Below, in pieces: positions 1 through 41,711 of a stretch of 41,711 nt of DNA; positions within the stretch are counted from its first letter, which is position 1; the number at the start of each line of letters is the position of its first letter. The DNA is from Bdellovibrio sp. Its GTDB lineage: Bacteria; Bdellovibrionota; Bdellovibrionia; Bdellovibrionales; Bdellovibrionaceae. The notes beneath the pieces were generated by a model. That model was not told the DNA's origin. It did not search any database and saw nothing but the letters and a program-made list of their open reading frames with translations. The DNA lies in contig JACMQO010000142.1 in the NCBI GenBank assembly GCA_014376935.1, positions 1 to 41,711 on the forward strand, in the 5' to 3' direction. A program made the translations under genes and the position numbers.

Positions 1-1610
1 CACCGGATAATGCGGTCGGAACATTCTTAAAAGAATCGGCTCGATTGGCATTAAACGTTTACGTTGTTCCTTCAGTTAAAAATGAAGTTCACGCAAAATT
101 AAAAGAAAAATCAGACGAGCATGCAATTAAAGTTTTCTCTGAAAACGTGAAGCGTGTTTTATTAGGTTCTCCGTACGGGCCTAAATTTATTCTAGGTATC
201 GATCCGGGTTTGCGAACGGGCTGTAAAGTCGCTTTAGTTGACAAAGCGGGTAGTTACGTTTCTTACACTGTGATGCAAATTTTAGGTGACGGTGCTGAAA
301 GAAAAGCGACGACGCTTTTATGTGAAGTCACAAAACAAGTTAAGATCGAAGCGATCGCGGTTGGCAATGGTACTGCTGGGCGCGAGACTGAAACTTTCGT
401 TAAGAAAATCTTAAAAACTTTAGGTAAAGATAAAGAAATTCCCGTGATCATGGTGAATGAATCAGGGGCTTCGGTTTATTCGGCGAGTGAAATTGCACGT
501 GCTGAATTTCCGGATTTAGATATTACAGTGAAAGGCGCGATTTCGATCGCACGTCGATTACAGGATCCATTAGCAGAGCTTGTTAAGATTGATCCGAAAT
601 CAATTGGTGTAGGTCAATATCAACATGACGTGAATCAGTCGCAATTGAAAAAAGGCTTGGAAGCCGTTGTTGAAAGTTGTGTGAATAATGTGGGTGTTGA
701 TGTGAATACCGCGTCGACTTCACTGTTATCTTTCGTATCTGGCGTTGGACCTGGCTTAGCGGGTGCGATCGTTGAATTTCGTAAGAAAAATGGATTATTT
801 CAAGATCGTTCTGATCTTTCAAAAGTTCCGCGTTTTTCTACGAAAATTTTTGAACAAGCGGCAGGTTTCTTGCGCGTACCAAATGGTAAAGTATTTTTGG
901 ATTCAACAGGAATTCATCCAGAGCGTTACAGCGCGGTTCGTGACATGGCGACTGACCTTGGCGTGAATATCAATGAGCTTGTTGGTGAAGGCGCTAAAAA
1001 ATTATTAGCTGCAAGAACAAAATGGGCCGGCATCGTTGGTGAATTTACTTTTGATGACATCATGAAAGAATTAGAAAAACCGGGACGCGATCCGCGTGAT
1101 CCATTTAAAGTTTTCAATTTCAAAGATGATATTTTTGAAGTGAAAGATTTAAAAGAAGGAATGATCTGCCCTGGAATCGTAACGAACGTTACAAATTTTG
1201 GTGCTTTCGTTGATATCGGAGTTCATCAAGATGGTTTGGTCCATATTTCTGAGATCGCTCACAAATTCGTTGATGATCCTAGAAAGGTTGTAAACCCAGG
1301 GGATCAAGTTACTGTAAAAGTTTTAAAAATCGATCACGCTAAAAACCAAATCGCGTTGTCGATGAAGTTAGATGCGGCTCCGGAATATAAAGCGATTCGT
1401 GATTTTAAAGAGAATCAAAGACCTGGGGGGCCTCAGTCAGGTGCGGCTCGTCCTGCAAACTCTTCAAATCAACGTTCTGATTTTAGACCACGCGGTAATG
1501 ATAACAGAGGCCAAGGCGGCGGTGGGCGACCAGCGGCTCCTCCGGTTAAGCCGAGCTCTCCGTTTAATAACCCGTTTGCAGCATTAGTTAGCAATAATAC
1601 GAAGAAGTAG
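1..1610 (+). CDS. tex: Tex-like S1 RNA-binding protein, 5' end missing
   Basis: This is the C-terminal two thirds of Tex, a cytosolic nucleic-acid-binding protein linked to transcription and RNA metabolism. The frame is open from base 3 with no stop, so the gene starts upstream; the TTG at 45 is an internal leucine codon. In order I see a YqgF/RNase H-like domain (starts FILGIDPGLRTG), a helix-hairpin-helix region (SGVGPGLAGAI, then KVPRFSTKIFEQAAGFLR) and a C-terminal S1 domain (GIVTNVTNFGAFVDIGVHQD through LVHISE). About 60 low-complexity residues rich in Gly, Arg, Pro and Asn follow the S1 domain, including RPRGNDNRGQGGGGR. E. coli Tex is about 770 residues; roughly 535 are visible here. 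The family assignment is firm. The RG-rich tail is longer than I expect for the family and may add RNA affinity. Confidence 0.95.
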   Translation, partial: PDNAVGTFLKESARLALNVYVVPSVKNEVHAKLKEKSDEHAIKVFSENVKRVLLGSPYGPKFILGIDPGLRTGCKVALVDKAGSYVSYTVMQILGDGAERKATTLLCEVTKQVKIEAIAVGNGTAGRETETFVKKILKTLGKDKEIPVIMVNESGASVYSASEIARAEFPDLDITVKGAISIARRLQDPLAELVKIDPKSIGVGQYQHDVNQSQLKKGLEAVVESCVNNVGVDVNTASTSLLSFVSGVGPGLAGAIVEFRKKNGLFQDRSDLSKVPRFSTKIFEQAAGFLRVPNGKVFLDSTGIHPERYSAVRDMATDLGVNINELVGEGAKKLLAARTKWAGIVGEFTFDDIMKELEKPGRDPRDPFKVFNFKDDIFEVKDLKEGMICPGIVTNVTNFGAFVDIGVHQDGLVHISEIAHKFVDDPRKVVNPGDQVTVKVLKIDHAKNQIALSMKLDAAPEYKAIRDFKENQRPGGPQSGAARPANSSNQRSDFRPRGNDNRGQGGGGRPAAPPVKPSSPFNNPFAALVSNNTKK

Positions 1611-1643
1611 TTTTAATAGATTACTTCGTTAAATAATTAATAT

Positions 1644-1657
1644 ATGACTTCGGTCAT
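1644..1657 (+). other. UUCG tetraloop hairpin between tex and small ORF
   Basis: ATGAC-TTCG-GTCAT forms a perfect 5-bp stem with a stable UUCG loop, about 30 bases before the next start codon. No T-tract follows, so it is not a standard terminator. It could be an mRNA end-stabiliser or processing element, or chance. Confidence 0.35.
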
Positions 1658-1687
1658 CAGGTAAAAAGATCAATCAAGGAGATCAAA

Positions 1688-1801
1688 ATGGCTTTAAAAG
1701 TCGGTGGAAAAAGCAAAACGCAAAAGAATAAAAGTGCACGTCATAAAGCTAAACGTATCACTAAGAAAAAAAGAATGATCAAAGCGAACAAAAGAAAATA
1801 A
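1688..1801 (+). CDS. 37-residue highly basic protein
   Basis: This short ORF encodes 37 residues, about half of them Lys or Arg, with no acidic residue (begins MALKVGGKSKTQKNK, ends KANKRK). A strong ribosome-binding site (AAGGAG, 6-7 bases before the ATG) supports translation. The size and charge resemble very small ribosomal or nucleoid proteins (the bTHX and AURKAIP1/COX24-like classes), but I do not recognise a specific family. It ends in a TAA followed immediately, in the same frame, by the TTG start of the phosphatase gene, so the two are probably co-translated. A ribosome-associated or RNA-binding role is inferred from composition only. Confidence 0.75.
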   Translation: MALKVGGKSKTQKNKSARHKAKRITKKKRMIKANKRK

Positions 1802-2413
1802 TTGAAAACTAAAAATATCTACGTCATTCGGCATGGGGAAACGGATTGGAATAAAGCCTTCCGTTTTCAAGGCCAGACGGACATTGCTTTAAATGAAATA
1901 GGTCAAGAGCAAGCAAAGGCTCTTGTGCCGATTTTAGGTCGCCTACAGATCGAATCGATCTATTCAAGCCCCTTAGTCAGGGCCTTTAAGACAGCCGAAA
2001 TTGCCAGCGCTGAACTAAAACTATCTATTCAAAAAGATGATCGTTTAAAAGAAACCCATGTGGGGGTTGCCGAAGGTTTAACTTCGGATGAAGTCATCGC
2101 GCGAATTGGTGAAGACACCATTACCAAATGGCGTTCATATGAAGAGCGTTTGTTAGATTTTCGTTTTGAAAAAGGCGAATCAAAAAGACAGGTTATGTGC
2201 CGTGCGCGCTCGGTCCTATTAGATATTGCGCAAAATTCAAATCGCAAAAATATTGCCGTTTTTTCGCATGGGATGGTTATGCGGGCATTAACATTCGTAT
2301 TTGGATCTGGCGTTGCCTGGGATCAACATGCGTTTACAAATGGTTCAATTCATCATTTTTTGTGGAGTGATGAGCAACCCGAATATCTGATCTACAAAGG
2401 TAAAGTCGTTTAG
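1802..2413 (+). CDS. Histidine phosphatase family protein (phosphoglycerate mutase-like)
   Basis: A 203-residue histidine phosphatase, the CobC/GpmB/SixA superfamily. The phosphohistidine motif RHGETDWN lies at residues 10-17 and the second catalytic histidine is in SHGMVMRAL near residue 153. Length fits single-domain cytosolic phosphatases. Substrate cannot be read from the sequence; sugar phosphates, nucleotides or phosphoproteins are all possible. The start must be the TTG at 1802, because the codon before it is the in-frame TAA of the small basic gene and no later start precedes the RHG motif. There is no independent ribosome-binding site of note, so translation probably depends on termination of the upstream gene. 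Its 3' end overlaps the convergent response regulator by 4 bases. Confidence 0.88.
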   Translation: MKTKNIYVIRHGETDWNKAFRFQGQTDIALNEIGQEQAKALVPILGRLQIESIYSSPLVRAFKTAEIASAELKLSIQKDDRLKETHVGVAEGLTSDEVIARIGEDTITKWRSYEERLLDFRFEKGESKRQVMCRARSVLLDIAQNSNRKNIAVFSHGMVMRALTFVFGSGVAWDQHAFTNGSIHHFLWSDEQPEYLIYKGKVV

Positions 2414-2808
2414 ATCCCTAGCGATTCTTTCACGTACGAAACTAATTCTTTCTGATTAAATGGTTTTGAAAAAACATTCTTTGCACCTTTTTTAATACAC
2501 TCACTAACAGATACGTCAGAAAATCCAGTGACAAAAATAACGATTGGTATGGTTGGGTTATAGCTTTTTACTTTTTCTAATAAAGTTAAACCGTCACCGC
2601 CGGGCATGCGGATATCAGAAATCAACATGTCAATATTTTCGGAAGTAACGATTTCGTAAGCCTTCTTGCCATTATCGGCTTCGAAAACTGTGAACCCTTG
2701 AGCTTTAAAGATAGAAAACATAATCTCACGAAGATCATCATCGTCATCGACGACTAAAATTTTGTATTTTGTTAGATCTTGTTTGGTCTCTTGTTTTACT
2801 TCTTGCAT
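2410..2808 (-). CDS. Single-domain response regulator (CheY-like)
   Basis: A 132-residue receiver domain with no output domain. The acidic pocket is a run of five Asp at residues 21-25, the phosphoacceptor is Asp65 (LISDIRMPG), and the conserved Thr (FVTG) and Lys (SKPF) follow in order. Such proteins relay phosphate or bind a partner in place of DNA. I chose the ATG at 2808, preceded by TAGGTAGC; the longer frame starts with a TTG at 2853 without a ribosome-binding site and adds 15 non-receiver residues. No kinase gene is adjacent. A sigma28-like motif lies about 70 bases upstream, which would fit a motility or attack-phase role; that link is inference. Confidence 0.88.
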   Translation of the reverse strand: MQEVKQETKQDLTKYKILVVDDDDDLREIMFSIFKAQGFTVFEADNGKKAYEIVTSENIDMLISDIRMPGGDGLTLLEKVKSYNPTIPIVIFVTGFSDVSVSECIKKGAKNVFSKPFNQKELVSYVKESLGI

Positions 2809-2877
2809 GCTACCTACCAAAATCACGTTAGCGAATTCTGGCAGGGGACGCAAAATAAATTGAAGATAATGCCTTTA

Positions 2878-2904
2878 TCATCGGAGCCAGGTCTGGATTT
2901 GTTA
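2878..2904 (-). promoter_or_regulatory. Possible sigma28-like promoter for the response regulator
   Basis: On the minus strand TAAC, then 15 bases, then TCCGATGA. The FliA consensus is TAAA-N15-GCCGATAA, so the -10 part matches 6 of 8 and the -35 part 3 of 4. The predicted transcript starts near 2871, leaving a leader of about 60 bases before the ATG at 2808. Confidence 0.35.
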
Positions 2905-2921
2905 AAGGCTAAACAAATCTG
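2894..2921. repeat. Inverted repeat between the regulator and L,D-transpeptidase genes
   Basis: GATTTGTT (2896-2903) and AACAAATC (2912-2919) form a perfect 8-bp stem, extendable by two G-T pairs, with an 8-base loop. It lies just beyond the stop codon of the L,D-transpeptidase gene, and partly overlaps the possible promoter of the response regulator. There is no clear T-run, so it may be a weak terminator, an mRNA 3' end structure, or an operator. Confidence 0.4.
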
Positions 2922-2937
2922 AATTGCAAATTGTTAA

Positions 2938-4431
2938 CTATTTCTGTGATATGATGTCGTAAGTCGTCGCATCAATGCCATAATTGTCGTTTGATAAAAT
3001 GACTTGTCCCTTTTCGTTCACATCAGCTGTTAAATAAAATAGATAAACAGGAATGCTTTTGACTAGTTTAACACGCGTCGAAGTTTCTGCTTCTGGAGAA
3101 AGATTCTCTGTCGCGTCTTTCAAAGTATCGGCAGACCAATTCATCATGTTCATTGATTGGGTTACTTTTTCGGCGAATTCAAATGGTTTTTCTAAGCGCA
3201 CGCAACCTGAACTTAGCATGCGATCATTTTTTGCAAATAGATTTCTAGAGTCCGTGTCATGTAAGTAGATTGAATATGGATTCGTCAGTGGGAACTTAAT
3301 GAAACCGAGAGCGTTTCCTTTACCTGGCTTCTGTACCAATGTGTACGGAATATTATTTTCAGTGACCTTTGACCAATCGACCGAGAACGGATCAACTTCT
3401 TTATCTGTTAAATCGTCGATGACCTTCATTCGCAGGTCTAAAACTTTTTGGGGATTGGTCGTGAACATCGGAACTTTATCTTCAAGCAAAATGTTCTGCG
3501 GAACAGTCCATGTCGGATTTAAAATGAAGTGAGTCATCGAATCAAAAAGGATCGGTGTTTTACGTTCAAGTTTTCCATTAATCGTTTTGAAATCCATGCT
3601 GAGTTCAGAGTTCACATAAAGTTGTAACTGCTGACGCGCTAAATTAACGAAGACGTGAGTTGCGCCCAAGTTATCTGGCAACCAGCGCGAGCGATCGATG
3701 CTGATACGAAGTTGGCTGATCTGTCCCGCAAAATCTTGATTTAATACTTTCCACGAACCTGAACCTAATACTCCATCAGCTGTTAACTTTTCATTTTTTT
3801 GAAAGTCAGTGATCGCTTGAGTAAGATCGTCTGTCAGAGTGTCTTTTGTCGTGTCGTTCGAGTAGCCTAATAAATCAAGTCGGAAACGCGCATACAAAAT
3901 CGAACTTTTATCTGTAACGCCGGCTTTGATAGTGGCTAATTGTGCCGGAGCTGCCGTTGATTGACCCGAGCGCAGAACATCTTGATAGCGTTGAAGAACA
4001 GAAACCAAAGCCGTGTAATGCGAATTGAGGGGCTTTAAAGTGTTCACTAAATCTTGGGCTGAAAGAGTGCCGTTGACGTATTGATTCACGGCTTCTAACT
4101 GGGCTTTCTGAAGTTTTTTAGCGGTGACGATTGAACGATTTTTTAAGTCGTCGGCCTTCACTTGGCCGGTCGCTAGGTCAGACGCGATTTTTGAAATTAA
4201 ATCAGACATTTGTTTGCGCGCTTCATCGCTTCGGCCAGCTTTGATCAGGTCGGCTAACCGCGTTTCTGCGGAAGCATATTTAGCCTTCACTAAACCTTGC
4301 TTGTTCGTTTCAATAAGCAAATGGCTCACTTGATTAATTAATGGATCTGTCGCGGCCACCTGCGCTTTTACTACGGAAGAAAAAGTTGCTAATAAGACTA
4401 GGCCTGTGGTTAAGAAATTTTTAGCCTTCAT
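2938..4431 (-). CDS. Secreted L,D-transpeptidase (YkuD/YcbB type) with peptidoglycan-binding domain
   Basis: A 497-residue exported enzyme of the YkuD family, which makes or exchanges 3-3 peptide crosslinks in peptidoglycan or attaches proteins to it. Residues 1-23 are a signal peptide ending VKA. A helical region follows, then a peptidoglycan-binding-like domain (about 175-230, with DGVLGSGSWKVLN), then the catalytic domain. The catalytic set is visible: HDTDS, then SSGCVRLE with Cys410. The order and size resemble E. coli YcbB/LdtD. It follows a 97-residue secreted protein with a one-base gap, so the two form an operon. In Bdellovibrio, L,D-transpeptidases are known to remodel prey and predator walls; a role in predation here is plausible but not shown. 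Confidence 0.92.
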   Translation of the reverse strand: MKAKNFLTTGLVLLATFSSVVKAQVAATDPLINQVSHLLIETNKQGLVKAKYASAETRLADLIKAGRSDEARKQMSDLISKIASDLATGQVKADDLKNRSIVTAKKLQKAQLEAVNQYVNGTLSAQDLVNTLKPLNSHYTALVSVLQRYQDVLRSGQSTAAPAQLATIKAGVTDKSSILYARFRLDLLGYSNDTTKDTLTDDLTQAITDFQKNEKLTADGVLGSGSWKVLNQDFAGQISQLRISIDRSRWLPDNLGATHVFVNLARQQLQLYVNSELSMDFKTINGKLERKTPILFDSMTHFILNPTWTVPQNILLEDKVPMFTTNPQKVLDLRMKVIDDLTDKEVDPFSVDWSKVTENNIPYTLVQKPGKGNALGFIKFPLTNPYSIYLHDTDSRNLFAKNDRMLSSGCVRLEKPFEFAEKVTQSMNMMNWSADTLKDATENLSPEAETSTRVKLVKSIPVYLFYLTADVNEKGQVILSNDNYGIDATTYDIISQK

Positions 4432-4432
4432 G

Positions 4433-4726
4433 TTATTGCCCCAGCTGTCTTACGGTTAAGGTTTTTGCGGCGTCTTTTGATAGATTGACGCGAGTATTTG
4501 TGTTCTTTGAATTTAATAGCGCCTGTTTCGTTTCTTCAAAATTAGGCTGCGTATTTGACATATAGACGGTCTTAACATCTTCGGCTTTTGTATCTGTTAA
4601 CGTTTTAGAAAGAACAACTTTGGCCCCTTCATCGTCTTCGACCACTTTTTTGACGTAGCCATTGTCGCCGGCGGCATGGGTTAAAATCGAGAATAACATC
4701 ACGATGGAAATCATTATTTGCTTCAT
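4433..4726 (-). CDS. Small secreted protein, operon partner of the L,D-transpeptidase
   Basis: A 97-residue protein with a typical signal peptide (residues 1 to about 19, cleavage near THA-AG). The mature part is about 78 polar residues without cysteines. I do not recognise a family. A good ribosome-binding site (AAGGAAG) precedes the ATG, and the stop lies one base before the L,D-transpeptidase start, so the two proteins are probably made together and both go to the periplasm. A helper, inhibitor or substrate of the transpeptidase is possible by context only. Confidence 0.8.
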   Translation of the reverse strand: MKQIMISIVMLFSILTHAAGDNGYVKKVVEDDEGAKVVLSKTLTDTKAEDVKTVYMSNTQPNFEETKQALLNSKNTNTRVNLSKDAAKTLTVRQLGQ

Positions 4727-4908
4727 CAGGTACTTCCTTTAACGTGCGCTAAGTGTTGTCTAACGAGTCGACAAAAGTACGCAAAATGGAAGCTTTCGGC
4801 AGGTGTAATGAATTTAAACCCACTTAAAAGCAACTGTTTGGCGCGACTTCTTAGAAATGCAAAAACAGCGCAAGAAGGTGGAAAAGCTTAGAGCAGGCTT
4901 GTTATTGA

Positions 4909-5685
4909 TTATATAGATTTTAAAATTTGAGCTGTAATTTCAGCGAATCCGTCTCCGCCTTTTTGGATGGCGACGTAGGTTGGCAGATTTTTGATGGATG
5001 TTTGAAAGTCTAAAATATTCGCGACACCGAAACTGTGCGGAAATTTTTCGAACATAGGCTCGTCGTTTGGAGAGTCTCCGACAAAGGCACACTTTTTTAG
5101 GATATCGGCTTCTGAAAGACCATATTCTGTTTTTAGGAATTGAAAAGTGGTTGTTAGTTTGTCGTAATTTCCGAACCAGCCATTGACGTGAATAGAGCTG
5201 ATCTTGGCTTGGGCTCCGGCAGTCTTAAATGTTTGGACTATTTTCTGAATTTCAGATTCGGGTAATTTGGGAACGTCTTCGCAGAAGTCGACGGCTAAAT
5301 CCATCAAGCGGCAAAATTGATCACTAGATATGGCGCAGCCGGGAACATTTTTTAGAATTTCGCTTTGAATTTGGTCAAGTTTTTTACGATTTTCTATCAT
5401 CGTTTTGTCGTCAGCGAAAAACCATCTATTCATTTTTTTGTTTAAGTAACGGAAATAAAAACCACCATTTTCACCGACAATTCCGACGACGGGCCAGAAA
5501 CGTGCGATCATTTCGCACCATCCAGCTGGACGTCCAGTGATCGGAATAACTTTGAGTCCTGCGTCGGATAATTTCCAAAGAGCCGCGTAGGCGTTCGAGT
5601 GTAACTGGCCGTCTGTCGTGATCGTATCGTCGATGTCTGTAAGCACGAACTCGATCTTTGAATTAAACTCTTTTAAATTTTTCAT
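4909..5685 (-). CDS. HAD superfamily (subfamily IIB-like) phosphatase
   Basis: A 258-residue cytosolic HAD hydrolase. Motif I is DIDDT (Asp17 nucleophile, Asp19 acid/base), motif II is the Thr of ITGRP at residue 50, the motif III lysine is probably Lys176, and motif IV is GDSPND (203-208). The Cof/sucrose-phosphatase/mannosyl-3-phosphoglycerate phosphatase branch has this layout, with a cap inserted between motifs II and III. The substrate is likely a phosphorylated sugar or similar small molecule, but which one cannot be told. It is divergent from topA, with 48 bases between the starts. The 170 bases downstream of it, up to the secreted-protein gene, hold no convincing gene. Confidence 0.88.
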   Translation of the reverse strand: MKNLKEFNSKIEFVLTDIDDTITTDGQLHSNAYAALWKLSDAGLKVIPITGRPAGWCEMIARFWPVVGIVGENGGFYFRYLNKKMNRWFFADDKTMIENRKKLDQIQSEILKNVPGCAISSDQFCRLMDLAVDFCEDVPKLPESEIQKIVQTFKTAGAQAKISSIHVNGWFGNYDKLTTTFQFLKTEYGLSEADILKKCAFVGDSPNDEPMFEKFPHSFGVANILDFQTSIKNLPTYVAIQKGGDGFAEITAQILKSI

Positions 5686-5733
5686 TGTGCTTTCTTTAAA
5701 TTCAGTGTTTTTTAATAGTCTAGAGGAATACGA

Positions 5734-8454
5734 ATGGCGAAGAAAGCTGCAAATACTGAAAAGTCAAATTCTGGATCGGGTTTAAGCACCGGCATCAAGT
5801 TAGTGATCGTTGAATCACCGACAAAAGCCAAGACGATCCGTAAATTTTTGGGCAGCAATTACATCGTGGAGTCGTGCATGGGCCACGTTCGCGATTTGCC
5901 TCAATCATCAAAAGATATTCCTGAAAAAGTGAAAAAAGAAAAATGGGCGCAGCTAGGTGTGAATGTTGATAAGCACTTTGAGCCTTTGTACTGCATCCCT
6001 AAAGATAAAGCGAAAGTTATAAAAAATTTAAGAGATAAATTAGAAGAAGCTGACGAATTATTCCTAGCGACCGATGAAGACCGTGAAGGGGAAAGTATCA
6101 GCTGGCACTTATTAGAAGTGTTGAAACCAAAAGTTCCAACTAAACGCATGGTCTTTCACGAGATCACCAAGGAAGCGATCAATAAGGCCTTATTAGACAC
6201 GCGGGAAATCGATTACAACCTAGTGCGTGCGCAAGAAGCCCGTCGTGTTCTAGATCGATTAGTGGGTTACACAATTTCTCCGTTATTATGGAAAAAAGTG
6301 GCTTACGGATTATCAGCGGGACGTGTGCAATCGGTTGCAGTTCGAATCGTGGTCGAACGCGAAAAAGAACGCATTCGTTTTAAAAAATCATCATACTTCG
6401 GCGTTTTTGCAGAGCTTGAAAAAGCTGGCCAAGCGTTTGAATCAAAAATTTCTAGTTACAAAGGTCAGCGCGTAGCGACCGGAAAAGACTTTGATGGATT
6501 AACAGGGCAACTGTTAGCTGGAAAAGATATGATCGTGCTAGATCAAAAATCGGCTGATCAGGTTTTAGTTGAACTTAAATCAGCATCTTGGACAGTCACT
6601 GACGTTGAAGAAAAACCAGTTACTAGAAAACCATCGGCTCCGTTTATCACATCGACGCTTCAACAAGAGTCGAATCGTAAATTGGGTTTAAGTTCGCGCG
6701 AAACAATGCAAGTCGCACAAAAATTGTATGAGCAAGGTTTTATTACCTATATGCGTACAGACTCTACTTATCTATCTACCGAGGCCTTGGCCGCCGCACG
6801 TTTTTCAATCGAAGATAAATACGGTAAAGAATATTTACCAGCGGCCCCACGCACTTACGACAATAAAAAAGTAAAAGGCGCGCAAGAAGCCCATGAAGCG
6901 ATTCGTCCGGCGGGAACAACGTTCCAAGATCCAGACGAAACGGGTCTGACGGGCGCTCATTTTAAACTTTACGATTTAATTTGGAAACGCACGATGGCTT
7001 CGCAAATGAACGATGCGAAACAAAAACAAGTCAGCGCTAAAATCAAAGCGGGCGATGCTATTTTTAGTTCAAGCGGAACGACGATTGAATTTCCGGGGTT
7101 TTTACGGGCTTACGTTGAAGGTAGCGATGATCCAGATGCAGATCTTGAATCACGCGAAGTTAAATTACCTAAATTAGCTGTGAATGATAAATTACAAGTT
7201 CAAAAAATAGAACCGACAACTCATGAAACGAAACCACCGGCGCGGTTTACAGAGGCGTCATTAGTTCAGATCATGGAAAAAGAAGGCATCGGCCGTCCGT
7301 CGACTTATGCCAGCGTTATCGGAACGATCATCGATCGCGGTTATGTTCGTAAAAATGCCAACGCCTTAGTTCCGACGTTTACGGCGATGGTCGTTTCTAA
7401 ATTATTGTCTCAGCATTTAACTCAGTATGTGGATTTAGGCTTTACTTCAGAGATGGAGAAGTCATTAGATAACATCGCTGAAGGTGAATTGAATTGGGAA
7501 CAATATTTAACTTCAGTTTATCATGGAAAAAAAGGCTTACGCGAAACGGTTGAAACTCAGGGCGAGAAAATTGTTCCTGAAGAAGCCCGTTCTGTGAAGT
7601 TAGAAGGTCTTGATCAGTATGAATTCCACGTGGGCCGCTACGGCGCGTATGTAAAATCAATGCGTGGTGAAGATAGCTTCAGCGCTTCGATTCCGGATTC
7701 AGAAGCTCCGGCTGATATGACTAGTGAACACGTTGAAAAATTAATTGATCAAAAATTAAAGGGCGCGGATTCATTGGGTGAAGACCCGGAAACCGGTAAA
7801 AAGATTTACGTATTGAATGGTCGTTATGGTCCTTACGTTCAGTTGGGTGAAAGCGATGATGAAAAAATCAAACGTGGATCGCTACCTCCGAACGTATTGC
7901 CAGCTGATGTGACATTTCCGATGGCTTTAGAAATTTTATCGATGCCGAAAACTTTAGGTGTTCATCCAGATACACAAAAAGATATTAAGGCGGGCATTGG
8001 TCGTTTTGGTCCATTCATCGTTCACGATGGCGACTACCGTTCGATTCCGAAAACAGAGACTGTTTTCACGATGGATTTAGCGAAAGCGATTGCATTATTA
8101 TCTGAACCTAAAAAAGGGCGTGGAAAATCGTCTGCGATTAAAGAATTTGGAAATCATCCGATTCATCAGATGCCGGTTAGTCTTTTCAATGGACCGTACG
8201 GTCCATACATCAAAGCGGGAAAGACAAACTCAAGCCTACCTGAAGGCGTGACGGCGGATACGATCACGCCAGAAAAAGCGTTTGAATTAATTAATGATAA
8301 ATTAGGCACAGTTCCCGTCGTTGAAAAGGGCGCTAAGAAAAAAGTTACTGGTAAGAAAAAACCAGCGGCTAAAAAGAAAGCCGCCGCCGTTGAAGAAGCA
8401 GCACCGGCTCCGACTAAAAAAATTGTATTAAAGAAAGCATCATCAAAAAAATAA
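5734..8454 (+). CDS. topA: DNA topoisomerase I
   Basis: A 906-residue type IA topoisomerase, which relaxes negative supercoils through a transient 5'-phosphotyrosine. The Toprim domain opens with VIVESPTKAKTI and contains ATDEDREGE. The active-site tyrosine is Tyr339 in YMRTDST. The C-terminal third carries several Topo_C_Rpt repeats, recognisable by GRYGAYV, GRYGPYVQLG, GRFGPFI and NGPYGPYIKAG, in place of the four-cysteine zinc ribbons of E. coli TopA. The last 50 or so residues are a Lys/Ala-rich tail. The N-terminus (MAKKAANTEKSNSGSG) is also basic and flexible. The ribosome-binding site is AGAGGAA. The stop overlaps the start of the next gene (TAATG), implying translational coupling. Confidence 0.98.
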   Translation: MAKKAANTEKSNSGSGLSTGIKLVIVESPTKAKTIRKFLGSNYIVESCMGHVRDLPQSSKDIPEKVKKEKWAQLGVNVDKHFEPLYCIPKDKAKVIKNLRDKLEEADELFLATDEDREGESISWHLLEVLKPKVPTKRMVFHEITKEAINKALLDTREIDYNLVRAQEARRVLDRLVGYTISPLLWKKVAYGLSAGRVQSVAVRIVVEREKERIRFKKSSYFGVFAELEKAGQAFESKISSYKGQRVATGKDFDGLTGQLLAGKDMIVLDQKSADQVLVELKSASWTVTDVEEKPVTRKPSAPFITSTLQQESNRKLGLSSRETMQVAQKLYEQGFITYMRTDSTYLSTEALAAARFSIEDKYGKEYLPAAPRTYDNKKVKGAQEAHEAIRPAGTTFQDPDETGLTGAHFKLYDLIWKRTMASQMNDAKQKQVSAKIKAGDAIFSSSGTTIEFPGFLRAYVEGSDDPDADLESREVKLPKLAVNDKLQVQKIEPTTHETKPPARFTEASLVQIMEKEGIGRPSTYASVIGTIIDRGYVRKNANALVPTFTAMVVSKLLSQHLTQYVDLGFTSEMEKSLDNIAEGELNWEQYLTSVYHGKKGLRETVETQGEKIVPEEARSVKLEGLDQYEFHVGRYGAYVKSMRGEDSFSASIPDSEAPADMTSEHVEKLIDQKLKGADSLGEDPETGKKIYVLNGRYGPYVQLGESDDEKIKRGSLPPNVLPADVTFPMALEILSMPKTLGVHPDTQKDIKAGIGRFGPFIVHDGDYRSIPKTETVFTMDLAKAIALLSEPKKGRGKSSAIKEFGNHPIHQMPVSLFNGPYGPYIKAGKTNSSLPEGVTADTITPEKAFELINDKLGTVPVVEKGAKKKVTGKKKPAAKKKAAAVEEAAPAPTKKIVLKKASSKK

Positions 8455-9374
8455 TGAGCGATTCAAGTCATAACTCGGGTTCTAAAAAAATTGGTCAGTT
8501 AGAGTTGGGTGAAACCCGTTTAAAAGAACCTGACCGCAATTTTAATCGCGGCGGGCGTAGTTTTTATTTTTTCGACTTCGACGATAATATTGCGTTCTTA
8601 GCAACGCCCTTAATTTTATTTCACAAAGAAACCGGCGATGAATTGAATTTAACCAGTGGAGACTGGGCGATTCATCACAGTACGATCGGGAAAAGTGGAC
8701 CATATTCAGAATACGAAATTCTTTACGATGACCAAACTGGAACATTTAGATCGTTTCGTGATCTAGACATGAAAGAAATAGAAAAAGTTGGCAATCGAAA
8801 GCAAAACTTTGTTCAAGACGTATTGGCTGCTTTGAATGTTCCTGACATGCAGTGGAAAGGCCCGTCATGGGATTGCTTTTATCACGCCACTTTTAATCAG
8901 CGCCCTATTTCGGTGATCACGGCACGTGGTCATTCTGAACAAGTTTTAAAAGACGGAATTTTAGAATTCGTCAAGGCAGGCTATCTGCCATCCGTTCCAA
9001 ATTATTTAAGTTTATTTGCCGTTAGTAACAAAGATGTTCGCCGTGGATTTAATGACCATGATTTTAAATTGTCGACGGCCGAATTAAAACAGCACGCTAT
9101 CAGGGCTTCTGTTGAAAAAGCGATCGAAGTTTATGGCTACAGTCCGCATCACAGATTTGGGATGAGTGACGATGATCCACGTAATATTGAATTGATCGTC
9201 GAAGAAATGTCTAGACTTAAGTCAAGCTACCCCGAGATGTCTTTCTTTATGATCGAGACTCATAACGGAGATTTTACGAAGCACGAAATTACTCAACGTG
9301 GCATCGTTTCATTGGCTGGAAAAGATGTTGAATCACAGCTTGATCTTTTCAATGCGACACGACGTAAGCCTTAA
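8454..9374 (+). CDS. HAD-like protein coupled to topA
   Basis: A 306-residue protein that I cannot place in a named family, but with HAD-like motifs in the right order: DFDDN (Asp41, Asp43), then VITARG, then MSDDDPRN. The spacing and these motifs suggest a Rossmann-like phosphohydrolase fold, although motif I lacks the usual Thr/Val after DxDx and carries Asn instead. No signal peptide or membrane segment is visible. Its start overlaps the topA stop by one base (TAATG). An intergenic region with its own promoter separates it from the protease gene downstream. Function is unknown; context gives only coexpression with TopA. Confidence 0.8.
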   Translation: MSDSSHNSGSKKIGQLELGETRLKEPDRNFNRGGRSFYFFDFDDNIAFLATPLILFHKETGDELNLTSGDWAIHHSTIGKSGPYSEYEILYDDQTGTFRSFRDLDMKEIEKVGNRKQNFVQDVLAALNVPDMQWKGPSWDCFYHATFNQRPISVITARGHSEQVLKDGILEFVKAGYLPSVPNYLSLFAVSNKDVRRGFNDHDFKLSTAELKQHAIRASVEKAIEVYGYSPHHRFGMSDDDPRNIELIVEEMSRLKSSYPEMSFFMIETHNGDFTKHEITQRGIVSLAGKDVESQLDLFNATRRKP

Positions 9375-9399
9375 CAAAATTGTCATCCAGAACTAGCGC

Positions 9400-9428
9400 T
9401 TATCATTAGCCAGAACCAGGCATATACT
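9400..9428 (+). promoter_or_regulatory. Candidate sigma70 promoter for the Prc-like protease gene
   Basis: TTATCA, a 17-base spacer, then TATACT, about 35 bases before the ATG. The two near-identical 10-mers CCAGAACTAG and CCAGAACCAG (starting at 9387 and 9410) overlap this element and could be an operator. Confidence 0.5.
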
Positions 9429-9461
9429 TTTAAGATAATTGAATAATGAAAAAGGATATTC

Positions 9462-11483
9462 ATGACACTTCAAAAGATATTTTTTGGTTTACTTATTTTA
9501 GCTTCTACTGTGACTTCAACAGTCGCGGTGGCCCAAGCCTCGTTGGACTGCGTTTGGGTTGACCCCATTCAAACCGGCTTTTTGCAAAACCATTTGGTTT
9601 TTAAAAAGAAAGATGCAGAACTTCAAAACCGCGTGATCGAGCAATATATCAAACGTCAAGATGGAGCCAAAATCTATCTTCTTGAGTCTGATATCGTTGA
9701 AGTGAAAAAGATCATGAAAGACGTTTTCGACAAATTAGCTAAAAAAGAGTGTGGTTTCGTCAACGAAATCCAAGCGATCTTGGTTAAGCGCAGCGAAGAA
9801 CGTTACGATTACGTTAAAAAACTTTTAGGTAAAGACTTTAAGTTTAATAAAGACGTTGAATTCGTTTACGATCCAGATCACAAGGCACAGCCTAAAACGA
9901 AAGAAGAAGCTGAAGAATTCTTAAAAAAATTCGTTCAATTCCAAATCGCCAATTATTTAGCAACAGACATCAAATTAGAAGAAGCTAAAACACGCGTGAC
10001 TAAAAATTACGAACGTAATTTAAAACGTATGAAAGACACTAAGTTTGAAGAGCTTATTGCTAACTACTTAAATTCTTTCGCGATGTCTTTAGATCCGCAT
10101 TCAAACTTCTTTAGCAAAGACTACTATGACGATTTCACGATCGACATGAGTTTATCTTTAGAGGGGATCGGCGCGACGCTTTCACAACAAGATGGTTTCA
10201 CGACCATCGAAGCTTTAGTTCCAGGTGGAGCCGCAGCGAAATCTAAGAACTTAGAGCCGCAAGATAAAATCGTAGCTGTTTCTAAAAAAGACGGAAAGAT
10301 GGAAAACGTGATCGACATGGATTTAAAAGATGTCGTCAAACTGATCCGTGGTCCAAAAGGCACGAAAGTTAAACTTTCTATTCTACGTAAAGAATCAGAC
10401 GGTAATAAAAAAATGGATATCGAATTAACGCGCGAAAAAATCTCTTTAGAAGATAACGCGGTTTCGATTTACTACCAAGACCGTGAAGTGAACGGGAAAA
10501 AAGTAAAAATTGGTATCATCAACTTTCCTTCATTCTACGCGGACAACAAGCGTGGTGGCCGTTCTTCGGCGGCTGATCTTAAAAAAGTAATCGCTGAAGC
10601 CCAAGCAAAAAAAGTAGCGGGTTTAGTTTTAGACTTATCGAATAATGGTGGCGGATCTTTAGATGACGCTGTCAAAATCGGTGGTTTATTCTTTAAAACA
10701 GGTAACGTAGTTAAACAGTCTTCGAGTCAAGAAGGTGAAGGCGCCGAAATCGCTTTAGCCGATACCGATGAAAAAGTGGACTGGGCGGGACCATTAGTTA
10801 TTTTAACTTCTAGAATCAGCGCTTCGGCATCTGAAATTGTTTCTGGCGCATTGAAAGACTACAACCGTGCGGTTGTTGTCGGTGCGGATCACACATACGG
10901 TAAAGGTACGGTACAAACGGTACTTCCGGTTCCTGAAGGCCGTGGCGCTTTAAAAGTAACGATTGGTATGTTCTTTACTCCGGGCGGTTATTCGACTCAG
11001 CATCGTGGTGTTGAATCCGACGTGATTATCCCAAGCCCTTATAGTGTGGATGATATTGGTGAAAAGAGTATGGACTACTCTTTACCGCCGAAAAAAATCG
11101 ACGCGTTCTTGTCTAAATCGGCTTACGTTGAGAAAGGCGAAGGCGCTTGGAACATGATTAAGCCTGAATGGGTTAAAGCTTTAAAAGTACGTTCATCTGA
11201 GCGCGTCTCTAAAAACGACGATTTCAAAAAAATCACGGATGAGTTAGAGAAAACTAAAAAATTAGGTAAAACGATCAAAATCGCTGAAGTTTTAAAAGAC
11301 AAAGGCGAAAAAGAAAAGAAAGTTAAGAAAAGTCGTTACACATCAGACAAAGCCGAGAAAGAAAAAGAATACTTAAAACGTGCGGATATTCAAGAGGCTT
11401 CAGATGTGTTAACAGATTTGATGTTACTTGAAGAAGGCAAAGAGTTAGGTAAGATCGCGGCGAATATGACTAAAGAAAAATAG
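9462..11483 (+). CDS. prc: Prc/tail-specific C-terminal processing protease (S41A)
   Basis: A 673-residue periplasmic serine protease close in length and layout to E. coli Prc (Tsp). There is a signal peptide (residues 1 to about 25), an N-terminal helical domain, a PDZ domain (about 225-320, with SLEGIGATLSQQDGF), and the S41 catalytic core. The Ser/Lys dyad is Ser455 in SASASE and Lys481 in YGKGTVQ. A Lys/Glu-rich C-terminal region, as in the family's C-terminal domain, follows. Prc trims C-termini of envelope proteins and controls peptidoglycan hydrolases through adaptor proteins. The start has an AAAGGA ribosome-binding site, and a strong terminator follows, so the gene appears monocistronic. 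The assignment is firm; substrates are unknown. Confidence 0.95.
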   Translation: MTLQKIFFGLLILASTVTSTVAVAQASLDCVWVDPIQTGFLQNHLVFKKKDAELQNRVIEQYIKRQDGAKIYLLESDIVEVKKIMKDVFDKLAKKECGFVNEIQAILVKRSEERYDYVKKLLGKDFKFNKDVEFVYDPDHKAQPKTKEEAEEFLKKFVQFQIANYLATDIKLEEAKTRVTKNYERNLKRMKDTKFEELIANYLNSFAMSLDPHSNFFSKDYYDDFTIDMSLSLEGIGATLSQQDGFTTIEALVPGGAAAKSKNLEPQDKIVAVSKKDGKMENVIDMDLKDVVKLIRGPKGTKVKLSILRKESDGNKKMDIELTREKISLEDNAVSIYYQDREVNGKKVKIGIINFPSFYADNKRGGRSSAADLKKVIAEAQAKKVAGLVLDLSNNGGGSLDDAVKIGGLFFKTGNVVKQSSSQEGEGAEIALADTDEKVDWAGPLVILTSRISASASEIVSGALKDYNRAVVVGADHTYGKGTVQTVLPVPEGRGALKVTIGMFFTPGGYSTQHRGVESDVIIPSPYSVDDIGEKSMDYSLPPKKIDAFLSKSAYVEKGEGAWNMIKPEWVKALKVRSSERVSKNDDFKKITDELEKTKKLGKTIKIAEVLKDKGEKEKKVKKSRYTSDKAEKEKEYLKRADIQEASDVLTDLMLLEEGKELGKIAANMTKEK

Positions 11484-11510
11484 TTAGATTTTTTACTTTT
11501 CATTTAGATG

Positions 11511-11540
11511 GCGGCAAAGATTATCTTTGCCGCTTTTTTT
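11511..11540 (+). terminator. Rho-independent terminator after the protease gene
   Basis: GCGGCAAAGA, a TTA loop, its exact 10-base complement TCTTTGCCGC, then seven T. This is the clearest terminator in the window. Confidence 0.95.
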
Positions 11541-11589
11541 ATTTTAAATGCTGTATTGTGAATTTGTTAATTGAATTAAAGACATCGTT

Positions 11590-11617
11590 TTGGCTTGTTG
11601 TTTTTTAAGTATATATT
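11590..11617 (+). promoter_or_regulatory. Candidate sigma70 promoter for the exoD-like gene
   Basis: TTGGCT, 16 bases, TATATT, about 24 bases before the GTG start. The stretch between the terminator and this element is otherwise AT-rich and featureless. Confidence 0.5.
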
Positions 11618-11640
11618 CAAAATGATTCTGAGGTGTCTAA

Positions 11641-12249
11641 GTGGCTCAACGATTATCTGAAAGTTTTAGAAGTTTGCGGATTGAACTTTCTCTGCATGAC
11701 TTTAATTTGGGTCATCTGTTTGAAAAGCTGGGTGCGAAATCGCACGCCTTTGTTATCGTGATTTTGGCCTTTCCTTTTTTTACTCCGATTCCGGTTCCGG
11801 GGCTTTCAACTGTTATGGGAATCATGGCTTCGTTTGTGGTATTTAGTTGGTATCGTCGCCAAGAGATTTGGCTTCCGGTGAAATGGAAGACTTATATCTT
11901 GCCGGTTAAGATTTTTTCTAAGGTTTTTGAGTACGGAGAAAAATATTCTTTGAAGTTTGAACATTTATTTAAAGCGCGTGGTCAGGCTTTTTTACAAATC
12001 TCTTTGGTTCGGTTTCTTTTGTTTTTTTTGATCTTAGTCAGCGCGATTTTTTTGGCGTTACCGCTGCCCCCGGGAACAAACTTACCACCGGCTTTGGCTA
12101 TGGCCGTGCTGTCTTTGGCGATCTTGTTTGAAGATGTGGTTTTGCTTTTCTTGGGGCTTTTGATCTTTTGTGTTCAGGCCTATATTATCTGCGTGACCGT
12201 TTGGTTTTTGTTTACAAAAGCTTTGCCGTATATTCAGTCGTTTCTTTGA
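11641..12249 (+). CDS. ExoD-like integral membrane protein
   Basis: A 202-residue inner-membrane protein of the ExoD family, named after a Rhizobium gene affecting exopolysaccharide; its biochemical role is unknown. Family hallmarks are FFTPIPVPGLSTVMG and LPLPPGTNLPPALAM, each next to hydrophobic segments (about residues 33-68, 120-143, 145-170 and 173-195). The soluble stretch between them holds the basic YRRQEIWLP motif. The start is a GTG at 11641, supported by the GAGGTG ribosome-binding site. It stands alone between two terminators. Confidence in the family is good; role here is open. Confidence 0.88.
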   Translation: MAQRLSESFRSLRIELSLHDFNLGHLFEKLGAKSHAFVIVILAFPFFTPIPVPGLSTVMGIMASFVVFSWYRRQEIWLPVKWKTYILPVKIFSKVFEYGEKYSLKFEHLFKARGQAFLQISLVRFLLFFLILVSAIFLALPLPPGTNLPPALAMAVLSLAILFEDVVLLFLGLLIFCVQAYIICVTVWFLFTKALPYIQSFL

Positions 12250-12265
12250 TAAATGTCTTGAAAAA

Positions 12266-12298
12266 CAGGCGTAAATACGCCCGACGCCTGGGTTTTTT
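12266..12298 (+). terminator. Rho-independent terminator with alternative hairpins
   Basis: CAGGCG (12266-12271) pairs with CGCCTG (12285-12290), followed by GG and six T. The same left arm can form a shorter hairpin, GGCGT-AAAT-ACGCC (12268-12281). It ends the exoD-like gene and separates it from the E1/folate operon. Confidence 0.75.
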
Positions 12299-12370
12299 AA
12301 TTTTATGCAACCCGTTAAGTACACCTTTTTAATCCTATCTTCGATAAACTAACCGCCTAATAAGGTGACT

Positions 12371-13426
12371 ATGGCAAAAGCAAAAAAAACGGCTGTTAAA
12401 GCTGCAAGTAAAACGGCAACGAAAAAAGATAACTTCGGCGGATTAAATTCTAAAGTCGTTATTCAAATGTTGGACCTGATGATTAAGTCTCGCGTTTTAG
12501 AAGAACGGCTTATTAAAATTTACCGCGCGGGTGAATCATTCTTTTGGATCGGTGGTCCCGGTGAAGAAGCTTGGGGCGTTCCACTTGGAATGTTAGCCAG
12601 AGTTGGTAAAGGATTAGATTTCGATTTCATGCATTTGCATTACCGTTGCGCGCCGACTGTGTTGGCAATGGGTGTTAGTATGTTAGACTCAATTCGTTTA
12701 ATGACAAATCGTGCGACGGATCCGTCAACAGGTGGTCGTAACTTTTCAAATCACTATGCATTTCCTGATATGAATATTGCTCCGGTCACTTCCCCTTTAG
12801 AAGTTCAGTACCCAATTGCTTGCGGAACCGCGCACGCGCAAAAGCGTCACGGCAAAAAATCAATTTCTGTGGTTACTGGCGGCGATGCGGGAACGGCTGA
12901 GGCTGAATTTGCTTCGGCCTTAATTTTATCCTCGCGCAAAGGTAAAGAGCTTCCAGTTTTAATTACCGTGCAAAATAATAAATGGGGTATTTCAACTCAT
13001 TACGATGGTCAGCATGGTGAAAATGAAATCGCTGACCGTGCGCGTGGGTTTAATATTAAATCGCGCGTGATTAACGGTAATGATCCGATTGAAACATATT
13101 TAGCGATTGAAGAAGACATGGCGTACATTCGTAAAACAGGAAAGCCAGCTTTCATTGAAGCGCATGTTTCACGTTTATACGGGCATTCTTCAGCCAGTGG
13201 TGCGAACCAAGAAAAAAATGAAGTTGATCCAGTCAAAGATTTCGAAAAACGCGTCACCAAATCAGGTCTTTTAAAAGAATCAGACGTCAAAGCGATCTGG
13301 GAAAAATATGAAGACGAAGGTATTAAAGCTTTAGAGCAAGCACGTACAGAGCCGGTTCCGACCGCAGATTCTATTTGGGATAATACCTATGTTGGAAGTG
13401 AAAATGCAGACTGGAGAAAATTCTAA
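12371..13426 (+). CDS. 2-oxoacid dehydrogenase E1 alpha subunit
   Basis: The alpha subunit (351 residues) of a two-subunit, thiamine-diphosphate-dependent 2-oxoacid dehydrogenase, of the pyruvate or branched-chain type. The cofactor motif is GGDAGTAEAEF with NNKWGIS about 30 residues on; the usual GDG is GDA here. The phosphate-loop-like region YGHSSASGANQEKNEVDP is also present. Partner: E1 beta, directly downstream with a one-base overlap. No E2 or E3 gene is in the window. I chose the ATG at 12371, after AAGGTG, over an in-frame GTG six bases earlier. The first 20 residues (MAKAKKTAVKAASKTATKKD) are a lysine/alanine-rich extension that is not part of the enzyme fold. Substrate preference (branched-chain or pyruvate) is not certain. 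Confidence 0.93.
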   Translation: MAKAKKTAVKAASKTATKKDNFGGLNSKVVIQMLDLMIKSRVLEERLIKIYRAGESFFWIGGPGEEAWGVPLGMLARVGKGLDFDFMHLHYRCAPTVLAMGVSMLDSIRLMTNRATDPSTGGRNFSNHYAFPDMNIAPVTSPLEVQYPIACGTAHAQKRHGKKSISVVTGGDAGTAEAEFASALILSSRKGKELPVLITVQNNKWGISTHYDGQHGENEIADRARGFNIKSRVINGNDPIETYLAIEEDMAYIRKTGKPAFIEAHVSRLYGHSSASGANQEKNEVDPVKDFEKRVTKSGLLKESDVKAIWEKYEDEGIKALEQARTEPVPTADSIWDNTYVGSENADWRKF

Positions 13427-14481
13427 TGGCTAATATGGCTCAAGCTGTTCGCATGGCTCTTCACTATGCAGAAACAAATTACGATCTTAAAGATGTTTTC
13501 GGTCAGGACGTCGGCGCTCCATTGGGTGGCGTATTTACGGCGACTCAAGGTGTGAAGACCGCTTGGAATTCAACCCTGGATGAACGCGGAATTATTGGTA
13601 TGGCGATGGGAATCGCGATGACTGGTGATCGCTGCGTGGCTGAAATTCAATTCGCCGATTATATTTTTAATACCATCGATTTACTTAAAATTGCTGGTAA
13701 TACTTTATGGTGTTCGAACGGGAACTTTCCGTTACCAATGACCGTGATGACCCCGGTTGGCGCGGGTATTCGTGGTAGCGTGTATCATTCACATTCATTC
13801 GACGCTTGGGCTTCGCGCTTAGCGGGATGGAAAGTTGTGATGCCGTCGAATCCTTTAGATGCGTACGGATTATTGCTATCATGTATTTTAGATCCGAACC
13901 CGTGCATGTTCTTAAAACCGAAAGCGTTGATGCGCGTTCGTGGTGAAGAATTAATTCCGGGCGAACCTGCGGATGAAAAAGAATTAAAAGCGATGATCGA
14001 TGCGCCCATCGGCGATCGTTCAAAATGGAAACCGAAATGGCCCAAATTAGAAGAGTATTTAGTTCCATTCGGAAAAGGTAAAATCACCCGTAGCGGTGAT
14101 CAGATCACGGTCGTTAGTTACGGCCGTCATTTGCTACTTTGTAACGACGTGGCTGATTTACTTAAGACTGAAGGCTATTCCGCTGAAGTGATCGATTTGC
14201 GTTCGATTTACCCCTACGACTGGCAAATGATTAAAACATCGATTCAAAAAACGGGTCGTGTCTTATTCGTGAACGAAGATACTGAAGTCACTAATTTCGG
14301 AGAGCATTTGGCTTACCGTGCGACGACAGAATTATTTTTTGAATTAATGGCTCCACCGCGTGTTTTAGCAGGTAAGGCCGTTCCAGGAATTGGCTTATAC
14401 CCAAGTCTTGAAGATGCCAGCGTTCCGCAAAAACACGAAATCGAAACCTTGATCCGCAGCATTTGCGCAGAGGTTCCGTAA
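13426..14481 (+). CDS. 2-oxoacid dehydrogenase E1 beta subunit
   Basis: The beta subunit (351 residues) of the E1 component. It has the transketolase-like pyrimidine domain (DVGAPLGGVFTATQG, then ERGIIGMAMGIAMTG) with EIQFADY, and the C-terminal transketolase domain (VVSYGRHLLL and DLRSIYPYDW). Together with E1 alpha it oxidatively decarboxylates a 2-oxoacid and transfers the acyl group to a lipoyl E2 encoded elsewhere. Its ATG overlaps the alpha-subunit stop (TAATG), so the two are coupled and made in equal amounts. The methyltransferase gene starts one base after it, extending the operon. Confidence 0.94.
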   Translation: MANMAQAVRMALHYAETNYDLKDVFGQDVGAPLGGVFTATQGVKTAWNSTLDERGIIGMAMGIAMTGDRCVAEIQFADYIFNTIDLLKIAGNTLWCSNGNFPLPMTVMTPVGAGIRGSVYHSHSFDAWASRLAGWKVVMPSNPLDAYGLLLSCILDPNPCMFLKPKALMRVRGEELIPGEPADEKELKAMIDAPIGDRSKWKPKWPKLEEYLVPFGKGKITRSGDQITVVSYGRHLLLCNDVADLLKTEGYSAEVIDLRSIYPYDWQMIKTSIQKTGRVLFVNEDTEVTNFGEHLAYRATTELFFELMAPPRVLAGKAVPGIGLYPSLEDASVPQKHEIETLIRSICAEVP

Positions 14482-14482
14482 G

Positions 14483-15325
14483 ATGGCGAAAGCTAAAACT
14501 AAGAAGAAAAGCCTAGTTAAAGTTGGACCGAAAACAGTATTGCCTTTTGATAAGTACGCTTTTTATCACGAAGCGGTTCAATCTCCGGATGCGGATGTTG
14601 AATTTTACGAAAAAGCTTTTAAAGAAATTCATAAAAATAAAAAATTAACAACGTTACGCGAAGATTTTTGTGCCGCCGGTGCGATTTCTTGTGAATGGGT
14701 TAAGCTGAATAAAAATTATAAATCATGTGGTTTGGATTTAGATCCAGAGCCCATGGCTTATGGACGAGAACACTACTTTCCAAAATTAACGAAAGAAGAG
14801 CAAGGGCGCGCGGTATTAATTCAAAAGAACGTCTTAGAGAAAAACTTACCCGTCGCCGATATGGTGGCCGCGGTGAACTTTTCATACTGTCTATTCAAAA
14901 AACGTGAAGAATTGAAACAGTACTTTGAAAATGTTTATAAATCTTTGAATGGCCCCGGATTATTTATTACCGACATTTTCGGCGGATCACAATGTGGTGA
15001 TGCGATCGAAGATCGTCATAAATTTAAAAACTTTACGTACTACTGGGACCAAAAAGGTTTTGATCCGGTTTCGGCTGAAGGTTTATTTCAAATTCACTTT
15101 CGTCACAAAGGAACAAAATACGAAAACGTATTCACCTATGACTGGCGCATGTGGACGATTCCTGAGTTAAAAGAATTGATGTTAGAGGCCGGTTTTGAAG
15201 ACATCAAAGTTTATTGGGAAGGCACCAACAAAAAAGGTGGGGGTAGCGGTATTTTCAAACAAGTTGAAAAGGGCGAACCGTGCCTCAGTTGGATCGCTTA
15301 CGTTATTGGAGTAAAAAATAAGTGA
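14483..15325 (+). CDS. Class I SAM-dependent methyltransferase
   Basis: A 280-residue Rossmann-fold methyltransferase of unknown substrate. The SAM-binding regions are EDFCAAGAISCEW (motif I, near residue 60), SCGLDLDPEPMAY (acidic post-I) and AAVNFSYCLFKKREEL. The layout resembles small-molecule and peptidyl methyltransferases of the Methyltransf_25 group. Its N-terminus, MAKAKTKKKSLVKVG, repeats the basic start of the E1 alpha subunit encoded two genes upstream. It lies between E1 beta (one base gap) and folB (4-base GTGA overlap), so it belongs to the same operon. A link to folate or 2-oxoacid metabolism is context only. Confidence 0.85.
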   Translation: MAKAKTKKKSLVKVGPKTVLPFDKYAFYHEAVQSPDADVEFYEKAFKEIHKNKKLTTLREDFCAAGAISCEWVKLNKNYKSCGLDLDPEPMAYGREHYFPKLTKEEQGRAVLIQKNVLEKNLPVADMVAAVNFSYCLFKKREELKQYFENVYKSLNGPGLFITDIFGGSQCGDAIEDRHKFKNFTYYWDQKGFDPVSAEGLFQIHFRHKGTKYENVFTYDWRMWTIPELKELMLEAGFEDIKVYWEGTNKKGGGSGIFKQVEKGEPCLSWIAYVIGVKNK

Positions 15326-15696
15326 AACAGACTTTGAAAATTAAAGATTTTGAAGTTTGGGTTCATTTGGGTTGCGCCATTGAAGAGCAAAAACATTCGC
15401 AGCCCGTAGAATTCACTTTAAATATCGAATTTTCAAAAAACTTAGCGGGCTACCATACCGATAGTCTTCATGATGCTGTTGATTACGTCCGTTTAACCGA
15501 AGTCATGAAATCAGTAGCTAGTCGAAAAAATTATAAATTAATTGAACACTTAAATTACGAAGTATTCACGGCCTTAATCGCCGATATTAAAACCAAAGAT
15601 GTCAGCGGGGAAATCGCCTTAACCATTAGAAAAGTGCGCGTTCCGGTCGAGAACTTAAGAAGCGGCGTTGAATTTACATGTCAGCAGACTTTGTAG
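15322..15696 (+). CDS. folB: Dihydroneopterin aldolase
   Basis: A 124-residue protein matching FolB, which cleaves 7,8-dihydroneopterin to 6-hydroxymethyl-dihydropterin in folate synthesis. It has the short beta-rich tunnelling fold pattern: VHLGCAIEEQKHSQPVEF at the start, DAVDYVRLTEVM in the middle, LIEHLNYEV with its active-site-region glutamate, and IRKVRVPVE at the end. The start is a GTG overlapping the methyltransferase stop (GTGA). Its last 19 bases overlap the folK-folP fusion gene that supplies the next two pathway steps. Confidence 0.9.
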   Translation: MKQTLKIKDFEVWVHLGCAIEEQKHSQPVEFTLNIEFSKNLAGYHTDSLHDAVDYVRLTEVMKSVASRKNYKLIEHLNYEVFTALIADIKTKDVSGEIALTIRKVRVPVENLRSGVEFTCQQTL

Positions 15697-16985
15697 TTTT
15701 AGGATTAGGCAGTAATTTAGATCATCCGCTTAAAAATCTACGCCAAGCCTTAGCCGCGATTAAAAAAATCAAAAATATTGAAGTTAAAAATGTATCACCT
15801 ATTTATGAATCGGACGCGCAGGTTCCTGGCGACGCCCCCATCGGGTGGAATAAAAGATTTTTAAATGCGGCCGTTTTAATTGCGGTTCCGTCGAAGACAA
15901 ACCCTTACGAATTGTTAACCCAATTAAAAACTATCGAAAAACAAATGGGACGAAACGCGGCCGAAGTTTGGGCCCCGCGGTTAATCGATATCGACATTTT
16001 ATATTGGCATGACATAACGCTAGCGAAAGATGATTTGAATCTGCCCCACGCACGCGTCAGCGAACGCCCTTTTGCTTTGCTGCCGCTAGTTGACGTATTT
16101 CCGAATGCCGCTGTTGATCGGCCCATATGGTCGTACGAATGGGTTCAAGAGAAACCCTTTGCGACTAAAAAATCGCTGACTGAGTTCTGGCCCGAATTTT
16201 TAGGTATCCTTAATTTAACTGATGATTCATTTTCTGATGGCGGTCACTTTAAAAATGAAACGAATTTGATTGAACAGATTCATAACTTGGTGGAAAGTGG
16301 CGCTACAATTTTAGATTTCGGGGCTGAATCGACCAGGCCCGGTGCGCAGGTCGTCACCGCTGATCAAGAATTTGAAAGCTTGAAGACCGCTTTAAAAATC
16401 GTTCAGCAATTGAATCTTAATAAAAAAATTCAAATCAGTATTGATTCGTATAAGCCTGAAGTGATCGAAAAGTGTTTAACCCAGTTTCATATTGATTTTA
16501 TCAACGACGTCACAGGACTTAAAAATCCGCATATGATAAGCTTAGTGAAGGAATCACAAAAAAAAGCCTTCGTGATGCATTCCTTAAGCGTGCCGGCCAA
16601 GCGCGACGAATTTATCTCAGAGCAAATCAAGCCGACCGATTTTTTAAAAGCTTGGTGGAGTCAAAAACGTCAAAGTCTTTTACAGGCCGGTTTGTCTGAG
16701 AGCCAGCTTATTTTTGATCCTGGAATTGGCTTCGGAAAAACCAATGAACAAAATCTATTTATCTTAAATCACCTTGAAGATTTTGGGGTAGATGATGCAA
16801 TCACGGACAGTATTTTAATAGGGCATTCTAGAAAATCATATCAAACTTTATTTTCAAGTCGTCCGGCTTCTGAGCGCGATTTAGAAACAGCCCTGATCAC
16901 GCAAAAATTAAATTTAGCATTCACACAGTATCTGCGCGTGCACGACGTAAAATCTCAAGCCTTAGCTTTAAGGACCAACATATGA
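15678..16985 (+). CDS. Fused HPPK-DHPS: pyrophosphokinase plus dihydropteroate synthase
   Basis: A 435-residue bifunctional folate enzyme. Residues 1 to about 160 are HPPK (FolK), with LGLGSNL at the start and APRLIDIDILYW; it transfers pyrophosphate to hydroxymethyl-dihydropterin. After a short linker, residues about 170-430 are DHPS (FolP), which joins that product to p-aminobenzoate, the sulfonamide target. DHPS motifs: ILNLTDDSFSDGG, FGAESTRPGA, ISIDSYK, INDVTG, FDPGIGFGKT and IGHSRKS. The usual NVTPDSFSDGG loop reads NLTDDSFSDGG here. Most bacteria keep the two enzymes separate; fused forms are known from eukaryotes and a few bacteria, such as Francisella. It overlaps folB by 19 bases and folC by 4. 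Confidence 0.93.
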   Translation: MSADFVVLGLGSNLDHPLKNLRQALAAIKKIKNIEVKNVSPIYESDAQVPGDAPIGWNKRFLNAAVLIAVPSKTNPYELLTQLKTIEKQMGRNAAEVWAPRLIDIDILYWHDITLAKDDLNLPHARVSERPFALLPLVDVFPNAAVDRPIWSYEWVQEKPFATKKSLTEFWPEFLGILNLTDDSFSDGGHFKNETNLIEQIHNLVESGATILDFGAESTRPGAQVVTADQEFESLKTALKIVQQLNLNKKIQISIDSYKPEVIEKCLTQFHIDFINDVTGLKNPHMISLVKESQKKAFVMHSLSVPAKRDEFISEQIKPTDFLKAWWSQKRQSLLQAGLSESQLIFDPGIGFGKTNEQNLFILNHLEDFGVDDAITDSILIGHSRKSYQTLFSSRPASERDLETALITQKLNLAFTQYLRVHDVKSQALALRTNI

Positions 16986-18253
16986 AGACATTTGAAAAAG
17001 TTGTGAATTACCTTGAAAGTTTATCGATCATGCCGAAAGAAATGCCGGGCATCGAAAAAATTAAAAATGCGTTGAATGAAACAACCTGGTTTTCACAAAT
17101 TGATCCGAAGAAAGTCATCGTCGTGGCCGGAACGAACGGCAAGGGCAGTACGTGCGCCATTTTAGAAGCGCTACTAACGCAAGCCGGGTGCCAAGTGGGT
17201 TTTTACAGTTCACCGCACTTGATCGATACGACCGAACGCATTCGAGTCGGCCAAAAGCAAATATCGAAAGAAGCCTTCGTGCAATTGTTCGAAACGAATG
17301 AAGCGCTGATTGAAAAACATCAGCTTACTCATTTTGAAGCTTTGACGGTGATGGCGGCTGATTATTTTTTCGCAAAGACGAAATTAGATTTTGTATTGTT
17401 CGAAGTCGGCTTGGGCGGAACTTTCGATGCCACTAATGCCATCCCCCATGCAACGTCGGTCATTACGGCGTTAGGTTTAGATCACACTCATATTTTGGGA
17501 ACAACGATTGAAGAAATCGCTAAGAATAAATTTGGTATCATAAAAAAGAATAATTTAGTCGTTCACCATAAACTTCCGCAGGCCGTTGAAGATTTAAAAA
17601 ATAAATTTAGAACTGAAACAGATTCAAACTGGTACGAAGCGGAGCCTGTGACCGTTGATGTCAAAAAGAACGGAATAGCTCCAGCGTATATTTTAAAATC
17701 AAAATGGGGCGAAACACCCATTAACCTAATGGGTTCAAGAGCCGCCGAAAATGCCGCGACGGCATTAACCGTTTTTGAAAAATTGGGTTTTAATCCCAGC
17801 AATAATATAAGCGCCTTGCAAACGGTCCAATGGGGTGGACGCATGCAAAAGGTCGCTTGGAAAAACCTAACGGCCCCTTTGTATTTATCCGGCGATCACA
17901 ACGTTCAAGGTTTAAAAAGCCTACTGCAAATCTTAAAAGATTTTTCGTATAAAAATTTGCATATCATTGTCGGTATCGGAAAAGATAAAGATTCAACCCC
18001 GATGTTAGAAGATTTAATCGCGTTACCGAACGTAAAACTTTATTTAACCGAAACGCCATTTAAAGGTTTAACGGTTAACGAGTACCCTGAGAAATTTTTA
18101 GAAAAAGCGATTTTGAAGTCAAAAGAAGTTTCAGAAATTTTAGATCAACTAACTAAGATCGCCATTAAAGACGATCTTGTCGTGGTAACAGGGTCACTTT
18201 ATTTAGTTGGAAAAGTCTTAAGCGAAATCGCCGCGAACGAAAAGGCTACCTAA
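16982..18253 (+). CDS. folC: Folylpolyglutamate/dihydrofolate synthase
   Basis: A 423-residue Mur-ligase-family enzyme that adds glutamate to dihydropteroate and to folates, after the DHPS step. The ATP-binding P-loop is VVAGTNGKGST near residue 45. VGLGGTFDATNA and GLDHTHILG are characteristic FolC segments, and the C-terminal domain has LSGDHNVQG. The ATG overlaps the folK-folP stop (ATGA). This ends a six-gene operon; its last 36 bases overlap the convergent pyrE gene, so there is no room for a separate terminator between them. Confidence 0.95.
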   Translation: MKTFEKVVNYLESLSIMPKEMPGIEKIKNALNETTWFSQIDPKKVIVVAGTNGKGSTCAILEALLTQAGCQVGFYSSPHLIDTTERIRVGQKQISKEAFVQLFETNEALIEKHQLTHFEALTVMAADYFFAKTKLDFVLFEVGLGGTFDATNAIPHATSVITALGLDHTHILGTTIEEIAKNKFGIIKKNNLVVHHKLPQAVEDLKNKFRTETDSNWYEAEPVTVDVKKNGIAPAYILKSKWGETPINLMGSRAAENAATALTVFEKLGFNPSNNISALQTVQWGGRMQKVAWKNLTAPLYLSGDHNVQGLKSLLQILKDFSYKNLHIIVGIGKDKDSTPMLEDLIALPNVKLYLTETPFKGLTVNEYPEKFLEKAILKSKEVSEILDQLTKIAIKDDLVVVTGSLYLVGKVLSEIAANEKAT

Positions 18254-18736
18254 AGTAAGCTCTTTCGCTTTTAGTTTGGCTTCAGCTTCAGGGCCACCGC
18301 GATTGATCACGCATAAAACGTTGTGCACGATCGCTCCTAAACCACGAATGTCTTCGGTACTTAGTAAAACTTGGCCGCCGGATGTAATAACGTCTTCGAT
18401 GATACAAACTTTTTTGCCTTTGATATCGATCCCTTCAGCGAACTGGCAGGTTCCGTACTCTTTGGCTTCTTTGCGAATAAAAGCGCAAGGAATACCCGTT
18501 GTAAGCGATAGCGCCGTGCCGATAGGGATTCCGCCCATCTCTAAAGCGGCTAAAACTTGGGTGTCTTTGGGAATCAACAATTTCATTTGTTCGGCAATTT
18601 CTTTCAGCAATATAGGCTGAGATTCAAAACGGTATTTATCAAAATATTCATGCGAGCGTGTACCGCTGCGAAGTAAAAAGTCTCCTTTTAAATGACAGAT
18701 CTGATCAATACTTTTGGCTAGCTCAGCGTGGGTCAT
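18218..18736 (-). CDS. pyrE: Orotate phosphoribosyltransferase
   Basis: A 172-residue PRTase that joins orotate to PRPP, giving OMP in pyrimidine synthesis. The PRPP-binding loop is KVCIIEDVITSGGQ, and the flexible region with FIRKEAKEYGT carries the catalytic lysines. It is shorter than E. coli PyrE (213 residues), in line with compact bacterial OPRTases. The ATG at 18736 has a strong ribosome-binding site (AAAGGAG). The 3' end overlaps folC by 36 bases on the opposite strand. Confidence 0.93.
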   Translation of the reverse strand: MTHAELAKSIDQICHLKGDFLLRSGTRSHEYFDKYRFESQPILLKEIAEQMKLLIPKDTQVLAALEMGGIPIGTALSLTTGIPCAFIRKEAKEYGTCQFAEGIDIKGKKVCIIEDVITSGGQVLLSTEDIRGLGAIVHNVLCVINRGGPEAEAKLKAKELTLGSLFVRGDFA

Positions 18737-18825
18737 GCGGTCTCCTTTAGGCTCTATTTGGGGTTGGCTTACTTTATGCTTTTTAATTCTATTCTGAAAG
18801 GTGTAACGCGCGGGAAAAACTGGGT

Positions 18826-18996
18826 ATGGAAATTAAAGTAAATAAAGAACATCAAACATTACGTCTTTTCGCTACGTTAGGGGTTTTAACCCTGATTGCT
18901 GTTCTATTGTTTCGCGTGGTGCTTTTTGGACCTTCTGGCGCAGACAAGGTGCGCGAGCCTGCTGAAGTTGGCAGCCGGCATTCTGACACTAAATAA
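18826..18996 (+). CDS. 56-residue single-span membrane protein, tentative
   Basis: An ORF of 56 codons: a short charged N-terminus (MEIKVNKEHQ), one strong hydrophobic helix (residues about 12-35, FATLGVLTLIAVLLF), then a polar tail. It fills the gap between pyrE and the convergent CNNM-like gene almost exactly, ending one base before that gene's stop. The ribosome-binding site is weak or absent, so translation is uncertain. The helix and the neat fit argue for a real small membrane protein. No family recognised. Confidence 0.5.
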   Translation: MEIKVNKEHQTLRLFATLGVLTLIAVLLFRVVLFGPSGADKVREPAEVGSRHSDTK

Positions 18997-18997
18997 A

Positions 18998-20035
18998 TTA
19001 TCGTCTAACGTTGTTTTTTCGTTGCTGCCATTGATCCATGGCGTACTTGCGCATGTCTTCGATATTATCGAACTCGTCAACAATTTCGACTCCAAGTAGG
19101 GTTTCAACGGTATCTTCTAAAGTGACTAGACCCGTGACGACGCCGTAATCATCCACGACCAAAGACATGTGGTCTTTTTCTTTAATAAAGAAATCTAAAG
19201 CTTGTGAAACTGTCATGCGCTCGTTCACTGAATTGATTGGTAAAATCAAATCGCGAACTAAGCGTGTATGTTGATCTTGTGATAACGCCTCTAAAATTTT
19301 ATAGCGATGGGTCATCCCGATGATGTTATCAAGTGAACCGTCATAAACCGGAAGCCTAGAGAATCGGATCGGGCGGTATTTGCGGCTAACGTCTTCAACG
19401 CTCATGGAACCATCGATTGCGGTAAAGACCGATCGGGGAGTCATAATATCTGAAACAAAAATTTTATCTAATTTCAAAAGATTGCGAATGATCGTTGATT
19501 CTTTGGCCTTGATTGTGCCTTCTTCGACGCCGATTTCTGCATTCTTAATCATTTCGTCGCGGGTAATATCCGGCTCATCCGAAGGGCTTGATAAGGTTTT
19601 AGAAATCATTTCAGATAATTTTACGATTGGGTATTGCCCAACGACCATGACTTGAATACCAAAGGCCGCAATTGGAGCCAACGATTTAGAATGATTTTTT
19701 CCGACTGTTTTAGGAATAATTTCTGAAAAAATTAAAATCATGAACGTTAAAAATAAAGAAAAAAGTGTAACCCAAGATTCACCGAATTCGCGTTGCACCT
19801 GGTAGGCAATCCATGCAGATCCTAAAGTGTGTGAAATTGTATTTAAAGTTAGAATGGCCGAAATTGATCGGTCCGGGTTATCTAAATGATGTTTTAACAG
19901 TTTGCCCGATTTTGATTTTCCTTCAGCTTCAACCGCAACGAATGCAGGTGACACAGAAAGCAGAACCGCTTCGCACAAAGAGCAGAAGAAAGAAACGATG
20001 ATTACCATTAAAAAAGATATTAGGATCAATAACAT
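18998..20035 (-). CDS. CNNM/DUF21 membrane protein with CBS pair, lacking the CorC domain
   Basis: A 345-residue membrane protein of the CNNM/CorB type, linked to divalent cation (Mg2+) transport. The DUF21 membrane domain has three or four hydrophobic segments in residues 1-135 (FSEIIPKTVGKN is a family motif), followed by an acidic helical stretch and a pair of CBS domains (about 190-320: DIMTPRSVFTAIDG and SLVVDDYGVVTGLVTLED). Many relatives carry a further C-terminal CorC_HlyC domain; here the protein ends soon after the CBS pair with a basic tail. I chose the ATG at 20035, after TAGGT; a GTG 21 bases upstream is possible. Confidence 0.87.
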   Translation of the reverse strand: MLLILISFLMVIIVSFFCSLCEAVLLSVSPAFVAVEAEGKSKSGKLLKHHLDNPDRSISAILTLNTISHTLGSAWIAYQVQREFGESWVTLFSLFLTFMILIFSEIIPKTVGKNHSKSLAPIAAFGIQVMVVGQYPIVKLSEMISKTLSSPSDEPDITRDEMIKNAEIGVEEGTIKAKESTIIRNLLKLDKIFVSDIMTPRSVFTAIDGSMSVEDVSRKYRPIRFSRLPVYDGSLDNIIGMTHRYKILEALSQDQHTRLVRDLILPINSVNERMTVSQALDFFIKEKDHMSLVVDDYGVVTGLVTLEDTVETLLGVEIVDEFDNIEDMRKYAMDQWQQRKNNVRR

Positions 20036-20135
20036 GAGTGACCTATAAGGTAACACTTCTTCATGCCCGATGGCAAAGAGCGTTCATTGAGTCGAGTGAG
20101 TATCGACCCGACCTTGGTAGAGTTTCAATTAGATA

Positions 20136-21752
20136 TTAATTGCGAGTCGTAATTTTAAATCGGCCTAGGTCAGACCAATCCGAAAACTGAGATTCATTTT
20201 CAGAACGTACGCGCCAAAAGTATTCGCCGCGATCCAATTTATTCTTGATCAAAAACTTACGATCCGTCGTCGCGAAGGCCGAACTGATTTGTTTGAAGTC
20301 TGGGGTTTTAGATAGTTCGAGTCGGTATTTTTTACGATCATCAGCCGATGGAGAATTCCACTTTAACCAAATATACTGCGCAAAATCCTTTTGAAAATAA
20401 TACGACATATTTTTTAAAGAATGTTCTAAGACGGGTTGAGCCATATTAAAAACTTTGCGGTAATCAATTTCACCCGGAGAACTTGTCGAACTAATTTTAC
20501 GGCCTGTTTTATCGTAAGCTGAAACGCGGTAATGAACGTTACCCGGTTTGGCAACGGGGATGACACTGCTTGGGGTTCTAGAAACTAATGTCATTGGTTT
20601 TGAAAATCGTGGATCGCGGTCAACTTCGACAACATACTTGTCTGCACTGTCAACCGTCGTCCAGCCGACGTTGAAGTTTTTGCGTTGGCCAGGGTCTTTT
20701 GAACTTTTAGCTTTGTACTGAGCGGTAATTAATTTATTTTTTAGCTGAATCGATGGGTAGGTTAAAGCAATTTGTAGTGCCTGACTTGGATTACTTTCTA
20801 CGCCGGACATAGAAACAGCTTTCACTTTAAAATAGTAGTCACCACCTTTTGGCGGTTGAAAGTCATAGTGCGTATCAATCACTTTAGTTGCTTGTGCATC
20901 TAAGAATTGCTCGTTATCGGCTGTTTCTAAAGTGTAGAAGTCAGCTTTAGGTACGGATTGCCATTCTAAATGTTGTCTAACGCCGTCTTTGAAAAGCATT
21001 TTTTTACTTTGCGTAACGAACCTTGGATTATCTAAGACTATTTTCTCTTCAACAACTGGAGCGGGTGCCGGTTGCATATCTGGCACCACGGTCACTTCAG
21101 AAGGTAAAACGGGTTCGATCGGTTTCGCTAATTGAACTAGTTTTGTAATTTGAATTTTATTTTCTTCTTGAGTCTCAACTAATATATTTTTTGCTTCCAC
21201 ACGCTTTGGAGTCGCTTTTTGAACTGGCTTTTTGTTCATTAAGACTGTGCCTTTAGAAACTTTTAAATCAAAATTTCCACAGTCCTTATTTTTAGTTAAT
21301 TGAAAAGAAGCATCTTTCGCGTCAACGGTATATTGCTTGCCGCAATCTGTAATTATAAAGGTTTTGTCAACGCCAGTGGCGGCGACTTGACCGAACGCTA
21401 AGTCGATTGAAATATTCTTATTAATCGTTGTGAATCGAATTAAAGAGTTTTGTGAAATTTGTAATACTTTGCCGTCATTTAATTTGATTTCGGCCGAAGA
21501 TTGCGCGCCGGTGTAGATTGTATCATTCTTTGAAACATAAGTATTTTCGTAGGCTTTCTCCCAAAAATACTCTTGTTTGGATTTTCTTCGGATGTCGGAA
21601 GTTACTTTTATGACTTGCCCGATACTGTCTTTTTCTTCACCTTGCCCGCTAGTAATCAGCTCAGGATGAGATATTAAATATGAGACGCCGCCTATGCAAA
21701 TTAAGCATATAACGATTAACCGTCGATCTAGTTTACTCATTGAATTAAACAT
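20136..21752 (-). CDS. FecR-domain envelope protein with fibronectin-like repeats
   Basis: A 538-residue protein anchored by one N-terminal hydrophobic segment (RLIVICLICIGGVSYLI). Next is a FecR-like domain (about residues 45-190, with YTGAQSSAEIKLNDGKVL), then a proline-rich linker, then at least three fibronectin-III-like units with repeated signatures (LETADNEQFLDA, VEVDRDPRFS, LELSKTPDFK; YYFKVKAVS, VHYRVSAYD, YFWRVRSE). FecR domains sense or bind in the periplasm; the repeats suggest protein or glycan contacts. It is divergent from the SpoIIE-type gene, with 152 bases between. The longer frame to 21890 adds 46 unlikely residues, so I used the ATG at 21752; 21740 is also possible. No clear ribosome-binding site precedes either ATG. 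Confidence 0.82.
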   Translation of the reverse strand: MFNSMSKLDRRLIVICLICIGGVSYLISHPELITSGQGEEKDSIGQVIKVTSDIRRKSKQEYFWEKAYENTYVSKNDTIYTGAQSSAEIKLNDGKVLQISQNSLIRFTTINKNISIDLAFGQVAATGVDKTFIITDCGKQYTVDAKDASFQLTKNKDCGNFDLKVSKGTVLMNKKPVQKATPKRVEAKNILVETQEENKIQITKLVQLAKPIEPVLPSEVTVVPDMQPAPAPVVEEKIVLDNPRFVTQSKKMLFKDGVRQHLEWQSVPKADFYTLETADNEQFLDAQATKVIDTHYDFQPPKGGDYYFKVKAVSMSGVESNPSQALQIALTYPSIQLKNKLITAQYKAKSSKDPGQRKNFNVGWTTVDSADKYVVEVDRDPRFSKPMTLVSRTPSSVIPVAKPGNVHYRVSAYDKTGRKISSTSSPGEIDYRKVFNMAQPVLEHSLKNMSYYFQKDFAQYIWLKWNSPSADDRKKYRLELSKTPDFKQISSAFATTDRKFLIKNKLDRGEYFWRVRSENESQFSDWSDLGRFKITTRN

Positions 21753-21904
21753 ACTTTTATTATTATCGGAACGTTTCGAAGAAAAATAAATACCCTTTGT
21801 AAAAGCTAGACAGGGTCGCGCGACATTAGTCTGTAGATACAGACCTTTAGGCCTAGAATGTGTTAGCCGTTGACTAGCGTATAAACTCAAAAGAAATTAG
21901 ATAG

Positions 21905-23701
21905 ATGAGGCTATTTTTCAGTTTGCGTCGTAAAATATTATTAATGCTGTTTGCGGTTGGTTTCGCAACAGGTGTGGTCTTTCTATTTACTTCGATCAGT
22001 ACGTTTAAAAAAGATAAGTTAGCTTATATTTTTGAGACAAATAATTCGATCATTAATAATATCTCTGAGCAATTTAAAAAAGAGTTAAAGCTTTCAACGT
22101 CGGCGACAAAAAATTTAGTTAGCAAGCTAAAGACCGATGGTTCTTTTGGAAATCCCGCCGAAACATTTATTAATGCGGATAGCCCTGTTGATAAGCTTGA
22201 AGTCTATAAGTTAACTCCAAATCGTGAATTACAATTATTTACAGGTTTATCTAAAGTTGAAATTGATAAAGCTAATTATAGCTTAGACCCAATTAAAGGT
22301 AAAGTTGTCGCGCAAATCACGAAAAAAGAAAAGGGTCTATTCATTCGAGGAAATATCGTCGTCATCGCCGAGCTTTCAAAAATTGAAGGCGAGAATTTTG
22401 TTTTGGTTTATTATTTTAACTCAGATGCATTACAAACTTTTTTCAACGAAGAAAAATCGTTTTCAAGTTTAATGATAACATCTGACGGGCAGATCGTTAA
22501 AGCTGACGAAACATTGACTCCAGATTATATCGAAAACAACTTCATGAGTTTCTTCCAAGAGTCAAAATTACTTAATTCGGCAACATCAAAAATTCAGTCA
22601 AACGATAAAAAAGATTGGTTATTAACATCGATTACCGCTGGATTTGAAAATTATTATTTTGTTTCATTAGTTGATGAAGCAAAAGCCATGAGTGCGCTAA
22701 ATAGCTTAGTTACAAATTCGATTTTAATTTTCATTTTGATGTTATTCGTCATCATTATTATCGGTGTAGTCATGTCGACCTACTTAACCTCGCGACTTTC
22801 TTTGCTTTCGGCAGCAACTAAAAAAGTCATTGAAGGTGATTTGAAAACGGTGGTTGAACCACGCGGTAATGATGAAATTACCGAGTTAACAACCAACTTC
22901 AACCACATGACCTCTGAAATTGTTCGTCTTATGAGTGAAACGGCTCATAAGGCGCGAATGGAATCAGAATTAAAAACGGCAAAAGTGGTTCAAGAAACGC
23001 TTTTTCCAAAGGCAGAGACCAATTTTAAAGATCTTCATATTAAGGGACACTATATTTCAGCCAGCGAGTGCGGTGGTGATTGGTGGCATTACAGTGAAGA
23101 TAAAGATAAAATCTACTTGTGGATTGCCGATGCAACGGGACACGGTGCTTCGGCCGCCTTACTAACCAGTGCCGCCAAATCAGCGGTTTCTTTAATTGAA
23201 ACAATGAATGTGCCACCGGCACAGTCGATGGCCTTATTAAACAAGGCGATTTGTAGCGTATCTAAAGAGAATATGATGATGACTTGTTTCTTGGCGGCCT
23301 TTAATAAGTCGACCAAAAAATTAACGTACGTGAATGCGTCTCATGAAGCGCCCATTTTATTAAAATTTGTAGATCAGCTTAAGAAAAAAGATTTGATCCA
23401 TTTAAATGAAAATTCAAGTAACCGTTTAGGACAGTCACCAGATTCGACTTACAGTGAATCTGAAATTCAATTGGTGCCTGGGGACCGAATGTTATTTTAT
23501 ACGGATGGAATTCCGGACATCCAAAATATTTCGGGCGAACCATTGCAAGAGCGTGGATTCATTAAACAGCTTTTATCTTCGGTGAATGCGCACTTAATGT
23601 TTCCTGAGTTTGTAGATCATTTTACAAATTCGTTAGTAGATTACAGACAAAATACAGAATTAGTTGACGACGTGACCTATTGCTTTACGGAGGTCAACTA
23701 G
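21905..23701 (+). CDS. Membrane sensor with HAMP and SpoIIE-type PP2C phosphatase domain
   Basis: A 598-residue membrane phosphatase. Two transmembrane helices (about residues 12-30 and 270-295) flank a periplasmic sensor region of roughly 240 residues without a recognised fold. A HAMP domain and a coiled linker follow (TTNFNHMTSEIVRLM), then the SpoIIE/RsbU phosphatase domain: ECGGDWWHY, IADATGHGASAALL, and FYTDGIPD with metal-binding Asp residues. Such phosphatases dephosphorylate STAS anti-anti-sigma proteins and so release partner switching. The next two genes encode an RsbW-like ATPase and a STAS protein, which makes this the input unit of one module. The ATG at 21905 lacks a good ribosome-binding site. 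Confidence 0.93.
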   Translation: MRLFFSLRRKILLMLFAVGFATGVVFLFTSISTFKKDKLAYIFETNNSIINNISEQFKKELKLSTSATKNLVSKLKTDGSFGNPAETFINADSPVDKLEVYKLTPNRELQLFTGLSKVEIDKANYSLDPIKGKVVAQITKKEKGLFIRGNIVVIAELSKIEGENFVLVYYFNSDALQTFFNEEKSFSSLMITSDGQIVKADETLTPDYIENNFMSFFQESKLLNSATSKIQSNDKKDWLLTSITAGFENYYFVSLVDEAKAMSALNSLVTNSILIFILMLFVIIIIGVVMSTYLTSRLSLLSAATKKVIEGDLKTVVEPRGNDEITELTTNFNHMTSEIVRLMSETAHKARMESELKTAKVVQETLFPKAETNFKDLHIKGHYISASECGGDWWHYSEDKDKIYLWIADATGHGASAALLTSAAKSAVSLIETMNVPPAQSMALLNKAICSVSKENMMMTCFLAAFNKSTKKLTYVNASHEAPILLKFVDQLKKKDLIHLNENSSNRLGQSPDSTYSESEIQLVPGDRMLFYTDGIPDIQNISGEPLQERGFIKQLLSSVNAHLMFPEFVDHFTNSLVDYRQNTELVDDVTYCFTEVN

Positions 23702-23703
23702 CA

Positions 23704-24504
23704 ATGGATTTTAAGCTGGATCTGGCAGGCCGTCAAAGTTTGATCAAAAATTTGAATCTGGACGATAAGAAATTAAATGTTTCTTTATCACATAAAACAT
23801 TTGTTAAATCGCCCAGTAAAACAAATATTCTTTTTGAAGATCAAATTTCCGAAAGCCAAATTATTCAGTTAGTCATGTATCGCGATCTTCGTCATATAAT
23901 TCAGAATTCGCTACAGAGTGCAGACGAAAAGATTGAGTTTTTAAATACGCTCATTAAAGATAATAAAGACTACTTTGCGTTAGATTTTAACATGCTTGAA
24001 GAAGGTTCCGCCGGAGAAATTTTTGAGTTTAGCGCGCTGACAGACCGTGAGGAATTGATCGCAAAAATATGTGATTTTTGTATGTTAGATCCAAGTAGTT
24101 CGCGTGCAACCAGAGCCGTAGAAACAATGGAAGAGTTAATCATGAATGCTCAGATTAATGCTCCGTTGTTACGACAAGGTTCGATTTCAGCCAGATCTTT
24201 TTTGAAGGTTGAATATTCGGATTCGTTAATGGCTATTTCGGCCATCGACTACTACGGTTCGTTAGATTGGAAAAAGTTTTTAAAGAAAATTGAAAACGGC
24301 TTAGCATTGGGTTTAGACAAGGCACTAAATTTTGGAAGAGGGGGGGCTGGCATAGGATCAACAATTATTTTTAGAAATTGCGATTCAATATTTTTAGGAG
24401 TTATCCCGCAGAAGAAAACGCGTGTATCTGTCATCATGCCCTATAAAGCTGCTGATAAAAAATACGAAAACATACAAAAATCAATCCACATCATAGAAAG
24501 TTGA
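23704..24504 (+). CDS. RsbW-like GHKL ATPase (anti-sigma or switch kinase), divergent
   Basis: A 266-residue protein with a C-terminal GHKL ATPase domain like RsbW/SpoIIAB. The N box is EELIMNAQINAP (Asn148), a D-x-x-G element is at 182-185 (DYYG, where DxG is usual), and the G2 box is GRGGAGIGS (211-219). The N-terminal 110 residues contain no recognised domain. In known systems this class phosphorylates a STAS partner and binds a sigma factor or other target. Sequence divergence is high, so kinase activity is inferred. I chose the ATG at 23704, after CGGAGGT; the longer frame has a TTG start only. It lies two bases after the phosphatase gene. Confidence 0.8.
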   Translation: MDFKLDLAGRQSLIKNLNLDDKKLNVSLSHKTFVKSPSKTNILFEDQISESQIIQLVMYRDLRHIIQNSLQSADEKIEFLNTLIKDNKDYFALDFNMLEEGSAGEIFEFSALTDREELIAKICDFCMLDPSSSRATRAVETMEELIMNAQINAPLLRQGSISARSFLKVEYSDSLMAISAIDYYGSLDWKKFLKKIENGLALGLDKALNFGRGGAGIGSTIIFRNCDSIFLGVIPQKKTRVSVIMPYKAADKKYENIQKSIHIIES

Positions 24505-24514
24505 GAAACAAAAT

Positions 24515-24973
24515 ATGTCACGTTGTGAAGTTAAAAAAGTAGGAAGCGAATATCTTTTCGAAGGTACAATCGACGAATCATTTGCGACAATCGTTAATGA
24601 AATTAAACCCGAACCGGTATTGAAATTCAATTTTAAGAATTTGAAATCAATCAATTCAACGGGGATTCGAGAGTGGATTAAATTAATGCAGAAGTTAGTT
24701 TCATCATCGATCGAACTTTACGAATGTCCGAAGCCGTTCATCGATCAAGCCAATATGGTTCAAGGCTTTATACCTTCAAATGCACGGGTTATGTCTTTTT
24801 ATGTTCCTTATTATAATGAAGACAATGAAACTGAAAAAAAAGTATTGTTAGTTTATGGTCAGCATTACACTGAAGGTAAGTTAAATCCATTGCCACCGGT
24901 CACTGATGATTCAGGTGCGCCTATGGAACTAGACGTTATTGAAGCGAAGTATTTTAAGTTTATCAAAGGATAA
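24515..24973 (+). CDS. STAS-domain protein with extended C-terminus
   Basis: A 152-residue protein. Residues 1 to about 80 look like a STAS (anti-anti-sigma) domain, with FNFKNLKSINSTGIREW; Ser48 aligns with the serine phosphorylated in SpoIIAA/RsbV (their DSSG/DSTG, NSTG here). After it comes a tail of about 60 residues starting FYVPYYNEDNE and ending AKYFKFIKG. This tail has the pattern of a C-terminal zinc-ribbon module I associate with related STAS proteins, but the positions that would be CxxC are Asn/Asp/Ser here, and no cysteine remains. It is the expected substrate of the upstream phosphatase and ATPase. Confidence 0.8.
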   Translation: MSRCEVKKVGSEYLFEGTIDESFATIVNEIKPEPVLKFNFKNLKSINSTGIREWIKLMQKLVSSSIELYECPKPFIDQANMVQGFIPSNARVMSFYVPYYNEDNETEKKVLLVYGQHYTEGKLNPLPPVTDDSGAPMELDVIEAKYFKFIKG

Positions 24974-24977
24974 TGAA

Positions 24978-26477
24978 TTGAGCGATAGCACGTCGGAAGC
25001 TCCAGAAACATATTTAACCCCGCGTAAAGATTTATACGAAATCTTTAGCCAGCAATCTCTGTCGGTTAAAAAGAAAAAGAAGATCATCGAAGCCTTAGAT
25101 GAAATCGACGGCTTTGATTTGGTTTTCATTATTGGTCTTATTTTAGAAACCAAGTTAACAGGTTGTTTAAATATCATCAGTGAAGAAAACGAAATCAGCG
25201 GTATCAATTTTTTCGAAGGCTCTATCACGCACATCGATTTACCGGACAAAGAGACTTATTTTGGTAATCTTCTTTTGCAAGAGGGGTTAGTCAAAAAAGT
25301 AGATTTAGATCGCGCCGTTAAGCAAAAAGATATGCAAATGGGGCAATTTTTAATTTCACAAAATATTCTAACGGCACAGCAGATTTCGTCTGTCGTCATG
25401 TTGCAGATGCGTTTACGTTTAAGTAAGTTGATCAGTAGCAAAAAGTTTCAATTGAATTTCGTTGAGGTCGGTACTGCGGGATCAATGATTAAAATATCAT
25501 TGATCGACTATTTCGACCTTTGCCATGACTGGATCACAGGTCGTTTTGAACAAGATTGGTTCAATTATCATTTTCTTCCATGGGAGAAAAAGATCATAAA
25601 ATTCAACGATACATTAGATTTTGCAGATCAAATTTTTACAAAACCTTTGTTCGCCAATTTGCCTGGATTAAAAGACGCATTAAAAAATAAAACTTCGATT
25701 TACGAATTAAAGCGTAAATACGCAGATAATAAACTTATGCTTTTAAAGGCAATTCATTATTTGTCGATTACGGCTCTGCTCAGCTTTTCAGAAGAGCAAA
25801 TGATCACGACGAACGAATCGAATAAGCTTGAAATGCTTTACATGAATTTGAAGTCGAAAAATGATGAAGAATTAGTAAAAGCATTTTCTTTAATCACAAA
25901 GATTAAAGAAGGTAATACGGAATCAATTTACGTCGAATTTTTGCGTATTTTAGAAATTGATTTAAATGAAAAAGAATTAGTTTATAAAAATGAGTTAACA
26001 AAGATCGCGTTACAGTTTTTAGCTAAGTCCAGCCAGCAAGCTAAAAAAGGAACGACGAAGGGTGTTAAGAAAAACGATTCTGAAATTCAGAATATTATTA
26101 AAACCGTTCAGATGGATCTTTTTAATAATAATTACTATGAAGCCTTTGTTGTTTTAAAAAAGTTATATGAAGGAAATGAGTTTGGCCAAAAAGTAAAATT
26201 ATTTTTAATTTGGGCAAAAATTGGTCAAGCACTAAAATCAAAAGTGAAAGTAAATGTAAAAGCCCTAGAGGACGAGTTAGTTTCTGTTTTGCCAGAAGAT
26301 AAAGAAACGGCCGAATACTTTTACGTTTGCGCACTGTTTGGAAAATTAAAAAATGATAAACGGATCATGCAGCACAACTATGAAAAAGCTGTAAAGAAAA
26401 ATAAGATGTACCAGGTTTACCCGGTCGAAGAAGATACGGCACTTTCGAAGATCAAAAAATTCTTAGGAGTGACTTAA
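24978..26477 (+). CDS. PATAN/DUF4388-type protein with MshEN-like segment
   Basis: A 499-residue cytosolic protein. Residues about 35-160 resemble the PATAN (DUF4388) domain (TGCLNIISEENEISGINFFEGSITHID is its typical glycine-bearing beta pattern, cited here in part: EGSITHID). It then has YFGNLLLQEGLVKKVDLDRA and GQFLISQNILTAQQ, which resemble the N-terminal module of type II secretion and pilus ATPases (MshEN). The rest is largely helical with many Lys and Glu. PATAN proteins in cyanobacteria and delta-proteobacteria link receivers to motility and secretion. The start is probably the TTG at 24978, after AAGGA, five bases past the STAS stop. Confidence 0.75.
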   Translation: MSDSTSEAPETYLTPRKDLYEIFSQQSLSVKKKKKIIEALDEIDGFDLVFIIGLILETKLTGCLNIISEENEISGINFFEGSITHIDLPDKETYFGNLLLQEGLVKKVDLDRAVKQKDMQMGQFLISQNILTAQQISSVVMLQMRLRLSKLISSKKFQLNFVEVGTAGSMIKISLIDYFDLCHDWITGRFEQDWFNYHFLPWEKKIIKFNDTLDFADQIFTKPLFANLPGLKDALKNKTSIYELKRKYADNKLMLLKAIHYLSITALLSFSEEQMITTNESNKLEMLYMNLKSKNDEELVKAFSLITKIKEGNTESIYVEFLRILEIDLNEKELVYKNELTKIALQFLAKSSQQAKKGTTKGVKKNDSEIQNIIKTVQMDLFNNNYYEAFVVLKKLYEGNEFGQKVKLFLIWAKIGQALKSKVKVNVKALEDELVSVLPEDKETAEYFYVCALFGKLKNDKRIMQHNYEKAVKKNKMYQVYPVEEDTALSKIKKFLGVT

Positions 26478-26478
26478 G

Positions 26479-27963
26479 ATGAATAAAATTGTCCTTCTAG
26501 CAATTCTTTGTGTTAGTTTTTTTGCGCAGGCGCAGGTTGAGAAGCGAATTCCGTTTGTTTTCTTAAATCAGTATTTTTCTTACGACTTGCTCAGCGCGGA
26601 TCGAATTGTTATTTCGGACAAAGTTATTAATTTTAGCGATTTTGTAATTGATCCTTCAAAAAAAGCGGTCACGATCGATTTGTTAAAGCTTTCAAAATGG
26701 CAATTTTCTGCCTACACGATGGTTTTAAAGAGGGCGGATCAAACGTTATTAGGGAAACTAGAGCTTCGGGTGGCTCAAGCTTCATCAACGCCATCGAAAA
26801 AATATGGAATTCCTGCTGGTACTGGGGCTGTTTGTATCGTTTCGGCTAATAATTTTTCTCGTATTGAAATTTGTAAAACGCTGGCGGGTTCCGACAAGCA
26901 AGTTAAAGAAGTGCGCATTGATGGGCAAGTGGTTGAAAATAAAAGTATCGTCGTTTTAAAAGACAATTTAAAATCCATTCTTTTTGAAGCTAATCTTTCA
27001 TCTGAAAATTCTGTAAAGTTAGTCACTAAAAAAAGAATGTTCTATCCAAGATCAATTACCAAAGAAGCGGCACAACCTGTTTTGCAAGTTCGGTTTATCG
27101 AAAACGGGTATCCTTTAAATCAAGGTTGGAATGATCAGGTTGATGTGAATCAATCAGCTATTTCTGTTCCTAAAGATTCTATTTTAAAATTAGAACAAGA
27201 TTTATATTTCACAAATTCGGCGATTCAAAGTTTAGCAGTTGATTATGCAGCGCCAGAAGCTCCGGTTAAGCAAGTGGCTAAACCAAAACCGGTGAAGAAA
27301 CCTGATGTTTATATCGATCCAAGATACCAATACATTATTGAACCATTTACGGTCTTTGCTGGTCTCAAAGGGTCGGGTAGCACAATTGAGGCGAACTTAG
27401 CTTCTGATTTAGGAAAAGGATTAAGATTTTCATACCGCAGAAAACTTGAGCAAGGGAATGAGCTACAAGCTTACTTCAGTGCTTACCAGATGAATATCTC
27501 AAGTGACGTTAACCAAACGGCGATCAATAACGCCGCACAAATGCTAATGGGCGCCGGAGTTGGTTGGAAGCACATGTTAACACGGTCGATCGGAATCATT
27601 CCGCAAATTGAGCTTCAGCAAGATGTGTTTTTTAAAAACTTAATTGGATCAGCCCAAATTGATATCGTTAATGGTTTAAATAAGCAGGCGTCTGCGAATC
27701 CCTTCTGGATTTTCTATTCGGACAAGTTATCGCTTGCCACTTTAGATGCGGGTTTAACATATATTTTGCCAACCAGTGCGGGCGGCCAAATTGTGAAGTC
27801 GGGCTATAAATATAAAGTAGGGGCAACGTACCAGTACAGATTTCCTGAAGGTGCTTTGATTTTTAATATTCAGTCAGGCCAGCGTAAACAAAATTTCGAA
27901 GATATTTCATACAGCGAAAATTTTCTTATCATGGGTGCCGGATATAGTTTTTATTTTAAATAG
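26479..27963 (+). CDS. Secreted protein, probable outer-membrane beta-barrel
   Basis: A 494-residue exported protein that I do not recognise. Residues 1 to 19 are a signal peptide (VSFFAQA-QVE). The N-terminal half is beta-rich and soluble-looking, then a Pro/Lys/Val linker near residue 260-275. The C-terminal 210 residues read as alternating amphipathic strands (RFSYRRKLEQGN, YQYRFPEGALIFNIQSGQ) and the protein ends in an aromatic strand, SFYFK, as outer-membrane barrels often do. It follows the PATAN-like gene by one base with a TAGGAG site. It could be the envelope output or tether of the upstream partner-switching genes; that is inference. Confidence 0.75.
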   Translation: MNKIVLLAILCVSFFAQAQVEKRIPFVFLNQYFSYDLLSADRIVISDKVINFSDFVIDPSKKAVTIDLLKLSKWQFSAYTMVLKRADQTLLGKLELRVAQASSTPSKKYGIPAGTGAVCIVSANNFSRIEICKTLAGSDKQVKEVRIDGQVVENKSIVVLKDNLKSILFEANLSSENSVKLVTKKRMFYPRSITKEAAQPVLQVRFIENGYPLNQGWNDQVDVNQSAISVPKDSILKLEQDLYFTNSAIQSLAVDYAAPEAPVKQVAKPKPVKKPDVYIDPRYQYIIEPFTVFAGLKGSGSTIEANLASDLGKGLRFSYRRKLEQGNELQAYFSAYQMNISSDVNQTAINNAAQMLMGAGVGWKHMLTRSIGIIPQIELQQDVFFKNLIGSAQIDIVNGLNKQASANPFWIFYSDKLSLATLDAGLTYILPTSAGGQIVKSGYKYKVGATYQYRFPEGALIFNIQSGQRKQNFEDISYSENFLIMGAGYSFYFK

Positions 27964-28021
27964 TTCCGTGGCACATATGAAATGCCGTTTAAAACTAGCC
28001 TATCGTCTCGGTTTGAGAAAC

Positions 28022-28048
28022 TTAAGAAATGTGTAAACAGACCGATAA
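28022..28048 (+). promoter_or_regulatory. Sigma28-like promoter of the small lipoprotein
   Basis: TTAA-N15-ACCGATAA, with 7 of 8 bases of the FliA -10 consensus GCCGATAA. It ends 7 bases before the ATG at 28056, so the transcript would start at or next to the start codon and be nearly leaderless. Confidence 0.5.
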
Positions 28049-28055
28049 GTAAGAT

Positions 28056-28328
28056 ATGAAAAAGCTATTACTATATTCATTCGTTTTACTTTTAAGTTCC
28101 TGTTCTAATCCTTTCGGTAAAGACTCGTTAATCTCGGGCATTTCGAATGGAATCGGGTCATTATTTGGCGGTAAAACCAGTACCGAGCTTGTTTCGGGTG
28201 GAGCCCAACAATTTCAAACGGCAGCCCATTACAGCGTTTCAGTATCGGTTGGTAGTTACATTAATCAGTCGTCTGTTGATACAAACGGTGGTTACAAAGT
28301 CATTACGACAATCAAGAACGAAAACTAG
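28056..28328 (+). CDS. Small lipoprotein
   Basis: A 90-residue protein with a lipoprotein signal peptide and lipobox (LLLSSCSN, Cys16). The mature part is about 74 residues rich in Gly and Ser (DSLISGISNGIGSLFGG and HYSVSVSVGSYINQSS). No family recognised. There is no good ribosome-binding site, which agrees with the leaderless promoter proposed above. The region behind it, up to fusA, is full of decayed sequence, so this gene may be a survivor of a larger locus or cut short at its end. Confidence 0.72.
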   Translation: MKKLLLYSFVLLLSSCSNPFGKDSLISGISNGIGSLFGGKTSTELVSGGAQQFQTAAHYSVSVSVGSYINQSSVDTNGGYKVITTIKNEN

Positions 28329-28421
28329 AATTCATAGATAACGATAATAATTTAACTCCATTAAAAATTCAGTTTTCAGAAAAACCGATTGGTTTAATCC
28401 TGTACCATCAGCCGCGCGACT

Positions 28422-28658
28422 ATGGATCAAGCATTGCGTTAAATTCTTCGTCGCATTTTACAGTTTAATTTAGAAGGTAGCACCGCAGAAGATTTCGAGC
28501 GAATTGAAAAATCTATTAAAGGTAACATTAAGGAATTTGAATCCGAAGTAGCCCTTCAAAAAAGTAAAGACGAAGCCAGTCGCATTAAATTTTTTGAGAT
28601 GCGCCACGGCGAAATGAAAAAATCGCGTGATAGTTTTTTTGAAAATTTAAAAAATTAA
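28422..28658 (+). pseudogene. Nonsense-interrupted ORF or remnant
   Basis: ATG at 28422, six sense codons (MDQALR), a TAA at 28440, then 71 further codons in the same frame that read as a coherent helical, charged protein (ILRRILQFNLEGS... ending SFFENLKN, before TAA at 28656). No start codon other than a rare ATT lies just after the internal stop. Either the gene is broken by a nonsense mutation or translation starts at a non-standard codon. No family recognised. Confidence 0.5.
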
Positions 28659-28846
28659 TTCAGTAATGAAATAGTTTTTCAAACGAAACTTTTATCGTTT
28701 AATGCTTCCGTCGAAGCCATAGTTCTAGAAACAAAAAGCCAAGTTGATGTCATGGAGCTATGGCTGCATCTTCGGTCGAATTATCTGGTCAGGCCAGCAG
28801 CTTGAATAAGTCAGTCTTGATTTTAAAACAAACCGTCGACGGGTAG
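28659..28846 (+). pseudogene. Chemoreceptor (MCP) remnant
   Basis: Two pieces of a methyl-accepting chemotaxis protein in different frames. From 28665 the frame encodes NEIVFQTKLLSFNASVEA, which matches the conserved tip of the receptor signalling hairpin; the next expected residues (about ARAGE and the rest of the tip) are missing and replaced by IVLETKSQVD. A piece in another frame, starting at the ATG 28760, reads AASSVELSGQASSLNKSV and ends LKQTVDG at the TAG 28844-28846, like the C-terminus of a Bdellovibrio-type receptor. An internal deletion plus a frameshift, with no upstream membrane domain, explains this. It is not expected to be functional. Confidence 0.75.
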
Positions 28847-28871
28847 TTTCGCCTCGAATTCACGCTCAAGC

Positions 28872-28905
28872 AAAAAAAAAGCCCCGGGGTTTCCCAGGGC
28901 TTTTT
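28872..28905 (-). terminator. Terminator of fusA, possibly bidirectional
   Basis: AAAGCCC, C, GGG, a GTTT loop, CCC, A, GGGCTTT forms a long stem with one mismatch. On the minus strand a run of nine T follows the stem, 40 bases beyond the fusA stop. On the plus strand five T follow, so it may also stop transcription from the remnants. Confidence 0.88.
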
Positions 28906-28946
28906 AAGTTTTCACGAATCAATGTTAGTCAGCCTAAGCCAACAAA

Positions 28947-31055
28947 CTATTTTTGTTCAGCTAAGCGTTTAGCCGCGTATTTTTTCGCAAGCTCTTCTTG
29001 GATATTACGTGGAGCTTGAGAGTACTTTAAGAATTCCATAGAGAATTCGCCTTTACCCTTAGTGGCCGAACGTAAATCAGTCGAGTAACCAAACATCTCT
29101 GTTAATGGAACTTCAGCTTCGATCGTTGTATTACCTTCGATTGAAGTTGTGCCCGTGATAACACCACGACGTTGATTGATCTGACCAGATGCCGGACCTT
29201 GGTATTCTTCTGGAACAGTTGTTTCAAGCTTCATGATCGGCTCAAGAACAGCTGGTTTTGCTTTTTGGTAAACTTCACGCATTGCTGCCATCGCCGCAAT
29301 TTTGAAGGCCATGTACGACGAATCGACATCATGGTAAGAACCGTCTGTTAACGCCACTTGAACGCCAACGATCGGGAAGCCTATCAATGGACCCTTAGCG
29401 CACTGTTCAGCGAAACCTTCTTCAACAGCTGGGATGAATTCCTTAGGAATACGACCACCAACAACTTTATTTTCAAATAAGAAAGTTTTGCCATCTTCTT
29501 GAGGTTCTAAAGGTTGAACGTTACCAGAAATTTTAGCGAATTGACCCGAACCACCCGTTTGTTTTTTGTGAGTGTAATCGTATTCAGCCGCAGCCGTGAT
29601 TGTTTCACGGTAAGCCACCTGAGGTTGACCCACAGTCACTTCACACGCGAATTCACGTTTCATACGCTCGACGTAAATTTCTAAGTGAAGCTCGCCCATT
29701 CCAGAGATGATCGTTTCGTTTGATTCTTCATCACGGTGAACGCGGAACGTAGGATCTTCTTTGCGGAATTTTTGTAAAGCCTTCGTGAAATTGTTCGAAC
29801 CTTCTTTAGATTTCGGAGCAATCGCCAAACTGATAACAGAATCAGCGATATGCATTGATTGCATAGACGCATTGATTTTTTCGTCACAGAAAGTATCACC
29901 AGACGCACAGTCCACGCCGAATACCGCAACGATATCACCCGCGTAAGAGACATCAATATCTTCCATTTTCGCCGAATGCATACGCACCAAACGAGGAACT
30001 TTTAAAGATTTTTTATTCGTTTGATTGATAATGAAATCGCCTTTTTTAACAGTCCCTTGGTAAACGCGCATGTATGTCAATTGACCGAATTGAGTCTCTT
30101 GAAGTTTGAATGCAAGCATAACTAAAGGCATATTATTGTCCGTTTTTAACGGGAATTTTTCTTCATTTTTATTTAAATCTAAAGCGTGTTCAATTTTTTC
30201 AGTTGGATTTGGTAAATACAAATTAACCGCATCTAGTAAATGCTGAACGTTTTTATTTTTGAACGCCGATCCGCAGAATACTGGAACTAATTTTAATGAA
30301 ATAACGCCCTTACGCATTGCTGCGCGCATCTCTTCAATCGTTGGCTCTTCTTCCATTAAGAATTTTTCGGCAATGCCGTCGTCAACGTCGGCTAACTTGC
30401 CGATCAAAATTTGACGGTACTCTTTAGCTTGTTCAACTAACTCAGGTGGAATCGCAATTTCAACGATATTTTCGCCGTCGTCACCTTGATTTTGATAAGC
30501 CTTCATCGAAATTAAATCAACGATACCAACGTGTTTATCTTCTAAACCGATTGGAATATTCGCCATGAATGCATTTAAACGTAATTTTTCAACTAAAGCG
30601 TCTTTAACGCGGAAAGGATTCGCGCCTTGACGGTCTAATTTGTTGATGAACGCAAGACGAGGAACGCTGTAGCGTTTCATCTGACGGTCAACCGTGATGG
30701 ATTGAGATTGAACTCCTGAAACGCCGCAAAGAACTAGGATAGCGCCATCAAGCACGCGCAGTGAACGTTCAACTTCAACCGTGAAGTCAACGTGCCCCGG
30801 TGTATCGATTAGATTAATTGTGTGGTCTTTCCACTGAACTTGAGTTGCAGCAGATTGAATGGTGATCCCTTTTTCTTTTTCAAGATCCATAGAATCCATC
30901 GTCGCGCCGACGCCATCTTTACCTTTAACTTCATGAATTTCATGAATACGGCCGCCGTAGAATAAAATACGCTCTGATAAAGTTGTCTTACCCGAGTCGA
31001 TGTGAGCCGAGATACCGATATTTCGGACTTTCGAGATTTCCCAATTTTTTGACAT
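28947..31055 (-). CDS. fusA: Elongation factor G, spirochaete/delta-type (EFG1)
   Basis: A 702-residue translocase GTPase. The G1 motif is AHIDSGKT (residues 17-24), then DTPGHVDF and NKLDR, with domains II to V in normal order ([13 protein letters not shown], then the C-terminal [10 protein letters not shown] and ending LAEQK). The sequence around G1 and switch I ([19 protein letters not shown]) and [19 protein letters not shown] resembles the mitochondrial EFG1 and the spdEFG1 group described for spirochaetes, planctomycetes and delta-proteobacteria, more than E. coli FusA (there AHVDAGKT). It is not next to rpsL, rpsG or tuf. A good ribosome-binding site (AAAGGA) and an AT-rich promoter region precede it, and a terminator follows. 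Confidence 0.96.
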
Positions 31056-31206
31056 AACTAATCCTTTTTCTTTAGTTTCGTTTTCTTTTTTTTATAAAGA
31101 TTATTTTATAAATTTTTAATCAAGATGTTTAGGTAACATTAATTTTATTTCAGAGCAAAGACTGAATCAAAAGGGCTGTCGTTTTTGAACCTAAACCGGG
31201 CTCATA

Positions 31207-32820
31207 ATGACGTTTATTTGGGCATTTGTCAAGGCTGTGGCGGGATTCTGCTTAGACACAACGGTAAAGCCAGTTTTAGGGTCACTGAACCAAGTTCGTT
31301 TGGACCAGGGAAACTGGCAGTATTTGATAAGGGCCCGGGTTCAGTTTAATCTGAACCTCGTGAATCTACAGGAACAACTTAAAACAACATTTGGTTACGA
31401 CGAATTTCGATTTCCGCAAAAAGAGATCATCGAAAAGGTTTTAGACGGCGAGTCGCTTTTGGCGTTGATGCCGACAGGTGCCGGAAAGTCGTTAACGTAT
31501 CAAATGGTATCGCTCTTCTGCGAAAGAAATGCGGATCAGACTTTTAAAGAATTGGTCTTGGTGATCTCTCCGTTAATTGCCTTGATGCAAGATCAGACTC
31601 AAAAAGCGCAGGCCGTTGGAATTGCGGCCACTTTTATTAACTCTTCGATCAGCGGAGCCGAAAAAACATCGCGCATGAAAAAAATAACCGAAGGGCAGTA
31701 CCAACTCCTGTTCGTTACACCAGAGCGTTTTCGTAAAGACGAATTTCTACAAAGTATAGCGTCGATTAAGGTTAAACTTTTTGTCGTTGATGAGGCCCAT
31801 TGTGCCTCGCTCTGGGGTCATGATTTTAGACCCGACTATTCAAAGCTGCAAATTTTCAGAGAGCGTTTGGGTCATCCGCCAGTTCTTGCACTGACGGCAA
31901 CCGCGACCGAAGATGTGCAAAGTGATATTACGAAGCAGTTTAATCTACATGCCGAGAAAGAAATTATATTTGGTGGATTAGCTAGGCCCGAGCTTTCATT
32001 AAGCGTGATCGAAGCTTACTCGGACGTTGAAAAAAATGAAAATTTATTGAAATACATCAATGAAAATGCAACCGAAAGCGGGATTATTTATTTTACGCTA
32101 GTGCAAACGCTAGAAAAAGCCGCGCAGTTCTTAGCGTCTAAAAAAATTAGTTTTCTGAAGTACTTTGGTGATCTACCTGCGGACGTTAAAAAAAGAAACC
32201 AGAACTTATTTTTAAGGGGTGAAGTTAAATGGATCTTAGCGACGCCCGCGTTTGGTTTGGGAATCGATAAATCAGATGTGCGGACGGTGATTCATTACGA
32301 AATTCCGTCGTCGATCGAAGCCTACTTTCAAGAAGTCGGTCGCGCGGGACGCGATCGTCAAATAGCCCAAGGGTTTTTCTTATACTCAGAAGATGACCTG
32401 ATGATTCAAATGGATTTTTTAAACTGGGCCTACCCTGAAAAACAATTCATCGAAAAAGTTTACGATTTAATTGCTAGCCGTCCCGCAGAAGTTTCTGCTG
32501 GGGGTTTTGATTATTTGCGCGAGCAAATGGTTTTTAAAAACAGAAAAGATTTTAGAGTCAATGCGGCCGTTTCAATTTTGCAGCGCTGGGGCTGTTTAGA
32601 AGAAGCACAAACTCCTTTCGGATTTTCAGCCGTAAGGCCTCCTTCGCCAGAGATTTTTGCGTTAGAAGATCAGGCTTTGTTAAAAAAAGAACACCAGAAA
32701 AAACTTTTAGCTTTATTGCGGTATATTCAAAATACCGACGATTGTCGGTTGATACAAATTTATAATTATTTTGGTTTTAAAGACCAAGAACCGTGCGGGC
32801 ATTGCGATGTCTGTCGTTAA
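31207..32820 (+). CDS. recQ: Short RecQ/RecS-type DNA helicase
   Basis: A 537-residue superfamily-2 helicase. Walker A is MPTGAGKSLTY, Walker B is VVDEAHCASLWGHDF, and motif VI is QEVGRAGRDR. The protein stops just after the zinc site (four Cys: DCR ... PCGHCDVCR), where E. coli RecQ continues with winged-helix and HRDC domains. About 130 residues lie between motif VI and the zinc site, more than twice the E. coli distance, so another segment sits before the metal site. The N-terminal 51 residues are unlike RecQ, and the family starts at LQEQLKTTFGYDEF; the GTG at 31360 could be the real start, but the ATG at 31207 is the longest frame. It overlaps aat by 14 bases. Confidence 0.88.
   Translation: MTFIWAFVKAVAGFCLDTTVKPVLGSLNQVRLDQGNWQYLIRARVQFNLNLVNLQEQLKTTFGYDEFRFPQKEIIEKVLDGESLLALMPTGAGKSLTYQMVSLFCERNADQTFKELVLVISPLIALMQDQTQKAQAVGIAATFINSSISGAEKTSRMKKITEGQYQLLFVTPERFRKDEFLQSIASIKVKLFVVDEAHCASLWGHDFRPDYSKLQIFRERLGHPPVLALTATATEDVQSDITKQFNLHAEKEIIFGGLARPELSLSVIEAYSDVEKNENLLKYINENATESGIIYFTLVQTLEKAAQFLASKKISFLKYFGDLPADVKKRNQNLFLRGEVKWILATPAFGLGIDKSDVRTVIHYEIPSSIEAYFQEVGRAGRDRQIAQGFFLYSEDDLMIQMDFLNWAYPEKQFIEKVYDLIASRPAEVSAGGFDYLREQMVFKNRKDFRVNAAVSILQRWGCLEEAQTPFGFSAVRPPSPEIFALEDQALLKKEHQKKLLALLRYIQNTDDCRLIQIYNYFGFKDQEPCGHCDVCR
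31338..31357. repeat. Perfect inverted repeat near the RecQ start
   Basis: GGTTCAG, TTTAAT, CTGAACC: a 7-bp perfect stem two bases upstream of the possible GTG start at 31360. It could be an operator or a hairpin that masks that start. If the ATG at 31207 is used, it is simply coding sequence. Confidence 0.35.
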
Positions 32821-33436
32821 GTTTGCGAACCCTCGTAACCCGACTATTGAAGGAATCGTTGCGGTCGGTGCAAAAATCACGACTGAGAATTTAATTGAAT
32901 CTTACGATAACGGAATTTTTCCATGGCCCCACCAGGGTTATCCCATGCTATGGTTTTGTCCGGATGAACGTGGTGTTATTGATTTTGTCGACGTCAAGCC
33001 GCCGAAAAGTTTTATGAAATGGTACCGGAAAAGTCGGCCGCAATTCAAGATCACGATGAATCAGAATTTTTCAGAAGTTATAAAAAATTGTAAAAAGCAG
33101 AAGCGTCCCGGCCAAGATGGAACTTGGATCACGTCGCAAATCGAAAAAACCTACCGCGAACTTCATCTTTTAGGACATGCAAAGTCTTTAGAGATTTGGC
33201 TGGGTGATGAATTGGTAGGTGGTATTTACGGTGTTCAATCCAAAAAATATTTCAGTTGCGAAAGTATGTTTTTTAAAGTTTCAAACGCATCGAAATTAGC
33301 TTTGTATGAATTAATTCGGCAATTTAAAACTGACGGCGTAACCTGGATGGATATTCAAATGGTAACGGATGTCAGTGGAAGCTTTGGTGGAAAGCTCATT
33401 TCTAAAGATGATTTTTTAGATCGAATAGAAAAATAA
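32807..33436 (+). CDS. aat: Leucyl/phenylalanyl-tRNA-protein transferase
   Basis: A 209-residue transferase that moves Leu or Phe from tRNA to the N-terminus of proteins with basic N-termini, marking them for degradation by ClpSA-type proteases. Family hallmarks: YDNGIFPWPHQGYPMLWFCP, GQDGTWITSQIEKTY and ELVGGIYGVQSKKYFSCESM. The ATG at 32807 sits inside the last codons of recQ (14-base overlap), so the two are co-translated. The longer frame starts with a TTG and adds residues not seen in the family. It ends 11 bases before the convergent protease gene. Confidence 0.94.
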   Translation: MSVVKFANPRNPTIEGIVAVGAKITTENLIESYDNGIFPWPHQGYPMLWFCPDERGVIDFVDVKPPKSFMKWYRKSRPQFKITMNQNFSEVIKNCKKQKRPGQDGTWITSQIEKTYRELHLLGHAKSLEIWLGDELVGGIYGVQSKKYFSCESMFFKVSNASKLALYELIRQFKTDGVTWMDIQMVTDVSGSFGGKLISKDDFLDRIEK

Positions 33437-33447
33437 CGAAAGAATTT

Positions 33448-34377
33448 TTAGCGATAAATATTTTTAGCAATCCACGGTTTGTATTGTTCAATATTTAAAT
33501 AAAGTCCGTGGCTGGCGCAGGTTGTGTATTCTTTGTCAGGATCTAAAGCGCGCTCGGCCTTATTATTAAAACTATAAACAGTTACCGCCAATGCGACAAC
33601 CCGAAGATCGCCGTTTGAATCTTTAGTAAATACGGGTCCACCTGAATCGCCTTTGCAAATTCCTGGAGTGCTCCATTGTCGTAAGAAAAAACCAGTGTGG
33701 GAAAATTGCGATGTATCCACTGAAAGCTCGGCCTTTTGTAAAACTCCATTCAGCTGATCGAAACTTTTTTCGTTATCATTTTTTAGGCTAGATGTTCTGC
33801 CGTAACCAACTATAGTAATTTGTGTTGTTGAATTTTCTCTATTAATATCTAATGGTTTTTTATAGGCCACGGCAGAGAATGGTATATTCATTTTTAAGGG
33901 TCGATCTAGATAGGCAAGGGCAATATCGCTACTACGGGTTAAGGCCCGCGCACGGTCGTTATCTGAACTAAGTCCTTCAAGTGACTTTTTTAAAGCGTCC
34001 TTAGCTATGTAATTCGTATGAATTTTTTTATCGATTATCGTATAGACATCCGTCTCTATATCTAAGTTTTTTCTAGGATCTGCAGAGTATAATACTTTGA
34101 TGTTCTTAATTCCGTCTTCTAAGCAGTGGGCCGCGGTCAGAATTGTTCGTTCGTCAACGACGGTGCCGGTGCAGACTCCAAAAAAATTAACCTGGTTATC
34201 GTTGTATTCATAGTTAAAGGCTAACATGACAGTGTGTTGGGCGATGAAGGCATCGTTTTCGACAGGTTCACCCAGGACTATGCCTCCGGCAAGACGTGAG
34301 TTGTCGCTGGCGTTGCGGTCGGCGCAGCCAAATAGCAGTAATACACAACCTAGAAATAACGTGAGTTTAGCAGTCAT
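33448..34377 (-). CDS. Trypsin-like serine protease, lipoprotein
   Basis: A 309-residue S1-family protease exported as a lipoprotein (signal segment MTAKLTLFLGCVLLLFGC, with Cys18 as the lipid-bearing residue). The catalytic triad is visible: His in LTAAHC, Asp in SDIALAYLD, Ser in CKGDSGGPV. The fold is chymotrypsin-like. It is anchored in the outer or inner membrane, facing the periplasm or the outside. Predatory bacteria encode many such proteases. I chose the ATG at 34377, which gives a clean lipoprotein signal; the longer frame starts with TTG. The start lacks a good ribosome-binding site. Confidence 0.9.
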   Translation of the reverse strand: MTAKLTLFLGCVLLLFGCADRNASDNSRLAGGIVLGEPVENDAFIAQHTVMLAFNYEYNDNQVNFFGVCTGTVVDERTILTAAHCLEDGIKNIKVLYSADPRKNLDIETDVYTIIDKKIHTNYIAKDALKKSLEGLSSDNDRARALTRSSDIALAYLDRPLKMNIPFSAVAYKKPLDINRENSTTQITIVGYGRTSSLKNDNEKSFDQLNGVLQKAELSVDTSQFSHTGFFLRQWSTPGICKGDSGGPVFTKDSNGDLRVVALAVTVYSFNNKAERALDPDKEYTTCASHGLYLNIEQYKPWIAKNIYR

Positions 34378-34688
34378 GGGTTGAAAGGGTAATTGCAAGA
34401 ATCAGGAAGCCTAAAATCGAACTGGAAGGTTTTAATGGGGGTAGGCTGTCGAAACTTAAGACAGGGTGACGCAATTCAGGCGGCGGCGACCTAGGTCTAG
34501 TTCGGTTTTTTTCAGATAACTTTTCGACACTTCTTAAAAAGTTAAATTTCTGATTCTGTAAAACATCTTTTCATAAATTCAAGAACTGCCTGCTTTTTAA
34601 TGTATTTGCATTTTTTCACAGGTCTAGTCCTTAAGTCGTTGGTCGGGCTATCCGAAAGTAAAGGTGTCATTAACACAAGAGGTGGGTC
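34378..34688. other. Intergenic region between two divergent lipoprotein genes
   Basis: 311 bases with no credible ORF. It holds a perfect 10-base palindrome, GACCTAGGTC, at 34488-34497, a 9-base direct repeat (AGGTCTAGT, at 34493 and 34621), and the sigma28-like motif at 34632-34658. On the minus strand TTAAGTTT-N11-CCCCATTA is a weak match for the same sigma factor, before the protease gene. Confidence 0.4.
34632..34658 (+). promoter_or_regulatory. Possible sigma28-like promoter of the Pro/Val-linker lipoprotein
   Basis: TAAG-N15-TCCGAAAG against FliA TAAA-N15-GCCGATAA: the spacing is exact, the -10 element matches 5 of 8. The ATG is about 30 bases downstream, with a GAGGTG ribosome-binding site at the right distance. 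Confidence 0.4.
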
Positions 34689-35705
34689 ATGAAAAATTTA
34701 AGCGCTTTATTGTTCGGTACAGTTGCCATCACGATGTTGGCTGCATGTAACAAAACTGATTTTTCTTCGGTCGCAGCGCAAGCTCCGACATCACTTGCGG
34801 TTCCGGTCGATCCAGTTCCGGTCCCGCCACCAGTTGTGGTGATACCGCCGGTCGTTACTCTGCCCGTGGTTCCTCCGGCTCCAACGTATTCTTCGAAGTT
34901 AACAAATGGTCTGTGTCAGTCCGATTCTTCGACTCAAGTTTTAAGTTGTTTAAAGTGTGATGTTCCGCAAGTTGTTGGAAAACCGCAATTAGGAGCTAAA
35001 GCGCAAGCCTTGCATGACATCATGGTTTTAGCGTGCTCGGTCAGTAATAAATCAGATGCAAATAACTTCCGTCCGACCGAGGCGATGATTTTAAATAAAC
35101 TCAATCGGGCCTCAGAAGAAAATTATCCCGATTCAAAACGCACAGCTAATATGGCTTTAACGATTGCGGGTTTAACAAATCCGAATGATGATTCCTTACG
35201 CCAAAAAGTTTTTGGCGGTCTTTGGTATAAACCGCCGTATTCAACCGCGTTTGAAACTTATTTCGGAATGACAACTCAAGAAGCGAAAAGCACGTTCTGT
35301 TATGATGGCGACAAAATGAATGGTGTCGTTACTGGTGTTTCGGGTTTGTATTCGAAAGAATTTATGGACTGTCAGTACACCGATCAGTGGTACAACTGTA
35401 AAGAAACTCCGGCATACATAGCCGCTTACGGTTACCGCGCTCGGTTAGAAAAATCTTTGAAATTAGGAGTCACAAATCCTTATTCGAAGCCAGTTCCAGA
35501 CCCTCAGAAAGTTTGTTCGTGGGAAAAATTCGAAGGTGATGATATGACGGCCGCTTTGAAACAATTGAAAACGTGGGTTACAGCCGGCCGTAAGGTTTCG
35601 ATGAACGTGGTGAACTCGGCAGGTGTGGGGTCTTGTGGTCTTGCTAATGAAGCGGCGCTTGTGACAGGGGTCACGGTGCAAATGGCGACTTACGTTTGTA
35701 AGTAG
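34689..35705 (+). CDS. Lipoprotein with Pro/Val-rich linker
   Basis: A 338-residue lipoprotein (lipobox LAACN, Cys20). Residues about 35-65 are a Pro/Val-rich linker with many PPV and VPP units, which looks like a stalk through peptidoglycan. The mature domain, about 270 residues with 10 or more cysteines (CLKCDV, CSW, CYDGD, CQYTDQWYNC, SCGLA), suggests a disulfide-stabilised fold. No family recognised; its Trp and Tyr content near DQWYNCKETPAYIAAYGYR hints at ligand or glycan binding. The ribosome-binding site is GAGGTG. It is followed by a strong terminator and stands alone. An envelope or prey-contact role is plausible, not shown. Confidence 0.78.
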   Translation: MKNLSALLFGTVAITMLAACNKTDFSSVAAQAPTSLAVPVDPVPVPPPVVVIPPVVTLPVVPPAPTYSSKLTNGLCQSDSSTQVLSCLKCDVPQVVGKPQLGAKAQALHDIMVLACSVSNKSDANNFRPTEAMILNKLNRASEENYPDSKRTANMALTIAGLTNPNDDSLRQKVFGGLWYKPPYSTAFETYFGMTTQEAKSTFCYDGDKMNGVVTGVSGLYSKEFMDCQYTDQWYNCKETPAYIAAYGYRARLEKSLKLGVTNPYSKPVPDPQKVCSWEKFEGDDMTAALKQLKTWVTAGRKVSMNVVNSAGVGSCGLANEAALVTGVTVQMATYVCK

Positions 35706-35736
35706 GGTTAGTTGCTTTTTTTAAGTTAGGTTGATG

Positions 35737-35769
35737 AAGCCCGCTTCTTTTTAGAAGTGGGTTTTTTTT
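35737..35769 (+). terminator. Rho-independent terminator of the lipoprotein gene
   Basis: CCCGCTTCT (35740-35748), a TTTT loop, AGAAGTGGG, then eight T. One G-T pair is in the stem. Confidence 0.92.
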
Positions 35770-35807
35770 GGGTTGATTGGTTGTTCATTGAGAAATGCTA
35801 TCTGTAG

Positions 35808-35838
35808 AACTCGTATGGTTATAGCTATACGAGTTTTT
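35808..35838. terminator. Second hairpin, between lipoprotein and PilZ genes
   Basis: AACTCGTAT (35808-35816) pairs with ATACGAGTT (35827-35835), a 9-bp perfect stem with a 10-base loop. Three more T follow on the plus strand. It may back up the first terminator or stabilise the end of the PilZ mRNA, whose stop is 9 bases away. Confidence 0.65.
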
Positions 35839-35846
35839 GAGCGTGT

Positions 35847-36323
35847 TTAGCCTTTGCTAAAATAGATTTTCATGAGTGTAAACCAACACAGGGCCGTGAA
35901 AAATAGGCCAACGACGGCGATGACTTTGGCCATGACGACTTGGGGCTGTTTTGGGTCTTCTATTTTTGTAGTTTGTGATAGGCCTTGCAGTAAATTTAAT
36001 CTTTGAAGTCTGTCTAGTTTGTAGAAGTGAACGGCGATTAGATTTTCGTAGTCGTTTCTTCTGTCTAATCTGATGATGACGGCGTAACAAGCCATTTGTT
36101 GTCCGCCCGGAACGGCGAATTGTATTTTTATAATTTCACCTAAAATCGGTGATAGATCGACGTGAGCTACGAAAGATAACCCTGTTAGCGATATATTTTT
36201 TATTTCTGTGTTTTCTTCCCACGGCAGTCGTTCGTGGCCCGAGTATCTGATTAAACAATTGTCTTCAGTGTTTAATGTGTAGCGCGGCGAACGGTTATGG
36301 TACTTTGCTAAAGCAGCAGTCAT
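35847..36323 (-). CDS. PilZ-domain protein with C-terminal membrane anchor
   Basis: A 158-residue protein with a PilZ fold: NRSPRYTL at the start (residues 10-17), KNISLTGLSF (the [D/N]xSxxG element), and the beta-barrel to about residue 105. PilZ domains bind cyclic di-GMP through RxxxR and [D/N]xSxxG. The second motif is intact, but the first Arg of RxxxR is Asn10 here (NRSPR), so binding may be weak or lost. Residues about 132-152 (VIAVVGLFFTALCWFTLM) form a C-terminal transmembrane helix, which is unusual for PilZ and would tail-anchor the protein. A sigma28-like promoter sits at the start codon. It is divergent from the phosphatase/ppk pair. Confidence 0.84.
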   Translation of the reverse strand: MTAALAKYHNRSPRYTLNTEDNCLIRYSGHERLPWEENTEIKNISLTGLSFVAHVDLSPILGEIIKIQFAVPGGQQMACYAVIIRLDRRNDYENLIAVHFYKLDRLQRLNLLQGLSQTTKIEDPKQPQVVMAKVIAVVGLFFTALCWFTLMKIYFSKG

Positions 36324-36329
36324 ATTTAT

Positions 36330-36356
36330 TTATCGGCCATTTTTAGACTGGTCTTG
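36330..36356 (-). promoter_or_regulatory. Sigma28-like promoter of the PilZ gene
   Basis: Minus strand: CAAG-N15-GCCGATAA. The -10 element is a perfect match with the FliA consensus. Only six bases lie between it and the ATG at 36323, so transcription would begin at about the start codon and the mRNA would be leaderless. Confidence 0.55.
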
Positions 36357-36475
36357 ATGAAAGTCTGAGGAGAAATTTTGCTAAGTCTCAAAATAAGACA
36401 CGTTTTCTGCCTGCGTTCAGGACTTTTATTTGGTCTTGCTGGCTTTTGGGGCAAGGCAATTCATCTAATCTTAAC

Positions 36476-36505
36476 TTGTCCGCCTTTGTGGAAACCACTT
36501 ATAAT
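36476..36505 (+). promoter_or_regulatory. Sigma70 promoter of the phosphatase-ppk pair
   Basis: TTGTCC, an 18-base spacer, and a consensus TATAAT. The ATG at 36514 is only 8 bases past it, so this also predicts a nearly leaderless mRNA. No ribosome-binding site precedes the ATG, in agreement. Confidence 0.6.
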
Positions 36506-36513
36506 GAAATGCT

Positions 36514-37134
36514 ATGAAGTTTAAAATTAAGCTGATTCTGGGTCTGGTTCTATTTGCGGCTTTTGCGGCTTATATTTATCGAACTTCGGTTTTTAGAATT
36601 TCAAAAAATTTTGAAGTGGTCGAAGATGGTAAACTTTATCGTTCGGCGCAATTAACGACTGAAGAACTTCAAGAAACGGTTCGTAAATACAATATCAAAA
36701 CGGTTATGAGCTTACGCGGATCGCCGGGACGCACGGATTATTACGAGCCCGAAGCCGATACGGTGGCGGGCCTGAAAATTAAGTTTGTTCCGATTCCGAT
36801 GAGCGACCGTTATTATCCGCTTGAGTCTGAAGTGAAAGAAGTTTTTTCTGTTTTTGAAGATCCTTCAAATTACCCGGTGCTGATTCATTGCCGTGTGGGC
36901 ACCGACCGTACGGGAATGGTTGCGGCCTTATACGAGCGAGTTTACATGAACAAGTCTGTCGACGAGGCTTTGAAACAGTTAACATTTGATAACTGGCATG
37001 TGCGTTATCTTCGACCGGCGATGTCTTCTTTCGTTCGAAAATTTAAAGATCTGAAATGGGTGCTGAATGATTATAAGCTTTGTTCACCTGAATTTTCAGA
37101 ATACCGAGAGCCTGGCTATGACTGCAAAAAATAA
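36514..37134 (+). CDS. Membrane-anchored Cys-based (tyrosine/dual-specificity) phosphatase
   Basis: A 206-residue phosphatase with an N-terminal membrane segment (residues 5-21). The catalytic loop is HCRVGTDRT, with Cys126 and Arg132, and the likely general acid is Asp98 in MSDRYYP. The sequence style (GKLYRSAQLT at 39-48) resembles the Siw14/atypical DSP group, which in yeast acts on inositol pyrophosphates. The substrate here is unknown; phosphotyrosine, or other phosphates, are possible. It overlaps ppk by 17 bases and is transcribed with it, so a link to polyphosphate or phosphate control is a reasonable guess. The active site may lie inside or outside, depending on membrane orientation. 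Confidence 0.86.
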   Translation: MKFKIKLILGLVLFAAFAAYIYRTSVFRISKNFEVVEDGKLYRSAQLTTEELQETVRKYNIKTVMSLRGSPGRTDYYEPEADTVAGLKIKFVPIPMSDRYYPLESEVKEVFSVFEDPSNYPVLIHCRVGTDRTGMVAALYERVYMNKSVDEALKQLTFDNWHVRYLRPAMSSFVRKFKDLKWVLNDYKLCSPEFSEYREPGYDCKK

Positions 37135-39361
37135 AACAGCGACCAAAAAAATTACGAAAAGAAAACCAGTTAAAGCTAGCCGAAAAAAAACGAAAAGTAA
37201 TATCATTGAACATCCGCGTTCATCGGCTTTGATTTTTAATAACCGTGAATTGGGTTGGTTAAACTTTAATTTACGTGTTCTAGCCGAAGCGGAAGACTCT
37301 AAAAATCCGTTGCTTGAGCGCGTGCGCTTTCTTTCGATTTCAAGTACGAACTTAGATGAATTTTTTATGAAGCGTGTGGGTGGATTAAAGCGCCAGGTGG
37401 CTTACGGAGTTTCAGCTAAATCATCTGATGGACAAACTCCTGAAATGCAGTTAGAAATGATCCGCAAGCGCCTGCAACCAATGTTAAAGAAACAGTTAGA
37501 TTTAGCTGAACATCTAGTTAAGGAAATTGGCGCGCACGGTTGCAAGTTAGTCAGTTATCCAAGTTTAACGGCCAGTGAAAAAAAATGGATCAAAAGTTAT
37601 TTTTTAAGAAATATTTTTCCAGTTCTTACACCGCTATCGGTTGATCCGGGGCATCCATTTCCTTTTATTTCAAATTTATCAACATCTTTAGGTGTTGCAA
37701 TTGCAACGCCGCAAAGCCCGGACGATCTTTTATTTGCCCGCATCAAAATTCCGCGCGTTTTAAATCAATGGGTGCAAATAGAAAGCGCCACAGGTTACAA
37801 AGGTTCTGAAAAGTGGATTCATTTAATTGATATTATTAAGGAGCACTTAAACGAGCTGTTTCCCGAAATGATCGTCCAAGGTCATATTCTATTTCGCGTA
37901 TCGCGTAATGCTGATTCAGACCGCGAAGAAGAAGACGTTGAAGATTTATTATCGATGATCGAGGAAGAGCTTCGTCAACGTCGCTTTGCTGAAATTGTGC
38001 GTATGGAAATCGGTCAATGTACATTACCTTGGCTTAAAGAATATTTAATGAGCCAGCTTGAGCTAAAAGATGACGATATTTTTCCGTTATCAGCGCAGTA
38101 CGATTTAGCTGATTTATCATCTTTAGTTTCGCAATTAAATTGGCCGTCAAATAAATACTTACCTTGGAATCCTGTCATGCCGATCGGATTAAGTGATCCA
38201 CACTTTACGATTTTTGGTGCGATTAAAAAACAAGATATTTTACTGCATCATCCGTACGAAAGTTTTTCAGATAGCGTTGAAAAATTCATTCGGGATGCTT
38301 CTGAAGACCCAGATGTTCTAGCGATCAAAATGACATTGTACCGAACAGGTGATAATAGCCCATTTATTAAAGCCTTAATCTATGCGGCCGAAGTTGGTAA
38401 GCAAGTTGTTTGTCTTATTGAGCTTAAAGCACGCTTTGATGAAGAGCGAAATATCTACTGGGCACAAGAGCTTGAAAATGCTGGCGTGCATGTCGTTTAT
38501 GGTGTCGTTGGTTTTAAAACACATTCGAAAACGGCATTAGTTGTTCGTAAAGAATCAGATCAAGTGCGTTGTTACGCGCATATCGGAACAGGTAACTACA
38601 ACGTTTCAACATCACGCTACTACACCGATCTTGGCTTATTAACTTGTGACGAACGTATTACATCAGAGCTGGTCGAGTTTTTTAATTACTTAACGGGTAA
38701 ATCTTTAAAGCAAGATTACCAACATTTAGTTCTAGCTCCGGTCAATATGTTCAGAAAAATGAAAGATCTAATTGATCGCGAAAAAGATCATGCGTTTAAT
38801 AAACGCCCAAGCTTAATCATGGCAAAATTTAACAACATGGAAGAAAATGATATTTCCTTAGCGTTGTATGAAGCTAGCCAAGCTACGGTTCCAATTCATA
38901 TTATCGTGCGCGGATTTTGCTGCATTAAAGTGAACGTCAAAGGCGTTAGCGAAACGATTCAAGTGCAATCGACGATTGGCCGCTTCTTAGAACATTCACG
39001 AATTTTCTATTTTAGAAATGGCAAAATAGATCCTATTGATGGTGATTTCTACATTGGGTCAGCTGATTGGATGTATCGTAATTTACATGCACGCGTCGAA
39101 GCTTTGTGCCCGATCTATGATCGTGATTTAAAAGCTAAACTGTGGAACATTTTGCAGCTTTACTGGAATGACACAAAACAAACTTGGGTCATGAAATCAG
39201 ATGCTAGTTATGAAAAGAAAACGAAAGCCGACGTTAAAGCCTCTGGCCTATTGCCGGTGCAAGAAGAACTTATGCATCAATCTAAATTAGCCGTGCAGGC
39301 TCATGAAGAAAAATTAAAAGCGACCCTAGAAGCTGAACTTATCGAACAGCAGAAAAGATAG
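37118..39361 (+). CDS. ppk: Polyphosphate kinase 1
   Basis: A 747-residue PPK1, which makes polyphosphate reversibly from ATP. The two catalytic histidines are His469 (FKTHSK) and His488 (YAHIGTGNYN), with the same 19-residue spacing as E. coli His435 and His454. The PPK N-terminal domain begins FNNRELGWLNFNLRVL. About 40 residues at the N-terminus are basic and low-complexity (MTAKNKTATKKITKRKP), absent from E. coli PPK1. I chose the ATG at 37118 (GAGAG before it); an ATG at 37067 would overlap the phosphatase far more. Its last 23 bases overlap the convergent ppx/gppA gene, which encodes the opposing enzyme. Confidence 0.97.
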   Translation: MTAKNKTATKKITKRKPVKASRKKTKSNIIEHPRSSALIFNNRELGWLNFNLRVLAEAEDSKNPLLERVRFLSISSTNLDEFFMKRVGGLKRQVAYGVSAKSSDGQTPEMQLEMIRKRLQPMLKKQLDLAEHLVKEIGAHGCKLVSYPSLTASEKKWIKSYFLRNIFPVLTPLSVDPGHPFPFISNLSTSLGVAIATPQSPDDLLFARIKIPRVLNQWVQIESATGYKGSEKWIHLIDIIKEHLNELFPEMIVQGHILFRVSRNADSDREEEDVEDLLSMIEEELRQRRFAEIVRMEIGQCTLPWLKEYLMSQLELKDDDIFPLSAQYDLADLSSLVSQLNWPSNKYLPWNPVMPIGLSDPHFTIFGAIKKQDILLHHPYESFSDSVEKFIRDASEDPDVLAIKMTLYRTGDNSPFIKALIYAAEVGKQVVCLIELKARFDEERNIYWAQELENAGVHVVYGVVGFKTHSKTALVVRKESDQVRCYAHIGTGNYNVSTSRYYTDLGLLTCDERITSELVEFFNYLTGKSLKQDYQHLVLAPVNMFRKMKDLIDREKDHAFNKRPSLIMAKFNNMEENDISLALYEASQATVPIHIIVRGFCCIKVNVKGVSETIQVQSTIGRFLEHSRIFYFRNGKIDPIDGDFYIGSADWMYRNLHARVEALCPIYDRDLKAKLWNILQLYWNDTKQTWVMKSDASYEKKTKADVKASGLLPVQEELMHQSKLAVQAHEEKLKATLEAELIEQQKR

Positions 39362-40226
39362 CGCCTTCTTTAAGCCCTACTCCGGGGATTTTGATGCGCT
39401 TGATTTTATATTTCTTCATTAGAAATAAAGTTAAAAATAATGCGGGCTCGATCACGTCAACGCGATCGGGTTTTAAATCTAATTTTTTAATTCTATCAGC
39501 CGGTTTTGTTTTTAAAAACTTTTTATAAATTAGTTTCAGCTCGGCCAGCGTAATTAAAGTGTTGGGCCCTTTTTTTAATAGCGTCAGTTTTAATTTTCCG
39601 ATTGCGTCTAAATTGCCACCGGTTCCGATCGCTAAATCAAAGGCGCGCTTGGGTAGGGATGCATTCGCTTTTTTTAATTTGTCTTTTAAAATCAGAGTTG
39701 GATTTCGGCTTTGCTGTAAAGCTTCAGTTAAAGTGCGGACCATGCCCCATTTAAAACTTTTGCTAAAAAATATTTTACTGTGCTGCATGTGGGTCAGCTC
39801 GACGCTGCCGCCACCGATATCGATGAGTAAGCAGTGCTCGTTACCTACGCAAATGCTATTTTGAACGGCCATACGAATCAAGTCGGCTTCTTTTTGACCC
39901 GAGATCACTTCTATCTTAAGCCCCGAGGTTTGTTTTATTTGTGTTAGGATCGCTTTCTTATTTTGAGCATCACGAAAAGCACTGGTAGCTAGAACTATGC
40001 TTTTATCAACTTTGAATTTTTTATTCAGCCGAGCCATTCTTTTAAAAGCTAAAACCAACCTTTTCTGCGTTGGCTCCATGATATTATTGTATATAAAAAC
40101 ATCATCGCCTAATCGAATGGGTTCGCGGTGCTTTTTTAAAACAGTCCATGCACCGAAGGCGTCGATTTCGACGATCAGCTGGCGGATGGCGTTTGAACCT
40201 ATATCGATCGATGAAATTCGTGTCAT
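39339..40226 (-). CDS. Ppx/GppA-type exopolyphosphatase
   Basis: A 295-residue Ppx/GppA phosphatase of the ASKHA fold, which removes phosphates from polyphosphate or from pppGpp. Motifs: SSIDIGSNAIR (phosphate 1), ATSAFRDA, SGQKEADLI, IDIGGGSVEL (phosphate 2) and IGTGGNLDAI. It is short, with domains I and II only, as in many Ppx proteins that lack the E. coli C-terminal domains. I chose the ATG at 40226; the TTG at 40244 adds six residues. It is convergent with ppk, overlapping by 23 bases, and divergent from phoU. Polyphosphate versus pppGpp as substrate cannot be decided. Confidence 0.9.
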   Translation of the reverse strand: MTRISSIDIGSNAIRQLIVEIDAFGAWTVLKKHREPIRLGDDVFIYNNIMEPTQKRLVLAFKRMARLNKKFKVDKSIVLATSAFRDAQNKKAILTQIKQTSGLKIEVISGQKEADLIRMAVQNSICVGNEHCLLIDIGGGSVELTHMQHSKIFFSKSFKWGMVRTLTEALQQSRNPTLILKDKLKKANASLPKRAFDLAIGTGGNLDAIGKLKLTLLKKGPNTLITLAELKLIYKKFLKTKPADRIKKLDLKPDRVDVIEPALFLTLFLMKKYKIKRIKIPGVGLKEGAIFSAVR

Positions 40227-40329
40227 TGACTCACTTTTCTGCAAGCTTCTTAGGACCTACTTCATCTTTTTGCGTTGAAAGAAGACAGGGGTCAAGAAAG
40301 AAGCTAACCTAGTCCAGAAAGTAGGACAA

Positions 40330-40992
40330 ATGGAACGAACTATAGACGCACAACTAGAAGATTTAAAAAACTTAACGGTCGAGATGGGTGGGCAAGTTGA
40401 AAAAGCTTTGCAAACAACCGTACTTGGAATTTCACGTCGCGATCCGCAACAGTTTTCAAACGTACATAAAATTGAAGAGCTTGTTAATGATCTACAAATT
40501 AAAATCGATAACGCATGCCTTGAAGTTTTAGCTAAACAGGGGCCCGTGGCGAAAGATTTACGATTGATTTTGTCGATTATCAAAATCAATACCGATCTTG
40601 AACGCATGGGTGACCAGTGTGTAAACATCGCCCATATTGGTCGCGAGGTCTTAGAAAGAACGAACAATATTTCGTTTCAAGATATCGAACAAATGGCGAC
40701 GACCGTAAAAAAAATGGTGAAGGCTGCTTTAGATAGTTTTGTGAAAATGAACGTGACGATGGCTCGCGAAGTTTTATTGATGGACGATGAAGTAGATTCT
40801 TTAAGAAATAAAATCTTTTCAGAATCTACGGCGCGCATGAAAATTGAACCTGCACAAATTGAAAACCTATTAGATTTAATTTTAATCGCCCGAAATTTAG
40901 AACGTTTGGGTGACCATTCAACCAATATTGCCGAAGACGTGATTTTCGCGTTAACAGGCAAAGACATCAGGCACCAGGGTGCAGGAGCATAA
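40330..40992 (+). CDS. phoU: Phosphate signalling protein PhoU
   Basis: A 220-residue PhoU with two three-helix PhoU repeats. The paired metal-site signatures are DLERMGDQCVNIA and NLERLGDHSTNIAED. PhoU inhibits the PhoR kinase when phosphate is plentiful and controls the Pst transporter. No pstSCAB genes are in the window, but the response regulator gene starts three bases after it, so the two are one operon. Its start is divergent from ppx/gppA; I saw no clear pho box in the 100 bases between. Confidence 0.95.
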   Translation: MERTIDAQLEDLKNLTVEMGGQVEKALQTTVLGISRRDPQQFSNVHKIEELVNDLQIKIDNACLEVLAKQGPVAKDLRLILSIIKINTDLERMGDQCVNIAHIGREVLERTNNISFQDIEQMATTVKKMVKAALDSFVKMNVTMAREVLLMDDEVDSLRNKIFSESTARMKIEPAQIENLLDLILIARNLERLGDHSTNIAEDVIFALTGKDIRHQGAGA

Positions 40993-40995
40993 ACG

Positions 40996-41711
40996 ATGAA
41001 CGCAACAACAACTTTAGTCGGCCAATCTGTGAATACCAATTCATTTTCAGGACATGCTTTAGTTGTTGAAGACGATCATTCGATTGCAAACCTATTAAAA
41101 ATTCATTTAACTGATTTGGGCTTAAAAGTTGATTTAGCATTTGATGCTGAATCGGCCTTTAGCTTGATGCAAACGTCGAAGTACTCGGTCTGTTTATTAG
41201 ACTGGATGCTTCCGGGCATTCAAGGCATTGATCTTTTAAAAAAAATGCGGGCTCAAAATAATCAGATCAAAGTTTTAATGTTAACCGCAAAAGCCGATCC
41301 GGATTCAATCGTGCTGGCCTTAGAAACGGGCGCGGATGATTATTTATCAAAACCTTTCGATTCAAAGGTTTTACTAGCTCGCGTACGTAACCTTTTACGT
41401 CGTACAGAACTGCAAAATCAAATTCAAGAACAAAGAAAAGCATCAGCACAATCTGAAGACGAGATGACTTTGGATGGGCTAAATATTCACTTTTTAAAAT
41501 ATATCATTCGGTATAAAGGTGACGACGTTCATTTAACTCCGTCGGAATTTAAATTATTGGCCTCATTATTTAAAGCCGATGGTTTGGTCATGACGCGTGA
41601 TCAACTGATTGCGCAGATTCAAGGTGACGAAGTGAACGTGACGGGGCGTACGATCGATACCCACGTTTTTGCCCTTCGAAAAAAATTGGGCGCGTGGTCT
41701 TCGCATATTGA
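40996..41711 (+). CDS. phoB: PhoB-like response regulator, cut by the window end
   Basis: The first 238 codons of an OmpR/PhoB-type response regulator; the reading frame runs off the window. The receiver begins near residue 16 (LVVEDDHS), with phosphoacceptor Asp at LLDWMLPG and Lys in SKPFDS. A linker with a Gln/Glu-rich stretch follows, then the winged-helix DNA-binding domain (LTPSEFKLLASLF, GRTIDTHVFALRKKLG). An unusual 15-residue start (MNATTTLVGQSVNTN) precedes the receiver. The ribosome-binding site is GGAG. By context with phoU it is likely the phosphate regulator, but the exact paralog is not proven; the symbol is tentative. Confidence 0.85.
   Translation, partial: MNATTTLVGQSVNTNSFSGHALVVEDDHSIANLLKIHLTDLGLKVDLAFDAESAFSLMQTSKYSVCLLDWMLPGIQGIDLLKKMRAQNNQIKVLMLTAKADPDSIVLALETGADDYLSKPFDSKVLLARVRNLLRRTELQNQIQEQRKASAQSEDEMTLDGLNIHFLKYIIRYKGDDVHLTPSEFKLLASLFKADGLVMTRDQLIAQIQGDEVNVTGRTIDTHVFALRKKLGAWSSHI

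Follow-up and report, generated by a model that had tools for sequence, protein, structure and literature searches.

A conserved, apparently undescribed variant of partner switching in Bdellovibrionota with a likely non-transcriptional output

Gene content of the cluster

The stretch of DNA analysed here (the window, 41,711 nucleotides) is contig C79 of a 3.27 Mb Bdellovibrio sp. genome, and the relatives compared with it belong to the Bdellovibrionota. It carries an operon for, in this order, a SpoIIE phosphatase, a SpoIIAB/RsbW-type kinase, a STAS protein, a DUF4388 (PATAN) protein and a predicted barrel; a FecR gene is divergent from it. A sequence-only reading of the window had placed six open reading frames here, and all six lie there apart from small start corrections. 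The tight tandem packing that it described also holds, with gaps of 1-10 bases along the operon in place of 2-10.

The FecR-domain envelope protein (20136-21752, minus strand; Pfam FecR E 1.8e-6, above cut-off) has an N-terminal membrane anchor and a fibronectin/Ig-like region. Most of the related loci likewise have its gene facing that for SpoIIE, in line with the earlier description of a FecR/fibronectin-like envelope protein facing the operon. The start of this gene is most likely at 21752 and not at 21890, because the homolog in L032 begins at the matching residue. The corrected start leaves a divergent intergenic region of ~150 bp (21753-21904), presumed to be regulatory; a promoter scan found promoter-like sites no more frequently than in shuffled sequences, and a terminator scan likewise found nothing above shuffles. 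At the other end, a gene for a small putative lipoprotein (28056-28328, plus strand) may end the operon. L032 carries a counterpart in the same position and on the same strand (E 2e-32), and none was found in the other checked loci of the window's genus.

The phosphatase, kinase and STAS proteins

The first gene of the operon (21905-23701, plus strand) encodes a membrane sensor-HAMP-SpoIIE (PPM/PP2C) phosphatase, SiaA/RsbU-like. The membrane SpoIIE-type phosphatase proposed from sequence is thus borne out by Pfam (SpoIIE 5.9e-33, HAMP 1.8e-8). Its GGDWW, DATGHG, TDG and DD motifs are 98-100% conserved at the catalytic positions among 57 sequences, and the metal-binding motifs are kept.

The GHKL kinase, STAS and barrel proteins gave no significant Pfam match, and we assigned them by other means. 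For the second gene (23704-24504, plus strand; start corrected to the ATG at 23704), a predicted model, structure matches and conserved residues point to a serine kinase of the SpoIIAB/RsbW/SiaB type. The model, built from six orthologs, has a GHKL fold (pLDDT 85, pTM 0.86). Comparison with known structures by Foldseek and VIA showed that its C-terminal domain matches SpoIIAB (Z 12.9), SiaB (11.4), LvrC (11.2) and RsbW (11.2), whereas other GHKL ATPases, such as histidine kinases and PDH kinases, reach Z <=7.6, confirming the RsbW-like ATPase that had been read from the sequence. The Bergerat fold spans residues ~100-250, in which E144, N148 (N-box), D182 (G1) and G214/G218 (G2) are invariant or nearly so (49 sequences). 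In the model, the first ~90 residues fold as an alpha/beta domain. Judged by the order of its elements and by the match of the whole model to LvrC (9qih), which was the best Foldseek match, this domain appears to resemble a degenerate receiver.

The STAS phosphoacceptor protein (24515-24973, plus strand) is divergent and carries a conserved C-terminal extension; profile matches and family alignments identify it. A family profile built from 22 sequences matched mostly TM1442, RsbV, SpoIIAA-like and MlaB-like STAS chains, all weakly (E 0.08-0.27). The top matches, TM1442 and RsbV, are also weak (E 0.19 for the profile match) and place Ser48 on the known phosphoserine. The N47-S48-x-G core is 100% conserved in 83 sequences. 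On this invariance and alignment, the Ser48 codon (24656-24658, plus strand; INS48TGIREW) is the predicted phosphorylation site, in agreement with the serine suggested earlier for the phosphoacceptor position. Together the results show that the window holds the complete set of the RsbU/RsbW/RsbV type, namely a PPM/SpoIIE phosphatase, a SpoIIAB/RsbW-type kinase and a STAS protein with a serine phosphosite.

Ser48 is kept whether or not a GHKL gene is present locally, and many loci, those of Bdellovibrio proper included, are without a local kinase. Loss of the kinase therefore does not remove the phosphosite. Since the serine stays in the kinase-less loci, either a kinase acts from elsewhere or the switch works differently there, which is a point against the mechanism proposed below. 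HD100 and the window's genome both encode a cNMP-binding-GHKL protein, which is a candidate for such a kinase in trans, as are orphan GHKL genes.

Conservation in relatives and natural fusions

We read ~120 related stretches and counted neighbours over 85 distinct STAS loci; genes in relatives were labelled with HMMs, and the histidine kinase (HK) and receiver (REC) labels may take in generic relatives. STAS relatives occur in 101/141 genomes of the order and DUF4388 relatives in 117/141. Directly upstream of the STAS gene, 43 of the 85 loci have a GHKL gene, 26 a SpoIIE gene and 2 a SpoIIE-GHKL fusion, while the downstream neighbour is an HK gene in 30 and a DUF4388 gene, with or without the barrel, in another 30. 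The GHKL-STAS gap has a median of 4 bp. Gene order is conserved across these loci far beyond chance, and the search for the same order in relatives, which had been proposed as a check, found the genes in order and not scattered.

The common module consists of FecR on the opposite strand, then SpoIIE, GHKL, STAS, an HK with PAS-Hpt-HATPase architecture (~640 aa), a REC protein (~135 aa) and a REC-DUF4388 protein (~645 aa). This order, found across the sampled Bdellovibrionota, is probably the ancestral one. The six-gene set of the window had been put forward as a system of its own; it is conserved, but it is a genus-level derivative of the larger module, with its CheA-like HK, its CheY-like receiver and the receiver domain on DUF4388. 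In the derivative the receiver domain and the histidine kinase are gone, and a barrel is linked to DUF4388 instead. Bdellovibrio proper shows another layout, in which the cluster has no kinase gene but keeps SpoIIE, STAS and REC-DUF4388, and the HK gene follows FecR on the opposite strand. One relative with this layout we take to be B. bacteriovorus HD100; there FecR, SpoIIE, STAS, REC-DUF4388 and HK sit together, and only the local serine kinase is missing.

Several candidate parts were discarded. In one family, the genes of ~368 aa that precede the kinase proved to be metabolic neighbours (HPPD, RibD), and proteins of ~460 aa first labelled HK proved to be PAS-GGDEF. Open frames of ~650 aa in relatives had raised the suspicion of a STAS-DUF4388 fusion, and their extra N-terminal domain is a receiver.

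Genuine fusions join other parts of the module. SpoIIE is fused to GHKL in L199 (911 aa) and L211 (920 aa), GHKL to STAS in L193, L195 and L206, and PAS-GGDEF to GHKL once, in L204 (706 aa). DUF4388 and the barrel form one open frame in L033 (985 aa), L034 (1000 aa) and L039 (848 aa). At the joint, L033 and L034 have no ATG, GTG or TTG, whereas TTG and GTG codons occur there in L039; all three retain a hydrophobic signal-like stretch. Given the signal-like stretch and the start-less joint of two of them, the fused protein would extend outward from the cytoplasm, provided that signal peptidase does not cut it. The fusion in three genomes links the DUF4388 and barrel genes, the last two of the operon, and makes it improbable that these are unrelated neighbours. 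Neighbourhood and fusions show association of parts and not direction.

Output of the switch

DUF4388 is the PATAN domain family. The window's DUF4388 protein (24978-26477, plus strand; start corrected to the TTG at 24978; Pfam E 7.7e-7, above cut-off) had been called PATAN/MshEN-like. The PATAN part stands, and a search of Pfam at E up to 1 gave no match to the MshEN (T2SSE N-terminal) domain. The protein is a putative effector without a receiver domain, the receiver having been lost in the window's genus, whereas 67/83 DUF4388 homologues keep it, with Asp57 100% conserved in the REC-DUF4388 proteins. Wherever an intact DUF4388 without a receiver sits in a STAS module, it is adjacent or fused to the barrel (6/6 genomes). 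Two genomes of the window's genus (L037, L038) have DUF4388 without switch genes.

The last protein (26479-27963, plus strand) is predicted to be an outer-membrane beta-barrel. Its model (pLDDT 83) shows a signal helix, a periplasmic beta-sandwich, a disordered linker and a C-terminal barrel of 10 strands (about 27325-27957), in keeping with the secreted barrel-like protein described earlier; the pTM of 0.49 fits the loose linker. The model matches outer-membrane barrels such as OpcA, OmpT and EspP. A C-terminal Phe occurs in all barrel relatives, and the window protein ends FYFK (Phe-Lys).

Partner switches are best known for sigma factor control. The window's own genome has five sigma-70 region-2 genes, all on other contigs. 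With the five proteins as probes, which found one another as a control, we searched the window and the surroundings of the ~120 related loci and detected no gene for a sigma factor, as the sequence-only reading had stated for the cluster's surroundings. We consider it fairly probable that the cluster is a partner switch acting on a PATAN (DUF4388) effector and not on a sigma factor. Of the readings considered, the most likely one has the switch control a machine and not transcription. The non-sigma outputs of partner switches known to us are mostly diguanylate cyclases. One such system is BgrSTUWV-BgrR, a STAS partner switch acting on a diguanylate cyclase which, unlike the window's system, is not known to have a PATAN or barrel component. 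A motility-type effector joined to an envelope protein would, if true, be a new output class of partner switching.

The closest working analogue appears to be SiaABCD of Pseudomonas aeruginosa (PMC7647112, PMC8457831), a precedent for a non-sigma output (PMC7647112). Both systems have a HAMP membrane PP2C phosphatase and a GHKL kinase in one operon, similar in fold (Z 11.4), together with a phosphoacceptor partner, and a GGDEF gene appears in the clusters of some relatives here. They differ in that SiaC belongs to DUF1987 and carries a phosphothreonine and SiaD is a cyclase, and siaABCD as described has no FecR protein (PMC7647112, PMC8457831). The window's partner is STAS-like with Ser48, its output is DUF4388 with a barrel, no cyclase lies in its cluster, a FecR protein does, and Pfam gave no DUF1987 match there. 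With RsbU-RsbW-RsbV and SpoIIE-SpoIIAB-SpoIIAA the window's system shares the phosphatase, the kinase fold and the STAS serine at the same place, and it differs in that none of its loci has a sigma factor gene within or close to it, in the extra N-terminal domain of its kinase and in the C-terminal extension of its STAS protein. The combination of serine switch and phosphorelay recalls LvrB-LvrC of Leptospira LvrABC, in which histidine-kinase signalling is joined to a receiver-Bergerat protein (PMC13269768). However, the LvrC receiver is canonical whereas that of the window kinase is seemingly degenerate, and the window cluster has STAS, phosphatase and PATAN proteins in addition. The same combination recalls HptB-HsbR-HsbA-HsbD (named in PMC8457831), likewise a STAS partner switch with a non-sigma output, joined to an Hpt phosphorelay. 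Its output is a diguanylate cyclase, and it is not known to have a PATAN or barrel component. The PATAN-CheY regulators PixE, PixG and LsiR of cyanobacteria share the DUF4388/PATAN domain, the receiver kept in most relatives, and adjoining HK and receiver genes; unlike them, the window's PATAN protein has no receiver and shares its operon with a serine switch and an outer-membrane barrel. Cyanobacterial PATAN-CheY regulators target type IV pili, and an interaction of PixE with the pilus motor PilB1 has been reported (PMC7690835). The pilus retraction ATPase PilT is present in 141/141 genomes, with or without the module, so its presence/absence profile is uninformative on a pilus link.

The same parts could belong to an ordinary sigma-factor switch acting in trans, with the kinase as anti-sigma factor and the DUF4388 and barrel genes as regulated neighbours. 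The five sigma genes elsewhere in the genome would allow it, the kinase fold is closest to SpoIIAB and RsbW, and LvrC, itself a receiver joined to a Bergerat domain, is a proposed anti-sigma factor whose sigma factor is still unidentified (PMC13269768). Yet SiaB is nearly as close in fold and has no sigma target in the published model (PMC7647112), sigma genes are absent throughout the ~120 loci, and the fusions observed involve DUF4388-barrel, STAS, phosphatase and GGDEF, with none to a sigma factor. We regard such a switch as unlikely. It is decidedly improbable that the main output is c-di-GMP as in SiaABCD, the STAS protein or the kinase gating a diguanylate cyclase and DUF4388 forming a parallel branch. 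A PAS-GGDEF cyclase does lie in the cluster of L036 and L168, relatives of the window's genus, and of L145, L202 and L209, and L204 unites GGDEF and GHKL domains in one protein; however, no GGDEF gene lies in or beside the window's cluster, and among 42 well-flanked loci GGDEF occurs in 4 vs 26 with DUF4388.

A real switch could also carry the barrel, and perhaps DUF4388, as operon passengers without shared function. DUF4388 without the switch in genomes G051 and G052 would fit this, as would the finding that barrel counterparts beyond the genus are only distantly related to it (E 1e-9 to 1e-2). Those distant relatives are nevertheless convergent to REC-DUF4388 in many family members, linkage to the barrel accompanies loss of the receiver, and DUF4388 and barrel share one open frame in three genomes with a start-less joint in two, so that we give the passenger explanation very little credence.

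On our best reading, a SiaABCD-like switch would act on the PATAN effector and, by way of this protein, on an envelope or pilus-type machine and not on transcription. The module probably steers a cell-surface machine, since its switch is linked to a motility-type effector and, within the window's genus, also to an outer-membrane barrel. By analogy with its families, the kinase would phosphorylate Ser48 of the STAS protein, and the membrane phosphatase would strip the phosphate once its periplasmic sensor perceives an envelope or surface signal, which the FecR protein may also sense. One form of the STAS protein would then bind and gate the downstream effector, the PATAN branch. In the ancestral form the effector would be a CheA-like kinase (PAS-Hpt-HATPase) that passes its signal to a receiver-PATAN protein, and the serine and histidine-aspartate pathways would meet at this point. 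The window's genus has lost both the receiver and the histidine kinase and has PATAN coupled to the outer-membrane barrel, which would leave the serine switch as the chief input still in place. The analogy with PATAN regulators that act on the motor of type IV pili suggests a surface machine of the pilus or gliding kind as the probable target. We put forward as speculative, and somewhat doubtful, the wider proposal that serine switching and a His-Asp relay converge on one PATAN protein, and that the window's genus dropped the relay and joined PATAN to the barrel, giving a cytoplasm-to-surface switch which may gate the predators' attack machinery and which, where the two are fused, may be one continuous polypeptide that carries an internal signal-anchor.

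The cluster is apparently an undescribed, conserved variant of partner switching, and its output is likely to be non-transcriptional; a literature search, with most subscription journals beyond its reach, found no paper joining Bdellovibrio with such a switch or describing the cluster. The module offers a testable candidate for how predatory Bdellovibrionota convert a surface signal into action. Because FecR, SpoIIE, STAS, REC-DUF4388 and HK sit together in the genome that we take to be cultivated HD100, deletion tests are feasible now.

Kinase-family genes away from the cluster

Copies of the switch kinase that lie remote from any STAS gene were found in three stretches of Bdellovibrionota DNA (L131, 3631-4479; L128, 5758-6564; L129, 1686-2492; each on the forward strand). 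The window's own genome carries one of these orphan copies, and two relatives whose cluster is without a kinase show the arrangement hpt-orphan kinase-thyA. A protein that both HD100 and the genome of the window encode (L212, 2937-4364, reverse strand; L213, 2514-4187, forward strand) unites a cyclic-nucleotide-binding domain with a degenerate receiver and with a GHKL domain from the switch-kinase family, and most genomes of the order hold matches similar to it. This protein is possibly a STAS kinase that acts in trans.

A further polypeptide combines PAS, GGDEF and GHKL kinase domains (L204, 10429-12549, forward strand). It ties the switch family directly to c-di-GMP.

STAS and DUF4388 proteins outside the cluster

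Additional lone STAS paralogs, one of them carried by HD100, occur elsewhere in Bdellovibrionota genomes (L214, 5195-5686; L216, 4260-4736; L217, 5691-6173) and harbor the Asn-Ser core and C-terminal extension of the cluster STAS. In two genomes of the window's genus a DUF4388 protein is kept next to pyruvate kinase, the STAS and kinase genes being missing (L037, 8441-9703; L038, 7771-9045).

Neighboring genes and a database record

Downstream of the barrel gene the window encodes a small putative lipoprotein (28056-28328, forward strand), whose position is conserved only in the related stretch L032. At the window's right end (37067-41709), reading of translations pointed to a group of polyphosphate kinase, Ppx/GppA-like, PhoU-like and PhoB-like genes. 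The Bdellovibrionota cluster is also present in a record titled Streptomyces griseus (L159, CALQIT020000074.1), which is probably misnamed.
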